A stretch of 64,000 nt of DNA from Limosilactobacillus avistercoris (lineage in GTDB: Bacteria > Bacillota > Bacilli > Lactobacillales > Lactobacillaceae): the NCBI RefSeq assembly GCF_014836425.1, contig NZ_JACSQW010000002.1, positions 62,001-126,000 on the forward strand, in the 5' to 3' direction. This document shows, one piece after another, positions 1 to 64,000 of this stretch (positions are counted from its first letter, which is position 1; each line of letters opens with the position of its first letter). The position numbers and the translations under genes are program-made. The notes below the pieces were generated by a model that saw only the letters and a list, made by a program, of their open reading frames with translations, was not told the DNA's origin and made no database searches.

Positions 1-1
1 G

Positions 2-1942
2 GTAAATTTAGTTTACTTTCCGCGAAGTAATCGAGAAGCCCAAAAGATTTGTCAGAACTCGAACGTGATGAAATGGATAATTTCTGGTAATGAGCAACCG
101 ATTGAACCAGCGACGAATTTTAACCAGTTTGATTCACAATGTTATTATCGTCAGTTTCGTATCTATAACCAGGTAAGGTGTAAAAAACTCCAAATTAAAA
201 TTGAGCAGCAACCGAATATCCTTCAAAAATGTCATATTTTACGTGCTCGTTTATATCACTATTTTGAATCTTTTCCGCACCCGCTTGCTGGCTATTGTCA
301 GCAATTAATTCTGGGGATGAAAAATACACAAACTGCGGAGTTAATGCAAAATGTTAAACGGCTGGGACTGTTACATTTGTTCTGTATTTCAGGAATGCAT
401 GTAGTATTACTAACCGATTGCTTAAGGAAAGCCTTAATCCGATTACATTTTAATCGTGAGGATATTGAATGGATCCTAATTGTTGCACTACCCCTTTACT
501 TAATTATTGGTGGTGGTTCCGTTAGCTTGGTTCGGGCGGTCATTATGGCTGAAATGGGACTGATTCAACGGATGATGCACCTAAGCTCACTTGATGGTTG
601 GGCAACCAGTCTTCTTGGTGGGTTAATAGTGGATCCGTGGCTTCTGTTAACTCTTGGTGGACAGTTAAGTTATTTACTGTCATTCGCCTTGCAAGTTATT
701 CCGGATAATATCCGTGGTTTTCGTCAGTCGTTATTGCTAAATTTAATTAGTTTACCGTCCATTCTGACATTTGTTTATGAAGTGCACCTCTTAACGTTTG
801 TTTGTAGTTTCCTAATTATCCCTGTCTTTTCAAATTTTATTTTTCCAGCAGTAATTATTAGTGCACTTTTATTTAATTGGTTGCCTTTTTTTCCGTTATT
901 AATTAATAGTGTCTTGAGAGGATTTGAATGGCTGTTGGGTGAGCTTAGTTGCTGGCCGGGGATGATTAGTTTTGGTAAGCCAACAATTACCGCTACCTGG
1001 CTACTATTTATTGCGACACTCTTTTTGATTGATCATTATCGTGGAAAATCACTATTAATTCTTGGTAGTTTGTATCTGATTGTGTTTATGGGTATCCATA
1101 TCCCACTATCTGGTGAGGTCACCTTTGTAGATATTGGTCAGGGAGATAGTGCAATTATTCGCTATCCAGTTAGTAATCGGGTAGAGATGATTGATACGGG
1201 CGGAAAACTACAGTTCGGTAGGCCGATTGCTCGATCCCGAAGTGATTATGCGACGAGGACCAGTGTTAATTATTTGAAAAGCTGCGGGATTAGTAAGATT
1301 GATACAATTTACCTTAGTCACCATGATGTAGACCATATTGGTTACCTGACAACGATTTTGCGGAACTTTAAGGTTCAAAAAGTTGTGGTAGCAAGTGGAA
1401 TGGAGCGTCAACGAGCTTTGCTTAAACTGTTTTCCCCGGACTGCTTGCAGGTTCCCCAGATAATTTCGGTAAAAAATGGTGATATGATTCCAAAGTCAAA
1501 GCTCTATGTTCTTCATCCCTTTAATAAGGGAGAAGGAAAGAATGAAGATTCGATGGTTTTAGCTGGAACTTTTGGTCGATTAAAGTTTATGTTTATGGGG
1601 GATCTTGATCGTCAGGGTGAACGAGAAATAATTCGTAATTACCCTAATCTACAAGTAGATATTTTAAAATTAGGTCATCATGGTAGTAAAACGTCAAGTG
1701 ATCCCCAATTTATAAAACGAATAGCACCAAAGATAGGGATTATTTCTGCTGGTCGCCAAAATCGTTATGGTCACCCCAACCAGGAGACGTTAACCACTTT
1801 ACGCGAAAATGATATTAAGGCGATTTCGACTCAGCAATACGGAATGATTCGGTATCGTTATTTTAAGATTAACGGTCATTGGCAGACAAAGTTAAAAGGA
1901 GATGAATACAGGTGGATGTTACCACACTTAAACAACAAATAA
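2..1942 (+). CDS. comEC: ComEC/Rec2 DNA-uptake channel, 5' end cut by window
   Basis: Membrane channel thought to pass single-stranded DNA into the cell during competence. The frame is open to the window edge, so the true start lies upstream; 646 residues are visible. The competence-domain hallmark HLFCISGMHV is near visible residue 126, followed by many hydrophobic segments. The C-terminal third is a metallo-beta-lactamase-like domain with VDIGQGDS (about 375), SHHDVDHIG (about 438) and KLGHHGSK (about 556). The gene overlaps holA by 31 bases, as is common in Lactobacillales. Nothing visible is broken. Whether this strain is naturally transformable cannot be judged from here. Confidence 0.95.
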   Translation, partial: VNLVYFPRSNREAQKICQNSNVMKWIISGNEQPIEPATNFNQFDSQCYYRQFRIYNQVRCKKLQIKIEQQPNILQKCHILRARLYHYFESFPHPLAGYCQQLILGMKNTQTAELMQNVKRLGLLHLFCISGMHVVLLTDCLRKALIRLHFNREDIEWILIVALPLYLIIGGGSVSLVRAVIMAEMGLIQRMMHLSSLDGWATSLLGGLIVDPWLLLTLGGQLSYLLSFALQVIPDNIRGFRQSLLLNLISLPSILTFVYEVHLLTFVCSFLIIPVFSNFIFPAVIISALLFNWLPFFPLLINSVLRGFEWLLGELSCWPGMISFGKPTITATWLLFIATLFLIDHYRGKSLLILGSLYLIVFMGIHIPLSGEVTFVDIGQGDSAIIRYPVSNRVEMIDTGGKLQFGRPIARSRSDYATRTSVNYLKSCGISKIDTIYLSHHDVDHIGYLTTILRNFKVQKVVVASGMERQRALLKLFSPDCLQVPQIISVKNGDMIPKSKLYVLHPFNKGEGKNEDSMVLAGTFGRLKFMFMGDLDRQGEREIIRNYPNLQVDILKLGHHGSKTSSDPQFIKRIAPKIGIISAGRQNRYGHPNQETLTTLRENDIKAISTQQYGMIRYRYFKINGHWQTKLKGDEYRWMLPHLNNK

Positions 1943-2949
1943 CGAGTAAGACACCTGCGATGGTTTATCTTGCATTAGGAACACAGCAAGTGCTTTTACA
2001 ACAAGTACGGGAAATGTTTATTAATTTAATTCCTAAAGAAGAACGTGTGATGAATGTTGGTAGTTATGATATGGAAACTACACCGCTTGCTGTAGCACTT
2101 GATGATGCAATGGCTACCCCGTTTTTTGGTGAACGACGGTTGGTTTTGGTTAATAAGCCATATTTCTTTACCGGAGAGAAGGGGCCCGCAAAAATTGATC
2201 ACGATCTGGAATCCTTAAGTAATTATTTACAGCATCCCGAACCTTCGACTATCTTGGTTTTTCTAGCACCGTATGAAAAACTAGATGGTCGTAAAAAAAT
2301 TGTTAAAGAATTAAAAAAAGCAGCGGTAATGATTGATACCGCTCCCTTAGATGAGGCTCATGCCCGGCGACAGGTTCAAAATAGTTTGGCTGATGATAAG
2401 TATACGATTGATAACGAAGCAATTGATGAACTTGTCCAGCGAACTAATGCTGATTATGAATTAATGAATGCTAATTTAAGTAAGTTGAAATTATTAACAT
2501 ATCAAGACCGCCATATCACTAAGCAAGCGGTTCAGGACCTAGTGCCACAATCTCTCGATGAGAACGTATTTGATTTAGTTAATGCGGTTCTTCGACATGA
2601 TCAAACCAAGTCGATTGATTTATATGATCAGCTAATTGCTGGTCAACAACCACCGTTGAGAATTAATGCGGTCTTGATTAGTCAGTTCCGGTTATTGTTA
2701 CAAATTAAAGTACTAAGTTCTCGTGGCTTAAGTCAGGGGAGTTTAGCACAAAAATTAAGGGTCCATCCTTACAGGGTAAAGTTAGGACTGCGAACTGTTC
2801 GTCAATTTAGCTTGCTTGCCTTAGAGAATGCTTACTTAGGATTAGTCAACATTGAAAAAGCATTAAAGACAACCCAACGGGATCCTAGATTACTGTTTCA
2901 ATTGTTTATGCTCCAATATGGCCAACAGCAGAAGATTAGCATGGTTTAA
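1912..2949 (+). CDS. holA: DNA polymerase III delta subunit
   Basis: Clamp-loader subunit that opens the beta sliding clamp during replication. The protein is 345 aa, the usual length for Firmicutes HolA. It starts at GTG 1912 inside the end of comEC, with AAAAGGAG about ten bases upstream. A family-typical stretch ILVFLAPYEKLDGRKK lies in the N-terminal AAA+-like domain, and the C-terminal helical collar is present (RLLLQIKVLSS ... TQRDPRLLFQLFML). It is probably translated from the comEC message and ends at a strong terminator shared with convergent rpsT. Confidence 0.95.
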   Translation: MDVTTLKQQITSKTPAMVYLALGTQQVLLQQVREMFINLIPKEERVMNVGSYDMETTPLAVALDDAMATPFFGERRLVLVNKPYFFTGEKGPAKIDHDLESLSNYLQHPEPSTILVFLAPYEKLDGRKKIVKELKKAAVMIDTAPLDEAHARRQVQNSLADDKYTIDNEAIDELVQRTNADYELMNANLSKLKLLTYQDRHITKQAVQDLVPQSLDENVFDLVNAVLRHDQTKSIDLYDQLIAGQQPPLRINAVLISQFRLLLQIKVLSSRGLSQGSLAQKLRVHPYRVKLGLRTVRQFSLLALENAYLGLVNIEKALKTTQRDPRLLFQLFMLQYGQQQKISMV

Positions 2950-2957
2950 TTAAGATC

Positions 2958-2997
2958 AAAAAAACTCCTGGTGCTTTTGAAAGCTCAGGAGTTTTTT
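2958..2997 (+). terminator. Intrinsic terminator of holA
   Basis: Stem AAAAAACTCCTG / CAGGAGTTTTTT around a small GC-capped inner hairpin (GCTTTTGAAAGC), ending in a T run. It sits 8 bases after the holA stop. Confidence 0.9.
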
Positions 2998-3003
2998 GAG
3001 TAT

Positions 3004-3043
3004 AAAAAATGAGAAGCAGGATATATATCCCGCTTCTCATTTT
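3004..3043 (-). terminator. Intrinsic terminator of rpsT
   Basis: Perfect 12-base arms AAAATGAGAAGC / GCTTCTCATTTT just downstream of the minus-strand rpsT stop; the minus-strand product ends in a U run. Confidence 0.9.
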
Positions 3044-3048
3044 ACTAA

Positions 3049-3312
3049 TTACTTAGCGTAACGTGCTGAAAGACGTGACTTGTCACGAGCAGCCTTGTTA
3101 GCCTTGATAAGACCCTTTGAGTGGGCACGGTCAATTGCTGAGATAGCAGCCTTGTAAAGATCATCAAGGTTGTCTGCGCCAGCAAGCTTTGCCTTGTCAA
3201 ACTTCTTGATAGCAGTACGCATTTTGCTTAATTGGGATGCGTTACGTGCTTCAGCCTTTTCGCTAGTACGAACACGTTCAATTGCTGATTTAATAATTGG
3301 CATGAGTTTCAC
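3049..3312 (-). CDS. rpsT: 30S ribosomal protein S20
   Basis: Small-subunit protein binding the 5' domain of 16S rRNA. 87 aa, highly Lys/Ala/Arg rich, with the family pattern [18 protein letters not shown] near the N terminus and [16 protein letters not shown] near the C terminus. The start ATG is preceded by GGAGGTG. It is a monocistronic gene, convergent with holA and divergent from rpsO, with its own promoter and terminator. Confidence 0.97.
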
Positions 3313-3357
3313 CTCCGTTACCCAATATTCAGTTGACCAGAATTTTCAACATTTGTC

Positions 3358-3386
3358 ATTATACAAAAGACTGGTGCTCAATGCAA
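3358..3386 (-). promoter_or_regulatory. rpsT promoter
   Basis: On the minus strand TTGCAT, a 17-base spacer and TATAAT. It lies about 46 bases upstream of the rpsT start codon. Confidence 0.8.
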
Positions 3387-3414
3387 TAGTAAAGAGGAAT
3401 TTCGAACAATTGAC

Positions 3415-3443
3415 TTGCATCTTGGTGGGAAATTAGTTATATT
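3415..3443 (+). promoter_or_regulatory. rpsO promoter
   Basis: TTGCAT, a 17-base spacer and TATATT. It gives an rpsO leader of about 95 bases, long enough to hold an S15 control site, though I could not recognise a defined fold. It stands back to back with the rpsT promoter 28 bases away. Confidence 0.75.
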
Positions 3444-3545
3444 ATTAAAGGTTTACTTAAACTATGCCTCTTCTCAGTTTTACGATCCTCACCGACGTAA
3501 TACTTAGAACTTGGCGCATTAATAATTGAAAGGTGGGAAAATAGC

Positions 3546-3815
3546 ATGGCTATTTCTAAAGAACGTAAGGATCAAATTATCAAGGAATTCGCAACTCACG
3601 AAGGTGACACTGGTTCTACCCAAGTACAAGTTGCTGTTTTAACTGCTGATATCAACGAATTAAACGACCACTTGCGTACACACAAGCATGATTACCACTC
3701 ACAACGTGGTTTGATGAAGAAGATTGGTCACCGTCGTAACCTTTTGGCTTACTTACGTCGGACTGATTTGAACGCTTACCGTGAACTTATCCAAAAGTTA
3801 GGTCTTCGTCGGTAA
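3546..3815 (+). CDS. rpsO: 30S ribosomal protein S15
   Basis: Binds the central domain of 16S rRNA and helps assemble the platform. 89 aa, the standard length. The family signature runs from [15 protein letters not shown] through the [13 protein letters not shown] segment. The start ATG follows GAAAGGTGGG. It is followed by a terminator and then the RNase J2 gene, which has its own upstream region. Confidence 0.98.
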
Positions 3816-3823
3816 TTCATCAA

Positions 3824-3860
3824 GAAAGGCTAGGGTTAATTCCCTGGCTTTTTTCTTTTT
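3824..3860 (+). terminator. Intrinsic terminator of rpsO
   Basis: Arms AAAGGCTAGGG / CCCTGGCTTTTTT with loop TTAATT and a long T run. Confidence 0.9.
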
Positions 3861-3980
3861 AAAATTTTGCTCCAGTTACTCGTGTTCCAATTTTTATTGA
3901 TTCTGTGGTAAGATATTACATAGTGATTTTGTACGATAAAATGCCTAATAAGGGTAAAACTAAACAAAGGAGCTCGCTAA

Positions 3981-5774
3981 ATGAGTAGTATAAAAATGAT
4001 TCCATTTGGTGGAGTACGCGAAAATGGAAAAAATATGTATGCTGTTGAGGTTGAAAATCAAATTTTCATTCTTGACGCTGGTCTAAAATACCCCGAAAAC
4101 GAATTAATGGGGATTGATGTAGTTATTCCTGATTGGGAATACCTCAAGAAGCGGAAAGACGATATTGTAGGTGTTTTCCTTACCCACGGTCATGCTGATG
4201 CAATTGGTGCATTGCCATACTTCTTAATGGACTTTAATGTTCCGGTCTTTGGTAGTGAAATGACAATTGCCTTAGCTAAGTTAGCGGTAAAGAATCACAA
4301 GGAAGTTAAAAAGTTTAACGACTTCCATGTGGTAGACGAATCGACAGCAATTGACTTTAATGATGTTACCGTTTCTTTCTTCTCTACAACTCACACGATC
4401 CCAGAAACTTTGGGGATTGTCTTAGAGGCACCTGAAGGTAACATTGTTTATACTGGTGACTTTAAGTTTGACCAGACTGCTAGTACGGGATATCAAACTG
4501 ATTTGGCACGGCTAGCTGAAATTGGTTCTCAAGGAGTATTAGCACTATTAAGTGATTCAGCTGGTGCTGGAATTACTGGTGCTTCAGCACGAGAAAAGGA
4601 TATCGGCGAATATATTCTTGAGACTTTCAAATATCAAAAGGGCCGCATTATTGTTGCAAGTGTTGCTTCTAACATTATGCGTGTACAACAGATTATTGAT
4701 GCTGCAGTTAAGGTCGGTCGTAAATTAGTACTTTCGGGTAAAGATATCGAGCAGATTATTGATACTGCAATGCAGCTAGGTAAATTAAAGTTACCTAAGG
4801 ATCTGTTAATTAGCATGGAAAAGGCTGATGAACTTGAACCAAACCAGGTTGTCATTTTAGAAACTGGGAAAATGGGTGAGCCAATCAAGTCACTTCAACA
4901 GATTGCTAATGGTGATAATCTTAAGCTTCACCTGTCAGATAGTGATTTAGTCTTTGTTACAACTACTCCTTCATATGCACAGGAAACAGAAGTACAAAAG
5001 ACTAAAGACATGATTTATCGTACTGGGGCAGAAGTTAAGTTTATTTCAGATGACCTTAACCCGTCTGGTCACGCTAACCAAAATGATGAACAGTTGATGC
5101 TTAACTTTATGAAGCCAAAGTTCTTTATCCCAATTCAAGGTGAATACCGGCTATTAGCTCGGCATGCTGAATTAGCTGAAGAAGTTGGAATTCCGGCAGA
5201 AAACATCTTTATTGTTAATAAGGGGGATGTTTTAACCTACAAGAACGGTAAGTTCCATGTTGGTGAACATATTGATGTTGCCAATACTATGATTGATGGT
5301 ACTGGAATTGGTGATATTGGTAACATTGTTTTGCGGGATCGTCGAGTCTTGTCAGAAGATGGGATATTTGTTGTGGTGGCAACCATTGACCGGAAGAATA
5401 AGAAAATTGTTGCCCGTCCGCAAATTACGTCCCGTGGCTTTGTTTTCGTTAAAACAAACCGTCAACTGATGAAGCAAAGCGCTGATCTAGTTGAAAAGGT
5501 TGTTCAAGAAAACCTTGACCAAAAAGAGTTTGATTGGGGACACTTAAAACAAGATGTGCGTGAAAAGTTAAACCGGTTCTTATTTGACCAAACTAAACGT
5601 CATCCAGTAATTCTTCCAGTGATTATGGAAGTTAACCAACACTCACGAAAGAAGAATGGAACTCAAAAAGCCGAAGAGAATAGTTCCAACCAACAAGAGA
5701 ACAAGAAAAAGGCTAAGAGACGTTCAAGTCGTGGCCGTGGACGAAAGCACCAAGCAAATAAAAATAATGAATAG
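3981..5774 (+). CDS. rnjB: Ribonuclease J2
   Basis: Beta-CASP metallo-beta-lactamase RNase of the J family, which takes part in mRNA decay and rRNA maturation, usually in complex with RNase J1. 597 aa. The metal motif reads HGHADAIG (about residues 66-73), with Ala where J1 enzymes have the second His of HxHxDH. That degeneration is typical of the J2 paralogue, so weak or regulatory activity is expected. Other marks are GDFKFD (about 159) and PSGHANQND (about 361). The last 40 residues are very basic and RG-like (RRSSRGRGRK), a plausible RNA-binding tail longer than in Bacillus J2. The start ATG follows AAAGGAG. Confidence 0.88.
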   Translation: MSSIKMIPFGGVRENGKNMYAVEVENQIFILDAGLKYPENELMGIDVVIPDWEYLKKRKDDIVGVFLTHGHADAIGALPYFLMDFNVPVFGSEMTIALAKLAVKNHKEVKKFNDFHVVDESTAIDFNDVTVSFFSTTHTIPETLGIVLEAPEGNIVYTGDFKFDQTASTGYQTDLARLAEIGSQGVLALLSDSAGAGITGASAREKDIGEYILETFKYQKGRIIVASVASNIMRVQQIIDAAVKVGRKLVLSGKDIEQIIDTAMQLGKLKLPKDLLISMEKADELEPNQVVILETGKMGEPIKSLQQIANGDNLKLHLSDSDLVFVTTTPSYAQETEVQKTKDMIYRTGAEVKFISDDLNPSGHANQNDEQLMLNFMKPKFFIPIQGEYRLLARHAELAEEVGIPAENIFIVNKGDVLTYKNGKFHVGEHIDVANTMIDGTGIGDIGNIVLRDRRVLSEDGIFVVVATIDRKNKKIVARPQITSRGFVFVKTNRQLMKQSADLVEKVVQENLDQKEFDWGHLKQDVREKLNRFLFDQTKRHPVILPVIMEVNQHSRKKNGTQKAEENSSNQQENKKKAKRRSSRGRGRKHQANKNNE

Positions 5775-5783
5775 GTAAAACTT

Positions 5784-5830
5784 GAAATCAGGGAGTTGGG
5801 CAGCAGTGGCTGGATTCCCTGATTTCTTAA
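5784..5830 (+). terminator. Intrinsic terminator of rnjB
   Basis: Arms GAAATCAGGGA / TCCCTGATTTC around a 20-base loop, followed by TTAATTT. The T run is modest. Confidence 0.7.
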
Positions 5831-5850
5831 TTTAAAGGTGAGAAAACAGT

Positions 5851-6744
5851 ATGAATTCTGAACAAATGAAACAATTTGAAAAAGCAAAAAAATTGTCAGC
5901 AGAAAACAAGTGGCGAGATGCTGCAGCGATTTTTCTTGATCTGCGTAACCAGGTAGATGATGAAGAAATAATGATATGGGCAACCAAGGCACTTTACAAT
6001 TCAAATCAGTTTAAGCTCGCATACCAGGTCGCTGTTCAATCTCCACAGGTATTTGCAAACGATTTAGATTTTCTTGTGCAAGTTTGTCTGAAGGCCCAAC
6101 ATTTTATTTCCACTCGGGCGATGATTTTACGCCAGCCTGGGGAAGTTGCTAATAAGTTGCTCCCATTAGTTCAAGATGCTGAAGCGAAGTATCGTCAAGA
6201 GTTTAAGACGACAGTTCAAAACCAGTTGCGTGCTTTTTACCATCTTGGCGACTATCCACTGGTAGAACAACGAAAACGATTATTAGCAGCGGATCAACTT
6301 TCGCTGGCTGATTTTATGGTTGGTGCTAAGTTTTTACTTCGTGATCCGTTTACCCAGCAATTTGTTAAGGCGGATATTTTGAATATTCTGCAACAAATTA
6401 AGTGTCAAGAAGAAATCGCAATGCTCTGTATTGATGAAAAAGAACACCAAATTGTCCCAGCTAAATTACCAATAGCCTATCAAAATCCACTGATAGCTGA
6501 GTGTCAAAAAATATTAAAAGATCAACTAGAGCAAACCGATCCGCAGATTCTCCGGGCCTTATTAATCCAGTTAGATCTTCAGGCAATTCTTTTGAATCCG
6601 TTGATCGATGAAGTGATTACTGATCCTAAGGAATGGGTCAGCGTAATGTTAAAACGAGCGACAACCGGTGAATATTCTAGTGAAAACAAGCATATTATTC
6701 ATTGGCAAGAGAAATTAAACCAATTCATTGATAAATTACAATAA
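5851..6744 (+). CDS. TPR-like helical protein, function unknown
   Basis: 297 aa, soluble, almost entirely predicted helix. The N terminus has a tetratricopeptide-like pattern (KAKKLSAENKWRDAAAIFLD, then ALYNSNQFKLAYQVA), suggesting two or three TPR-type helix pairs and a protein-protein interaction role. There is no signal peptide and no catalytic motif I recognise. A gene of this type commonly sits between RNase J and tuf in lactobacilli. The start ATG follows AAAGGTGAG. The family call is from pattern only. Confidence 0.75.
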   Translation: MNSEQMKQFEKAKKLSAENKWRDAAAIFLDLRNQVDDEEIMIWATKALYNSNQFKLAYQVAVQSPQVFANDLDFLVQVCLKAQHFISTRAMILRQPGEVANKLLPLVQDAEAKYRQEFKTTVQNQLRAFYHLGDYPLVEQRKRLLAADQLSLADFMVGAKFLLRDPFTQQFVKADILNILQQIKCQEEIAMLCIDEKEHQIVPAKLPIAYQNPLIAECQKILKDQLEQTDPQILRALLIQLDLQAILLNPLIDEVITDPKEWVSVMLKRATTGEYSSENKHIIHWQEKLNQFIDKLQ

Positions 6745-6761
6745 AAACATGATTTAAATTA

Positions 6762-6790
6762 TTTACAAATCGACGGATAGTTGATATTAT
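6762..6790 (+). promoter_or_regulatory. tuf promoter
   Basis: TTTACA, a 17-base spacer and TATTAT. A second, weaker TACAAT box at 6850-6855 could be an inner promoter. The leader between them and tuf contains a hairpin, CAGTTATT / AATGACTG (about 6871-6893). Confidence 0.65.
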
Positions 6791-6930
6791 GTTATAGAAT
6801 TCTTCTTGAGAGCCATTTGATTAATCTTTTCATTGGCGAAAAGAAGTAGTACAATATCCATAAGGGTGTGTCAGTTATTTTTTTGAAATGACTGGCATTA
6901 TACTTGTAAATTCACAGGAGGTTTTCATTA

Positions 6931-8121
6931 ATGGCTGAAAAAGAACATTATGAACGTACAAAGCCCCATGTAAACATTGGTACTATTGGCCACGTTGACC
7001 ATGGGAAGACTACTTTAACTGCTGCTATCACTAAGGTATTATCAGAAAAGGGCTTGGCTAAGGCTGAAGACTACGCTGATATCGATGCAGCTCCAGAAGA
7101 AAAGGAACGTGGTATCACTATTAACACTGCCCACGTTGAATACGAAACTGAAAAGCGTCACTATGCTCACATCGACGCTCCAGGTCACGCGGACTACGTT
7201 AAGAACATGATCACCGGTGCCGCACAAATGGATGGTGCTATCCTTGTTGTTGCCGCAACTGATGGTCCTATGCCACAAACTCGTGAACACATTCTTCTTG
7301 CCCGTCAGGTTGGTGTTCAATACATCGTTGTATTCTTGAACAAGACTGACTTGGTTGACGATGATGAATTGGTTGACTTGGTTGAAATGGAAGTTCGTGA
7401 CTTACTTAGTGAATACGATTTCCCTGGTGACGATGTTCCAGTTGTTCGTGGTTCTGCTCTTAAGGCACTTGAAGGTGACCCAGAACAAGAAAAGGTTATC
7501 CTTCACTTGATGGATGTTATCGATGACTACATCCCAACTCCAAAGCGTCCTACTGACAAGCCATTCATGATGCCTGTCGAAGACGTATTCACTATCACTG
7601 GTCGTGGTACTGTTGCTTCTGGTCGTATCGACCGTGGTACTGTTAAGATCGGTGACGAAGTTGAAATCGTTGGTTTGACTGAAGACGTTCTTAAGTCAAC
7701 TGTTACTGGTTTGGAAATGTTCCACAAGACTCTTGATCTTGGTGAAGCCGGGGACAACGTTGGTGTATTGCTTCGTGGTATTTCACACGACCAAATCGAA
7801 CGTGGTCAAGTTCTTGCTGAACCAGGTTCCATCCAAACTCACAAGAAGTTCAAGGGTGAAGTTTATGTTATGACCAAGGAAGAAGGGGGTCGTCACACTC
7901 CATTCTTCTCAAACTACCGTCCACAATTCTACTTCCACACAACTGATGTTACTGGTACTATCGAATTGCCAGATGGTGTAGAAATGGTTATGCCTGGTGA
8001 TAACGTTACATTCACTGTTGAATTACAAAAGCCAGTTGCCCTTGAAAAGGGTCTTAAGTTCACTATTCGTGAAGGTGGACACACTGTTGGTGCAGGTGTT
8101 GTATCCGACGTCTTAGACTAA
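6931..8121 (+). CDS. tuf: Elongation factor Tu
   Basis: GTPase that delivers aminoacyl-tRNA to the ribosome. 396 aa. G1 is GHVDHGKT (residues 20-27), G3 is DAPGHADY, G4 is NKTD. Domains 2 and 3 are complete through the C-terminal [10 protein letters not shown]. The codon choice is visibly more biased than in neighbours, as expected for the most abundant protein. The start ATG follows ACAGGAGG. It is transcribed alone, between its own promoters and a terminator. Confidence 0.99.
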
Positions 8122-8143
8122 TTTAATTATTAGTTTCAGTGAG

Positions 8144-8178
8144 AAAAAGGTTCGGTTTTCCGGACCTTTTTCTTTTTT
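8144..8178 (+). terminator. Intrinsic terminator of tuf
   Basis: Arms AAAAAGGTTCGG / CCGGACCTTTTT followed by a T run. Confidence 0.9.
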
Positions 8179-8209
8179 AAATTTTAATCTGATCGAATTC
8201 TTTGATTAG

Positions 8210-8238
8210 TTGCAATTACTACTTACGTACGGTAAACT
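8210..8238 (+). promoter_or_regulatory. tig promoter
   Basis: TTGCAA, a 17-base spacer and TAAACT, placed about 65 bases before the tig start codon. Confidence 0.6.
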
Positions 8239-8304
8239 AGTAGAGTATGTAAAGACCAGCCTGATTAGTGTTTGGTCAATCTGATGTATATTGGAGGAAA
8301 TAAA

Positions 8305-9621
8305 ATGTCAGCAAAATGGGAACGCGATAGCGACGCCAGCAAAGGTACTTTGACATTTGAAATTGATGTCGACACTATTAAGAAGGGACTTGACGAAGCC
8401 TTCGTAGAAACCAAGAAGAAGATTACTGTTCCAGGTTTCCGTAAGGGTCGTGTACCTCGTCAAATCTTTGACCAAATGTACGGTGAAGAATCTCTTTACC
8501 AAGATGCTTTGAACAAGGTATTGCCACAAGCTTACAGTGATGCAGTTAAGGAAGCTGGGATTGAACCAGTTGCTCAACCACAAATTAACATTAAGAGCAT
8601 GGAAAAGGATCAACCTTGGGTATTGACTGCTACTGTTGACGTTAAGCCTGAAGTAAAGCTTGGCGACTACAAGGGTATGGAAGTTCCAAAGCAAGATACC
8701 ACTGTTAGTGATGCTGATGTTGACGCTGAACTTGAAAAGAAGCGTCAACAACAAGCTGAACTTGTATTGAAGGAAGGCAAGCCAGCTGAAAAGGGTGACA
8801 CTGTTGTTATCGACTACGAAGGTAGCGTTGATGGTAAGAAGTTTGACGGCGGATCTGCTGACAACTACTCCCTTGAATTAGGTTCAGGCTCATTTATTCC
8901 TGGTTTCGAAGATCAATTAATCGGCCACAACACCGATGATGATGTTGCTGTTAAGGTAACCTTCCCAGAAGACTACCACGCTAAGGAATTAGCTGGTAAG
9001 GATGCTATTTTCAAGGTAAAGGTTCACGAAATCAAGGAAAAGCAATTGCCAGAACTTGACGATGACTTTGCTAAAGACGTTGATGAAGACGTTGATACTC
9101 TTGCCGAATTAAAGGACAAGACTAAGAAGCAATTACAAGAAAATAAGGATAACCAAGCTAAGGCTGCTATTGAAGACGCAGCTATTAACGCAGCGGTTGA
9201 AAATGCTGAAATCCAAGACATTCCACAATCAATGTTGGATGAAGACACCAACCGTCAAATGCAACAATACTTAGCTGGTATGCAACAACAAGGTATCAGC
9301 CCACAAATGTACTTCCAAATCACTGGTACTAAGGAAGATAATTTGAAGAAGCAATTTGCTGCTGATGCTGAACAACGTGTTAAGACTAACCTTGTTCTTG
9401 AAGCAATCGTTGACGATGCTAAGTTAACTGCTACTGATGACGAAATTAAGAACGAAATCAGTGATCTTGCTAAGCAATACGGCATGAAGGAAGACCAAGT
9501 TAAGAATGCCTTGTCTGAAGACATGCTTACACATGATATTAAGATTCGTAAGGCCGTTGACTTGGTTGCTGATTCTGCAAAGCAAGTTGAAAAGGCTGAC
9601 GACAAGAAGGAAGATAAGTAA
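8305..9621 (+). CDS. tig: Trigger factor, ribosome-bound chaperone and PPIase
   Basis: Binds near the ribosome exit tunnel and shields nascent chains. 438 aa from ATG 8305, chosen over an upstream in-frame start at 8272 because TTGGAGGAAA lies at proper distance and MSAKWER is the family N terminus. The ribosome-docking signature GFRKGR is at residues 44-49. An FKBP-type PPIase domain (about 150-245) contains VVIDYEG and FIPGFEDQL. The C-terminal helical chaperone arms end in an acidic/lysine tail. The next gene is clpX, a standard order in Firmicutes. Confidence 0.97.
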   Translation: MSAKWERDSDASKGTLTFEIDVDTIKKGLDEAFVETKKKITVPGFRKGRVPRQIFDQMYGEESLYQDALNKVLPQAYSDAVKEAGIEPVAQPQINIKSMEKDQPWVLTATVDVKPEVKLGDYKGMEVPKQDTTVSDADVDAELEKKRQQQAELVLKEGKPAEKGDTVVIDYEGSVDGKKFDGGSADNYSLELGSGSFIPGFEDQLIGHNTDDDVAVKVTFPEDYHAKELAGKDAIFKVKVHEIKEKQLPELDDDFAKDVDEDVDTLAELKDKTKKQLQENKDNQAKAAIEDAAINAAVENAEIQDIPQSMLDEDTNRQMQQYLAGMQQQGISPQMYFQITGTKEDNLKKQFAADAEQRVKTNLVLEAIVDDAKLTATDDEIKNEISDLAKQYGMKEDQVKNALSEDMLTHDIKIRKAVDLVADSAKQVEKADDKKEDK

Positions 9622-9648
9622 TCTCTTCTTATCAGCTAAATACTTTTA

Positions 9649-9692
9649 GAAAAGGGACCGTAGTGGAGTACTCCATTACAGTCCCTTCTTCT
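9649..9692 (+). terminator. Intrinsic terminator of tig
   Basis: Long hairpin: AGAAAAGGGAC pairs with GTCCCTTCTTCT, with an inner stem built on GTAGTGGAG / CTCCATTAC. Confidence 0.85.
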
Positions 9693-9783
9693 AACTTTGA
9701 TTATTTTCGTAAACTAATAATTCGAATTAATCATATAAGTTTGTTATTATAAGACCAGTAGATTTAATAGGAGGCTACAATCC

Positions 9784-11037
9784 ATGTTTGAAGATACTAG
9801 TGGTATGGATTCAGTCCACTGTTCATTTTGTGGGAAGTCACAGGATGAAGTAAAGAAAATTGTTGCAGGGCCTGGGGTATACATTTGTAATGAATGTGTT
9901 GCTCTGTGCCAAGAAATTATTGATCAGGAACTTGAAGAGGACCGGAAAAATAGTACATTCAAGGTGCCAACTCCTGAAGAAATTATGAGTAAGTTGGATG
10001 ATTACGTAATTGGTCAATCTGACGCCAAGAAAACATTATCAGTTGCGGTTTACAACCACTATAAGCGGGTTAATGCAATGACAACTGGTGATAATAATGA
10101 TACTGAGTTACAAAAGAGTAACATTGCAGTGATCGGGCCTACTGGTTCGGGGAAGACTTACTTGGCTCAATCATTAGCGCGGATTTTGAATGTTCCCTTT
10201 GCAATTGCGGATGCTACCACTCTTACTGAAGCGGGGTACGTTGGTGAAGATGTTGAAAACATTATTTTGAAGCTCCTTCAAGCTGCAAACTTTGATGTTG
10301 AAGCTGCTGAAAAGGGTATCATTTATATTGATGAAATTGATAAGATCGCCAAGAAGAGCGAGAATGTTTCAATTACCCGTGATGTTTCCGGTGAAGGGGT
10401 TCAACAAGCCCTATTAAAGATTCTTGAAGGGACAATTGCTAATGTTCCGCCTCAAGGGGGACGGAAGCACCCACAACAAGAATTTATCCAGGTCGACACT
10501 AAGAATATCCTCTTTATTGTTGGTGGGGCCTTTGACGGGATTGAGACAATCGTCAAAGAACGTCTTGGGGATAAGACAATCGGATTTGGTACTAACTCAG
10601 ACGAAGCAGCCAATGTTACCGAAAAGAACATTTTGCAACATGTTATCCCTGAGGATCTGTTAAAGTTTGGTTTAATTCCAGAATTTATTGGACGGCTCCC
10701 GGTAATGACGGCATTGCAAAAGCTTGATGAAGATGATCTTGTTCGGATCTTAACCGAACCAAAGAATGCCCTTGTTAAGCAGTACCAAGAGTTAATTCGT
10801 TTGGATGGAAGTGAATTAAGCTTTACTGATGGTGCTTTACGGGCAATGGCTCAATTAGCAATCAAGCGTAATACGGGTGCTCGGGGCCTTCGTTCAATTA
10901 TTGAAGATGTAATGCGTGATGTCATGTTTGATTTACCAAGTCGTAAAGATGTTGAAAAGGTAATTATCGACAAACGTTGCGTAACTCAACACACAGAACC
11001 ACGTTATATTATGAAGGGTGAAAAGGAAGCTTCATAA
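9784..11037 (+). CDS. clpX: ATP-dependent Clp protease ATP-binding subunit ClpX
   Basis: AAA+ unfoldase that feeds tagged proteins to ClpP. 417 aa. An N-terminal zinc-binding domain carries CSFCGK and CNECV. Walker A GPTGSGKT lies near residues 118-125 and Walker B IIYIDEID near 178. The pore-region RKH motif (GGRKHPQQ) is about residue 234 and the ClpP-docking IGFG loop about 265. The start ATG follows AGGAGG. The engB reading frame follows 25 bases downstream, so the two are probably co-transcribed. Confidence 0.98.
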
Positions 11038-11062
11038 TTTAGAGAAAGGTGAGTGCAAGCTA

Positions 11063-11653
11063 GTGCAAGTCAATAATGTTGATTTAACAATTAGTGCCGT
11101 TGAACCAAAACAGTATCCCGCAACTGATTACCCAGAAATTGCGCTTGTGGGCCGTTCTAACGTTGGTAAATCGTCACTAACAAACGTCCTTATTAATCGC
11201 CGTAACTTTGCTCATACGTCCAGTCAACCGGGTAAAACCCAAACTTTGAACTTCTATAACGTTGAAGATCAACTATACTTTGTGGATGTTCCTGGCTATG
11301 GTTATGCCAAAGTTTCCAAGAAAGAACGGGAACGTTTCGGAAAGATGATTGAAGAGTATTTGACAACACGGCAGCAATTGCGGGGAGTAATTCAGTTAGT
11401 TGACGGTCGCCATAAGCCTACAGCTGATGATGTTTCAATGTATCAATGGCTTGCCTATTATAATATTCCGACCCTAATCGTGGGAACGAAGATTGATAAG
11501 GTTAAGCCAAATGCTCGAAATCGGGTAAAAAATGATATTGTTAAAACATTAGATCTGGCGCCTGAAACATCATTGGTTCTTTTCTCTGCGGTAAAAAAAC
11601 AGGGTAAAGATCAAGTTTGGAATTGGATCGAACAGCGAATTGGGGAGGAATAA
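11063..11653 (+). CDS. engB: Ribosome biogenesis GTPase EngB/YsxC
   Basis: GTPase needed for late 50S subunit assembly. 196 aa from GTG 11063, preceded by GAAAGGTGAG; an upstream in-frame ATG at 11018 lies inside clpX and would add an atypical N terminus. G1 is GRSNVGKSS, G3 is DVPGYGYA, G4 is TKIDK. It follows clpX and precedes a MazG-like gene by 6 bases. Confidence 0.96.
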   Translation: MQVNNVDLTISAVEPKQYPATDYPEIALVGRSNVGKSSLTNVLINRRNFAHTSSQPGKTQTLNFYNVEDQLYFVDVPGYGYAKVSKKERERFGKMIEEYLTTRQQLRGVIQLVDGRHKPTADDVSMYQWLAYYNIPTLIVGTKIDKVKPNARNRVKNDIVKTLDLAPETSLVLFSAVKKQGKDQVWNWIEQRIGEE

Positions 11654-11659
11654 TGCCAA

Positions 11660-11959
11660 ATGGATTTTAATCAATATCAAAATGCGGCAAAGCGAACGCT
11701 CTACGGTAATGAACAAGTATTAACTAATTGTGCTTTGGGACTAGCTGGTGAATCTGGTCAGGTCGTTGATCTAGTAAAAAACTATACTTTCCGTGGACGG
11801 AAGCTTGATCGTCGGCAACTGATCCATGAAATGGGCGATGTCCTCTGGTACCTTTCACAGGTCGCAGAATGGGCTGACATTCCATTTGATGAAGTTGCAA
11901 CGACAAATATTGAAGAATTAAATAAGCGTTATCCGCAAGGGTTTAAAAAGCAGGATTAA
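11660..11959 (+). CDS. MazG-like nucleotide pyrophosphohydrolase
   Basis: 99 aa, all-alpha MazG/NTP-PPase family. Typical acidic metal-binding positions are seen in LAGESGQVVDLVK (ExxxD-like) and HEMGDVLWYLS (ExxD). Members hydrolyse non-canonical or excess nucleoside triphosphates; the substrate here is not predictable. The start is ATG 11660, with GGGGAGG about 11 bases upstream. An earlier ATG at 11653 opens only a 5-codon frame. Last gene of the clpX-engB run, before a bidirectional terminator. Confidence 0.85.
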   Translation: MDFNQYQNAAKRTLYGNEQVLTNCALGLAGESGQVVDLVKNYTFRGRKLDRRQLIHEMGDVLWYLSQVAEWADIPFDEVATTNIEELNKRYPQGFKKQD

Positions 11960-11968
11960 CAAAGAAAG

Positions 11969-11998
11969 AGGCCGGAAAACAATTTGTTTTCTGGCCTC
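11969..11998. terminator. Bidirectional terminator
   Basis: Arms GAGGCCGGAAAAC / GTTTTCTGGCCTC with an A-rich left flank and T-containing right flank. It serves the mazG-like gene on plus and the small gene at 12023-12166 on minus. Confidence 0.85.
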
Positions 11999-12022
11999 TA
12001 ATTATTAATAGTAATGTTTAAT

Positions 12023-12166
12023 TTAATCCTTCTTACCGTCCTTTTTGTCAGCTTTATCTTTATCCTTTGCAGAATCTTTTGGTTGTTTCTTCGTCTTTTT
12101 GGGGTCAACCGCAAACTGATCAAAAAGTTTATCTAGCTGCATACTTCGGCGAGTAACAAGTCCCAT
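12023..12166 (-). CDS. Small charged protein, 47 aa
   Basis: Reads MGLVTRRSMQLDKLFDQF, then an Asp/Lys-rich tail ending KKDGKKD. AGAGGAAG lies about 9 bases before the ATG, and a bidirectional terminator follows the stop. Small proteins beginning with a short basic segment and then LDK.FD.FA are known in lactobacilli and streptococci (the SPJ_0845-like group), and this may belong there; that assignment is from memory and tentative. There is no membrane segment, and the tail is probably disordered. Function unknown. Confidence 0.7.
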   Translation of the reverse strand: MGLVTRRSMQLDKLFDQFAVDPKKTKKQPKDSAKDKDKADKKDGKKD

Positions 12167-12240
12167 TATTAACACTTCCTCTAGTTTTTTCATACTCTAG
12201 CATAAAAAGTCAGGAAAGTACAATTATGTGGACAGATCCT

Positions 12241-12270
12241 TTGCGTTGCCTCCGTAATTTAACGTATAAT
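12241..12270 (+). promoter_or_regulatory. uvrC promoter
   Basis: TTGCGT, an 18-base spacer and TATAAT, about 33 bases ahead of the uvrC start. No LexA-type box was seen here. Confidence 0.65.
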
Positions 12271-12302
12271 TAATACCTAGCAATTTAAGTGGAGGAATCT
12301 TT

Positions 12303-14114
12303 ATGGCAAGTGAACATCTTGAACATAAACTGGCATTATTACCAGATAAACCTGGTTGTTATTTAATGAAAAACATCAATGATCAGATTATCTATGTCGG
12401 CAAAGCCAAAAACTTAAAAAATCGGGTTCGCTCTTACTTTAAGAGTTCACATACGGGAAAAGTTGCCAAGATGGTTTCTGAGGTGGCAGATTTTGAAACG
12501 ATTGTTACCTCAACAAATAAGGAATCATTTTTGCTTGAAATCACGCTAATCCAAAAGCACCAGCCTTATTTTAATATCAAGTTAAAGCGAGGAACCGGCT
12601 ATCCGTATATTAAGATCACAAATGAACGTGATCCGCGAACAATGATTACTGGTCAAGTAAAAAAGGATGGTGCCTATTACTTTGGACCATACCCAAATGT
12701 ATATGCGGCTGAAGAGACCTTGCATTTTATCCAAAAGGTTTATCCATTACGGCGGTGCAATGGTTTTCAAAACCGTCCATGTTTGTATTACCATATGGGG
12801 CAGTGTTTAGGTGCCTGCTTTAAGACGGTTCCCAAAGAAAAATATGATGAGCAGATTAAACGGATCAAATCCTTCTTAAATGGAAATACTGCAAATGTAA
12901 AGCGGCAGTTAACAAAACGAATGAATGATGCTGCTGCAAAGTTAGAGTTTGAACGAGCAGCTGAAATTCGCGACCAACTTCATTACATTAAGGTAACTGT
13001 TGAAAAACAAAAGATTATTTCTAACGATCAAACGCCCCGCGACCTCTTTAATTTCTATATGGATAAGGGTTGGCTTTCAATCCAAGTATTCTTTATCCGC
13101 CAGGCCCGGCTCATGAAAAGAGAAAAAAGGTTATTCCCGGTAGTTGATACGGACGTAGAAGAAATGACCAGTTTTATTCTTCAGTTTTATAACCGACGGA
13201 ATAATGTTTTGCCCAAGGAAATTTTACTCCCCAAGGGATTGCCAAATAAGGAAATTAGTGAAATCTTAGGGGTGCCAGTAAGAACGCCAGAACGCGGTGA
13301 AAAGCGTGATCTAATGGAAATGGCTCGTGAAAATGCCCAGCTGTCTCTTGATGAAAAGTTCCGCCTTCTTGAATTGGATACCCGAAAAACAACCGGGGCG
13401 ATGAAAGAGATTACGGATGCCCTTGGCTTACCAGAGGGTCACAAGATTGAAGCATTTGATCATTCGCACATTCAAGGGGCGGATCCGGTTAGTGCAATGG
13501 TTGTTTTTGTCGATGGTGAACCAGCAAAGAAACTTTACCGGAAGTATAAACTGAAAAGTGTGATTAACCACGCGGACGAAGCCGCAAGTACTCGCGAGGT
13601 AATTCGTCGTCGCTATTCGCGTCTGTTGAAGGAAAATAAGCCAATGCCGGATATGATTTTTATGGATGGTGGCGAAATTCAAATGAATGCCGTTAAGGAC
13701 GTCTTGGAAAATGAACTAGGTCTCGATATTCCGGTAGTTGGAATGGTTAAGAATGATAAGCACAAGACGGCTGATCTTCTTTTTGGTGAGCACGATGAAC
13801 ATATTAACCTTGATCCACGAAGCCAGGGATTTTACCTAGTTCAGCGGATTCAGGATGAGGTTCACCGCTTTGCAATTACCTTCCACCGGCGCGTTCATGC
13901 TCGACATTCGATGGCTTCACGGCTCGATGCAATTAAGGGTGTTGGACCACGAACACGGACCAAGTTACTGCAGAATTACGGTTCAATTCCTAAAATTGCT
14001 GCGGCTTCAGTAGAAGAGATCCATTCATTAGGAATTAACATGAAGACTGCGCAACTAATTAAAGTTTCACTTCAAGGAAATGCGGACGTGGCCAAGGGCA
14101 GTAGTCACGATTGA
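12303..14114 (+). CDS. uvrC: Excinuclease ABC subunit C
   Basis: Makes the dual incisions in nucleotide excision repair with UvrA and UvrB. 603 aa. The N-terminal GIY-YIG nuclease has PGCYLMK and IIYVGKAKNLKNRV. A Cys cluster (RPCLYYHMGQCLGAC) is near residues 155-170. The UVR/UvrB-binding helices are near 200-230. The C-terminal RNase H-like nuclease has FDHSHIQG and FMDGG, then helix-hairpin-helix repeats (IKGVGPRTRTKLL). The start ATG follows GTGGAGG. No LexA box was found in front of it. Confidence 0.97.
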   Translation: MASEHLEHKLALLPDKPGCYLMKNINDQIIYVGKAKNLKNRVRSYFKSSHTGKVAKMVSEVADFETIVTSTNKESFLLEITLIQKHQPYFNIKLKRGTGYPYIKITNERDPRTMITGQVKKDGAYYFGPYPNVYAAEETLHFIQKVYPLRRCNGFQNRPCLYYHMGQCLGACFKTVPKEKYDEQIKRIKSFLNGNTANVKRQLTKRMNDAAAKLEFERAAEIRDQLHYIKVTVEKQKIISNDQTPRDLFNFYMDKGWLSIQVFFIRQARLMKREKRLFPVVDTDVEEMTSFILQFYNRRNNVLPKEILLPKGLPNKEISEILGVPVRTPERGEKRDLMEMARENAQLSLDEKFRLLELDTRKTTGAMKEITDALGLPEGHKIEAFDHSHIQGADPVSAMVVFVDGEPAKKLYRKYKLKSVINHADEAASTREVIRRRYSRLLKENKPMPDMIFMDGGEIQMNAVKDVLENELGLDIPVVGMVKNDKHKTADLLFGEHDEHINLDPRSQGFYLVQRIQDEVHRFAITFHRRVHARHSMASRLDAIKGVGPRTRTKLLQNYGSIPKIAAASVEEIHSLGINMKTAQLIKVSLQGNADVAKGSSHD

Positions 14115-14116
14115 TT

Positions 14117-14145
14117 TTGACGCTGGTAATTTTTTCCAATATACT
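14117..14145 (+). promoter_or_regulatory. obgE promoter
   Basis: TTGACG, a 17-base spacer and TATACT, starting just after the uvrC stop and about 35 bases before the obgE start. Confidence 0.75.
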
Positions 14146-14179
14146 TGTATTTAGAACATAGGAACGGAGAAATCAACTT

Positions 14180-15493
14180 ATGAACACTTTTGTTGATCAA
14201 ATTAAAATTGAAGCTCACGCTGGAAAGGGTGGAAACGGAATGGTTTCCTTCCGGCGTGAAAAATACGTACCTAATGGTGGACCATCCGGTGGTGATGGTG
14301 GCCATGGAGGCAATATTGTTTTAAAAGTCGATGAGGGATTACGAACCCTGATGGACTTCCGCTACCACCGAATTTTTAAGGCAAAGAATGGTGGAAACGG
14401 GATGAGCAAGCAGATGACTGGCCCAAGTGCTGAAGATACCGTAATCAGTGTTCCTCAAGGGACGACGGTTCGCGATCTGGACACTGGTAAAATCATTGGT
14501 GATCTCGTTGAAAACGGTCAGACCTTAGTTGTGGCTAAGGGTGGCCGTGGTGGTCGTGGTAACATTCACTTTGCAAGTGCGAAGAATCCGGCACCAGAAA
14601 TTGCGGAAAATGGTGAACCTGGACAAGATCGTTACCTTGAACTTGAATTAAAGATGTTAGCAGACGTTGGACTGGTTGGATTCCCATCTGTTGGGAAGTC
14701 TACCCTGTTATCTGTTGTCACGGGTGCTAAGCCAAAGATTGCGGCGTATGAATTTACGACATTGGTCCCTAATTTGGGGATGGTGCTGTTGCCTGATGGC
14801 CGTGACTTTGCAATGGCTGATATGCCAGGATTGATTGAAGGAGCATCTAAGGGTGTTGGCCTTGGATTAAAGTTCCTCCGGCATATTGAACGGACCCGGG
14901 TCCTCCTTCACTTAGTAGACATGAGCAGTGATGATCCTAAGCAAGCAATTGAACGGTTTAAGAAGATTAACCATGAATTAGCTAACTATGATCCTGAACT
15001 ATTAAAGCGTCCACAAATTGTTGTTGCGACGAAGATGGATTTGCCGAATGCTGAGAAGAATTTGGCAGCCTTTAAAAAGGATCTTGCTGCTGATGATACT
15101 CTTGAAAAGCAACCTGAGATTTTCCCAATCTCTGCGGTTACTCACCAAGGGGTTCAACAGTTAATGCAATTAACGGCTGACTTGTTAGATAAGACGCCAG
15201 CGTTTGATAGTGAGAGTCATGACGAACAACTTGAAGCGGTCTACAAGGCTGAAGCACCAGAGAAGGATCAAGCCGACTTTACGATTAGTCGTGATGAAGA
15301 CGGTACGTGGGTCCTTGGTGGGGAAAAGCTTCTACGGTTGTTTAAGATGACCGACTTGACCCACGAAGAAAGTCAATTACGGTTTGCCCGTCAACTCCGT
15401 CATATGGGTGTTGATGAAGCATTACGGGCTAAGGGGATCAAGGATGGCGATACCGTTCGAATTGATAAGTTTGTTTTTGAATTTGTACAATAA
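14180..15493 (+). CDS. obgE: GTPase Obg/CgtA
   Basis: Essential GTPase in 50S assembly and stress signalling. 437 aa. The N-terminal glycine-rich Obg fold (residues 1-158) shows GGDGGHGG and KGGRGGRGN. The G domain starts with [11 protein letters not shown] (about 166), with DMPGLIEGA as G3 and TKMDLP as G4. A C-terminal OCT domain (about 360-430) is present, as is usual in Lactobacillales. The start ATG follows AACGGAG. It heads the obgE-rnz-SDR run. Confidence 0.97.
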
Positions 15494-15526
15494 TAAATAA
15501 AAATCAGAAGGAATTGAGGAAAGAGC

Positions 15527-16456
15527 ATGCAGCTTGAATTTTTAGGAACTGGAGCCGGCTCACCGAGTAAACAGCGAAATGTTACTAGTGTTGCCTTAAA
15601 ACTTTTGGAAGAACTAAATGAGATTTGGTTATTTGATGCTGGAGAAGCAACCCAACACCAAATTCTCCATACAACCATTCGGCCACGAAAGGTTACAAAG
15701 ATCTTTATTACCCACCTTCATGGGGATCATATCTTTGGACTACCAGGTTTTTTAAGCTCACGGTCGTTCCAAGGCGGAAATGAGCCACTCACGATTTACG
15801 GACCTGTTGGGATTAAGCGCTTTGTTACAACGTCCCTTCAGGTAAGTGAATCACGGTTAAGTTACCCACTAAGATTTGTGGAAATTGATCATAACCAGGA
15901 GTTATTTAACGAACGGGGATTTAAAGTGACTACCATGTCACTTGACCATAAGATCGCTTGTTATGGTTACCGGATCGAAGAAGCAGACCACCCTGGTGAA
16001 TTACAGGTTGAAAAATTACGTCAAGCTCATATTCCTTCTGGACCAGTTTATGGTCAGTTGAAAGCTGGTAGGACAGTAAAACTCGATGATGGTAGAGTGG
16101 TTGACGGAAAAGACTATATTGGCAAGCCGCAACCAGGACGGATTGTTGCCATCCTCGGTGATACTCGGCAGACACCAAATGCAGTTGTGCTTGCCCATCA
16201 GGCAGATGTCCTTGTTCATGAAGCAACATTTGCTAAGAACGAGGCGAAGATGGCTCATAACTACTACCACTCAACTAGTCTTCAAGCGGCAGAAGTTGCT
16301 AAGCAAGCAGGCGCAAAGAAATTATTGCTAACACATATTTCAGCACGTTATACCGGGAAGGCCGCTTACCAGTTGGCATACCAGGTACGTGACGTTGTTC
16401 GGGATACCAGGGTAGTAAATGATTTTGATGTTATTGATATACCATTTAAAAAATAG
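15527..16456 (+). CDS. rnz: Ribonuclease Z, tRNA 3'-processing endonuclease
   Basis: Cuts tRNA precursors after the discriminator base, needed for tRNAs whose genes lack CCA, such as the tRNA-Ser in this window. 309 aa. The metal motif HLHGDHIFG is near residue 64, with further ligands in LGDTR and LLTHISARY. The start ATG follows TTGAGGAAAG. The short form (about 310 aa) is the normal bacterial length. Confidence 0.97.
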
Positions 16457-16480
16457 GTAATTGGCAAGGAGGCCTTTAAG

Positions 16481-17314
16481 ATGAAAAAGAGGTTCAAACA
16501 ACTGCGATTCCTAAAAAATAAGGTTGTATTGATCACTGGTGGCGATAGTGGGATTGGTAAAGCATTAGCCCTTGAAGCTGCTCGTCGGGGTGCGATTGTT
16601 ATTGTGGTCGCACGTAACAAGAAGCGTCTAGAAAAGGTTGCTAACCAATGCTTGATTTTGTCTGGTCGTCCAGCATTTTCTTATGAATTAGACGTTACTG
16701 ATCCTGACCAGATTGATGCGGTATTATCCCAAATCCAACATGAGGTTGGTGGGATTGATGCCCTTGTTAATTCTGCGGGATTGGGTGATTTTGCACCAGC
16801 AACCGGCGAATCATTTACCACTCTTAAAAGAATGACTGATGTGAACCTCCTTGCCCTCATGTACATTAGTCGTTGTGTTGCCCGGCAAATGATGGATCAA
16901 GGTTATGGAGCAATTATTAATCTGGGTTCAATTGCTGGAAAAATTCCAACCCCTAACAGTGCTGCATATTCTGCAACCAAAGCAGGTGTAAACCAATTTG
17001 ATAATGTTTTACGAATGGAAGTAGCTGATTATGGAGTCCAGGTCTTAACTGTTAATCCTGGTCCAATTGATACACCATTCTTCGAGAAAGCTGATGTCCA
17101 AGGGAAATACCGTGCACACTTGCCAAGATGGATGTTTGTTTCACCAACTGAACTTGCTGAACAGATTTGGAATAATGTTGGCTATAAGACACGCGAAATT
17201 AACCTGCCGGGTTACATGGGTTGTCTCAGCTGGATCTACAGTATCATTCCAGGACTTGGTGACTGGGCGATTAAAAAGTTCTTTGATTTTCAACAAAATA
17301 AGCGAGAACTATAA
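16481..17314 (+). CDS. Short-chain dehydrogenase/reductase, DltE-like
   Basis: 277 aa classical SDR. Cofactor motif TGGDSGIGKA is near residues 20-29, NSAG follows, then the catalytic triad Ser in LGSIAG, Tyr163 and Lys167 in YSATKAG. The substrate is unknown; similar proteins are annotated as DltE or general oxidoreductases. It starts 24 bases after rnz with a strong AAGGAGG and ends before a terminator, so it belongs to the obgE-rnz unit. The C-terminal extension contains a hydrophobic patch (SWIYSIIPGLGDW) that could touch the membrane. Confidence 0.85.
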   Translation: MKKRFKQLRFLKNKVVLITGGDSGIGKALALEAARRGAIVIVVARNKKRLEKVANQCLILSGRPAFSYELDVTDPDQIDAVLSQIQHEVGGIDALVNSAGLGDFAPATGESFTTLKRMTDVNLLALMYISRCVARQMMDQGYGAIINLGSIAGKIPTPNSAAYSATKAGVNQFDNVLRMEVADYGVQVLTVNPGPIDTPFFEKADVQGKYRAHLPRWMFVSPTELAEQIWNNVGYKTREINLPGYMGCLSWIYSIIPGLGDWAIKKFFDFQQNKREL

Positions 17315-17333
17315 TTGACTCTCGTGGTAATGG

Positions 17334-17372
17334 GAGGCTAGGAAAAATGGCTTGTTTTTCCCAGCTTCTTTC
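17334..17372 (+). terminator. Intrinsic terminator after the SDR gene
   Basis: Arms GAGGCTAGGAAAAA / TTTTTCCCAGCTTC with a trailing T-rich run. Confidence 0.8.
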
Positions 17373-17400
17373 TTGATTTTAAAAATGAATGGTGGTTTGA

Positions 17401-19725
17401 ATGGTAAAAGCACAGTATGATTGGCAACGGGTAAAGGCACCGGATAAGCAGGTAGTTAGCCAACTGAGTCAAGAACTCTCGGTAAGTCCTGTGATTGCCC
17501 GCTTATTAGTTGAGCGGGGGATTACTAGTTTAGATACGGCTCATAGTTATCTTCAGCCGTCAATGGAGATGATCCATGATCCACACCAGCTTCATGATAT
17601 GGATAAGGCAGTTAAACGGATCCGGGAAGCAGTGGAAAATGAAGAACAGATTACTGTTTATGGTGACTACGATGCGGATGGCATCACCAGTACCGCTTTG
17701 ATGTATGAGGTCCTCCGGGATGCCGGAGCAAATGTTAATTATTATGTTCCTAACCGCTTTCGTGATGGATATGGTCCCAATGCGGATGCATACCAACGAA
17801 TTGTCGAGCAGGGGACCAAGTTGATTATCACTGTTGATAATGGTGTCAGTGGTAAAGCGGTGATTGACCCAGTAATGAAGCAGGGAATTGATGTGATTGT
17901 AACAGATCACCACGAAATGCCAGAAGAATTACCCGATGCTTATGCAATTGTGCACCCTCGTTACCCAGGTAGTGATTACCCATTTGCTGATCTATCTGGA
18001 GTTGGGGTAGCATTTAAGGTTGCTTGGGCGCTGATGGATGAATTCCCTGAAGACTTTCTTGACCTAGTTGCCATTGGTGAAATCGCCGACGTGGTTAGTG
18101 TGACTGATGAAAATCGGCCATTGATTATGGCTGGGATCCAAGAGCTTCGTCAGGGGATGCGACCGGGACTACATGCCTTGATCAAGGAAGCCGGGGTCAG
18201 TGAGCAATATTTGACCGACCAGGATATTGGCTTTGTGATTGCTCCTCGGCTAAATGCATTAGGCCGGATCGCGGATGCTAACGATGGCGTTAAGCTCTTA
18301 ACGACTCTTGATGAAGACCAGGCGGGAAAATTAGCCAAGATGGTTGATCAGGCGAATAATAAGCGCCAGGAATTAGTAAATGAAATTATGGCTGAGGCTC
18401 AGCAGCAGTTAAGTCAATTAGACCAAGCTCAACCAGTATTCTTAATCGTCGGTCATGACTGGCATCAAGGAGTACTAGGAATTGTTGCTAGTCGCTTGAT
18501 GGATCAAACTGGTAAGCCGGTAATTGTTGCTAGTTCCAATGATGATCAATCAATTGCCAAGGGTTCCGGTCGGAGTGTTGATGGCTTTAACCTATTTGCG
18601 GCATTGGATGGTCATCGGGGATTGATGACGTCATTTGGTGGTCACCCGGCTGCGTGCGGTTTGAGCTTTGATGTTAGTAATCTTGAAGCTCTGCGGAATG
18701 TGCTAGTTGAAGAAGCACAGAAGCAGGGATTTGATGATCGGGAAAAACAGCCATTAGAGATTGCTAGCTCGATTAATCCAGCAGAGATTAATATGCAGTT
18801 GTATGAACAATTGGTAGCTCTTTCGCCATTTGGACCGGGAAATGAACAACCAATTTTTGAATTAGCTCCTGACCAAATTGGTGATATTGTGACCATGGGG
18901 AAGGATAATTTACACCTAAAATTTACGGTAAGTGATGGTCAGACGAAAGTTACGGTGATTGCCTTTGGAAAGGGACAATTAGCGCCAATCCTAAAATCAG
19001 CAGTCGCAAGCCAAGTTAATCTGGCAGTTAAGCTTTCAATTAATGAGTGGCGGGGGAAGCGGACGGTCCAATTAATGCTTGCGGATATTTGTGTTGATGG
19101 TCCGGTAATCCTTGATCAACGAACCAATAAACTGAATCCCCAACTTTTTAATGAACAAGGCTATTACATTGCGTTTGATAAAAAATTACGAGATAATATC
19201 CAGCCCCACCTTCCAAACGGGCAGGCATTATCACCAGAAGAAGCAGTGGGGACCGATTTCTCTGGACAACAGGTAACATTGGTGGACTGTCCGCCAAGTT
19301 TGAAAGAATTTGAAAAACTATTTAGTAATGATCAGCATGCCCCGTCATTGATCCGCTTATTTCTATTTCAACCGCACAGCGTCTACCTAAACGGGATGCC
19401 AGTTCGGGATGAATTTGCCCGATTATATCGGCTTGTAGTCCAGGTACCGCAGATTGATTTAAACCGCCAGTTGAACCAATTAAGTACGCGGTTAAGGATT
19501 AATGCAGAACGATTAATTTTTATGTTAAGAGTGTTTTCTGCGGCTGGATTTGTTACAATAAAAGATGGTATTTTAAAACCAGTCAGTGATGTGGATAAAA
19601 CTGACATTAAAGAAACAAGCCCATATCAGCGGCGCATCGCTCAGTATAAAGCTGAACAAGTATTATTATTTAGCGATAGTAAGTCCCTGGCAAAGTGGGT
19701 ATTAAACTGTCTAAACATACATTAA
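17401..19725 (+). CDS. recJ: Single-stranded-DNA-specific exonuclease RecJ
   Basis: 5'-3' exonuclease for recombination and mismatch repair. 774 aa, the long Firmicutes form. The DHH phosphoesterase motifs are VYGDYDADGITST (about 86) and TDHHEM (about 168). DHHA1 carries GGHPAACG, followed by an OB fold and a C-terminal Firmicutes-specific domain of about 200 residues. The start ATG has GGTGG upstream. It is followed by apt, 18 bases away, the conserved recJ-apt order. Confidence 0.96.
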   Translation: MVKAQYDWQRVKAPDKQVVSQLSQELSVSPVIARLLVERGITSLDTAHSYLQPSMEMIHDPHQLHDMDKAVKRIREAVENEEQITVYGDYDADGITSTALMYEVLRDAGANVNYYVPNRFRDGYGPNADAYQRIVEQGTKLIITVDNGVSGKAVIDPVMKQGIDVIVTDHHEMPEELPDAYAIVHPRYPGSDYPFADLSGVGVAFKVAWALMDEFPEDFLDLVAIGEIADVVSVTDENRPLIMAGIQELRQGMRPGLHALIKEAGVSEQYLTDQDIGFVIAPRLNALGRIADANDGVKLLTTLDEDQAGKLAKMVDQANNKRQELVNEIMAEAQQQLSQLDQAQPVFLIVGHDWHQGVLGIVASRLMDQTGKPVIVASSNDDQSIAKGSGRSVDGFNLFAALDGHRGLMTSFGGHPAACGLSFDVSNLEALRNVLVEEAQKQGFDDREKQPLEIASSINPAEINMQLYEQLVALSPFGPGNEQPIFELAPDQIGDIVTMGKDNLHLKFTVSDGQTKVTVIAFGKGQLAPILKSAVASQVNLAVKLSINEWRGKRTVQLMLADICVDGPVILDQRTNKLNPQLFNEQGYYIAFDKKLRDNIQPHLPNGQALSPEEAVGTDFSGQQVTLVDCPPSLKEFEKLFSNDQHAPSLIRLFLFQPHSVYLNGMPVRDEFARLYRLVVQVPQIDLNRQLNQLSTRLRINAERLIFMLRVFSAAGFVTIKDGILKPVSDVDKTDIKETSPYQRRIAQYKAEQVLLFSDSKSLAKWVLNCLNIH

Positions 19726-19743
19726 AGGAGACAATTTTTTCTT

Positions 19744-20262
19744 ATGACTTTAGACCTCTACAAGTACGTTGCGAGTGTTCCAGATTTTCCAGAAAAGGGA
19801 GTAACTTTTCGGGATATTTTACCGTTAATGGCTAATGGAGCAGCTTTTAAGCAGGCAACTGATGAACTTTGTGACTACGCAAAGGATAAGCAAGTTGATA
19901 TGGTTGTTGGTCCTGAAGCACGGGGCTTTATTGTTGGTTGCCCAATTGCCCGTGAGTTGCAGGTTGGGTTTGCTCCAGCCCGAAAGAAGGGCAAACTACC
20001 ACGGAAGGCCGTTAGTGCAAGTTATGATCTGGAATACGGTCAAGCAACCCTTCAAATGGAAGCCGATTCAATTAAACCAGGCCAACGTGTTTTGGTCGTA
20101 GATGACCTTTTGGCTACTGGTGGTACTATTTCTGCAACCATTAAGATGGTGGAAGAAATGGGTGGAATTGTTGTTGGATGTGCCTTCTTGATTGAATTAA
20201 AGGATCTTCATGGTCGAGAAAAGATCAAGGACTATGATATGAAGGCCTTAATGGAATTCTAG
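19744..20262 (+). CDS. apt: Adenine phosphoribosyltransferase
   Basis: Salvages adenine to AMP using PRPP. 172 aa. The PRPP-binding loop is [13 protein letters not shown], with PEARGF near residue 58 and the purine-contact region RKKGKLPR near 80. It sits directly after recJ with AAAGGAG ahead of the ATG, so is probably co-transcribed. Confidence 0.97.
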
Positions 20263-20287
20263 TGTCAAAAAATAGGGGTAATTATTA

Positions 20288-20893
20288 ATGATTTTCTTGA
20301 TTGTTTTTGGTGGCTTAATGTTAATCTTGGGTGGCTTTTACCTTGCTAATTCATGGCAACAATACCGTGAGTGGAAAGGTGGAACGATCATCGTTGCCCT
20401 TAGTTTAGCTGCGGTTATCTATGGGGTAATTAATTTGCCAGCATTTAACCATAATAAGCAGCACTCTTCTGAAGCCCGCTCTTCTCAAGTAACGACTACT
20501 AGCGGGAGCGCAGCCTTTTCTAACAAAGCAAATATCGGCTCTGGAAATGGTTCAGCTTCTCAAGAAAATAAGGAAATGGCAATCTTGCGACAATTACAAA
20601 AGGGATATGCTAAGCTTGGGGATGTTTCTTTTGATAGTAAGACTAAGACCTACAAGGTAACACCAACCGATGGTAATACTGTCAATGCGCTTAAGCAGTT
20701 GGCCCAGGATCCAAGCCAGGCAGAGCAGATGGGTTGGAGTAAGTTGACTGATTCCTTCAAGAAGAACTCAAAGGACATCGACAAGGCAATTGGGACTGAT
20801 TACTCAATCAGTATCATGAATCCAGGCGATGATAGTCAAGCTATGTATACAGCAAAGAATGGTAAGACAACTTACGACATTGCAAACCAATAA
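20288..20893 (+). CDS. Membrane-anchored protein of unknown function
   Basis: 201 aa. Two hydrophobic helices (about residues 1-22 and 34-52) are followed by a Ser/Thr/Asn/Gly-rich linker (about 57-95) and a soluble domain. That domain contains LRQLQKGYAKLGDVSFD and ends YTAKNGKTTYDI; it is probably outside the cell. No lipobox Cys is seen. The gene lies 25 bases after apt with a weak GGGGT ribosome site. I do not recognise the family. Confidence 0.75.
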   Translation: MIFLIVFGGLMLILGGFYLANSWQQYREWKGGTIIVALSLAAVIYGVINLPAFNHNKQHSSEARSSQVTTTSGSAAFSNKANIGSGNGSASQENKEMAILRQLQKGYAKLGDVSFDSKTKTYKVTPTDGNTVNALKQLAQDPSQAEQMGWSKLTDSFKKNSKDIDKAIGTDYSISIMNPGDDSQAMYTAKNGKTTYDIANQ

Positions 20894-20898
20894 TTACC

Positions 20899-20927
20899 TT
20901 TACTGTGGGACACAATTTTGATACAAT
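20899..20927 (+). promoter_or_regulatory. tRNA-Ser promoter
   Basis: TTTACT, a 17-base spacer and TACAAT, ending 35 bases before the mature tRNA 5' end. The leader contains a small hairpin, GTTATT / AATAAC. Confidence 0.65.
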
Positions 20928-20962
20928 TTGGTTGTTCGGAGTTATTTTGAATAACCAATTAT

Positions 20963-21051
20963 GGAGAGTTGGCAGAGTGGTAATGCACCGGACTCGAAAT
21001 CCGGCGAACCCGTGTAGAGCGGGCGCGCAGGTTCAAATCCTGTACTCTCCT
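20963..21051 (+). tRNA. tRNA-Ser (anticodon CGA)
   Basis: Class II cloverleaf with the long variable arm typical of serine tRNA. The acceptor arms GGAGAGT / ACTCTCC pair perfectly. The anticodon stem is CCGGA / TCCGG around loop CTCGAAA, giving anticodon CGA, which reads UCG. The T arm is GCAGG-TTCAAAT-CCTGT. CCA is not encoded. The base in the discriminator position is T, whereas serine tRNAs usually carry G there. It probably needs RNase Z, encoded in this window. Confidence 0.95.
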
Positions 21052-21077
21052 TATTTAAATTCTATGTAAGTTTAAGG

Positions 21078-21127
21078 AACCTCAAATACGTTGATATAAT
21101 AGCGTTTTGAGGATTTTCTTTTTTATT
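21078..21127 (+). terminator. Terminator of tRNA-Ser
   Basis: Arms CCTCAAATACG / CGTTTTGAGG around an AT-rich loop, followed by ATTTTCTTTTTT. Confidence 0.75.
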
Positions 21128-21151
21128 TAACTTTAAGAAAGACAAAGTAAG

Positions 21152-21172
21152 TGTTCTCAAAATGTTCTCAAA
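21152..21172. repeat. Two direct copies of TGTTCTCAAA
   Basis: Copies at 21152-21161 and 21163-21172, one base apart, in the AT-rich stretch between the tRNA-Ser terminator and the IS left end. They could be remnants of recombinase arm sites next to a tRNA target, or chance repeats. Confidence 0.6.
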
Positions 21173-21267
21173 TATAAAGGTTCCTTATTTTATTAGTACG
21201 GAAATGACGTGTACCCTTAAAGTTGGAACTTGTATGTTCTTACTTGTAAATTGAATAATTATTTTTC

Positions 21268-22074
21268 TTAGGCAACTAAATTCTGCTCGTATTGGAGTGG
21301 TGTTTGGTTGCCTAGTTTTGTCTGTATTCGTCGTTCATTATAGAAATGAAGCCATTCTTCAATTGCCTGGATTAATTCATCGCGACTTCGATAACTAGTA
21401 TCCTGGCCAATCTCAGCTTTAAGTTTGCTAAAGACCGTTTCACAAGCGGCGTTATCTAAACAGGTTGCTCGATGAGACATGCTTTGTCGAATGTGTCCTT
21501 CACGCAAAAGCTTTCGCCAAGCGTGATGTTGGTAGTGCCATCCTTGATCGGTGTGAAGAGTTAATTGATAACCAGTATATGGTAACTGATCTAGTAACTT
21601 TTGCAGTGGTGTTAAGGCAAAATGGAGTGTAGGGCTTTGACCGATGGCCCAAGTTAAAATCTGCTTAGTGGCGAGATCTTTAATGACTTCCAGATAGACT
21701 TTTTGGCCGTTATATGCCTTAAATTCAGTAATGTCACAGACCATTTTCTGATATTTACGATTACTCATAAAGCGACGATTAAGCTTGTTCTTGGCCTTCT
21801 TACCGTTAGGACCCTTGGAAGAATCGTATTTGCGCCGCCGCTGATTGTATTTAGTACATTTAAGATTCATCTCATGCATGAGGCGTTGGATTCGCTTGTG
21901 ATTAGGAGCTGTTTTACCGATTAGCTGATAATAAGCGCGCACTTGGGCGCTAAGTCGTCGCACTCCATACTCGGCTTCATAGTAGTTAAACAGCCCTTTG
22001 ATTACCGCTTTAAGCTCAAGTTCATCTTCGTTAGGGTACTTAAACTGTTTCTGCCAGTATTGGTAAGTCGACAT
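21268..22074 (-). CDS. IS150-like transposase OrfB, rve/DDE integrase domain
   Basis: 268 aa from the first in-frame ATG; the natural product would begin further upstream by -1 frameshifting from orfA. An HTH_21 segment (YYEAEYGVRRLSAQVRAYY) precedes the DDE core: D in VCDITEFKAY, D in HTDQGWHY, E in CLDNAACETVFSKLKAE. It ends with the standard YNERRIQTKLGNQTP. The catalytic domain looks intact even though orfA is broken. Confidence 0.92.
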   Translation of the reverse strand: MSTYQYWQKQFKYPNEDELELKAVIKGLFNYYEAEYGVRRLSAQVRAYYQLIGKTAPNHKRIQRLMHEMNLKCTKYNQRRRKYDSSKGPNGKKAKNKLNRRFMSNRKYQKMVCDITEFKAYNGQKVYLEVIKDLATKQILTWAIGQSPTLHFALTPLQKLLDQLPYTGYQLTLHTDQGWHYQHHAWRKLLREGHIRQSMSHRATCLDNAACETVFSKLKAEIGQDTSYRSRDELIQAIEEWLHFYNERRIQTKLGNQTPLQYEQNLVA

Positions 22075-22133
22075 CGAAATTGGGAGCGCATCAATTAAGT
22101 CCTTTAACAGGTATTTAGCCTTGAGTTCATTAA

Positions 22134-22645
22134 TTACTTGCGCAAGTTCTTTTTTGGATGCTTTCTCAAGGCTGTCAATTTTTTGAGGCGTCGAGTTGTA
22201 TCTTTAATAATAAGTTTTCTCTTTGTAGAGCTTGATTCTGTTTTTGGAGTTGAAGTAGTTGTTGGTCTCGATCCTTGTCGTGTTGTGTGACCATTTTTAG
22301 GTTTCCTTCCGCGGCGTAATTCTAATAAAGCTTGCGGCCTTGCTTATTATAAAGAGCTTCCCATTTAAATATTGAACCGGGCGATCGAAAGGCAAAGTGA
22401 ATACAAGTTTCAGAAATTGATGCCAAATTTTCTTGTTTCCACTTTACCAGATTCAGCCGGAAATCCCCAGTCACTTTAGGTGGATTGAGCAGTGCCTGTT
22501 TACCAAATTTTGCATAAATTCCCACGCAAATTTGAAATTCTAGTTTAGAGATTCCGTATTTGCTCCTTATAGCAGTTAAGCTAGCTGTTCCATTGGCATA
22601 CTCCTCAACGGCTTTAATCTTAGTGTTAATACTAATTTTAGTCAT
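22134..22645 (-). pseudogene. IS150-like OrfA (helix-turn-helix part), frameshifted
   Basis: Begins MTKISINTKIKAVEEY at ATG 22645 and stops early at TAG 22322-22324. The next coherent OrfA-like segments lie in other frames: LLELRRGRKPK one frame over (22300-22330), MVTQHDKDRDQQ back in the first frame, and LKKLTAL in a third (from about 22188). So about three single-base indels have occurred. An intact slippery heptamer A-AAA-AAG (22149-22155, minus strand) marks the old -1 frameshift site into orfB. Confidence 0.8.
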
Positions 22646-22650
22646 AAAAA

Positions 22651-22683
22651 TACCCCCAGAGTTGATTTCCAACTCTGGGGGTA
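22651..22683 (-). promoter_or_regulatory. Hairpin covering the orfA ribosome site at the IS right end
   Basis: A perfect 14-base stem (TACCCCCAGAGTTG / CAACTCTGGGGGTA) with a 5-base loop. On the minus strand its 3' arm carries the GGGGG that serves as ribosome site 6-10 bases before orfA ATG 22645. Transcripts entering from outside would fold it away, a known way for insertion sequences to avoid being switched on by neighbours. Confidence 0.7.
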
Positions 22684-22794
22684 CACGTCAAGACTTAATA
22701 ACTAGGTGGCTATTTTGGTTATACTATTCAAATTTTATTCATTTTCATTCCGCAAACTAGGGATTTCTTTATCCTCACTCTTGTTTGGGCTCCA

Positions 22795-23229
22795 TCAGCC
22801 TTGCTTACTGATGGAGTTGGTTGGTAGGCACATAAAAACCAAGATAACGATTTCTAGGATGGCCATTAAGCCGTTGCAGAATTCGTTGTCAACATTGCCT
22901 AAGATGATTGAAAGCAACCAAGCTGCAAATAAGAATCAACTGGAGATGCCAACATCCCGAAGCCGACGAACAGTAATTGCGATTCCGGAGAAGATGTTAG
23001 CGATCCCAAAGACTGCCATTAAGACCGCGATAATTAGGATTGCTCCTAATCCCTGAGTGCTCCCGTTAATTAATGAACTAAATGATGAGACACCGCAAGC
23101 AACGAGCAATAGCCATAGAATTGCGTAAATAATTAAGTTAGCTAACACGGGCCACCAGTAATCAGCTCGCGTAGAGGTAGCCTGGTATTTAAATGAGTTT
23201 TCCCAATAATATTTATAAGCTTTAAACAT
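22795..23229 (-). pseudogene. DUF805 membrane protein with in-frame TGA
   Basis: Frame starts MFKAYKYYWENSFKY at ATG 23229 (GGAGGAG upstream) and has the DUF805 pattern: RADYWWPVL, two or three hydrophobic helices, then RRLRDVGISS. A TGA at 22936-22938 follows residue 97. The same frame then continues sensibly (FLFAAWLLSIILGNVDNEF...) for 46 more residues to a TGA at 22795. Family members have Trp at about the stop position (GWxxL), so this looks like TGG to TGA. Without read-through the last helix is lost. It lies next to the IS. Confidence 0.75.
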
Positions 23230-23356
23230 AGTTTAACTCCTCCAATTCTACTATACCATACTTAGAATGCATATCATTTTATATTATTGTTAATCCCCAG
23301 TAAAATAAGGGTGTGGAAAGGATTAGATGGTTGTTTATGCAAAGGAGTTGTTTCAA

Positions 23357-23470
23357 ATGAAAATAGTTGACAAGCCACTTTCAAAGAAGCAAAAAGTTGC
23401 TGCTGTTAGTTTAATTACCGGTGCAATTGCTTTACCAATTTGCATTTTTGCAAAGGTTCACGGAAAGTAA
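23357..23470 (+). CDS. Small single-helix membrane peptide, 37 aa
   Basis: Reads MKIVDKPLSKKQKVAAV, then a hydrophobic helix SLITGAIALPICIFA and the tail KVHGK. A strong AAAGGAG lies 10 bases before the ATG and a bidirectional terminator follows 20 bases after the stop. The basic N terminus and single helix suggest a membrane peptide. Function unknown. It lies between the DUF805 remnant and the SDR gene, opposite in direction to both. Confidence 0.65.
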   Translation: MKIVDKPLSKKQKVAAVSLITGAIALPICIFAKVHGK

Positions 23471-23489
23471 TTCCTAATAACAACATAAT

Positions 23490-23527
23490 TAAACTGCCGT
23501 TCGAATTAACTCGAGCGGCAGTTTATT
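23490..23527. terminator. Bidirectional terminator
   Basis: Arms AAACTGCCGTTCGA / TCGAGCGGCAGTTT (one mismatch) with loop ATTAAC. It serves the 37-aa gene on plus and the SDR gene on minus. Confidence 0.85.
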
Positions 23528-23560
23528 TTGATATTAATGGTTTAAAAATTAGTTGACTAA

Positions 23561-24298
23561 TTATTGAGCAGTGTATCCACCGTCAGTGACGAATTCTGAA
23601 CCGGTACTGAAGGAGGAACGGTCAGAAGCAAGGAAGACACACATGTTGGCAATTTCATCTGCGTCCCCAAGACGGCCCATTGGGTGCAATGCTTCCAAAT
23701 CAGTCCGCATTTCTGGGTAAGCATCAACCATTGGGGTATGAGCGTAACCAGGGTGAACAGAGTTAATTCGGATTGGGTACTTCTTATCGCAACAGTAGAG
23801 GGCGGCTGACTTAGTGATCAGACGAACGGCACCCTTCGCAGCGTTGTAAGAGAAGAGGTTTGGAATCCCAATTAGGCCGGCAATTGAACAAAGGTTAATA
23901 ATTGAACCACCGTTTTCTTTCATGTGCTTAATGGCATACTTTTGCCCAAGCATAACCCCGTCCAGGTCAACGGAAAGAATCTTGTGGAAGTCTTCCATCT
24001 TGACGTCTTCGGCATTATCGAAGAGGAGAATTCCGGCATTGTTTAATAGCACATTTACTGGACCGAAAGTTTCTTCAGCCTTCTTGAATACTTCTGGCCA
24101 AGAGTTTTCGTCTGAAACGTCTTGCTTGATAAAGATTGCCTTGTCGCCTAGTTTGTCCGCTTGCTTTTGCCCTTCAGCATCGTCAACGTCAGTCATTACA
24201 ACTTTGGCGCCTTCGTTGATAAATGCCTTGGTACTTGCAAGACCGAACCCTTTTGCTGCACCAGTTACGATTGCAATTTTACCGTCTAGTTCACCCAT
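23561..24298 (-). CDS. Short-chain alcohol dehydrogenase, R-ADH-like
   Basis: 245 aa classical SDR. N terminus LDGKIAIVTGAAKGFGLA, NNAG motif, catalytic Ser in NLCSIAG, Tyr/Lys in YNAAKGAVR, and C terminus TGSEFVTDGGYTAQ. The last segment and overall layout closely resemble the (R)-specific alcohol dehydrogenase of Lactobacillus brevis, so reversible NAD(P)-dependent ketone/alcohol conversion is the best guess; the true substrate is unknown. The acidic residue after the second strand (TDVDD) favours NAD over NADP. The start ATG follows AGAAAGGATG. A cre-like site lies in its promoter. Confidence 0.85.
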   Translation of the reverse strand: MGELDGKIAIVTGAAKGFGLASTKAFINEGAKVVMTDVDDAEGQKQADKLGDKAIFIKQDVSDENSWPEVFKKAEETFGPVNVLLNNAGILLFDNAEDVKMEDFHKILSVDLDGVMLGQKYAIKHMKENGGSIINLCSIAGLIGIPNLFSYNAAKGAVRLITKSAALYCCDKKYPIRINSVHPGYAHTPMVDAYPEMRTDLEALHPMGRLGDADEIANMCVFLASDRSSFSTGSEFVTDGGYTAQ

Positions 24299-24356
24299 AA
24301 AGAAACATCCTTTCTAAAAATAAAACAGGAGAAAAAATAAAACATACCATCTAGTT

Positions 24357-24370
24357 GATAACGCTTACAT
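24357..24370. promoter_or_regulatory. cre-like catabolite response element
   Basis: TGATAACGCTTACA fits the CcpA-site consensus TGWNANCGNTNWCA at every fixed position. It lies 59 bases upstream of the SDR start, just downstream of its promoter, where binding of CcpA would block transcription. Confidence 0.7.
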
Positions 24371-24375
24371 GTTTA

Positions 24376-24404
24376 GAATAGCACTAATAAATAGATAAAA
24401 CAAC
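24376..24404 (-). promoter_or_regulatory. Promoter of the R-ADH-like SDR gene
   Basis: Minus strand TTGTTT, 17 bases and TATTCT, with an extended TGC before the -10. A perfect 12-base palindrome ACTAATATTAGT (24404-24415) abuts the -35 and could be a further operator. Confidence 0.6.
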
Positions 24405-24479
24405 TAATATTAGTAAATAATATTTGAGTTAATTGTTGCTAACCCGATCGGTGTTTAATGCTTTGCTAATGTAGCCTGG

Positions 24480-24508
24480 TTAAAATTCTTCAGCTTTTCC
24501 GTTATAAT
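24480..24508 (+). promoter_or_regulatory. rnhA-mvaS promoter
   Basis: TTAAAA, a 17-base spacer and TATAAT, about 30 bases before the rnhA start. Confidence 0.6.
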
Positions 24509-24537
24509 TAGAGTATTAGTTTCTAAAGAGGTTGATT

Positions 24538-25212
24538 ATGAGTAAGTACTATGCAGTAAAGAAGGGGCGGCACTCCGGGATCTACCAAACCTGGCCTGAG
24601 TGTCAGCGGGAAATTAGCGGTTATCCTGGTGCGGTATATAAAAGCTTTTTGGATATGCAAACCGCAACCGAGTGGCTTGATGGATGGGATACCGATCAGA
24701 AAAAAATAAATAAAAATAACCCTGATGCGATTTACCTTTTTACAGATGGTGGATCGCGGAACCACGGAAATAAGTTAGGCCAACACGTTAAAAAGACGGA
24801 TAAAGCTGCCTGGGCATTATTGATTAAGAAAGGTGACAAGTCCTTTACCAAAACTGGTGGGGAATTTGGGGCAACGAATAACCGGATGGAGCTAATGGCA
24901 TTGCGGAATGCTCTTCAAATCCTGTTGAAAAATAAGAAGCAGGATAGCCCAATTATTGCAATCCTTGATTCTCATTACGTTTTGGATCCAATTATGAAGC
25001 ACTGGTTAAATGGTTGGCGAAAACGGGGCTGGAAAACAAGTAGCGGTTCGGCAGTCGCTAACAAGGAGTTATGGCAGGAGGTTGTCAAACTGTTGCCACA
25101 ATTTAGCCGGCTCGAATTTCAGTGGACAAAGGGTCACGCTGATAATGATGGGAATATTATTGTTGACCACCTCTTAAATGAAACGATGGATAAGATGGGG
25201 GAAGAAAAATGA
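24538..25212 (+). CDS. rnhA: Ribonuclease HI with N-terminal viroplasmin-type RNA-hybrid-binding domain
   Basis: Degrades RNA in RNA:DNA hybrids. 224 aa from ATG 24538 (AAAGAGG upstream; a TTG two codons earlier is less likely). The N-terminal domain YYAVKKGRHSGIYQTWPEC ... GAVYKSF (residues 1-45) is the hybrid-binding fold also found in eukaryotic RNase H1. The RNase H catalytic carboxylates are in YLFTDGGS, NNRMELMAL, ILDSHYVL and KGHADNDGN. It overlaps mvaS by 4 bases (ATGA), so the two are translationally coupled. Confidence 0.93.
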   Translation: MSKYYAVKKGRHSGIYQTWPECQREISGYPGAVYKSFLDMQTATEWLDGWDTDQKKINKNNPDAIYLFTDGGSRNHGNKLGQHVKKTDKAAWALLIKKGDKSFTKTGGEFGATNNRMELMALRNALQILLKNKKQDSPIIAILDSHYVLDPIMKHWLNGWRKRGWKTSSGSAVANKELWQEVVKLLPQFSRLEFQWTKGHADNDGNIIVDHLLNETMDKMGEEK

Positions 25213-26372
25213 AAATTGGAATTGATAAAATGGCGTTTGCTACAACCGATGAATACATTGACTTACGGGAATTGGCCCGGAAGCGGGGAGATGAACCAGA
25301 CAAGTACACGATTGGAATTGGCCAAGATCGTCAAGTCGTTGTGCCAATGAGTCAAGATATCGTAACACTAGGCGCTACGGCGGCTGAAAAGCTACTGACA
25401 AGTGAGGATAAGAAACACTTGTCGACTGTCATTGTAGCCACGGAATCAGGAATTGATAATTCAAAGGCTAGTGCAATTTATGTAAAGCATCTATTAGGCC
25501 TGGATGACTTTGTACGGACTGTAGAGTTAAAGGAAGCCTGCTACTCCGCAACAGCCGGGATCCAATTTGCCAAGGGATTAGTTGCCATGAATCCGCAATC
25601 AGCTGTCTTAGTGATTGCTGCTGATATCGCCCGGTACGGTTTGGAAACATCCGGAGAAGTGACCCAGGGTGCTGGTGCAGTCGCAATGTTGGTTACTGCT
25701 AACCCACATGTTTTGGCTCTTGAAGATACTACAGTTTCATACACCAAGGACTTAATGGACTTCTGGCGGCCACTATATGCCACTGAAGCGCATGTTGATG
25801 GGAAGTACTCGACTAACGTCTACATTGAATTTTTCCTCCAATGCTGGCAACGCTATCGTCAATTAACGGGGCGCCAACTCGATGATTTTGCTGCGCTTGC
25901 ATTTCACCTTCCCTTTACCAAGATGGGGAAGAAGGCTCTTGAAGGATTACTCCAGGATGATCATTCCCCAATTGCGGAGAAGATGCGGGAGCAATTAACC
26001 GCAAGTCAAAAGTATTGTCGTGAAGTAGGTAACTTGTATACCGGTTCACTTTACCTTGGCTTGATGTCGCTATTGCAAAATGGCCAGGTTAAAGCTGGTG
26101 ACCGGATTGGCCTCTTTAGCTATGGTTCCGGAGCTGAAGGTGAATTCTACAGTGGAATTTTACAAGCTGGTTTTGAAAAATACCTCAGTAACGTTAACGC
26201 GGACTTAGCTGATCGTCACCAGGTATCAATTGAAGAATACGAACAGCAATTTAATTCTCAATTAGGGATGAATCCTGATGATGTAGAGCTTGACTGGGAA
26301 AAGGATCCAGCACCGTTTGTTCTTAAGGGACAAAAAGATTACAAGCGGATTTATGGCAAGGGCGAAAATTAA
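25209..26372 (+). CDS. mvaS: Hydroxymethylglutaryl-CoA synthase
   Basis: Condenses acetyl-CoA with acetoacetyl-CoA to HMG-CoA, the first committed step of the mevalonate route that supplies isoprenoids, including the substrate of UppS in this window. 387 aa. The catalytic Cys lies in ELKEACYSATAG (about residue 111). The active-site Glu is in IVATESGID, and His occurs in ALAFHLPFTKMGKKA. The start overlaps the rnhA stop. No other mevalonate gene is adjacent. Confidence 0.97.
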   Translation: MKIGIDKMAFATTDEYIDLRELARKRGDEPDKYTIGIGQDRQVVVPMSQDIVTLGATAAEKLLTSEDKKHLSTVIVATESGIDNSKASAIYVKHLLGLDDFVRTVELKEACYSATAGIQFAKGLVAMNPQSAVLVIAADIARYGLETSGEVTQGAGAVAMLVTANPHVLALEDTTVSYTKDLMDFWRPLYATEAHVDGKYSTNVYIEFFLQCWQRYRQLTGRQLDDFAALAFHLPFTKMGKKALEGLLQDDHSPIAEKMREQLTASQKYCREVGNLYTGSLYLGLMSLLQNGQVKAGDRIGLFSYGSGAEGEFYSGILQAGFEKYLSNVNADLADRHQVSIEEYEQQFNSQLGMNPDDVELDWEKDPAPFVLKGQKDYKRIYGKGEN

Positions 26373-26409
26373 TCTTAGATAAAAGTGTTATACTGTAATT
26401 AACAATAAA

Positions 26410-26490
26410 CGGGGAGCTTGTATAACAGGCTGAGAGGAAGATGTGATCTTCGACCCATGGGACCTGATTTGGATAATGCCAACGGAGGGA
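26410..26490 (+). ncRNA. TPP riboswitch (THI element)
   Basis: Contains the hallmark pieces in order: GGGGAGC, CTGAGA, GACCC, then ACCTGATTTGGATAATGCCA and CGGAGGGA. These form the pyrimidine- and pyrophosphate-sensing arms of the thiamine pyrophosphate aptamer. It lies ahead of cytX with a terminator hairpin downstream, implying premature termination when TPP is high. Confidence 0.95.
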
Positions 26491-26507
26491 ATTCAATTAA
26501 GAATTTT

Positions 26508-26546
26508 AAAGTCGATCAGGTTTTAAACCTGGTCAACTTTTCTTTA
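26508..26546 (+). terminator. Expression-platform terminator of the TPP riboswitch
   Basis: Arms AAAGTCGATCAGGTTT / AACCTGGTCAACTTT with a following T-rich run. It lies 18 bases after the aptamer and about 45 bases before the cytX start. Confidence 0.85.
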
Positions 26547-26589
26547 TCAGGATCAAGTTCCGCTAATCATGTAAAGGATGGTGGAACTG

Positions 26590-27762
26590 ATGCAACATAG
26601 GACATCACTGTTTGAAAATGGAATGATTTGGTGTGGAGCAGGAATCTCAATTGCCGAGATCCTGACAGGAACGTATTTGGCACCATTAGGAATGACGAAA
26701 GGAATTATCGCGATTATTTTAGGCCACCTTATTGGTTGTAGCCTTCTTTTCCTTTCGGGAGTAATTGGTGGTCAGTTACGGATTAGTGCAATGGAATCCG
26801 TTAAACTTAGCTTTGGTCAAATTGGGGCGTTGTTTTTTGCATTATTGAATGTCCTCCAGCTAGTCGGTTGGACCGGGATTATGATTTATGATGGTTCATT
26901 AGCGGCTGATGGACTCTGGCAACTTGGTCAACCGACATGGTGCCTGTTAATTGGGATTTTGATCATTTTATGGTTGGTTATTGGGATTCGACGACTAAAA
27001 TGGCTTAATTTGGTTGCACTAGCTGCTTTGCTGCTACTAACGGTTGGCCTTTGCTACCTCATCTTTACGGAGCCACATGTCAACAGTCGTCTAGGCAGCC
27101 TGTCGTTTGGTCAAGGACTAGAATTAGCCATTTCGATGCCTCTTTCGTGGTTACCTTTAATTTCAGACTATACTTCGGTAGCCCAGAAGCCGGCACAAGC
27201 GAGCGGTGTTAGTGCGGTTATGTATGGGGTGATTAGTTGTTGGATGGCAATCGTTGGCTTAGGTGCAACCCTCTTAACCGGTGAAACGAACATCGCTAAA
27301 ATAATGCTTGGTGCTGGAGTGGGTCTCAGTGGCTTAGCCATTGTTCTCCTCTCGACAGTCACCACGACCTTTATGGATGCTTATTCTGCTGGTGTTTCTG
27401 CCCAGACACTAAAAGTTAAGTGGTCATCCCGCTCAACTGGGATCTTGGTAACGGTCTTTGGCGTTCTGGGAGCGATTATTTTGCCGATGGATAATTTCAG
27501 TAACTTTCTCTATATTATTGGTTCCGTGTTTACTCCAATGATTACAATTCAGATTATGGACCGCTTTGTTTTCCATTTTGATAATCGTAATCAACAGGTT
27601 AATTGGCGAAACTTCAATCTATGGTTGATTGGCTTCATCGTTTACCGGTGCTTGATGCTGATCGACTTACCGGTCGGGAATACCTTGCCAGATGTTATGA
27701 TTGTGATGCTTCTGGTATGGTTAGTTGAGCGCAAAAGAAAAAGCACAACAGAACTACTTTAA
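26590..27762 (+). CDS. cytX: CytX-type thiamine-precursor (hydroxymethylpyrimidine) transporter
   Basis: 390 aa membrane protein of the NCS1 nucleobase/cation symporter family, about 11-12 hydrophobic helices, starting at ATG 26590 (GGTGGA upstream). The N terminus ENGMIWCGAGISIAEILTG and the conserved PLSWLPLISDYTS fit CytX. The TPP riboswitch directly upstream supports a role in uptake of a thiamine precursor, probably HMP. No thiamine-synthesis gene follows, so this is a stand-alone regulated transporter. Confidence 0.9.
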   Translation: MQHRTSLFENGMIWCGAGISIAEILTGTYLAPLGMTKGIIAIILGHLIGCSLLFLSGVIGGQLRISAMESVKLSFGQIGALFFALLNVLQLVGWTGIMIYDGSLAADGLWQLGQPTWCLLIGILIILWLVIGIRRLKWLNLVALAALLLLTVGLCYLIFTEPHVNSRLGSLSFGQGLELAISMPLSWLPLISDYTSVAQKPAQASGVSAVMYGVISCWMAIVGLGATLLTGETNIAKIMLGAGVGLSGLAIVLLSTVTTTFMDAYSAGVSAQTLKVKWSSRSTGILVTVFGVLGAIILPMDNFSNFLYIIGSVFTPMITIQIMDRFVFHFDNRNQQVNWRNFNLWLIGFIVYRCLMLIDLPVGNTLPDVMIVMLLVWLVERKRKSTTELL

Positions 27763-27778
27763 GTTTCTGCTATGCTTT
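27740..27778 (+). terminator. Possible terminator overlapping the cytX end
   Basis: AAAGCACAACAGAA pairs with TTTCTGCTATGCTTT with small bulges; the left arm contains the last cytX codons. The T run is short. Confidence 0.4.
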
Positions 27779-27794
27779 AATGGTGATATATCTA

Positions 27795-28427
27795 TTAGAA
27801 TATATGATCACGGTATAAACCAATCACTTTCCCAAGAATTGTAACGTTATCTAAGTAAATCGGTGCCATCGTATCGTTTTCGGGCTGAAGACGGTAGCGT
27901 TTATTTTCTGGTTCGCGGTAGAAACGCTTGCAAGTGGCCTCATTATCACTCGTCATGGCGATCACAATTTCACCGTCTTTTGCAGTTGATTGCTTGCGGA
28001 CGATGACGTCATCCCCGTCAAGGATTCCTGCCTTGATCATACTTGTCCCGTGAATCTTTAACATAAATAATCCAGAAGCATCCTTAATCGAAGGAGGGAG
28101 AGGGAAGTAGTCAGTGGTATCTTGAACGGCTAAAATCGGTTGACCAGCTGTGACTACACCGAGCATTGGAATCTCCTTTTGCTCTGGCTCGATTCCGAGA
28201 AGATCAAGCCCTTGCTTAGTGATTTCTAATGCCCGTGGTTTGGAAGGATCCTTTTGGAGGTAGCCTTCCTTAATTAAGTTAGTTAAGTGAGCATGGACGG
28301 TTGAGGTGGAAGAGAGGCCAACGGTTCCGCAAATTTCGCGGACTGTTGGTGGGTAACCGTGATCCTTAACGTGTTTGTAAATGCAATTTAATACGGCAAT
28401 TTGTTTTTGACTTGCAGCTTTTGCCAT
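27795..28427 (-). CDS. lexA: SOS repressor LexA
   Basis: Represses DNA-damage genes and self-cleaves when stimulated by RecA. 210 aa. A winged-helix DNA-binding domain occupies residues 1-70. The scissile Ala94-Gly95 is in VVTAGQPI, Ser129 in HGTSMIKAG, and the likely catalytic Lys167 in ATCKRF. The start ATG follows GAGGTG. It is divergent from the ynzC/yneF homologues as in Bacillus, with a LexA box in its own promoter, so it is autoregulated. Confidence 0.97.
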
Positions 28428-28461
28428 TTTGACACCTCATTTGGCTATTGATATTATTCTT

Positions 28462-28490
28462 AGAATATCATAGTGAATGACGATTTTCAA
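28462..28490 (-). promoter_or_regulatory. lexA promoter
   Basis: Minus strand TTGAAA, a 17-base spacer and TATTCT; the -35 overlaps the LexA box by three bases. Confidence 0.65.
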
Positions 28491-28501
28491 ACGTACGTTC
28501 G
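28488..28501. promoter_or_regulatory. LexA (Din/SOS) box
   Basis: CAAACGTACGTTCG matches the Gram-positive consensus CGAACRNRYGTTYG at all but one position. It overlaps the lexA -35 and lies about 26 bases upstream of the divergent promoter. Confidence 0.88.
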
Positions 28502-28526
28502 CGATAAAAGCTAATTAGTAGATATC

Positions 28527-28555
28527 TTGAAAATAGCTACCAATTTAGCTAAGAT
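28527..28555 (+). promoter_or_regulatory. Promoter of the ynzC homologue
   Basis: TTGAAA, a 17-base spacer and TAAGAT, about 44 bases ahead of the start codon. Confidence 0.6.
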
Positions 28556-28598
28556 CAAGGTAGTAATTTAAGAATATATGGAATGTGAGGAGATAATT

Positions 28599-28850
28599 AT
28601 GGCTGAATCTACAGACCAGGAAAAGTTATTAAAGCGAATTAATGAACTTGCCCACAAAAATAAAGAAGAAGGTTTAACGGAAGCCGAAACAAAAGAACGG
28701 GCAAAGTTAAGAAAAGAATATCTTAAGAATTTCCGTGAAGCAATGCGGAGTAATATTGAAATGATGCGGATCTTTGATGATAACGGTAAGGAAGTTACTC
28801 CGGAAAAGGTTCGTGAAATTCAACGGAAAAAGGGATTACGGGATGACTAA
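28599..28850 (+). CDS. DUF896/UPF0291 small protein, YnzC-like
   Basis: 83 aa, highly charged two-helix protein: KLLKRINELAHKNKEEGLTEAE, then RAKLRKEYLKNFREAMRSNIE and the tail of the family. It starts at ATG 28599 with GAGGAG upstream rather than the in-frame ATG at 28578, which would precede the ribosome site. In Bacillus the relative YnzC lies in the SOS-controlled yneA operon beside lexA; the same neighbourhood here suggests shared control, but no yneA-type cell-division inhibitor is present. Biochemical role unknown. Confidence 0.9.
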   Translation: MAESTDQEKLLKRINELAHKNKEEGLTEAETKERAKLRKEYLKNFREAMRSNIEMMRIFDDNGKEVTPEKVREIQRKKGLRDD

Positions 28851-28924
28851 AATTGTTTAGCCCTTTTCAAGTCGACTACTTTCGTGTACTATTGAACAGT
28901 AACTAAAAAAGGAGGAAAGTAGTT

Positions 28925-29149
28925 GTGGCATTAACAATTTCATTGGTAATCCTCGCCTTACTAATCGGTTTAGTTGGCGGTTTCTTTGGTGCTCGTCGTT
29001 ACATGGAAAACTACCTTCGCAATAATCCACCTATTAGTGAAGAAATGTTGCGGACAATGATGTTACAAATGGGCCAGAAGCCATCTAGCCGAAAGTTACA
29101 TCAAATGATGCAAACCATGAAGGCGCAAGCCAAAAAAGCAAATAAGTAA
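28925..29149 (+). CDS. yneF: YneF/UPF0154 small membrane protein
   Basis: 74 aa from GTG 28925, with a strong AAGGAGG. One N-terminal helix (SLVILALLIGLVGGFFGARRY) is followed by the family-typical NPPISEEMLRTMMLQMGQKPS and a basic tail. It is conserved near lexA in Bacilli; function unknown. Confidence 0.93.
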   Translation: MALTISLVILALLIGLVGGFFGARRYMENYLRNNPPISEEMLRTMMLQMGQKPSSRKLHQMMQTMKAQAKKANK

Positions 29150-29159
29150 TTTTTAAAAG

Positions 29160-29200
29160 ATAAGAGGGTGAGAAAAACGTTTTGTTTTTCTCACCCTTAA
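29160..29200. terminator. Bidirectional terminator after yneF
   Basis: Arms AAGAGGGTGAGAAAAAC / GTTTTTCTCACCCTT with loop GTTTT. On the minus strand it ends in CTTATCTTTT, so it would also stop transcripts coming from plsC or the structured region next to it. Confidence 0.9.
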
Positions 29201-29215
29201 TCTATTCTTAATAGT

Positions 29216-29353
29216 TTCAAATTTATAAAGTCTAATTACGGGAATCCTAAAGGCTAGCTTTGCGTCGTAACCAGGGCCTTAGAGCTTAATGCAGCGGTGC
29301 AAGCCTATTTGTCTCTCAAGAAGGTTAATTCCCAGATTTCTTTCAATTTATAA
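29216..29353. ncRNA. Structured intergenic RNA candidate, possibly 6S-like
   Basis: The stretch between the yneF terminator and plsC can fold into a rod. Outer blocks AAATT/AATTT, AAAG/CTTT, TCT/AGA, GGGAAT/ATTCCC and CC/GG are followed by an asymmetric bubble. An inner stem AGGCT/AGCCT continues as TGCGTCGT/GCGGTGCA (with wobble pairs). A bulged rod with a large central bubble is the general shape of 6S RNA. The minus strand puts a good terminator at the 3' end; neither strand shows a convincing promoter, so strand and identity are open. Confidence 0.4.
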
Positions 29354-30004
29354 TTAAAAGTCGTCATCTTTTGGCTTTGGTGGAACAATGTATTTGTAAT
29401 TTGGATTAATTTGGTGGTCTAGTTCATCAAAAGCCTTTTGCATTTCATCTTCTAGTTTTGCCTGGCTTTCATCATCTAATTTGTTTTTGCGGTCAACATA
29501 GATTGGCTTACCAAAGGCAATGTGGCGAGGTTGTCGCTTAAACATTTCACCAAACTTGAGTGGCCCTTGATAAACAACCGGAACGAGAGGAACATTCGCT
29601 AATTTGGCAATTAAAGTAGCACCACCCTTTAACTTGCTTGAATAGCGGGAACCTGATGGAAAAATAATTGTTGATAGATCGGTCTTCCGCAGGATCTGGA
29701 CTGGCTTCTTAATAACAGATGGACCGGGATTTTTACGGTCAACTGGGAAAGCATGGAGCCGTTTTAAGAAGAAGGCGTCTAAAGGATTTTTGAATAACTC
29801 CTTTTTTGCCATAAAACTAAACTTCTTTGGGTAGATCGCTAGAGCAATTAGGACCGGATCCATCCATGTCCGGTGGGGGGCAATAATGATATAATTGCCG
29901 TCGGGTATATTTTCCTTATTATAAATTTTAGCTTTGCCATTAATTAAGTTTAAAAATGGTTGAACAATGGCAACGAGAAATGAATATAGCATAAAATCAT
30001 CCAA
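29354..30004 (-). CDS. plsC: 1-acyl-sn-glycerol-3-phosphate acyltransferase
   Basis: Adds the second acyl chain to make phosphatidic acid; works at the membrane ahead of CdsA, which is also in this window. 216 aa. The HX4D motif is PHRTWMDPV (about residues 44-51). The second motif FPSGSRYS replaces the common EGTRS. VPVVYQGP follows. The N terminus is hydrophobic. Start ATG at 30004. It is a single gene divergent from trmN6. Confidence 0.92.
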   Translation of the reverse strand: MDDFMLYSFLVAIVQPFLNLINGKAKIYNKENIPDGNYIIIAPHRTWMDPVLIALAIYPKKFSFMAKKELFKNPLDAFFLKRLHAFPVDRKNPGPSVIKKPVQILRKTDLSTIIFPSGSRYSSKLKGGATLIAKLANVPLVPVVYQGPLKFGEMFKRQPRHIAFGKPIYVDRKNKLDDESQAKLEDEMQKAFDELDHQINPNYKYIVPPKPKDDDF

Positions 30005-30082
30005 TCTTAATCTGAATAATAACTGGCATTATTATGACGAAAAAATCAACTCCTTGCAAGTTTTAAAAGAGGTGAGTGGTAA

Positions 30083-30844
30083 ATGGACAATGATAAATTA
30101 CTAAAAACAAATGAACGAATTGATCAACTATACAGCCAGGATGTTCAAATTATTCAAAATCCAAACTGCTTTGCGTTTTCACTAGATGCAGTTCTCTTAG
30201 CTGATTTTGTTCGGCCAAATAAGAAGCGCCAAGCAAAAATTGTTGATCTGTGTGCTGGCAATGGGGCGATTGGCCTTTTTCTCCATCAGAAGCTTGGTGG
30301 TCACTTCACAGAGGTAGAACTTCAACAGCCGATTGCAGATATGGCAGAGCGAACCGTCAAGTTAAACCATTTAGAAGAACGTTATGATGTTTTAAATATG
30401 GATATTAAGGACGTTTACGAGAAGATACCAAAGGATTCAGCAGATATCGTTTTGTGTAATCCACCATACTTTCCAAATAATGAGCATAGTCAAAAGAACC
30501 CTAACCAAGCTTTAGCGATTGCTCGTCATGAAATTAAAACTAATTTAACAATGGTTGTCGAAAAGATGAGTGGCCTCTTAAAGATGAATGGTCGGGGATA
30601 CCTAGTCCACCGTCCAGATCGCTTAGCTGAAATTTTAACGACATTAACAAGTCACCGTCTTGCTCCTAAACGGATCCGCTTTATCCATCCAAAACCGGAT
30701 CGGGAAGCAAATATCGTATTGATTGAGGCAATTAAAGATGGTGGGGATGGTGGCATCCGGGTCGTTCCCCCATTAGTGGTTAATCAAGCTAACGGTGAGT
30801 ACGGAACTGAGGTACAACGGTTGCTTTATGGCGATAAAAAGTAA
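30083..30844 (+). CDS. tRNA1(Val) A37 N6-methyltransferase-like protein (YabB/TrmN6)
   Basis: 253 aa SAM-dependent methyltransferase. SAM-binding VDLCAGNGAIGLFL is near residues 54-67 and the amino-methyltransferase motif NPPYF near 126. The YabB/TrmN6 family modifies adenine in tRNA or nearby nucleic acid; the tRNA target is assumed from the family. The start ATG follows AGAGGTGAG. The next gene, encoding a GIY-YIG protein, overlaps its end, the same pair as yabB-yazA in Bacillus. Confidence 0.9.
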   Translation: MDNDKLLKTNERIDQLYSQDVQIIQNPNCFAFSLDAVLLADFVRPNKKRQAKIVDLCAGNGAIGLFLHQKLGGHFTEVELQQPIADMAERTVKLNHLEERYDVLNMDIKDVYEKIPKDSADIVLCNPPYFPNNEHSQKNPNQALAIARHEIKTNLTMVVEKMSGLLKMNGRGYLVHRPDRLAEILTTLTSHRLAPKRIRFIHPKPDREANIVLIEAIKDGGDGGIRVVPPLVVNQANGEYGTEVQRLLYGDKK

Positions 30845-31106
30845 ACATTATTACATGTATGTTTTACATTGTGCCGACCAAAGCCTTTATTGTGGTTTTA
30901 CTACCAATGTGCTCCGACGTTTTCACACTCATCAAACATATAAGGGAGCAAAATATACGCGGGTAAAATCACGCCACCCACTTAAGCTGATCTACTGGTG
31001 CGAATATCCAACCAAACATGATGCATTAAGTGCTGAATACCATTTCAAACACCAAAGTAGACAGCAAAAAGAACACTACTTACACTTGAGAGGAATTAGT
31101 ATTTAA
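30828..31106 (+). CDS. GIY-YIG domain protein, YazA/YhbQ family
   Basis: 92 aa from ATG 30828, inside the last codons of the methyltransferase gene. Motifs YMYVLHCADQSLYCGFT, then RRFHTHQTYKGAKYTR and a downstream Glu in ALSAEYHFK match the single-domain GIY-YIG nucleases. It probably acts on structured DNA; biological role poorly known. The longer frame start at 30795 lies fully inside the upstream gene and lacks family similarity. Confidence 0.92.
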   Translation: MAIKSKHYYMYVLHCADQSLYCGFTTNVLRRFHTHQTYKGAKYTRVKSRHPLKLIYWCEYPTKHDALSAEYHFKHQSRQQKEHYLHLRGISI

Positions 31107-31135
31107 ATTAATTCTGTGAAGTTATGGATAAAAGC

Positions 31136-31164
31136 TTGTCAGATGAGCCGCTTTTTTGTATACT
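31136..31164 (+). promoter_or_regulatory. rpsB promoter
   Basis: TTGTCA, a 17-base spacer and TATACT, giving a leader of about 110 bases. Confidence 0.8.
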
Positions 31165-31173
31165 ATATTTCGG

Positions 31174-31250
31174 TGTTAAACGCCAATTTCACACCCAATA
31201 GGATGGTGGCAATGTGCTAATTCAGTTTGACTGCCAGAGGATTATTGGGG
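31174..31250 (+). promoter_or_regulatory. Structured rpsB leader
   Basis: A small hairpin GGTGTTAAACGCC is followed by a long stem CCCAATA (31194-31200) / TATTGGG (31243-31249) that encloses TGGCA / TGCCA. It lies between the promoter and the rpsB ribosome site and resembles autoregulatory ribosomal-protein leaders; S2 binding is inference. Confidence 0.55.
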
Positions 31251-31280
31251 AGGAAAAAACATTTTGGAGGTACATATTTT

Positions 31281-32066
31281 ATGTCTGTTGTTACTATGAA
31301 GCAATTGCTTGAAGCCGGTGTTCACTTCGGTCACCAAACTCGCCGTTGGAACCCAAAGATGGAAGAATACATCTTCACTGAACGTAACGGTATCTACATC
31401 ATTGACTTACAAAAGACTGTTAAGTTGATTGATACTGCTTACAACTACATGAAGGATGTTGCTGCTAATGGCGGTGTTGTTCTTTTTGTTGGTACTAAGA
31501 AGCAAGCTCAAGACTCAATCGAAGAAGAAGCTACCCGTGCAGGTCAATACTACGTTAACCACCGTTGGTTAGGTGGTACTTTGACCAACTGGAAGACTAT
31601 CCAATCACGGATTGCTCGTTTGAAGGAATTGAAGAAGATGTCTGAAGACGGCACTTTTGATGTTCTTCCAAAGAAGGAAGTTGCTGTTTTGACTAAGCAA
31701 CGTGAAAAGCTTGAACGTTTCTTAGGTGGTATTGAAGATATGCCAAAGATTCCTGATGTAATGTTCATCGTGGATCCACACAAGGAACAAATTGCTGTTA
31801 AGGAAGCACAAAAGCTTCACATTCCAATCGTTGCCATGGTTGATACTAACACTGACCCAGACGACATCGACTACGTAATTCCATCAAACGATGATGCTAT
31901 TCGTGCCGTTCGTCTTATCACTTCAAAGATGGCTGATGCTGTTATCGAAGGTAAGCAAGGTCAAGATGACAACAAGCAAGCTGATACTAACGACGCTGCT
32001 GAAGAACACGAAGAAGTTTCTGAAGATTCATTAAAGAACCTTAAGAACAGTGTTGAAGGTAAGTAA
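31281..32066 (+). CDS. rpsB: 30S ribosomal protein S2
   Basis: Late-assembling small-subunit protein that recruits S1. 261 aa from ATG 31281, preceded by TTGGAGG, with the family N terminus [22 protein letters not shown]. An in-frame start at 31227 lies within the structured leader and was rejected. The C terminus is an acidic tail (about 25 residues), common in lactobacilli. The next gene is tsf, after a leaky terminator. Confidence 0.98.
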
Positions 32067-32109
32067 TTAAACGATAATTAAGTATTAAATACTTGGGCTG
32101 TTTGCGTAC

Positions 32110-32147
32110 GGACCATTGTGGCCTGAGTACCAAATGGCCTTTTTTAT
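32110..32147 (+). terminator. Terminator between rpsB and tsf, probably partial
   Basis: Stem CCATT / AATGG flanked by GG/CC, with a 15-base loop and a TTTTTTATT run. No separate tsf promoter is evident, so read-through must occur and sets a lower tsf level. Confidence 0.6.
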
Positions 32148-32176
32148 TAAAAAGTTAACGAAGGAGAGATCTAATC

Positions 32177-33851
<1,675 letters not shown>

Positions 33852-33854
33852 CTT

Positions 33855-34415
33855 ATGGCTACAGGAAAGCAAATTTTAAACGAAGCAAAGGATAAAATGG
33901 CCAAGTCAGGCGATGCATTACGTCGTACCTTAGCTGATATCCGTGCCGGACGGGCAAACGCAAGCTTGCTTAATGGTGTTAAGGTGGACTACTACGGTGC
34001 ACCTACTCCATTAAACCAAGTGGCATCAATTACCATCCCTGAAGCACGGCAATTGCTTGTTACTCCATATGACGAAAGTTCATTGGACAACATTGAAAAG
34101 GCAATTTATGCTGCTAATCTTGGTTTGACACCACAAAATGATGGTTCAGCTATCCGAATTTTGATTCCACAACTCACTGAAGAGCGTCGGAAAGAACTCG
34201 TTAAGGATGTTAAAGCTGAACTCGAAAAGGCTAAGGTTGCCGTTCGAAACGTCCGTCGTGAAGCAATGGACGACTTGAAGAAGGGTAACAAAGATGGTGA
34301 CTTCAATGATGACGAATTCCATGATCTTGAAAAGAAGGTTCAAGCAGAAACCGATAATGGAATTAAGAACCTTGAAGACATTGCCGCCGATAAGGAAAAG
34401 GAATTAATGGGTTAA
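33855..34415 (+). CDS. frr: Ribosome recycling factor
   Basis: Splits post-termination ribosomes with EF-G. 186 aa, the normal length. Family blocks DIRAGRANASLLNGVKVDYYG and IPQLTEERRKELVK are present, with the long three-helix bundle intact. Coupled to pyrH and ended by a strong terminator. Confidence 0.98.
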   Translation: MATGKQILNEAKDKMAKSGDALRRTLADIRAGRANASLLNGVKVDYYGAPTPLNQVASITIPEARQLLVTPYDESSLDNIEKAIYAANLGLTPQNDGSAIRILIPQLTEERRKELVKDVKAELEKAKVAVRNVRREAMDDLKKGNKDGDFNDDEFHDLEKKVQAETDNGIKNLEDIAADKEKELMG

Positions 34416-34437
34416 TTTAATATCCCCGTTATTTTAG

Positions 34438-34487
34438 AAGAGCGAAAAGCGAGTTGGGAAACTAGTTCGTTTTCGCTCTTTTTTTAG
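34438..34487 (+). terminator. Intrinsic terminator of frr
   Basis: AGAGCGAAAA pairs with TTTTCGCTCT across a 24-base loop with inner pairing, then a long T run. Confidence 0.85.
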
Positions 34488-34493
34488 TTAGGG

Positions 34494-34522
34494 TTGGCTT
34501 TTCGCCCCAATACATTTATAAT
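34494..34522 (+). promoter_or_regulatory. Promoter of the uppS-cdsA-rseP-proS unit
   Basis: TTGGCT, a 17-base spacer and TATAAT. The expected start of transcription (about 34529) lies upstream of TTG 34573 but downstream of the longer open frame start, which helps fix the uppS start. Confidence 0.75.
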
Positions 34523-34572
34523 TGACAAGTAGTTTTTACTTTAAATCCAAAATTTTGTCTGGAGGAACTGTT

Positions 34573-35340
34573 TTGTTTGGCAAAAAAGAAGTATCCTCAG
34601 CTAGTAATGCAAAGTTAGATCCAACACGAATTCCTAACCATATTGCAATTATTATGGATGGAAATGGCCGGTGGGCGCAAAAGCGTCACTTGCCACGGGT
34701 CGCTGGTCATAAGCAGGGAATGCAGACTGTGAAGACCGTGACGATTGCTGCTAGTGAATTAGGGGTAAAAGTTCTTTCACTCTATGCTTTTTCAACTGAG
34801 AATTGGAAGCGACCATCGAGTGAAGTTAATTATTTAATGCAATTACCAATCAAGTTCTTTTCAACCTTTGTTCCGGATCTAGTTAAACATAACGTCCGGG
34901 TAATGGTGATGGGAGATATCACCAAGTTACCTGCTGGGACTCAAAAGGCGGTTAACGATGCGATTAAAGATACTGCCGATTGTGATGGGATGATTTTGAA
35001 TTTTGCTTTGAATTATGGCAGTCGCGATGAAATTATTCGGGCCACTAAACACATTGCCGAAAAGGTAGCCGCTGGCGAGATTAGTAGTGAACAGATTGAT
35101 GAACAGCTACTTTCGCAGAATATGATGTCAGCAAAGTTAGGTGATTTAGCTGATCCTGATCTCCTAATTCGAACTAGTGGTGAAGAACGAATTAGTAATT
35201 TTATGCTCTGGCAGATTGCTTACAGTGAATTTGAATTTACTGATGTCTACTGGCCCGACTTTAATCGCGCTTCTTTGGAAGATGCCATTATTGAGTTTCA
35301 AGGACGTCATCGTCGTTATGGCGGCTTAAAAAATAATTAA
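34573..35340 (+). CDS. uppS: Undecaprenyl diphosphate synthase (cis-prenyltransferase)
   Basis: Makes the C55 lipid carrier for cell-wall sugars. 255 aa from TTG 34573, with TCTGGAGGA 6-7 bases upstream. Catalytic Asp29 lies in IIMDGNGRWAQ. Other marks are LYAFSTENWKRP and the C-terminal DLLIRTSGEERISNF. A longer frame from 34522 would begin within the -10 region. It heads a lipid/envelope operon. Confidence 0.95.
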   Translation: MFGKKEVSSASNAKLDPTRIPNHIAIIMDGNGRWAQKRHLPRVAGHKQGMQTVKTVTIAASELGVKVLSLYAFSTENWKRPSSEVNYLMQLPIKFFSTFVPDLVKHNVRVMVMGDITKLPAGTQKAVNDAIKDTADCDGMILNFALNYGSRDEIIRATKHIAEKVAAGEISSEQIDEQLLSQNMMSAKLGDLADPDLLIRTSGEERISNFMLWQIAYSEFEFTDVYWPDFNRASLEDAIIEFQGRHRRYGGLKNN

Positions 35341-35357
35341 GTTTGGGGAGAAAAACA

Positions 35358-36143
35358 TTGAAAACACGGATAATTACTGCTGTTGTTGGTTTAGCGATCT
35401 TCATTCCGCTAATTGTTTATGGTCATTGGCCATTAACAATTGCCGCAATTGTGCTGGGCATTGTTGCAATGAGTGAAATCCTGGCAATGAAGAAAATGTT
35501 TCTGATTTCGTTTGAGGCCATTGTCTCTTACTTAGGAGTGGCATTATTAGTCCTTCCTGATGGTTGGCTAGATTTCTTACCTAGTGTCGCTACCCGGTGG
35601 TTTGCATTTTACTTTTTAGTAATCTTGTTGCTATTACATACCGTAATTCGTAAACAGCGTTTTACCTTTGATGATGCTGGGGTATTAACGTTAGCGATGC
35701 TTTACATTGGCCTTGGTTTTCGTTACTTTGTAGAAGCACGGGCCATAAACTTCCAAACATTGTTGTATGGGATGTTAATTGTCTGGATTACCGATAGTGG
35801 GGCTTACCTTATTGGACGAAAAATCGGAAAGAATAAGTTGGCACCAAAGATTAGTCCTAATAAGACTTGGGAAGGTTCAATTGGCGGAACGGTTGCCGCA
35901 ACAATCATTCTTGCTATTTACCTATACTTTATTCCGGTTGGTGGTTCATTTATCCCAATGGTTTGCTTGACGTTAGTCTTATCAATTATGGGACAATTTG
36001 GTGATCTGATTGAATCATCACTCAAGCGCTTTTATGGTGTGAAGGATTCCGGAAAGATTCTACCAGGACATGGTGGTATTCTTGACCGGTTTGATAGTAT
36101 GTTAATCGTTATGCCGATGATGCACCTCTTAGGTATTATTTAA
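35358..36143 (+). CDS. cdsA: Phosphatidate cytidylyltransferase
   Basis: Makes CDP-diacylglycerol for phospholipid synthesis. 261 aa from TTG 35358 with GGGGAG 7 bases upstream. About seven hydrophobic helices. The family signature is split into SPNKTWEGSIGG and KRFYGVKDSGKILPGHGG followed by LDRFDS. It lies between uppS and rseP as in most Firmicutes. Confidence 0.96.
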   Translation: MKTRIITAVVGLAIFIPLIVYGHWPLTIAAIVLGIVAMSEILAMKKMFLISFEAIVSYLGVALLVLPDGWLDFLPSVATRWFAFYFLVILLLLHTVIRKQRFTFDDAGVLTLAMLYIGLGFRYFVEARAINFQTLLYGMLIVWITDSGAYLIGRKIGKNKLAPKISPNKTWEGSIGGTVAATIILAIYLYFIPVGGSFIPMVCLTLVLSIMGQFGDLIESSLKRFYGVKDSGKILPGHGGILDRFDSMLIVMPMMHLLGII

Positions 36144-36165
36144 TTCTGAAAGAAGAAGGGATTTT

Positions 36166-37443
36166 GTGATAATAACAATCATCACCTTTATAATCGTTTT
36201 CGGAATATTAGTCTTAGTTCATGAATTTGGACACTATTATTTTGCAAAACGTGCGGGAATCCTCGTCCGTGAATTTTCAATTGGGATGGGGCCCAAGATC
36301 TGGTGGAAACAATCCGGTGGAACAACTTACACGATCCGGATTTTACCATTAGGTGGTTATGTTCGCCTTGCTGGTGCAGATGACGAGGATGAAGATGAAT
36401 TACGTCCTGGGACGCCAGTAACAATTCAATTAAACGATCAAGACCTTGTTACTAACATTAACGCAAGTCAAAAGACAACCCTTTTTCAAGGAATCCCACT
36501 ACAAGTTGTTGATTCTGATTTAGTCAATGGCTTGTGGATTAAGGGATATGTTAATAGTGATGAGAATGATCTTAAGACGTATAATATTGCTCATGATGCT
36601 TTGATTACGGAACACGATGGGACTGTTGTCCAAATTGCGCCAAAGGATGTTCAGTTTAACTCAGCTAGTTTGCCAGCCCGGATGATGACCAACTTTGCGG
36701 GACCGATGAATAACTTTATCTTATCTCTTGTCGTTTTCATTATTCTTGGTTTCCTTCTCAGCGGGGGTGTTCCGGTAAATAGCAATAAGATTGGCCACGT
36801 TAATTCAAACTCAATTGCAGCTCGTGAAGGGCTTGCAAGTGGTGATCGAATTACCCGTGTTAATCATACTAAAATTGAGAACTGGACAGATCTTTCGACC
36901 GCAATTTCAACTCATCCTGGAAAAAAGATTACGGTAAATTATGAGCACAATGGTAAACAGCACACCACTTCAATGGTTCCTAAGACTGTTAAACAATCAA
37001 ATCAAAAGATTGGTCAAATTGGGATCCTTGAAGAAACGGATAAGAGTTTCTCAGCCCGAATTAATTTCGGCTGGCAACGATTTGTTGAAGCCGGAACATT
37101 AATCTTTAGTGTCCTCGGTCATATGTTTACCCATGGTTTCTCATTAAATGATCTTGGGGGACCAGTTGCTATTTATGCTGGAGCATCACAGGCAACATCA
37201 CTTGGTTTTACGGGAGTATTGAACTTCTTAGCATTACTTTCGATTAACTTGGGGATTGTTAACTTGTTGCCAATTCCAGCTCTTGATGGTGGGAAATTAT
37301 TACTAAACATCATCGAAGCGATTATCCGGCGCCCAATTCCAGAAAAGGCTGAAGGAATTGTGACGATGATCGGCTTTTTCTTGCTATTAGTATTAATGAT
37401 TTTGGTTACGTGGAATGACATTCAACGTTATTTCATTCGATAA
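36166..37443 (+). CDS. rseP: Site-2 intramembrane metalloprotease RseP/RasP
   Basis: Cleaves transmembrane anti-sigma factors and signal-peptide remnants within the membrane. 425 aa from GTG 36166. The zinc motif HEFGHYYFAKR is in the first helix (about residues 19-23 for HEFGH). One PDZ domain (about 205-275) precedes the second metal motif LLPIPALDGGKL near residue 372. Four membrane helices. It lies 23 bases after cdsA, within the same operon. Confidence 0.96.
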   Translation: MIITIITFIIVFGILVLVHEFGHYYFAKRAGILVREFSIGMGPKIWWKQSGGTTYTIRILPLGGYVRLAGADDEDEDELRPGTPVTIQLNDQDLVTNINASQKTTLFQGIPLQVVDSDLVNGLWIKGYVNSDENDLKTYNIAHDALITEHDGTVVQIAPKDVQFNSASLPARMMTNFAGPMNNFILSLVVFIILGFLLSGGVPVNSNKIGHVNSNSIAAREGLASGDRITRVNHTKIENWTDLSTAISTHPGKKITVNYEHNGKQHTTSMVPKTVKQSNQKIGQIGILEETDKSFSARINFGWQRFVEAGTLIFSVLGHMFTHGFSLNDLGGPVAIYAGASQATSLGFTGVLNFLALLSINLGIVNLLPIPALDGGKLLLNIIEAIIRRPIPEKAEGIVTMIGFFLLLVLMILVTWNDIQRYFIR

Positions 37444-37461
37444 GGGAAAAGGAGTATTTGT

Positions 37462-39204
37462 ATGCTACAATCAAAGATTTTAATTCCAACAAAAAAGGAA
37501 GCACCAAGTGATGCAGAGGCACTTAGTCATAAGATGATGGTTCGGGCTGGGTATATTTACCAAGTTTCCGCTGGTGTCTGGGCTTACTTGCCAATGGCTT
37601 ACCGGGTTATTCGGAAAGTTGAAAATATTATTCGCCAAGAAATGGATAAAGCAGGTGCCGTTGAAATGATGATGCCAGCATTACTTCCTGCTGACTTATG
37701 GAAGGAATCTGGTCGGTACGAAAGCTATGGCGATAACCTCTTTAAACTAAAGGATCGTCGTGATCGCGATTTCATTATGGGACCAACTCATGAAGAAACC
37801 TTTACTGAAGTTATCCGGGATAGCATTAAGTCTTACAAGAAGTTACCCCTTGTTGTTTACCAATTGCAAGATAAGTTCCGTGATGAAGATCGTCCACGTT
37901 ATGGAATCCTCCGTGGTAAAGAATTTGAAATGCTTGATGGTTACTCATTCTCTGCTGACCAAGCAGGATTGGATCAAGCATATGATCTTCAAGCTAAGGC
38001 TTACCGGAACATCTTTGACCGGATTGGCTTGAACTATAAGGTAATCTTGGCTGATTCAGGTACAATGGGTGGTAAGAACTCTCAAGAATTCTCCGCTCCA
38101 GCCGAAGTTGGGGAAGATATTATTGCTTATACTGACGGTGACTACGCTGCAAACTTGGAAAAGGCTACTAGCAAGTTCACTGGGGTTCAACAAACTGATG
38201 AACCCAAGGAACTTGAAAAGAAGCCAACTCCTGGCGCTCACAGTGTAGATGAAGCGGCAGAAAGCCTTGGGATTGATTCAAACCAAATCATTAAGACAAT
38301 GTTCTACATTGCTAAGATGAGTGAAGAAGAATCAGAACCAGTTCTCGTTTTAATGCGTGGTAACGATGAAGTTAACGAAGCAAAGTTGAAGGATGAACTG
38401 GGTTGTGAGGAATTAACTCTGGCTAGTGAAGAAGATGCTGTGAAGTACCTTGGTGCACATCCAGGTTCACTTGGACCAGTTAATGTTGATGACAACATTA
38501 AGGTTTATGCTGATAATTACGTTAAGGTAATGGTTAACATGGCTTGTGGTGCAAATGAGGATGGTTACCACTACATTAACGCTAATATTGACCGGGACTT
38601 CCGTGTTGATAAATTTGGTGATTTCCGGAACGTTAAGGAAGGTGAAATTGCCCCAGACGGCCACCCAATTAAGTTCACTCCCGGAATCGAAATTGGTCAC
38701 ATCTTTAAATTAGGGACTCACTACTCCCATAAGCTTGGCGCTCAAGTCCTTGATAATAACGGTCGCTTAGTGGACGTTATTATGGGAAGTTACGGAATCG
38801 GTGTTAGTCGGTTACTTTCTGCGGTTGCGGAACAAACTGCTGACGAAAATGGTTTGGTTTGGCCTGATAGTATTGCCCCATTTGATGTTCACGTTATTCC
38901 TGTAAATGCCAAGAAGGCTGACCAAATGGAAATGGCTAATGAAATCACTGCTAACTTAGAAAAAGCTGGTTATGAGGTTCTGTTAGATGATCGTAAAGAG
39001 CGTGCCGGTGTCAAGTTTGCTGATTCTGACTTGATTGGGTTACCAATTCGGGTTACTGTTGGTAAAAAGGCTGCCGACGGGATTGTTGAAATTAAGATTC
39101 GGAAGACTGGTGAAACAGTCGAAGTTAAGACCGAAGAAGTTGCTGATACTGTTGGTATTTTGCTTAAGCAACTTAGTGGACAAGATGCTAATGAAGCTAA
39201 ATAA
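37462..39204 (+). CDS. proS: Prolyl-tRNA synthetase (bacterial type)
   Basis: Charges tRNA-Pro. 580 aa, the long form with the editing insertion between class II motifs 2 and 3. Motif 2 lies in FRDEDRPRYGILRGKEFEM. The INS editing domain spans about 225-395. Motif 3 is in GSYGIGVSRLLSA, then the anticodon-binding domain follows. The start ATG follows AAAGGAG, 18 bases after rseP. Confidence 0.97.
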   Translation: MLQSKILIPTKKEAPSDAEALSHKMMVRAGYIYQVSAGVWAYLPMAYRVIRKVENIIRQEMDKAGAVEMMMPALLPADLWKESGRYESYGDNLFKLKDRRDRDFIMGPTHEETFTEVIRDSIKSYKKLPLVVYQLQDKFRDEDRPRYGILRGKEFEMLDGYSFSADQAGLDQAYDLQAKAYRNIFDRIGLNYKVILADSGTMGGKNSQEFSAPAEVGEDIIAYTDGDYAANLEKATSKFTGVQQTDEPKELEKKPTPGAHSVDEAAESLGIDSNQIIKTMFYIAKMSEEESEPVLVLMRGNDEVNEAKLKDELGCEELTLASEEDAVKYLGAHPGSLGPVNVDDNIKVYADNYVKVMVNMACGANEDGYHYINANIDRDFRVDKFGDFRNVKEGEIAPDGHPIKFTPGIEIGHIFKLGTHYSHKLGAQVLDNNGRLVDVIMGSYGIGVSRLLSAVAEQTADENGLVWPDSIAPFDVHVIPVNAKKADQMEMANEITANLEKAGYEVLLDDRKERAGVKFADSDLIGLPIRVTVGKKAADGIVEIKIRKTGETVEVKTEEVADTVGILLKQLSGQDANEAK

Positions 39205-39223
39205 TTAGTCTAATCATTAATTT

Positions 39224-39268
39224 GTGGTAGCGATGGTAAAGTTTAACTTATCAACGCACCACTTTTTT
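39224..39268 (+). terminator. Terminator between proS and polC
   Basis: Arms GTGGTAGCG / CGCACCAC (one bulge) with an AT-rich loop and a T run. It lies only 18 bases before polC, so polC transcription depends on leakage or an undetected promoter. Confidence 0.7.
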
Positions 39269-39285
39269 ATTGTAGGAGGATACAA

Positions 39286-42200
39286 GTGAGCTTATCGCGA
39301 CAAGAATTATTTCAAAAGTTACTTGAACAAATTCACTTTCCAGAAAAAGATAATCCGGCCTTTCGTGATGCAAAGGTTCAATCAGTTGTGGTGCATAAGG
39401 ATTCACGACTATGGGAATTTCATTTAATGATACGCCAACCATTACCGTTTAACCTCTTTAATGATTTTGGAAATGCCTTAAAAATGGGTTTTCGTGACAT
39501 TGCCAATACACAGGTAAAAATTAGTAGTCCGATGACTGACCTTGATTCTAAGTTAATTGGAGATTACTGGGAATATGTAGTTCGTCATACTGCTCCTGAT
39601 TCACCAATGACCCAGCAAGTTTGCACCCAGACTGCACCAGAAGTAAAAGATGGTCGGGTTACCCTTGTTATTGAAAACGAAATGATGAAGGAATTCCTTA
39701 CTAAGAACGTTCTTGGAAAAATTGAAGAGTACTACGTTGAGCTTGGTTTTCCTAAGTTTCGGATTCACCCCTTTGTTGACGAGTCAGCTTCTGAAGCACG
39801 GATTAAGGAGCTAAAGGCTAAGCATGAAGCTGCGGATGCTAAACTGGCGGCTAAGGCAATGGAGCAGATTAAAAAGAATAATGTTGCCAAAAAGAAAAAG
39901 CAGCAAAAGGCGGTTGCTCCTGCCGACGGGCCAGTTCAACTTGGTCGGCTAATAAATGATTCTCAAGAAGTTAAGCAGATGAAGGACATCGTTGAAGAAG
40001 AACGCTCGGTCGTTGTTGAAGGATATGTTTTCAATACCGAGGTCCGTGAATTACGTTCGGGAAGACAACTGCTTACTTTTGAAATTACCGATTATACTTC
40101 ATCATTTGCCGTAAAGAAGTTCTCCCGGAATGAGGCAGATGAGGCCCAATTTGCTAATATTAAAGCTGGCATGTGGCTTAAGGTTCGCGGACCTGTCCAA
40201 GAGGATACCTGGATGCATGATTTAGTTATTAATGCATTTGACGTGAATGAAATTAAACATGAGGAACGTCAAGATAAGGCTCCTGCTGACGATAAGCGGA
40301 TCGAACTTCATGCTCACTCTGAAATGAGCCAAATGGATGCCACTAATTCAATTACCGAACTGGCTGGTCGAGCTCATTCATGGGGACATCCTGCAATCGC
40401 AATTACGGATCACGCCGACGTTCAGGCCTTTCCGGAAGCATTTAAGGCGGCCAAAAAGTTTGGAATAAAGATGCTCTATGGTGTTGAGGCCAACGTTGTT
40501 GATGATGGGATTCCGTTAGTTTATAACGAAAATGACACCCCTCTTGATGGTCAAACATACGTTATCTTTGACGTGGAAACAACGGGTCTTTCCGCAATTT
40601 ATGATAAAGTAATTGAACTTTCTGCTTCAAAGATGAAAGATGGTGAAGTCTTAGAGCGGTTCGATGAATTTATTGATCCTGGTTTCCCACTTTCTGAAGA
40701 AACTACCAATTTAACATCAATTACCGATGAAATGGTCAAAGGATCGAAAAGTGAGGAAGAGGTCTTTAAAATGTTTAAAGACTTCTGTAAGGGCTGCATC
40801 ATTGCCGGACATAACGTTTCCTTTGATATGGGGTTCATGAATACCGGATATCGACGGCACAATATGGAGGAAATTACAGCACCAGTTATTGATACTCTTC
40901 CTCTTGCGCGCTTTCTTTACCCTCACATGCGGGGTTACCGGTTAAATACTCTGAGTAAAAAGTTTAAGGTTGCGCTTGAACACCACCACCGGGCAAATTA
41001 CGATGCTGAAGCGACCGGAAAACTGCTCCACATTTTCTTGAAGGATGCAGAAAAGCGTTATGGGATTAAGAAAATTAGTGAACTAAATAAGCATATGGCA
41101 GATAATGATGCTTACCGCCATGCGCGACCATTCCATGTTACTATTTTGGCCCAGACTCAAGCGGGGTTGAAGAACCTCTATAAGTTAGTTTCGATGTCGA
41201 ATGTTAAATACTTTGCCCGGGTGCCACGGATTCCCCGGAGTGTTCTAACTAAGTACCGGGAAGGCTTGCTTTTGGGTACTGCGTGTTCATCTGGTGAAGT
41301 GTTTACCGCAATGATGGAAAAGGGCTTCACGGAGGCCGAACAAAAGGCGAAATACTATGACTTTATTGAAGTTCAACCGAAGCCCAATTACCTTCCGTTG
41401 ATGGAACAAAAGGTGATTGCTGATGATGCTCACCTTGAAGATATTTTGAAGAACATGGTTAAACTTGGTGAGAACCTAGATAAGCCAGTTGTTGCAACGG
41501 GGGATGTCCATTATTTGGATGCCCATGATGCAATTTACCGGAAGATTTTAATTAATTCCCAGGGGGGTGCAAATCCACTAAACAGAACGAGTCGGCCGGA
41601 TGTTCATTTCAGGACAACCGACGAAATGCTAAATGAATTTAGCTTCCTTGGTGATGATCTGGCACACCAAATTGTTGTTACGAATACCCATAAAGTTGCG
41701 AATATGATTGATGATGATATCAGTCCAGTCAAGGATAAACTTTATACGCCACACATGAAGGGTGCAGAACAAGAAATCCAGGACCGGACCTGGGATACCG
41801 CTAAAAGGTGGTATGGCGATCCGTTGCCAAGAATTGTCAAGGACCGGGTTGAACTTGAGCTAAATAGTATCGTTAAAAACGGGTTCTCAGTTATCTACTT
41901 AATTGCCCAGAGGTTGGTAGCAAAGTCGAATAAGGACGGATACCTGGTAGGTTCTCGTGGTTCTGTTGGTTCGAGTGTGGTTGCAACCCTTTCTGGAATT
42001 ACGGAAGTTAACCCGTTGCCACCACATTACCGGTGTCCAAAGTGTCACTATTCTCACTTCTACACTAAGGGGGAATATAGTTCTGGCTTTGACCTTCCTG
42101 AAAAGAATTGTCCGCGTTGTGGGACATTATTGGTTAAAGATGGTCATGATATCCCATTCCAAACTTTCTTAGGGTTTAAAGGGAATAAGGTTCCGGATAT

Positions 42201-43614
42201 TGATTTGAACTTCTCCGGAGATTACCAACCGATTGCCCATAATTACATGAAGGTTCTGTTCGGTGAAAAGAACGTATTCCGTGCGGGAACGATTGGTACG
42301 GTCGCTGATAAGACTGCTTACGGGTACGTTAAAGCTTACGAACGAGACACCGATAAGCAGTTCCGGGGGGCAGAAGAGGATCGTCTTTCCCACGGTGCCA
42401 CTGGGGTAAAACGGACGACTGGTCAGCACCCAGCGGGAATTATTATTGTTCCCGATGATATGGAGATCTATGATTTTACACCGGTTCAGTACCCAGCAGA
42501 TGATCAAAATGCTGCCTGGGAAACAACCCACTTTGATTTCCACTCAATCCACGATAATATTTTGAAGATGGATATCCTGGGACATGATGACCCAACGATG
42601 ATTCGTGCGCTCCAGGATTTATCTGGTGTTGATCCACAAACCATTCCAATGAATGACCCTGGTGTGATGAGCCTCTTCTCTAGTCCTAAAGCCTTAGGAG
42701 TTACCGAAGAACAAATCCAAAGTAAGACAGGGACACTTGGATTGCCAGAGTTCGGGACCCGTTTTGTGCGGGGGATGCTTGAAGATACCCACCCGAAAAA
42801 TTATTCTCAGTTATTACAGATTTCTGGACTTTCTCATGGGACAGGTGTGTGGTTGGATAATGCACAAGAGCTGATTAAACAAGGAGTCGCAACGATTGCC
42901 AACGTGATCGGATGTCGTGATAACATTATGACCGACTTGATTCACTATGGCCTTGATTCTGAAACGTCCTTCCAGGTGATGGAATCAGTGCGGCACGGAC
43001 GCGGTATTCCAGATGAATGGCAAAAGAAGATGCGGGACGTAAATGTTCCACAATGGTACATGGATTCTTGCCTGAAGATTAAGTACATGTTCCCGCGGGC
43101 TCACGCGGCAGCCTATGTCTTAATGGCATTACGAATTGCCTACTTTAAGGTTTACTTCCCGCTAGTTTATTACTGTGCATTCTTCTCTGTTCGAGCTGAT
43201 GATTTCGATGTCGTTGCCATGTCTCACGGTAAGGATGCGGTTAAGACACGGATGAAAGAAATCAACGACCAAGGGAATGATGCTAGTGCAAAGGATAAGA
43301 GTTTATTAACAATCCTTGAATTGGCAAATGAAATGCTAGAGCGGGGCTTTAAGTTCAAGATGGTTGATCTCGAACGGTCAGATGCAAGTGACTGGTTAAT
43401 TGATGGTGATTCATTAATTGCGCCATTCCGGGCAGTCCCTGGTTTAGGGTTAAACGTTGCTAAGCAAATTGTTGCTGCACGGGAAGAAAAGAAATTCTTG
43501 TCCAAGCAGGACCTTGCTGAACGGGGAAAGGTTTCACAAACAATTATTGACTTCCTAACACAGAATCATGTTCTGGATGGTCTACCTGATGAAAACCAGC
43601 TAAGCCTCTTCTAA
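39286..43614 (+). CDS. polC: DNA polymerase III alpha subunit, Gram-positive PolC
   Basis: Main leading-strand replicase with built-in proofreading. 1442 aa from GTG 39286, with TAGGAGGA upstream. An OB fold (about 245-325) is followed by PHP motif [10 protein letters not shown] (about 340). The DEDD exonuclease is embedded: FDVETTGL near 426, [11 protein letters not shown] near 506. GSRGSVGSS (about 888) precedes a Cys4 zinc site (CPKCHYSHF ... NCPRCG, about 915-948) and the catalytic PDIDLNFSG (about 970). All parts look intact. Confidence 0.98.
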
Positions 43615-43624
43615 GCATTGCGGC

Positions 43625-43653
43625 TTGCTAGTTGTAATTGTTCATGCTATAAT
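43625..43653 (+). promoter_or_regulatory. Promoter of the rimP-nusA-infB operon
   Basis: TTGCTA, a 17-base spacer and TATAAT, with an extended TGC before the -10. It begins 10 bases after the polC stop. Confidence 0.8.
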
Positions 43654-43675
43654 ATACATGGTAAATAACTCGTTG

Positions 43676-43705
43676 GAGTGAGCAGAGATGCTCGCTCTTT
43701 TTATT
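43676..43705 (+). terminator. Promoter-proximal terminator (candidate attenuator) before rimP
   Basis: Eight-pair stem GAGTGAGC / GCTCGCTC (one wobble) with loop AGAGAT, followed by TTTTTATT. It lies downstream of the rimP promoter, about 16 bases after the expected transcript start, not upstream of it. Confidence 0.75.
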
Positions 43706-43727
43706 GCAAACAATGGAGGTGACGCAG

Positions 43728-44210
43728 TTGAGCAGTGTCGTTGAAACAGTAACTGAATTAGCAAAACCAATCTTAGCAAAGCATGGTTGCTACCTTTATG
43801 ATCTTGAATTCGTTAAGGAAGGTAAAAGCTGGTACTTACGGGTTTATGTTGATAAGGATGGGGGAGTAACTCTAGAAGACTGTGCGGATATTAGTGATGA
43901 ATTGAGTGAAGCACTCGACAATACTGAACCGGATCCGATCCCTCAAGCATATTTCCTTGAGGTTTCTTCACCAGGTGCCGAACGGCCATTGAAGAAGGAA
44001 GCCGACTATGAGCGAGCAGTGAATGATTATATTCACGTTTCCCTTTACCAACAAGTTGAAGGGAAGAAGGCTTATGAAGGAACATTAGTTGACCTTAAGC
44101 CGGATGAATTAACATTGGAATACATGGATAAGACCCGTCGGCGCCAAGTAAAAATTGACCGTAAAGTGATCGCACAAGCACGGTTAGCAATCGACTTTAG
44201 TAAGATTTAA
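43728..44210 (+). CDS. rimP: Ribosome maturation factor RimP
   Basis: Assists 30S subunit maturation. 160 aa from TTG 43728; GGAGGTG lies 9 bases upstream and overlaps the in-frame ATG at 43713, so that earlier start is unlikely. Family blocks [23 protein letters not shown] and [15 protein letters not shown] are present. First gene of the rimP-nusA-ylxR-ylxQ-infB-rbfA operon. Confidence 0.95.
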
Positions 44211-44225
44211 AGGGAGTGTTAAAAG

Positions 44226-45458
44226 GTGAGCAAAACAAAAGTAAACACTGAAATGATCGCCGCTCTTGATTACCTTGAAAAGGAAAAAGGGATCAAGAAG
44301 GATGTTGTAGTTGAGGCTTTGGAACAAGCTCTAGAATTAGCTTATAAGCAAAACTACGGTGAAAAGAACGTTGAAGTAGACTTTGACGGAGTTACCGGTA
44401 ACATTAAGGTTTATGCCGTTAAGACTATTACCGATAATGAAGACCTGGTCGAAGAAGACGATAACGAATACATGAGCCTTGCTGATGCACGAAAGTTGCC
44501 TCACGGTCAAGGATACGATGTTGGTGACGAAATCCGTGAAGAAGTTACCCCACGTGATTTCGGTCGAATTGCTGCACAAACTGCCAAGCAAGTAGTTATG
44601 CAACGGTTGCGTGAAGAAGAACGGAAGATCATTTACAACAAGTACAAGACTTACGAAAACGAAATCATCACTGGTGAAGTTTCCCGTGAGGATAAGCGCT
44701 TTACGTGGGTTGATCTTGGTGATGGTGTTGAAGGTGCAATGGGTTATCGTGACAAGATGCCAAATGAACACTACCACATCCATGACCGGATCCAGGTTTA
44801 TGTTTCAAAGGTAAATGATGATCGTCGTGGTCCACAAATCTTCGTTAGTCGGACAGCCCCAGAATTATTAAAGCGGCTATTTGAACGTGAAGTTCCTGAA
44901 ATTAAGGATGGAACTGTTTTAATTGAAAATATTGCGCGGGAAGCTGGAGATCGAGCTAAGGTTGCCGTGTACTCAAATGATCCAAACGTTGATCCTGTTG
45001 GTACTTGTGTAGGCCCTCGAGGTTCACGTGTTCAAGCCATTGTTAATGAACTTGATGGTGAAAACATGGATATTGTTGAATATGTTAAGGATCCAGCACA
45101 ATTTATTGCTAATGCACTTAATCCAGCAGAAGTTCTCGATGTGATCTTTAACGAACCAGAATCACCAACAACTGAAGAACAACCTGCAGAAGAAGCAAGT
45201 GATGATTCAGCAGCTACTGAAAGTAGTGAAGTATCAAGTGAAGAAAATTCAGAAGCACCAGCAACAATTACTTCTGTAGAACGCTCTTGTACCGTTGTTG
45301 TTCCTGACAGTCAACTTTCTCTTGCAATTGGTAAGCGGGGACAAAATGCTCGGTTAGCTGCACGTTTGACAAAGTACAAGATCGACATTAAGCCAGCTTC
45401 TGAAATGGAAGATAGTGCCGATGTAGACGAAGACGAAACTGACGCTTCAGAAGAATAA
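44226..45458 (+). CDS. nusA: Transcription elongation/termination factor NusA
   Basis: Binds RNA polymerase and modulates pausing, termination and antitermination. 410 aa from GTG 44226. The N-terminal polymerase-binding domain (1-125) is followed by S1 (about 135-200) and two KH domains. Conserved VGPRGSRVQAIVNEL marks KH1 and LAIGKRGQNARLAARLT marks KH2. Odd feature: an acidic Ser/Glu-rich block of about 45 residues (roughly 309-353) interrupts the region between FNEPE and the VVVPD strand of KH2. A second acidic tail ends the protein. Confidence 0.97.
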   Translation: MSKTKVNTEMIAALDYLEKEKGIKKDVVVEALEQALELAYKQNYGEKNVEVDFDGVTGNIKVYAVKTITDNEDLVEEDDNEYMSLADARKLPHGQGYDVGDEIREEVTPRDFGRIAAQTAKQVVMQRLREEERKIIYNKYKTYENEIITGEVSREDKRFTWVDLGDGVEGAMGYRDKMPNEHYHIHDRIQVYVSKVNDDRRGPQIFVSRTAPELLKRLFEREVPEIKDGTVLIENIAREAGDRAKVAVYSNDPNVDPVGTCVGPRGSRVQAIVNELDGENMDIVEYVKDPAQFIANALNPAEVLDVIFNEPESPTTEEQPAEEASDDSAATESSEVSSEENSEAPATITSVERSCTVVVPDSQLSLAIGKRGQNARLAARLTKYKIDIKPASEMEDSADVDEDETDASEE

Positions 45459-45476
45459 AGCAGCGGGGTGAAATAA

Positions 45477-45779
45477 ATGAAAAAGAGAAAAGTACCGATG
45501 CGAAAAGATATTGTTACTGGTGAAATGATGCCTAAACGACAATTGATCCGGGTAGTAAAGAACAAGGAAGGTGAAGTCTCAATCGACCCAACCGGTAAGA
45601 AGTCCGGTCGGGGTGCATACATCGCAGTTGATGTTGAGATTGCAAAGCGCGCAAAGGATGAAAAAACCTTTGAAAAAGCCTTTCATGTTAAAATGGATGA
45701 TTCATTCTACGATGAGTTGATCCAATACACAGATCATTTGCAAGCGCGGCAAGCATTATTTGGTAACAATGAAAAATAA
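45477..45779 (+). CDS. ylxR: YlxR (RnpM) RNA-binding protein
   Basis: 100 aa, basic. Family motif KVPMRKDIVTGEMMPKRQLIRV, then GRGAYI. YlxR/RnpM has been linked to RNase P and global expression control in Firmicutes. The start ATG follows GGGGTGA. It lies within the nusA-infB operon and overlaps ylxQ. Confidence 0.93.
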   Translation: MKKRKVPMRKDIVTGEMMPKRQLIRVVKNKEGEVSIDPTGKKSGRGAYIAVDVEIAKRAKDEKTFEKAFHVKMDDSFYDELIQYTDHLQARQALFGNNEK

Positions 45780-46080
45780 TCAACAATCCGTTTTAAATTT
45801 ACTCGGGTTAGCACGTCGCGCCAAACAAATTCAAAGTGGCGAAGGTAGTGTATTAAAATCAATTCAAACAGGAAAAGCCCAGTTTGTTTTCTTAGCAAAG
45901 GATGCTGGTTCAGCAACGATAAAAAAGTTTACAGATAAATGTAGCTTTTATCAGGTTTCGTTGTGTGAATCATTTACAAAGCAACAGCTAAGCCAAGCAA
46001 TCGGACAGTCAAGAACTGTTATTTGTGTAACGCAATCTGGATTTGCAAGAAAGTTTGAGGAATTACTAACAATGAATTAA
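45769..46080 (+). CDS. ylxQ: YlxQ, L7Ae-family ribosomal-like protein
   Basis: 103 aa, L7Ae/L30e/S12e fold ([35 protein letters not shown]). Such proteins bind kink-turn RNA. ATG 45769 lies inside the end of ylxR, so translation is coupled; TTG 45760 is an alternative start. There is no strong ribosome site. Confidence 0.9.
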
Positions 46081-46093
46081 GGAGCGTGAGTAC

Positions 46094-48382
46094 ATGGCCA
46101 AAGAACGAATTTATGAATTAGCCAAAGAACTCAAGATGCCAAGCAAGAGCTTAGTAAAGGTAGCTAAGGATCAAGGAATGGATATTAAGAGCCACATGTC
46201 ATCCGTAACTCCAGATCAAGCTCAAAAGCTGCGTCAAGTTGTTAAGGGAAACAATAATAGCAGCGGCCAATCTAAGCACCAGTCTCAAAAGCACGAGAAG
46301 AATTCTCAAGCTAAGGCTAGTCATAAAGATAACCAACGTCCAACTAGCAAGCCTAATAACCATAACAACAAGAAGAATGAACATCATGATCACAATAAGA
46401 AACATCATGAGAATAATAACTATTCTTCAAAGCAAAATAATCAAAACAATAACCGTCACCAAAATGACAACAACGGTCGCTTTGGCGGTAGCTTAAATGA
46501 ATCTGGTCGAAAGGGTAAACGATTCAATAAGAAGAACAAGAAGCGGAATAAGAAGCACAATAACAATGGTCGACTTCGTGAGGTTAAGCACCAACAACCA
46601 ACTCAACGGAAGGATAAGCCGTTACCAGATGTTCTTGAGTACACCGAAGGGATGAATGCTCAAGATCTTGGTAAGATTTTACACCGTTCACCAGCTGAAA
46701 TTATTAAGAAGCTCTTTATGCTTGGTGTAATGATTAACCAAAACCAATCCTTGGATAAAGATACAATTGAACTGTTAGCAACAGATTATGGAATCGACGC
46801 TAAGGAAAAGGTTGAAGAAGATATTTCTGATATCGATAAGATGTTCGAAGAAGAACAGAACAACACGGATCACCTAGTTAGTCGGCCACCAGTTGTTACA
46901 GTTATGGGGCACGTTGACCATGGTAAGACCACGTTACTAGATAAGCTTCGTCATTCCCACGTTACTGAACATGAAGCCGGTGGAATTACCCAGGAAATTG
47001 GTGCCTACCAAGTTCACTACAAGGATAACTTGATCACATTCTTGGATACCCCAGGACACGCGGCCTTCACCGAAATGCGTGCGCGTGGTGCTAACATTAC
47101 TGATATTACTGTATTGGTTGTTGCCGCTGATGATGGGGTTATGCCACAAACTGTTGAAGCAATCCACCACGCTCAAGCTGCTAAGACACCAATCATTGTT
47201 GCTGTTAACAAGATTGATAAGCCGGGTGCTAATCCAGAACGAGTAATTGAAGAATTAGCTAAGTATAACTTAATCCCAGAAGACTGGGGTGGTGACACCA
47301 TCTTTGTTAACATTTCAGCTAAGTTTGGTAAGAATATTGATGAATTACTTGATATGATTCAACTTCAAGCTGAAATGATGGAATTGAAGGCTAACCCAGA
47401 ACAAAATGCTGCTGGTTCTGTAGTTGAAGCTCGTCTTGACCAAGGTAAGGGTTCAGTTGCTACTGTCCTTGTCCAACAAGGAACCTTGCATGTCGGTGAT
47501 CCAATTGTTGTTGGGAATACCTATGGGCGTGTTCGGACCATGACAAATGAAAATGGTCGACGGATCAAGGAAGCAACACCATCAACCCCAGTGGAAATTA
47601 CTGGTCTAAATTCTGTCCCAGAAGCTGGGGACCGGTTTGTTGTCTTTGATGATGAAAAGACTGCCCGGGCTGCTGGTGAAAAACGTGCCGAACAAGCACA
47701 AGAAGAAGAGCGGAAACGGACTTCTCACGTTACTTTGGACAACTTATTTGATACGATGAAGAAGGGGCAAATGAAGACTCTCCCATTGATCATTAAGGCT
47801 GATGTTCAAGGATCAGTTGAAGCATTAAGCCAAAGTCTCCAAAAGATTAAGGTCGATGGTGTTCGGGTTGATATTATTCACCAAGCCGTTGGTGCAATTA
47901 ATGAATCTGATGTTACATTGGCCGAAGCTTCAAATGCGGTTATTATTGGTTTCAATGTTCGCCCAACATCCCTTGCTAAGTCATTAGCAGATTCCAATAA
48001 GATTGATATCCGTCTTCACCAAGTTATCTACAATGCAATTGAAGAAGTTGAAGATGCTATGAAGGGGATGCTTGAACCTGTCTACAAAGAAGAAACAATT
48101 GGTCAGGTTGAAGTACGGCAAATCTATAAGGCATCTAAAGTTGGAACAATTGCTGGTGGAATGGTTACATCCGGTAAGATTACCCGTGACGCAAAAGTAC
48201 GGTTAGTTCGTGATGGAATCGTTGTTTACAGTGGTGAACTTGGTAGCTTGAAGCGGTTTAAGGATGACGTTAAGGAAGTTAAGTCTGGCTTTGAATGTGG
48301 TTTGACAATTCAAAACTACAATGACATCAAGGAAAATGATGTTATTGAAGCTTACCAAATGAAGGAAGTACCAGTTAAGTAA
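46094..48382 (+). CDS. infB: Translation initiation factor IF-2
   Basis: GTPase that places initiator tRNA on the 30S subunit. 762 aa. An N-terminal IF2_N domain (1-50) is followed by a long disordered linker (about 50-165) very rich in Asn, His, Lys and Gln, then a second IF2_N (about 180-230). The G domain has [10 protein letters not shown] (about 273), DTPGHAAF and NKID. Domains II-IV are complete. The start ATG follows AAGGAG. Confidence 0.97.
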
Positions 48383-48397
48383 ACCGAGGTGAATAAA

Positions 48398-48763
48398 ATG
48401 CCTAACAAACAATATCGTGTTGATCGGTTATCTCAAGAAATTCAACGAGACGTTGACGAAATTCTTTTGAAACGGGTTCGCGATCCTCGTGTACAAGGAG
48501 TAACCATTACTGGAGTAGATGTTACTGGAGATCTTCAACAGGCAACTATTTACTACAGTATCTTGTCTGACAAGGCTTCTGATATGGAAAAGACTCAAGC
48601 TGGTTTAGACAAGGCAACCGGTTTGATTCGGAGTGAATTAGGTGCACGGTTAAACATCTTTAAGACACCCGAAATCAAATTTGAACGAGACAAGTCAATT
48701 GCTTATGGAAGTCGAATTGATCAATTGATCAACAAGCTTCACCAGCAAGAACAAGATAAGTAA
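48398..48763 (+). CDS. rbfA: Ribosome-binding factor A
   Basis: Cold-adaptation and 16S processing factor. 121 aa from ATG 48398; the GTG at 48389 overlaps its own ribosome site (GAGGTG) and is unlikely. Family blocks RVDRLSQEIQRDVDEILLKRV and KTPEIKFERDKSIAYGSRI. Last gene of the operon, before a terminator. Confidence 0.96.
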   Translation: MPNKQYRVDRLSQEIQRDVDEILLKRVRDPRVQGVTITGVDVTGDLQQATIYYSILSDKASDMEKTQAGLDKATGLIRSELGARLNIFKTPEIKFERDKSIAYGSRIDQLINKLHQQEQDK

Positions 48764-48771
48764 TTAAGGAT

Positions 48772-48810
48772 GAACGGGCTGGGAGGAACGACTCCTTGGC
48801 CCGTTTTTTA
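48772..48810 (+). terminator. Intrinsic terminator of the rimP-rbfA operon
   Basis: Arms AACGGGCTGGGAG / CTCCTTGGCCCGTT with loop GAACGA and a T6 run. Confidence 0.9.
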
Positions 48811-48824
48811 TGGAGTGAAAGCGG

Positions 48825-49724
48825 ATGGACGGAATTATTCCTTTATACAAAGAACGGGGAATGACAAGCTTTGATTGCGTAAGTCGATTACGACGAATTT
48901 TAAAAACTAAAAAAATTGGTCATTCCGGAACGTTGGATCCCTCAGTTGATGGTGTTTTGCCAATCTGTGTGGGAAATACAACTAAAGTAGTAGAATACCT
49001 GATGCAGTCTGGAAAAGAATATCAGGGTGAATTAGTAATCGGTAAAGCAACGACAACCGAAGATTTTGATGGTGATGTTGTAGAAACAAAGCCAGTTGAA
49101 GCGCCAATTAGTGATGAAAAAGTTAAGGCTGCGATGGAGAAAATGACGGGGGAGATTATTCAAATCCCCCCGATGTATTCAGCTGTAAAGGTTAACGGGA
49201 AACGCCTTTATGAATATGCCCGTGCTGGTGAAAAAGTTGAGCGACCTCGCAGGAAAGCAACAATTAGTGAATTTGCAATGTGCCGGAATGAGTATGATGA
49301 TATGGCTCAAGAGCAACATGTTTACTTCAAAGTAAAATGTAGCAAAGGAACCTACATCAGGACGCTTGTTGCTGATTTAGCCCGTGCTCTTGGCTATCCC
49401 GGCGCAATGAAGTGGTTGACGCGGCTAGAAAGTGGTGGCTTTACGCTTGACCAAACCATGAGTTTAAACGATGTCCAAGATGCAGTTGCTCACCAGACAA
49501 TTGATCGGCACCTTTACCCGATCGACTATGCCTTGAAGGAGTATCCATCGGTGGAATTAACCGAAGATCAATGGCAAGCTGTTCAGCATGGTGGATGGTT
49601 GAAAAAGGATGAATTATCAACGACTGCCAATGAAGTTGTTTTAAAATATAATGGTTCAACTAAGGCCTTATATCATTTGACCTCTCAAGGGTATAAACCA
49701 ACAAAAATGTTCTCAGTAAAATAA
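48825..49724 (+). CDS. truB: tRNA pseudouridine 55 synthase
   Basis: Makes pseudouridine 55 in the T loop of tRNAs. 299 aa. Catalytic Asp lies in HSGTLDPSVDGVLPI (near residue 38). MYSAVKVNGKRLYEYAR and KGTYIRTLVADLA are conserved. The C-terminal extension resembles a degenerate PUA domain. The start ATG follows TGGAGTG. Followed by ribF after 14 bases. Confidence 0.96.
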   Translation: MDGIIPLYKERGMTSFDCVSRLRRILKTKKIGHSGTLDPSVDGVLPICVGNTTKVVEYLMQSGKEYQGELVIGKATTTEDFDGDVVETKPVEAPISDEKVKAAMEKMTGEIIQIPPMYSAVKVNGKRLYEYARAGEKVERPRRKATISEFAMCRNEYDDMAQEQHVYFKVKCSKGTYIRTLVADLARALGYPGAMKWLTRLESGGFTLDQTMSLNDVQDAVAHQTIDRHLYPIDYALKEYPSVELTEDQWQAVQHGGWLKKDELSTTANEVVLKYNGSTKALYHLTSQGYKPTKMFSVK

Positions 49725-49738
49725 AGGAGGAAGGACTA

Positions 49739-50704
49739 GTGGAAGTTGTAAAAATCCACCATCCATTGCAAAAAAATTTAGTTCCTACAGGACAAGTAGT
49801 TCTAGCAATGGGCTTTTTTGACGGTGTTCACCGGGGCCACCAGCAAGTAATTGAAACTGCCAAAGAAATTGCTAATAAAGAAGGCCTTCCTTTAGCTGTC
49901 TTAACTTACGATCACGCTCCTGGAATTGTTTATCGACAGTATCCCGGTGGCTTTAAATACTTGTCGACAACCACCCGAAAATTGTCTCTATTAAGACAGC
50001 TTGGTGTTGACTTAGTATATCTCGTTAGCTTTACTTCTGCTTTCGCTAGTCTTTCACCCCAGGAATTTGTTGACCAATATTTGATTGGCTTTCATGCCGA
50101 TACAGTGGTAGCAGGCTTTGATCATACTTATGGTAAAGCAGCAGTTGCAACCATGGAAAAATTACCGGAGTATGCCAAGGGACGTTTTAATGTGGTGACT
50201 GTCCCTAAATTTACCGGTAAAGGTGAACAAAAGATTGGTTCAAGTACTATTCGTAAGACAATTGATAACGGTAATATCGAAGTAGCTAACCGGATGCTTG
50301 GATACCGATATATGACAACGGGGATTGTTGTGCATGGATTAGCGCGAGGGAGAAGTTTAGGTTTTCCGACGATTAATGTAGAAACGCCAGAGGCTGAGCG
50401 TATTCCCGGAATTGGTGTATATACGGTTCAGGTAAAAATCGACTCAAAGTGGTATGGCGGAATGGCAAGTGTTGGCCACAATATTACTTTTGGTGATCAG
50501 AATAAGCTTACAGTTGAAATTTTCCTCTTTGATTTTAACCAAATGGTCTATGGTGAAGAGGTACAAGTACGTTGGCTTTACTACCAACGTGGTGAGGTAA
50601 AGTTTAACGGTGCCGATGAATTGGTTGCTCAGATGAATCGTGATGAGCAAGCGTCACGCGAGTACCTTAAAAAGATGGATACTAAAAAGTATTCTTTAAT
50701 ATAG
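49739..50704 (+). CDS. ribF: Bifunctional riboflavin kinase / FAD synthetase
   Basis: Converts riboflavin to FMN and FAD. 321 aa from GTG 49739 with AAAGGAGGAAGG upstream. The N-terminal adenylyltransferase has MGFFDGVHRGHQ and GFDHTYGK. The C-terminal flavokinase has VVHGLARGRSLGFPTINVE and GIGVYTV. The truB-ribF pair is standard in Firmicutes. Confidence 0.96.
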   Translation: MEVVKIHHPLQKNLVPTGQVVLAMGFFDGVHRGHQQVIETAKEIANKEGLPLAVLTYDHAPGIVYRQYPGGFKYLSTTTRKLSLLRQLGVDLVYLVSFTSAFASLSPQEFVDQYLIGFHADTVVAGFDHTYGKAAVATMEKLPEYAKGRFNVVTVPKFTGKGEQKIGSSTIRKTIDNGNIEVANRMLGYRYMTTGIVVHGLARGRSLGFPTINVETPEAERIPGIGVYTVQVKIDSKWYGGMASVGHNITFGDQNKLTVEIFLFDFNQMVYGEEVQVRWLYYQRGEVKFNGADELVAQMNRDEQASREYLKKMDTKKYSLI

Positions 50705-50757
50705 AAAAATAGGGTTCCAAAATTCGGCCTTTTTCCCGAGCTTTGGAGCCCTATTCT
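50705..50757. terminator. Bidirectional terminator
   Basis: AATAGGGTTCCAAA pairs with TTTGGAGCCCTATT (one mismatch) with an inner CGG...CCG. It serves ribF and the convergent minus-strand gene. Confidence 0.85.
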
Positions 50758-50758
50758 A

Positions 50759-51130
50759 TTAATGGCGACTTGAACGGTGACCACTGGTTTGGTTAATCTT
50801 ATGAACATGGCGTTTGAATTTTGTTCCACCATCAGAAATTAACCTAAAATGACGCATTTTAGCATTAAATGGACGGTTTGATAGGCGGATAGAAACCCAA
50901 CGTCGTAGGATATCTGTCATCCCGTCAAGTTGCTTGAGCAGATGTTCGTCATCGCTCTTAACCGCTGCTTCACGAATGTCAGATTGAAGGCGACTAATTA
51001 AATTATTGTGGTAGTCCAAGAGCTCTTTAGTTAACGGAGCATTCCGGTAACTGTTAAAGAGCTTCTGGATAATTCGCATGGCGTCTTCAGGACCACTTGG
51101 TTGAATATATCGTTGCTTTTTATGCTTCAT
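50759..51130 (-). CDS. Basic protein of unknown function, 123 aa
   Basis: Helical N-terminal two-thirds (EDAMRIIQKLFNSYRNAPLT ... LLKQLDGMTDILRRWVSIRL) and a basic Arg/His/Lys-rich tail (KFKRHVHKINQ...RSSRH) that could bind nucleic acid. AGGAG precedes the ATG. It lies divergent from hrcA and convergent with ribF. I do not recognise the family. Confidence 0.7.
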   Translation of the reverse strand: MKHKKQRYIQPSGPEDAMRIIQKLFNSYRNAPLTKELLDYHNNLISRLQSDIREAAVKSDDEHLLKQLDGMTDILRRWVSIRLSNRPFNAKMRHFRLISDGGTKFKRHVHKINQTSGHRSSRH

Positions 51131-51162
51131 TGAAAAACTCCTAAATTTTCATTTGACGTTTC

Positions 51163-51191
51163 TTGACTTTTACTAACCAGATTGGTATATT
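51163..51191 (+). promoter_or_regulatory. Promoter of the hrcA-grpE-dnaK operon
   Basis: TTGACT, a 17-base spacer and TATATT, directly ahead of the CIRCE element. Confidence 0.85.
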
Positions 51192-51201
51192 ATACATGTG
51201 T

Positions 51202-51228
51202 TTAGCACTTAACCCTATAGAGTGCTAA
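51202..51228. promoter_or_regulatory. CIRCE operator for HrcA
   Basis: TTAGCACTT, a 9-base spacer, GAGTGCTAA. The right arm is canonical; the left arm has T for C at its last base. It lies at the expected transcript start, so HrcA blocks initiation and the leader RNA carries the repeat. Confidence 0.97.
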
Positions 51229-51245
51229 AAGGGGAAGTGATAAAA

Positions 51246-52295
51246 ATGCTAACACAGCGTCAAAACAAGATCCTGCAAGCGATTGTACGTCAATATACCT
51301 CAACCGGTCAACCCGTTGGTTCAAAACACTTGGCTGAGGAATTACCATTTAAGGTAAGCCCAGCTACGGTTCGTAACGAGATGAGTATTCTTGAAGATAA
51401 GGGTTTCGTTGCTAAGGAACATTCGTCTTCTGGACGTGTTCCATCAAAAAAAGGTTACCGTTATTATGTTGACCACTTGCTTGATTCAGAAGCAATTACT
51501 AACAATGATTTAGTGGTAATTCAAAACTCGTTAGGAACAAGTTTCCAAAAGATCGATGAGATCATTTCGCACTCGGCTGATATTTTATCCGATCTTACTT
51601 CCTACACTACTTTTACCTTGAAACCCGAACAAGCGGATGTCCGTTTAAGCGGGTTTCGGGTTGTCCCGTTAGGTAATAGGAAAGTTATTGCTATTCTGGT
51701 TACCGATAGTGGGGATGTTGAAAGTCAGGCATTTACGTTACCGCGAAATTATGATACTGATGCACTTCAAGCAGTTATCCGAATGATTAATGATCAATTA
51801 GTTGGTCAACCATTGGCTGATGTAATGAAGCGGTTGAATGATGATATTCCGCTGCGGGTAATGCATTATATGCAAAGTGCGGATGGCTTCTTGGATCTTT
51901 TTGATAGTGTCGTGTCAAGGGCAGCACGTGAACAATTCTTTGTTGGCGGCCGATTAAACCTGTTAGATTTCTCAGAAAAGCATGATGCTGTAGACTTGCA
52001 AACATTGTATAGTCTGCTCGATCATAATGATCAATTATCACACTTACTAGATTCAAACGTTTCTGGTGATAAGGTAAGCGTTAAGATCGGCTCTGAGATT
52101 TCTAAGGATAAGGCCTTGGATAACTATAGTTTGATCACGGCAACCTATGATGTTGACCAATATGGTAAGGGTATTATTGCGGTGCTAGGTCCTACACGAA
52201 TGTCTTATTCACGGACAATTGGGTTAGTGAATGCATTTCGTCAGGAACTAGCCAAACGACTTTTGGACTTTTACCGTCACTATTACGATTCATAG
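51246..52295 (+). CDS. hrcA: Heat-inducible transcription repressor HrcA
   Basis: Binds CIRCE and is released on heat shock as GroE becomes busy. 349 aa from ATG 51246 (GGGGAAGTG upstream), rather than an in-frame start at 51222 within the CIRCE arm. A winged helix spans residues 1-100 (RQNKILQAIVRQY; STGQPVGSKHLAE; SPATVRNEMSILEDKGF), followed by a GAF-like domain. First gene of the heat-shock operon. Confidence 0.97.
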   Translation: MLTQRQNKILQAIVRQYTSTGQPVGSKHLAEELPFKVSPATVRNEMSILEDKGFVAKEHSSSGRVPSKKGYRYYVDHLLDSEAITNNDLVVIQNSLGTSFQKIDEIISHSADILSDLTSYTTFTLKPEQADVRLSGFRVVPLGNRKVIAILVTDSGDVESQAFTLPRNYDTDALQAVIRMINDQLVGQPLADVMKRLNDDIPLRVMHYMQSADGFLDLFDSVVSRAAREQFFVGGRLNLLDFSEKHDAVDLQTLYSLLDHNDQLSHLLDSNVSGDKVSVKIGSEISKDKALDNYSLITATYDVDQYGKGIIAVLGPTRMSYSRTIGLVNAFRQELAKRLLDFYRHYYDS

Positions 52296-52307
52296 GAGGC
52301 GAGTCGA

Positions 52308-52880
52308 TTGGCAGAAGACAAAGCTGCAAAGCAAAGTAAGGATGAAAAGCAAGCATCTAAGAGTGCTGCTCCTGAAAAGAATGATAAACTTGATGCTAAA
52401 GAGTTACAAAGTCAAGTAACGAAATTAAAAGACCAAGTTAAAGATCTACAACAACAATTAAGTGATAAGGATGATCAGTACTTACGAGCTGAAGCAGAGA
52501 TTCAAAATATGAACACTCACTTTAAAAAAGAACGTGCTCAGTTATTAAAGTACGATGGTCAAGATTTAGCAAAATCTGTTTTACCGGTTTTAGATAACCT
52601 TAAGCGGGCGTTGACAATTGAAGTTCATGATGAAAATGGTCAACAGCTAAAGAAGGGGATCCAAATGGTTCACGATCACTTGATTAGTGCGTTAAAGGAT
52701 CATGGAATTACGGAGATTGAAGCTGACGGTAAGCCGTTTGATCCGACCCTCCACCAGGCAGTGCAAACTGTTCCGGTTGAAGGTGATCAGAAGGCTGAAA
52801 CAGTAGTTAAAGTACTGCAGGCCGGTTATCAATTAAAGGACCGGATTCTTCGTCCCGCAATGGTTGTAGTTGCACAATAA
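52308..52880 (+). CDS. grpE: Nucleotide exchange factor GrpE
   Basis: Releases ADP from DnaK. 190 aa from TTG 52308 (AGGAGG upstream). A Lys/Glu/Asp-rich disordered N terminus precedes a long coiled coil (residues about 30-95) and the C-terminal beta domain (DGKPFDPTLHQAV; RILRPAMVVVA). Spaced 12 bases after hrcA and 21 before dnaK. Confidence 0.96.
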   Translation: MAEDKAAKQSKDEKQASKSAAPEKNDKLDAKELQSQVTKLKDQVKDLQQQLSDKDDQYLRAEAEIQNMNTHFKKERAQLLKYDGQDLAKSVLPVLDNLKRALTIEVHDENGQQLKKGIQMVHDHLISALKDHGITEIEADGKPFDPTLHQAVQTVPVEGDQKAETVVKVLQAGYQLKDRILRPAMVVVAQ

Positions 52881-52901
52881 AAATAAGAGAGGGAATAAAC
52901 A

Positions 52902-54773
52902 ATGGCAAGTAACAAGATTATTGGTATTGATTTAGGTACTACTAACTCCGCCGTTGCCGTTATGGAAGGTAACGAGCCAAAGATTATTACAAATCCGGAA
53001 GGTAGTCGGACAACTCCATCTGTTGTCTCATTTAAGAATGGTGAAACTCAAGTTGGTGAAGTCGCAAAGCGTCAAGCGATTACTAACCCTAACACCATTT
53101 CATCAATCAAGAGTCACATGGGTGAAGCAGGATACACCGTTGAAGTTGACGGTAAGAAGTACACCCCACAAGAAATTTCTGCAATGATTCTTCAATACTT
53201 GAAGAAGTACGCTGAAGATTACATTGGTGATACTGTTGATAAGGCAGTTATTACTGTTCCTGCATACTTCAATGATGCCCAACGTCAAGCAACTAAGGAT
53301 GCCGGTAAGATCGCTGGTTTGGATGTTAAGCGGATTATTAACGAACCAACTGCTTCATCATTAGCTTATGGTCTTGACAAGAAGGACAAGGATGAAAAGA
53401 TCCTTGTTTATGACCTTGGTGGTGGTACTTTTGATGTTTCCATCCTTGAATTAGGTGACGGTGTCTTCCAAGTACTTTCAACTAATGGTGATACTCACCT
53501 TGGTGGTGATGACTTCGATAAGAAGATCATGGATTGGTTAATCGAAGGCTTTAAGGAAGAAAATGGTGTTGACTTATCTAAAGACAAAATGGCTCTTCAA
53601 CGTTTGAAGGATGCTGCTGAAAAGGCAAAGAAAGACTTGTCTGGTGTTCAAGAAGCCCAAATCAGCTTGCCATTTATTTCTGCTGGTGAAAATGGTCCAC
53701 TACACCTTGAAAAGACCTTGAGCCGTGCCCAATTTAATCAATTAACTAATGACTTGGTTGAACGGACTAAGCAACCAGTTATGAATGCCTTAAAGGACGC
53801 TGACTTGACCTTTGATGATATCGATGAAGTTATCCTTAATGGTGGTTCTACTCGTATTCCAGCCGTTCAAGAAATGGTTAAGGAATTAACTGGTAAGGAA
53901 CCTAACCACTCCATTAACCCAGATGAAGCCGTTGCTCTTGGTGCTGCTATCCAAGGTGGTGTGCTTACTGGTGATGTTAAGGATGTTGTTTTGCTTGATG
54001 TTACTCCACTTTCACTTGGTATCGAAACCATGGGTGGTGTCTTCACCAAGTTGATTGACCGGAATACTACTATTCCAACATCAAAGAGTCAAATCTTCTC
54101 AACTGCTGCTGATAATCAATCGGCTGTTGATATTCACGTTCTTCAAGGTGAACGTCCAATGGCAGCAGATAACAAGACTTTAGGTAACTTCCAACTAACA
54201 GACATTCCTGCTGCTCCTCGTGGTGTACCTCAAATCAAGGTTACCTTTGATATCGACAAGAACGGGATTGTTAACGTTTCTGCTGAAGATCAAGGAACCC
54301 ACAAGAAGCAAAACATCACTATTAAGTCTAATTCCGGCTTGAGTGATGAAGAAATTGAACGGATGAAGAAGGATGCTGAAGAACACGCAGCAGCCGACAA
54401 GAAGAAGAAGGAAGAAGTCGACTTGAAGAACGAAGTTGACCAAGAACTCTTCCAAGTTGATAAGACTCTAAAGGAAGTTAAGGGTAAGGTTTCTGAAGAA
54501 GATATCAAGAAGGCTGAAAGTGCTCGTGACGACTTGAAGAAGGCTAAGGAAAGCGGCAACTTAGATGACATGAAGGCAAAGAAGGACGCCTTAAACAAGG
54601 TTATCCAAGACCTTAGTGTAAAGCTTTACCAACAAGCCCAAGGTGCTCAAGGCGGTCAAACTGGCGCTGCCGGTAACAACGGTGCTACTGGAAATAACAA
54701 TAATTCTGGTTCCGATGATGGTAAGACCGTTGATGGTGACTTCAAGGATGTTACTCCAGATGACAAGAAATAA
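52902..54773 (+). CDS. dnaK: Chaperone DnaK (Hsp70)
   Basis: ATP-driven folding chaperone. 623 aa. The nucleotide-binding domain has [40 protein letters not shown] and [10 protein letters not shown]. The substrate domain follows from about 360 ([14 protein letters not shown]). The C-terminal lid ends in a Gly/Asn/Gln-rich tail and the acidic [15 protein letters not shown]. It lacks the roughly 24-residue N-domain insertion of E. coli DnaK, as is normal for Gram-positives. Confidence 0.99.
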
Positions 54774-54800
54774 CGTCAGAGTACGTTAGTAAACAATTGT

Positions 54801-54838
54801 TAAAAGCCAAAGGCCGGGATGAGGACTTTGGCTTTTAC
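54801..54838 (+). terminator. Intrinsic terminator of dnaK
   Basis: Arms TAAAAGCCAAAG / CTTTGGCTTTTA with a 14-base loop, then a T-rich flank. Confidence 0.85.
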
Positions 54839-54863
54839 TTTCGTTTATCACCTGTGGTATAAC
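54834..54863 (+). promoter_or_regulatory. dnaJ promoter
   Basis: TTTACT, an 18-base spacer and TATAAC with extended TGG. No second CIRCE is seen, so dnaJ may be expressed independently of HrcA in part. Confidence 0.55.
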
Positions 54864-54894
54864 TAAACAAGCAATAAAAATGGAGGATCTCCGT

Positions 54895-56049
54895 ATGGCA
54901 GAAGAAAGTTATTACGACATCCTAGGTGTAAAAAAGGATGCTTCGGAAAAAGAAATTAACCGTGCTTACCGGAAATTAGCCGCAAAATACCACCCAGATA
55001 TTAACCACGAACCTGGTGCTGAAGAAAAGTTTAAGAAGATTAATGAAGCACACGAAGTCTTGAGCGATCCACAGAAGCGTGCTCAATATGACCAATTTGG
55101 TTCTGCTGGCCCTAATGCTGGTGCCGGTGGCGGTTTCGGTGGCTTTGGTGGTCAACAAGGTTACGGTGACTTTGCTGGTGGTGACTTTGGCGATATCTTT
55201 AGCCAATTCTTTGGTGGCGGTGGTCGTCGGCAAGCCGATCCAACTGCACCTCGTCAGGGTCGTGACTTACAGTATTCTATGACCCTGGACTTTATGGATG
55301 CTGTCTTTGGCAAGACCACGACGATCAAGTATGAACGGGATACCCAATGTGATGTTTGTCACGGGACTGGTGCAAAGCGTGGTAAGTCTCCTGAGACATG
55401 TTCACGTTGTCATGGTAGTGGGGCAGTATTTACCGTACGGCGGACACCACTTGGTAATATCCAGACCCAAACAACTTGTCCTGAATGTCACGGAACCGGG
55501 AAGATTATTAAGCCAGAAGATCAATGTACTAAGTGTCATGGTACAGGCCATGTTCATGAACGCCACGAATTAGAAGTTAAAGTTCCTGCCGGGATCGATG
55601 ACGGTCAACAAATGCGTTTGGAACACCAGGGAGATGCTGGTGAAAATGGTGGCCCTTATGGTGACCTTTACATTGTGTTCCGGGTAACACCAAGTCGTGA
55701 ATTCCGTCGAGATGGTTCGACAATCTATGTTGATCAAGATATTTCATTTGCTCAAGCCGCACTTGGTGATGAGGTGAAGGTAAAGACCGTTCATGGTGAC
55801 GTTAACCTGAAGATTCCTGCTGGTACCCAATCAGAAACGAACTTCCGTCTCCGTGGAAAGGGTGTCCCACACCTAAATGGTAATGGTAACGGTGATGAAC
55901 ATGTGACTGTCCATGTTCATACGCCAAAGAGCCTTAACAAGCGTCAAAAAGAGGCCATGATGGCATTCGCTGCTGCTAGTGGTGAAGAAGTTAAGGGAGT
56001 TAAGAAGACTGTCTTAGATAAGCTTCGAGACGCATTTGAAGATAAATAA
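54895..56049 (+). CDS. dnaJ: Co-chaperone DnaJ (Hsp40)
   Basis: Delivers clients to DnaK and triggers its ATPase. 384 aa from ATG 54895 (ATGGAGG upstream). The J domain has the HPD triplet in YHPDIN. A Gly/Phe-rich linker (about 70-115) is followed by four zinc repeats [24 protein letters not shown] and CTKCHGTG, then the C-terminal client domains. Confidence 0.98.
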
Positions 56050-56056
56050 ATGAGAA

Positions 56057-56100
56057 ATAAGCTAGTAATTTCCGGTGGTTAATCGGGATTACTGGCTTAT
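56057..56100 (+). terminator. Probable terminator of dnaJ
   Basis: ATAAGCTAGTAAT pairs with ATTACTGGCTTAT around CCG...CGG; the T run is weak (TATTGTATTT). Confidence 0.55.
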
Positions 56101-56149
56101 TGTATTTAAAGGTCCTGGTTTGATTAACTTTTCAAGCCAGTCCGGTCTT

Positions 56150-56158
56150 TGGTATACT
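56150..56158 (+). promoter_or_regulatory. lepA extended -10 promoter
   Basis: TGGTATACT (TGn plus TATACT) with no good -35, about 44 bases ahead of lepA. Confidence 0.5.
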
Positions 56159-56201
56159 AGTACTAGTTATTTTACAAGTTTAGAAAGTAGTGAACTAATT
56201 C

Positions 56202-58043
56202 ATGACAATGGATTTTGATGAAATGAAAGAACGGCAAAAACACATTCGTAACTTTTCGATTGTGGCTCATATTGATCACGGGAAATCAACGCTTGCTGAC
56301 CGGATCTTGGAAATGACAGATTCAATTAGTAAGCGCGAGATGAAGGATCAAATCCTTGATGATATGCCCCTGGAACGTGAACGAGGGATTACCATTAAGT
56401 TAAATGCCGTTGCCTTAACCTACCATGCTAAGGATGGACAGGATTATATTTTTCACTTGATTGATACTCCAGGACACGTCGACTTTTCCTATGAGGTTTC
56501 GCGTTCTTTGGCAGCTTGTGAAGGGGCAATCCTCGTTGTCGATGCTACACAAGGGGTCGAAGCACAGACCTTGGCAAATGTTTACCTGGCCTTGGATAAT
56601 GATTTGGAAATTTTACCAGTAATCAATAAGATTGACTTACCATCAGCTGATCCTGAAGGAACAAAGAAGCAAATTGAAGACGAAATCGGCTTGGATACTG
56701 ATGATGCCTTAGATGTTAGTGCTAAAACTGGTTTAGGCGTTGATAAGGTACTAGAAGAAATCGTCAAGAAAGTGCCAGCACCAACTGGTGACTTGAAAGC
56801 ACCTTTGAAGGCTTTAATCTTTGATTCAAAATATGATGATTACCGTGGGGTTGTTCTTAGTGTCCGGGTATTTGAAGGAACCGTTAAGAAAGGCGATAAG
56901 ATCCGCCTAATGAATAGTGGGACCGAATATGAAGTTGCTGAAGTTGGGATTAACTCACCAAAGCCACTTGCCCGGGATGTCTTGATGGCTGGGGATGTTG
57001 GTTACATTACCGCAGCGATTAAAGATATTAAGGATACCCGGGTTGGTGATACCGTTACAAATGCGGATAACCCAACTGACAAGCCACTGGAAGGGTACCG
57101 GCAAATGACCCCAATGGTTTACGCTGGACTTTACCCAACAGATAACGCGAAGTTTAACGATTTACGGGATGCGTTGGAAAAGTTACAGTTAAACGATGCA
57201 GCTTTAACGTTTGAACCCGAATCTTCGCAGGCACTTGGCTTTGGATTCCGGTGTGGGTTCCTTGGATTATTACACATGGATGTTATTCAGGAACGGCTTG
57301 AACGGGAATTTAACCTCGACTTGATTACCACTGCGCCTTCGGTTACTTACCATGTTGATCTTGCTGATGGTACAACAAAAGAAGTTGAAAACCCAGCTGA
57401 AATGCCCGATGCTTCGTCAATTAAAGATATTAAAGAACCGTACGTAAAGGCCTCTATTATGGTGCCAAACGATTATGTTGGGCCGGTAATGGAACTTTGC
57501 CAACGGAAACGGGGAATCTTTGAAACAATGGAATACTTGAGTGATACTCGGGTGAACGTGATTTACCATATTCCGTTGTCCGAAATCATCTTTGACTTTT
57601 TCGATAAGTTAAAGAGCTCGACCCGTGGTTATGCTTCCCTTGATTATGAGATTGACGATTACAAGCCAAGTAAGTTAGTGAAGATTGATATCCTCCTAAA
57701 TGGGGATAAAGTTGATGCCTTGAGTTTTATCGCGCATAAGGACTTTGCTGCGGAGCGAGGACGTGATATTACTTCTAAGCTGAAGAAGATTATTCCCCGA
57801 CAAAACTTTGAAATCCCAATTCAAGCTGCAATTGGTTCAAAGATTATTGCCAGGACAAACATTAAGGCTTACCGGAAAGATGTTACCGCACGGATTCATA
57901 CCGGTGATCCTGATCGGCGGGCCAAGCTTTTGGAAAAGCAGAAGCGTGGTAAGAAACGGATGAAGGCTGTTGGAAAAGTTGATATTCCTCAAGAAGCCTT
58001 TATGGCTGTCCTGAAGACCGATGAAGAAGTGGATGAGAAGTAA
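56202..58043 (+). CDS. lepA: Elongation factor 4, LepA
   Basis: Ribosome-associated GTPase that remobilises stalled or mis-translocated ribosomes and aids initiation/biogenesis. 613 aa. G1 is AHIDHGKST (about 24-32), G3 is DTPGHVDF, G4 is NKIDLP. The LepA-specific C-terminal domain includes [14 protein letters not shown]-like text ([19 protein letters not shown]) and the basic [10 protein letters not shown]. Its place after dnaJ is common in lactobacilli. Confidence 0.97.
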
Positions 58044-58083
58044 AAAAATCGACGTTCCTTATTTTGGGAATGTCGATTTTTAA
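58044..58083 (+). terminator. Intrinsic terminator of lepA
   Basis: Arms AAAAATCGACGTTCC / GGGAATGTCGATTTTT, beginning right at the lepA stop. Confidence 0.88.
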
Positions 58084-58159
58084 TTTTGGCTAGAAATATA
58101 GTAATTGGGAAAGTTATCTGGTGTATAATATGAAATATTGATTTGAGGGAGGTAAGGAA

Positions 58160-58264
58160 ATGAAGAAAAATATTTGGCGTCAGCTCTGGGATGTTCTTTC
58201 CCTCATTATTGCTGCAATTTTGTTGTATTATATTGTTACCTTTTTAGACGGTTTAATTAAGTAA
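58160..58264 (+). CDS. Small single-helix membrane peptide, 34 aa
   Basis: Reads MKKNIWRQLWDVL, then a hydrophobic helix (SLIIAAILLYYIVTFL) and DGLIK. A strong GAGGGAGGTAAGG lies just before the ATG and TATAAT (58124-58129) is upstream. It is a free-standing transcript with a terminator about 60 bases later. Function unknown; toxin-like peptides have this size, but no antisense antitoxin was identified. Confidence 0.65.
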   Translation: MKKNIWRQLWDVLSLIIAAILLYYIVTFLDGLIK

Positions 58265-58321
58265 AAAATTGAGGACCGCGATAACATGACATATCGTGAT
58301 CCCCAAGTAGAAGTATTTAGC

Positions 58322-58353
58322 GAAAGTGATTGCAGAATCACCTTCTTTTTTAT
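58322..58353 (+). terminator. Terminator after the 34-aa gene
   Basis: Arms AAGTGATT / AATCACCTT with loop GCAG and a long T run. Confidence 0.8.
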
Positions 58354-58467
58354 TATAACAAAATTTTTGATGCTTGTTGTATAAATAAACATTATTTAAG
58401 TGAAATTAATTTTTAGATTATTATTGTATTGTTAATGATCACTAATAGTAAGTGTTGAATTTAAAAG

Positions 58468-58476
58468 TGCTATAAT
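58468..58476 (+). promoter_or_regulatory. Extended -10 promoter of the cytochrome b5-like gene
   Basis: TGCTATAAT, about 38 bases ahead of the start codon, with no clear -35. The rest of the AT-rich gap 58354-58467 shows nothing recognisable. Confidence 0.6.
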
Positions 58477-58513
58477 AAATTTAACAATAAGTATCGGGAG
58501 GAGCTATTTTAGT

Positions 58514-58762
58514 ATGACTACAAGGACGTTTTCCGCTGAAGAACTTGCAAAGTATAATGGCCAAGATGGTAATCCAGCCTATGTCGCTGTTGAAGGAAAG
58601 GTTTATGATGTTAGTAACGTTTCCGCGTGGCATAACGGAAAACATCATGGTAATTTGGCAGGGCATGATGTGAGTGCCGCAATCAAACGTTCACTTCATA
58701 TGAAGCGGGTTCTTGAGGATTTACCAGTAGTTGGTAAGTTTACTGGCGATCCTGAAATTTAA
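58514..58762 (+). CDS. Cytochrome b5-like heme/steroid-binding domain protein
   Basis: 82 aa, a single soluble Cyt-b5-like domain: FSAEELAKYNGQDGNPAYVAVEGKVYDVS is the family start, and AWHNGKHHGN carries the candidate first heme-axial His. SLHMKRVLEDLPVVGKF carries a second. There is no signal peptide or membrane anchor. Ligand (heme or other) and partner are unknown; no reductase gene is adjacent. The start ATG follows GGGAGGAG. Confidence 0.88.
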   Translation: MTTRTFSAEELAKYNGQDGNPAYVAVEGKVYDVSNVSAWHNGKHHGNLAGHDVSAAIKRSLHMKRVLEDLPVVGKFTGDPEI

Positions 58763-58774
58763 TAATTGACAGAT

Positions 58775-58815
58775 AAAAAGGTCGACGAAATTTTACTTTT
58801 CATCGGCCTTTTTAA
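58775..58815. terminator. Bidirectional terminator
   Basis: AAAAAGGTCGACG pairs with CATCGGCCTTTTT (small mismatches). It separates the cytochrome b5-like gene from the convergent HAD gene. Confidence 0.8.
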
Positions 58816-58838
58816 TTTATAAGTCTAATTATAGAAAA

Positions 58839-59648
58839 TTAGGCTAACTTTAAATAGTCTTGGAGGTATCTAGCTAAACCATTATGGTCATTATCAAGTG
58901 AGGTTACATCGTCTGCAATTGACTTAATTTCTGGAATGGCATTATTCATTGCGACACCACGACCAGCAGCATCAATCATTTCTTGATCGTTCTTTTCATC
59001 ACCGAAAGCAATAATATGGGTTCGGTCGATCCCATACTGTTTAGCGATATAAAACATGCCAGATTCCTTATGAGTTCCACGATGGATTAACTCAAGAATA
59101 TGGTATGGGCCGCCCCAGACCCGTGGTTCCACAAAGTCACCGTATTTTTCGTTAACGGCTTTGATGATCCGCTCTTTACTTCCTGGCTGGTATTCGATTG
59201 TCATTGCGATTGGGTCATCACTGAGGTTCTTTTTACTGAGGAGTTGCTCTGGCTTGAGCTTGTTTGGGAGAAACTCGGGAACATCTTCCGTTGCCTGGTT
59301 TGCCCAGAATCGTTCCTTACTTTCAACAGTGATTGTATCAATCCCTAATTCATTCTTATGTTCCAGAAGATCAAGGGCTAATTCTTTAGTTAATTCGACT
59401 TCATATTCTTTATCCCAGTTTTCGTGAGGAATATGAGTCAGGGCACCATTAAAATTAACCATTGGGGTTTTAATGCCAATTTGGTCATAAATATGTTGAG
59501 CAATTCGGTAAGGGCGCCCAGTAATAATACTGACGATGTGACCGTTTTTGGCCGCGGTCCGTAAAGTGTTGATTGTTTCAGTAGTTAATTTTGATTGATT
59601 ATTTAATGTTGTTCCATCGAGGTCGATGGCAATTAGGTGTTGATCCAT
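58839..59648 (-). CDS. Cof-type HAD-IIB phosphatase
   Basis: 269 aa from ATG 59648; GTG 59660 is an alternative but touches the AAAGGAA ribosome site. HAD motif I is IAIDLDGTTL, motif II Thr in SIITGRP, motif III Lys in the KESGMFYIAKQ region, motif IV FGDEKNDQEM. A C2-type cap lies between. Members dephosphorylate sugar phosphates, FMN or pyridoxal phosphate; the substrate cannot be chosen here. Confidence 0.9.
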   Translation of the reverse strand: MDQHLIAIDLDGTTLNNQSKLTTETINTLRTAAKNGHIVSIITGRPYRIAQHIYDQIGIKTPMVNFNGALTHIPHENWDKEYEVELTKELALDLLEHKNELGIDTITVESKERFWANQATEDVPEFLPNKLKPEQLLSKKNLSDDPIAMTIEYQPGSKERIIKAVNEKYGDFVEPRVWGGPYHILELIHRGTHKESGMFYIAKQYGIDRTHIIAFGDEKNDQEMIDAAGRGVAMNNAIPEIKSIADDVTSLDNDHNGLARYLQDYLKLA

Positions 59649-59813
59649 TGGAGTTGTCACTTCCTTTGATTTATTATTGCAAATAATTAAATATTATACC
59701 TGGAATTAAGGAAAAGTTAAATGAAATGCAAGAATGCGCTGGGGAAATGTTTAGGAACCGGCTAAAATAAGTTATAATTTGATTAAGATTAAATTGATGG
59801 AGTGATGAAAGAA

Positions 59814-61187
59814 ATGCAGCTACCAAGTGCATTTAAAACTAAATACCAACATTTGTTAGGAGAAGAAGCTCCGGCATTTTTGAAAGTGTTAAGTACTGAG
59901 GAGAGTGTGAGTGGTTTTCGAGTTAACCCACTTAAGAAGGTCCTTCCGCAGGAAACAATCAACAAGGCTGAGGGGAAAGTTCCCTATGTTCCGACTGGGT
60001 ATTATGGGCAAGTGAATGGGAAATCCCTTGATCACGTTACAGGATGGCTATATAGTCAGGAGCCATCGGCAATGTATGTCGGTGAAGTAGTCGATCCGCA
60101 ACCGGGTGAAAAGGTACTTGATCTTTGTGCCGCACCTGGTGGAAAATCAACCCATTTAATTTCATTGATGAAGGATCAAGGACTGCTAGTTGCTAACGAA
60201 ATCTTCCGGAAACGGGCACAAGTTTTAGCAGAAAATTTAGAACGGTGGGGGACTCGGCATACTGTAGTTACTAATGAAAGTCCGGAAGAATTAGAAAAAC
60301 AGTTCCCCCACTTTTTTGACCGAATCCTAATTGATGCTCCATGTTCCGGAGAAGGAATGTTTCGGAAGGAACCAGCAGGAATTGAATATTGGAATCCTGA
60401 TTACCCGGCGGAATGTGCTAATCGTCAACGAAAAATTATTGCTTCGGCAGTAAAGATGCTGAAGCCAGGTGGTGTACTGGTTTATTCGACTTGCACGTTT
60501 GCTCCTGAAGAAGATGAACAGAATGCTAGTTGGATTCTTAAAAATTACCCCGAGATGCGAATGGAAGAAATTAAAGCATATCCGGGGATGGATCATGGTC
60601 GTCCTGAATGGGCAGATGGTAATCCTGAACTAGCAAAGACAATTCGGTTATTCCCACACCATATTAAAGGAGAAGGTCACTTCATTTCTAAGTTCTGTTA
60701 TGGAAGTGCACCAGTAGTGGATAGTTCAAAGAAAAAAGGACGGAAAAAGAAGAAACGGCAAAATAAGTATGGCCTAAGTAAGGAACAACAACAATTGTTT
60801 AATGATTTTCGGCAAACGATAATTCCAGATTACAAGGCAAATAAATTGATCTTATTTGGGGAGCAACTTTATGACTTGCCGGCAGGGATTAGTGAAATTG
60901 ATGACCTGAATATTCTTCGTCCAGGTTTGCATCTCGGAACATTTAAAAAACGGCGATTTGAACCATCGTTGGCCCTAGCGTTTGCTTTGAAACCAGAGGA
61001 TACTAAAAAATCTCTAGAAATAGGTAGAGAGCAGTGGCGTCGGTATGTTCATGGTGATACCTTTACAATTAAGGAGCAGTTACCTAATGGGTGGTACTTA
61101 TTAATTTGTGATAACCATCCCTGTGGTTTTGGTAAGTTAGTTCAAGGAACAGTTAAGAACTTCTACCCAAAGGGATTACGGTTTTAG
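59814..61187 (+). CDS. rRNA (cytosine-C5) methyltransferase, RsmF/NOL1-NOP2 family
   Basis: 457 aa from ATG 59814, the family N terminus MQLPSAFKTKYQHLLG; in-frame starts at 59802/59805 lie on the GGAG ribosome site. SAM site DLCAAPGGKSTHL is near residues 103-115. Catalytic Cys motifs are DAPCSGEGMF and STCTFAPEED. A Lys/Arg-rich linker (KKKGRKKKKRQ, about 305-320) leads to a C-terminal RsmF-type RNA-binding region. The exact rRNA site is unknown. 14 bases before the SPFH gene. Confidence 0.92.
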   Translation: MQLPSAFKTKYQHLLGEEAPAFLKVLSTEESVSGFRVNPLKKVLPQETINKAEGKVPYVPTGYYGQVNGKSLDHVTGWLYSQEPSAMYVGEVVDPQPGEKVLDLCAAPGGKSTHLISLMKDQGLLVANEIFRKRAQVLAENLERWGTRHTVVTNESPEELEKQFPHFFDRILIDAPCSGEGMFRKEPAGIEYWNPDYPAECANRQRKIIASAVKMLKPGGVLVYSTCTFAPEEDEQNASWILKNYPEMRMEEIKAYPGMDHGRPEWADGNPELAKTIRLFPHHIKGEGHFISKFCYGSAPVVDSSKKKGRKKKKRQNKYGLSKEQQQLFNDFRQTIIPDYKANKLILFGEQLYDLPAGISEIDDLNILRPGLHLGTFKKRRFEPSLALAFALKPEDTKKSLEIGREQWRRYVHGDTFTIKEQLPNGWYLLICDNHPCGFGKLVQGTVKNFYPKGLRF

Positions 61188-61201
61188 GGGGATGAAATAA
61201 A

Positions 61202-62068
61202 ATGAAGGAAAAACAGGCATTTCATGTTAATGGTTATCTCGGCCTACTAGTGGCAATCCTTGGAGGCTTGGTTGGCCTTTGGCTGATATATAGTGGTTTT
61301 CGCTTAGGCCACCTACTAACAATGGTTGTTGGCATCATCTTAGTTATTCTTATTTTAATTTTGGCAAGTAGCTTAACCATTATTCAACCAAACGAAGCTA
61401 AGACATTAACATTCTTTGGTAATTATATAGGAACTATTCGTGATGCTGGCTTGTTTATGACGGTACCGTTTACTGATAAAGAACCCGTTTCTCTTCGGGT
61501 ACGGAACTTTAATAGTCAAATTCTTAAGGTAAATGATTCTAAAGGGAACCCGGTTGAAATTGCAGCGGTAATAGTCTTTAAAGTAGTTGATACCGCTAAG
61601 GCACTGTTTTCGGTTGATGATTATGAGCAATTTGTACAAATCCAAAGTGAATCAGCAATTCGTCATGTTGCCAGTGAATACCCGTATGACACGTTTGAAA
61701 ATGAAAACGCGTTAACCCTGCGGAGCAACCCAACCGAGGTCTCAGATCGGTTAGCAAGTGAGTTGCAGGAACGGCTAAACGTTGCTGGAGTTAAGATTAT
61801 TGAAACCCGGTTGACTCACTTGGCTTATGCAACCGAAATTGCTAGTGCAATGCTGCAAAAACAACAATCATCTGCCATCCTTTCAGCAAGAAAAATTATT
61901 GTTGAAGGTGCTGTATCAATTACTGAAGATGCGATTGATCGCTTATCAAAGGAAGCAAACCTAGAGTTAACTGATGAACAGCGTCTTCAAATTATCAATA
62001 ATATTATGGTGGCGATCATTAGTGAACGGGGAACCCAACCGGTAATTAATACCGGAACCCAACAGTAA
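61202..62068 (+). CDS. SPFH/Band 7 domain membrane protein
   Basis: 288 aa. Two N-terminal helices (about 12-30 and 36-56) are followed by the SPFH domain (IIQPNEAKTLTFFGNYIGTIRDAGLFMTVPF) and a coiled-coil region with TRLTHLAYATEIASAMLQKQQ. Members form oligomeric membrane scaffolds and often work with membrane proteases. The start ATG follows GGGGGATG. It is squeezed between the methyltransferase and lytS, suggesting one transcript. Confidence 0.9.
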   Translation: MKEKQAFHVNGYLGLLVAILGGLVGLWLIYSGFRLGHLLTMVVGIILVILILILASSLTIIQPNEAKTLTFFGNYIGTIRDAGLFMTVPFTDKEPVSLRVRNFNSQILKVNDSKGNPVEIAAVIVFKVVDTAKALFSVDDYEQFVQIQSESAIRHVASEYPYDTFENENALTLRSNPTEVSDRLASELQERLNVAGVKIIETRLTHLAYATEIASAMLQKQQSSAILSARKIIVEGAVSITEDAIDRLSKEANLELTDEQRLQIINNIMVAIISERGTQPVINTGTQQ

Positions 62069-62085
62069 TCGGGGCTAGAAAACAC

Positions 62086-63855
62086 ATGCTATATTTAACA
62101 ATTTTAATGACCGAGCGGGTCGGCTTTGTTATTATTTGTGCCTTCCTTCTTGTTAATATTTCTGCATTTCGGCGGTGCTTGTTTGCCCAAACGATTACCG
62201 CAAAATTACAATTAGTGGTAATTTTCTCGCTTTTTGCGATTATGGCGAATATTACCGGGATTGAAATTGATCCAGCTAATGAATTACATAATAAGGTTAT
62301 TCTAACTGCCGTATCGCATGATTATTCAGTAGTGAACGCGCGTATTCTTGCTGTTACGACAGCGGGAATTATTGGTGGCCCCTGGGTAGGAGGTTCTGTT
62401 GGTTTAATCGCTGGGCTCCACCGAGCATTTCAAGCCGGGTTTGCCAGTGAGGCTTGGTTCTATATTCCAAGTTCGACTTTAATTGGTCTCCTTTCAGGTT
62501 ACCTATATAAAGATAAAAATAGTTCCTTTACTGTTATGACACCATGGCGGAGCTTTATCGTTGGGTTATCAATGGAATCAATCCAGATGATCTTTGTTTT
62601 CCTCTTTAGTCCAACTGGTTGGCTTCTTGTTCGCTATATTGCAATTCCGATGATTTTGATTAGTTCTTTAGGGACGTCAATTTTTATTTCGATTATTACA
62701 ATGTACCTTCGCCAAGAGGAGGAAACTCGGGCAACCCAAACTCACTCGGTTTTAAAATTAACCAATCAAACGTTGCCATATTTCAGAAATGGTCTTAACC
62801 TTAAATCAGCTCAGCAAGTTGTCCGCATTATTAAAAAGTACACAAATTTTGATGCAATTAGTATTACTGATCGCAATACAATTCTTGCTCATATCGGCGC
62901 AGGAAGCGATCACCATATTTCTGGAAAGACAATGGTAACAACCTTGTCCGAATCCGTTATTCAAAGCGGCCAGGTAAAGGTTGCAAGAAATGCGGAAGAA
63001 ATTGGGTGTTCCCATATTGATTGTCCTTTACAGGCAGCGATTGTCGTCCCGCTCCGGGTTGCAGATGGTGTTGTTGGGACATTAAAGATGTATTACACGG
63101 ATAGTTGGAAATTGACGCCAGTTGAGATTCAACTAGCAACTGGGTTAGGAGAAATTTTTGCTAACCAAATTGCTTTAGGAAATGCGGAAATGCAGGCAAA
63201 ACTAGTTCGTGATGCTGAAATTAAATCACTCCAAGCACAAGTAAACCCTCATTTCTTCTTTAACGCCATTAATACAATTAGTGCATTAATGCGACGGGAT
63301 AGTGAAAAGGCGCGGCAGCTTCTTCTTCAGTTGAGTACGTATTTCCGCTCAAACCTTGTTGGTGCACGTGAGACACAGATAACATTAACGCAGGAGCGTC
63401 AACAGGTTAATGCTTACCTCAGTTTAGAAATGACCCGTTTTCCGAATAAATATGATGTTCAACTAAATAGCACCGTTAGTGATGATGTCTTATTACCGCC
63501 ATTTATAATCCAAGTTTTAGTTGAGAATGCGTTAAAACATGCTTTTGGAAAACGAAAAACAGGAAATCATGTAATTGTAAACATTAATAACCAAAATGAC
63601 CGATTAATAATTACGGTCAAAGATAATGGTCAAGGAATTTCCCCTGACCTAATAAAGCGTCTTGGACACCAAGCCGTACCGTCTGAGCATGGTTCAGGAA
63701 CTGCATTGCATAACTTGAACCAACGGTTAATTGGATTGTATGGAGAAGATAGTTGCCTTCATTTTAAGAGTAGTGAGCAGGGAACAACTGTTATGATATC
63801 CATTCCATTTACTAAAAAGGGAGGACAAGTAAATGAAAGCCTTAATTGTGGATGA
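62086..63855 (+). CDS. lytS: Sensor histidine kinase LytS
   Basis: 589 aa. The 5TMR-LytS membrane domain (about 1-205, with [16 protein letters not shown] and the [16 protein letters not shown] pattern) is followed by a GAF domain (about 225-360). The kinase part has the phospho-acceptor in [20 protein letters not shown] (near residue 388) and the ATP site in [10 protein letters not shown] and DNGQGIS. LytSR systems usually sense membrane potential and control lrgAB autolysis genes. It overlaps lytR by 23 bases. Confidence 0.94.
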
Positions 63856-64000
63856 TGAACCACTAGCGCGGGATGAACTACATTATTTACTGGAACAAAA
63901 TGACCTAATTAATGAAATTAATGAAGCTGATGGAATTAATGAAGCTCGAGAAAAGGTTGAAAAGAATCGGCCTGACCTAATTTTCCTGGATATCCAATTA
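63833..64000 (+). CDS. lytR: Response regulator LytR/LytT, cut by window end
   Basis: Starts at ATG 63833 (GGGAGGACAAG upstream), inside the end of lytS. The visible 56 residues are a receiver domain: [14 protein letters not shown] with the acidic pair at the N terminus and the phosphate-accepting Asp in LIFLDIQL. The expected C-terminal LytTR DNA-binding domain and any lrgAB genes lie beyond the window. Confidence 0.93.

Follow-up and report, generated by a model that had tools for sequence, protein, structure and literature searches.

A probable decayed copy of a dispersed, structured Limosilactobacillus repeat between plsC and yneF

Introduction

In Limosilactobacillus avistercoris, the gap between the genes plsC and yneF holds an interval of about 140 nucleotides without a gene, and the question is whether this interval is a structured RNA in its own right or something else. 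The original prediction, made from the letters of the DNA, described it as a bulged rod with several paired blocks, typical in outline of 6S RNA, followed by a strong terminator on the minus strand; as alternatives it named a 3' UTR element of plsC and an undescribed small RNA, and as a check it proposed to look for compensatory changes in relatives. We followed up this prediction in the window, i.e., the whole stretch of 64,000 nucleotides (contig positions 62001-126000), and in genomes of the same genus and family.

Results

The gap itself was borne out, the two genes converging on it, and so was the strong terminator on the minus strand (Table 1). The hairpin also has a terminator-like score on the plus strand (29164-29198) and is therefore possibly shared with yneF. 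Position favors the alternative of a 3' UTR element of plsC.

Table 1. Features at the plsC-yneF locus in window coordinates
Feature	Position	Strand	Basis or remark
plsC-type acyltransferase (PF01553)	29354-30004	-	stop codon 14 nt before element start
yneF (UPF0154/YneF)	28925-29149	+	convergent with plsC
Damaged element copy, core	29233-29339	-	R1 covariance match, 68.0 bits, E 9.4e-18 in own genome; contig numbering 91233-91339
P1 closing helix, 5' strand (UGGGAAU)	29328-29334	-	alignment of copies
P1 closing helix, 3' strand (AUUCCCG)	29239-29245	-	alignment of copies
Helix A first part, 5' strand (UAACC)	29323-29327	-	partner 29268-29272 (GGUUA)
Helix A first part, 3' strand (GGUUA)	29268-29272	-	alignment of copies
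Internal-deletion junction	29311-29313	-	alignment with full-length copies
Repeat unit B5	29291-29311	-	
Repeat unit B3, inverted relative to B5	29246-29267	-	
Tail, core to terminator, alike among copies	29199-29232	-	alignments
Intrinsic terminator-like hairpin	29165-29197	-	

The proposed identity as 6S RNA had to be given up. The 6S model (RF00013) had no match in the interval, either at the gathering threshold or at E values up to 10, and the only 6S match of the genome (63.5 bits) is on another contig (C55), between proteins that match AAA-ATPase/RarA-type and universal-stress models with scores below the curated cut-offs. Lactic acid bacteria carry a single 6S copy between rarA and uspA, according to the excerpted text of PMC8414754. 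The 6S gene of this genome thus lies elsewhere, in the locus reported for lactic acid bacteria, and the window element, located at plsC/yneF, is not 6S RNA; the likeness is one of bulged rod outline only, whereas model match, locus and the multicopy nature of the element all differ. In the whole window, Rfam 15 at the gathering cut-off detected only a TPP riboswitch and a tRNA, both elsewhere; the riboswitch (26400-26508, 71.2 bits) is upstream of an ORF (26578-27762) that is permease-like as judged by eye. The interval yielded 14 weak Rfam matches at E ≤ 10, every one below cut-off, and eight loci of the same genome with copies of the element described below yielded none at E ≤ 0.1.

Taken alone, the window copy folds no better than shuffled sequence on either strand. 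The minimum free energy (MFE) of the interval is -27.2 kcal/mol on the plus strand (z 0.05; 95 of 200 dinucleotide shuffles equally good) and -23.6 kcal/mol on the minus strand (z 0.85; 159 of 200), and in the folding test applied to the element set this copy had a z of 0.06 (40 shuffles).

The interval has relatives, however, and it is in this family that a fold is seen. A 211-base query including the terminator gave 18 matches in its own genome, self included, of which two are terminator palindromes on the other strand and some consist of tail and terminator only; with the same query, 18 of the 50 genus genomes matched, many to the terminator part alone. Thirteen full-length copies were aligned with MAFFT without fitting to a model (alignment A1). 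Unguided prediction from A1 returned a closing helix P1, a two-part helix A, a short CUA/UAG helix, a hairpin H2 and two small local hairpins, and 15 of its 44 predicted pairs had both-side changes in at least one sequence. With a crossing helix B in place of the small hairpins, 92.6% of cells were paired, compared with 85.2% in shuffled and 34-41% in slid alignments. Both-side changes then occurred in 14 pairs (9.0 in shuffled alignments), further pair types showed no excess (32 versus 33.1 shuffled), and the changes derive from few lineages.

That the fold on the gene strand is kept by compensatory changes emerged from a larger set. R1, a covariance model of the nested part of the fold, provided alignment A2, comprising 103 R1 matches from 100 loci and omitting 14 of 114 loci that were low-scoring, partial or near-duplicate or were left out for room. 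Because A2 was fitted to the model, it is biased in the model's favor; with this bias, 96.1% of cells in its 101 distinct rows were paired (78.2% shuffled, 33-44% slid), 28 of 36 pairs had both-side changes, further pair types numbered 80 versus 63.8 in shuffled alignments, and no measure was reached by any of 500 shuffles (0/500). The three outer helices were paired in 95.7-99.0% of cells, and the inner nucleotides of the element are strongly conserved. The prediction of a structured RNA therefore holds for the family, whose fold covaries, and not for the interval itself, which stays within the shuffle range; likewise, compensatory changes in relatives are found for the element family and not for the decayed window copy. 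A chance fold is rejected for the family by covariation and z scores, and is what the window copy alone amounts to.

The relevant strand of the window element is the minus strand. In A2, with the same lean of a model-fitted alignment, G-U cells outnumber A-C cells by 290 to 36, as would be expected if the strand read here is the folding strand. Sense-strand folding gave a mean z of -4.78, with 90 of 103 copies below -2 (40 shuffles each), and the MFE was lower on the sense than on the antisense strand in 97 of 103 copies. An RNA from the plus strand is made unlikely by this asymmetry and by the lower sense MFE, although antisense folding still beats shuffles (mean z -4.10; 85 of 103 below -2).

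An intact element measures 120-165 nt. It consists of an outer rod (P1 and helix A) closed by the two ends, the inner hairpin H2 and, depending on the copy, none, one or two units of ~23 nt (B5 and B3), and is followed by a 20-30 nt tail and then a hairpin. Among the 103 copies, 49 contain both units, 21 only B3, 11 only B5 and 22 neither. B5 and B3 lie in inverted orientation, are complementary (-20.7 kcal/mol versus -10.6 when shuffled) and can pair across helix A. Helix B was considered as a coevolving pseudoknot and rejected: the strands of one copy paired better with each other than with strands of different copies in only 21 of 49 cases, and B5 and B3 are lost independently, so a pseudoknot is not claimed. 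Two copies, L134 (in genome G042) and L163 (in G021), share a 5' flank, apparently at one site, with B3 present in one and absent from the other; modules may thus be gained or lost in place.

Compared with full-length copies of 165 nt, the window copy is reduced to 107 nt, ~58 nt comprising H2 and the second half of the helix A 5' strand being gone. Its junction reads GAGAG-A-CAAATAGG where full copies have GAGAGCC...GTAGCCAAATAGG, and the loss presumably arose by deletion between GCC repeats. Minus H2 and half of helix A, the plsC copy is probably inert apart from its terminator. Of the paired blocks originally listed, GGGAAT (29240-29245)/ATTCCC is helix P1 of the conserved family fold, and AGGCT/AGCCT is also present, belonging to the inverted pair of repeat units, where pairing shows no covariation; AAATT/AATTT and AAAG/CTTT were not found in the conserved fold. 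Singly, then, the interval is ordinary: a worn repeat copy beside a good terminator.

The element is widespread within the genus, which includes L. reuteri and L. vaginalis. At E ≤ 1e-3, R1 matched 34 of 50 genus genomes with 462 matches (the sum of rows, fragments included), ranging from 1 to 49 per matching genome; 21 of the 50 carry 10-49, and the genome studied here has 19 (the best 19 of 30). Among 301 genomes of the family, searched with strict filters and 9 candidates scored per genome, 10 of the 15 same-genus genomes matched and 0 of the other 286 did, a tally of one in 40 genera. One genome from each of 39 other genera, with 74 candidates each, also gave no match (0/39); this set contains no known-positive genome and was drawn from the same 301-genome family group, so that the two results are not independent. 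A pattern scan of named genomes found 29 stretches, all titled Limosilactobacillus except for one MAG titled uncultured Lactobacillus. There was no match in plasmids and phages by blastn with one 241-base copy as query, nor in viral contigs with one exact pattern. Copies resemble others of the same genome: the nearest neighbor was in the same genome for 43 of 93 copies, versus 6.0 (at most 16) after shuffling. One genome (G012) has 49 R1 matches of which the best reaches only 63.6 bits, which suggests a diverged, expanded subfamily.

To describe genomic position we used 114 of 131 listed matches: 14 from the own genome and, from the other genomes, those with the best scores among the matches listed. 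The set includes the orthologous pairs L055/L144, L079/L176 and L161/L162; we dropped 17 matches, namely 8 duplicates, an antisense match, 3 that were second in their locus and 5 short pieces from the own genome (L090-L094). The element mostly follows the stop of a co-oriented gene, its 3' end facing a strong hairpin. With ORFs of 100 aa or more counted as genes, 82 of 114 copies have a co-oriented nearest upstream gene and 32 do not, and in 66 of the 82 (66 of 114 overall) the stop of this gene lies within 30 nt of the element start. By eye, two copies (L178 and L180) follow a tRNA-like end. Immediately ahead of the element, the final six bases are rich in A. For 111 copies the neighboring genes are convergent in 51, tandem and co-oriented in 29, tandem and antisense in 26 and divergent in 5; in the window, 5 of the 52 adjacent pairs are convergent, or 3 of 18 if gaps of at least 100 nt alone are counted. 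After exclusion of 8 copies because of N or a locus end, 95 of 106 had a hairpin reaching -16 kcal/mol or lower in the 105 nt downstream, compared with 17 of 106 for the upstream side and 24 of 105 for random windows from these loci; this energy-based count replaced an earlier finder without bulges (stem of at least 10 downstream in 69 of 106 and upstream in 10 of 106). A T-run stands at the stem end in 74 of the 100 copies with a downstream hairpin of -12 or better. Two hairpins of the GAGG..GGAAAA type, the same type as the element's terminator, occur in the window at 11966-12000 and 17332-17370 with no element adjoining (no R1 match), so this type also exists apart from the element.

Orthologous sites differ between species. 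The plsC gene was found in 50 of 50 genus genomes, and its 3' spacer was inspected by eye in our genome and 29 others. One of these spacers is cut by a contig end (G021) and one is not followed by yneF (G034); none of the remaining 27 contains the element, 22 having a plain hairpin and 5 another repeat (G011, G020, G027, G028 and G030). Across the 30 plsC loci, R1 found, besides the copy of our genome, a single weak match (16.2 bits, E 0.0064) within the other repeat in G030. The closest relative, G011 (PlsC 97% identical), is among the five with another repeat. At a locus that we take to be ClpE-like from AAA_2 and ClpB_D2-small domains, G011 (98%) has an uninterrupted, clean empty site with the same hairpin type; the hairpin there thus seems older than the insertion. 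By eye, the element is present in none of the 7 relatives shown for this locus and in none of the 8 shown for a HAD locus, where G011 (97%) has a different hairpin. Two further sites in G011 gave weak R1 matches of 26.1 and 27.7 bits: at an EamA locus it has a 3' remnant of the element and another hairpin stem, and at an OMPdecase-family locus a damaged element that is oppositely oriented and lies beyond the hairpin, on its other side. Judged by eye, 2 of the 3 protein-anchored loci show a change of hairpin together with the change in the element, so that the hairpin may either precede the insertion or travel with it. The sites are in keeping with insertion beside terminator hairpins and subsequent decay; at any single site, loss in the relatives is a possible alternative.

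Target-site duplications, a criterion for MITEs, do not accompany the element in general: among 104 copies, flank-tail similarity was 13.86 in true pairs versus 13.79 in mismatched pairs. A 3-bp GAG at the ClpE-like site is a possible duplication. The strings TTATAAATTGAAA/TTATAAATTTGAAA around the window copy were among the ten top-scoring pairs, yet were rejected as a duplication, since true pairs do not exceed mismatched ones in similarity. In a separate observation made by eye, the flanks of L087, L048, L151, L126 and L121 share AACCTAAGATTAGTT/CCTACGATTAGT-like strings, which may be the ends of an insertion sequence beside the elements.

Discussion

Altogether, we consider it quite probable that the window interval is a decayed copy of a genus-wide dispersed, apparently non-coding and non-autonomous repeat of the BOX/REP/bcr kind, which would settle next to terminator hairpins and become a structured mRNA 3' end. 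We infer the agent of movement, the transcription and the effect of the element along the following lines. As a mobile repeat it would spread non-autonomously, with a tolerance or preference for the foot of terminator hairpins, and would be transcribed as the final section of the gene's mRNA; rod and terminator would then form a compact 3' end that most likely either slows 3'-to-5' decay or has little effect.

Three known systems are comparable by description. BOX elements of Streptococcus pneumoniae are read by their authors as non-autonomous mobile elements, and in the passages available from that study (PMC3049150) they are dispersed and modular, with outer modules that form the closed portion of the fold and a varying number of central ones, and over-represented between convergent genes. 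Our element has the same design, its ends being present and paired and its central modules variable, but it belongs to another genus, faces a strong hairpin with its 3' end, often starts near a stop codon and loses its inner units singly instead of arraying them in tandem. Its ends pair through the 7 bp of P1, which runs on into helix A where B3 is missing; judged as MITE terminal inverted repeats, they also serve the fold. REPs tagged GTAG/CGTC, in the extracts of PMC3733652, are intergenic, predominantly between convergent or tandem genes and, in two species, mostly <20 bp from the gene 3' end between convergent genes, with G-T pairs in their stems taken as a sign of transcription. The element resembles them in being intergenic and near gene 3' ends, in the convergent or tandem setting and in its G-T pairs. 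GTAG occurs beside H2. REP/BIME hairpins, however, are 20-40 bp long, some of them with transposase genes, unlike a two-part rod of ~120-165 nt with an inner hairpin; tagged REPs are also placed in other phyla, neither "Lactobacill" nor "Firmicutes" occurring in the main text as extracted (PMC3733652). The intergenic repeats bcr1-bcr18 of the Bacillus cereus group, from a different genus, resemble the element in having, in some cases, a conserved secondary structure; as presumed for the element, many of their copies lie in mRNA, 3' UTRs included (84 of 165 and 62 of 155 copies in two strains; excerpts of PMC3446304). In the same excerpts, bcr3 correlated with decay rate and bcr1 and bcr2 did not, and a stability effect should therefore not be assumed for our element either.

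We advance only tentatively the bolder version in which the elements are genus-specific mobile mRNA 3'-end modules, inserted with fixed polarity at the foot of terminator hairpins by recognition of structure and not of sequence, their fold being selected in the transcript so that unrelated genes come to share a 3' UTR.

For REPs with RAYT and for IS200/IS605 ends, single-stranded DNA is processed by a transposase. A possible but doubtful reading of our family is accordingly a non-autonomous DNA element whose fold is kept for such processing, with RNA being incidental. Dispersal and turnover, the modular inverted units of ~23 nt and the general lack of target-site duplication would all suit this reading, and G-T is tolerated by single-stranded DNA too. 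The 5' border, A-rich and with no fixed tetranucleotide, speaks against it, though not strongly, as does the coincidence of the folding strand with that of the upstream gene in most copies (82 of 114).

It is unlikely that the family is a host-selected regulatory 3' UTR module, in which binding of a protein or metabolite to the fold adjusts the mRNA stability of a regulon. Such a module would account for the strong conservation of fold and inner nucleotides and for the position close after stop codons. The upstream genes, however, are unrelated: 70 upstream proteins fall into 62 clusters, and no Pfam family occurs more than twice among the 64 scanned (6 near-relatives left out). A regulon was rejected for this want of shared function, and the differences of sites between close species also count against a host-selected module.

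Still less credible are independent small RNA genes, each with a promoter of its own, that duplication has scattered. The compact fold with its hairpin would be in keeping with them, and so would the 26 of 111 copies lying antisense between tandem genes, but sigma-70-like promoters are not in excess in the 70 nt upstream (3 of 69 versus 4.5 expected and 3 of 45 versus 4.2, mononucleotide shuffles). The chance that the window element is 6S RNA or a 6S-like polymerase decoy, to which the rod outline had pointed, is negligible given the missing model match, the 6S gene at its expected locus elsewhere, the insignificant fold of the window copy and 19 family matches in a genome of a group with one 6S copy (PMC8414754, as excerpted).

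Returning to the dispersed repeat, what is new here is a covarying, modular Limosilactobacillus repeat, mostly in a 3' UTR position, for which we found no earlier description among the matches listed in open-licence main texts on repeats and RNAs of lactobacilli; one may be in print elsewhere. In the text seen of PMC2267715, Lactobacillus is named once, as L. johnsonii, and the word is absent from the main text of PMC8040213. If the element is mobile, it offers a natural experiment: unrelated genes of one species carry one and the same structured 3' UTR, which the corresponding gene of the next species lacks, and the influence of such structure on mRNA decay could be tested directly. The case also calls for caution, as copies of intergenic repeats in Limosilactobacillus can pass for individual small RNAs.

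A second dispersed repeat was noticed by eye in the same kind of place, after stop codons. It is a long hairpin with a TTCGG...CCGAA-like center and a variable stem, often with CACAAA/TTTGTG flanks, and was seen at L184, L192, L208, L211, L212 and L262 (plsC or HAD genes) and at L043 and L076. The window contains a copy at 50707-50755, which is 79.6% identical over 49 nt to the copy at L262.
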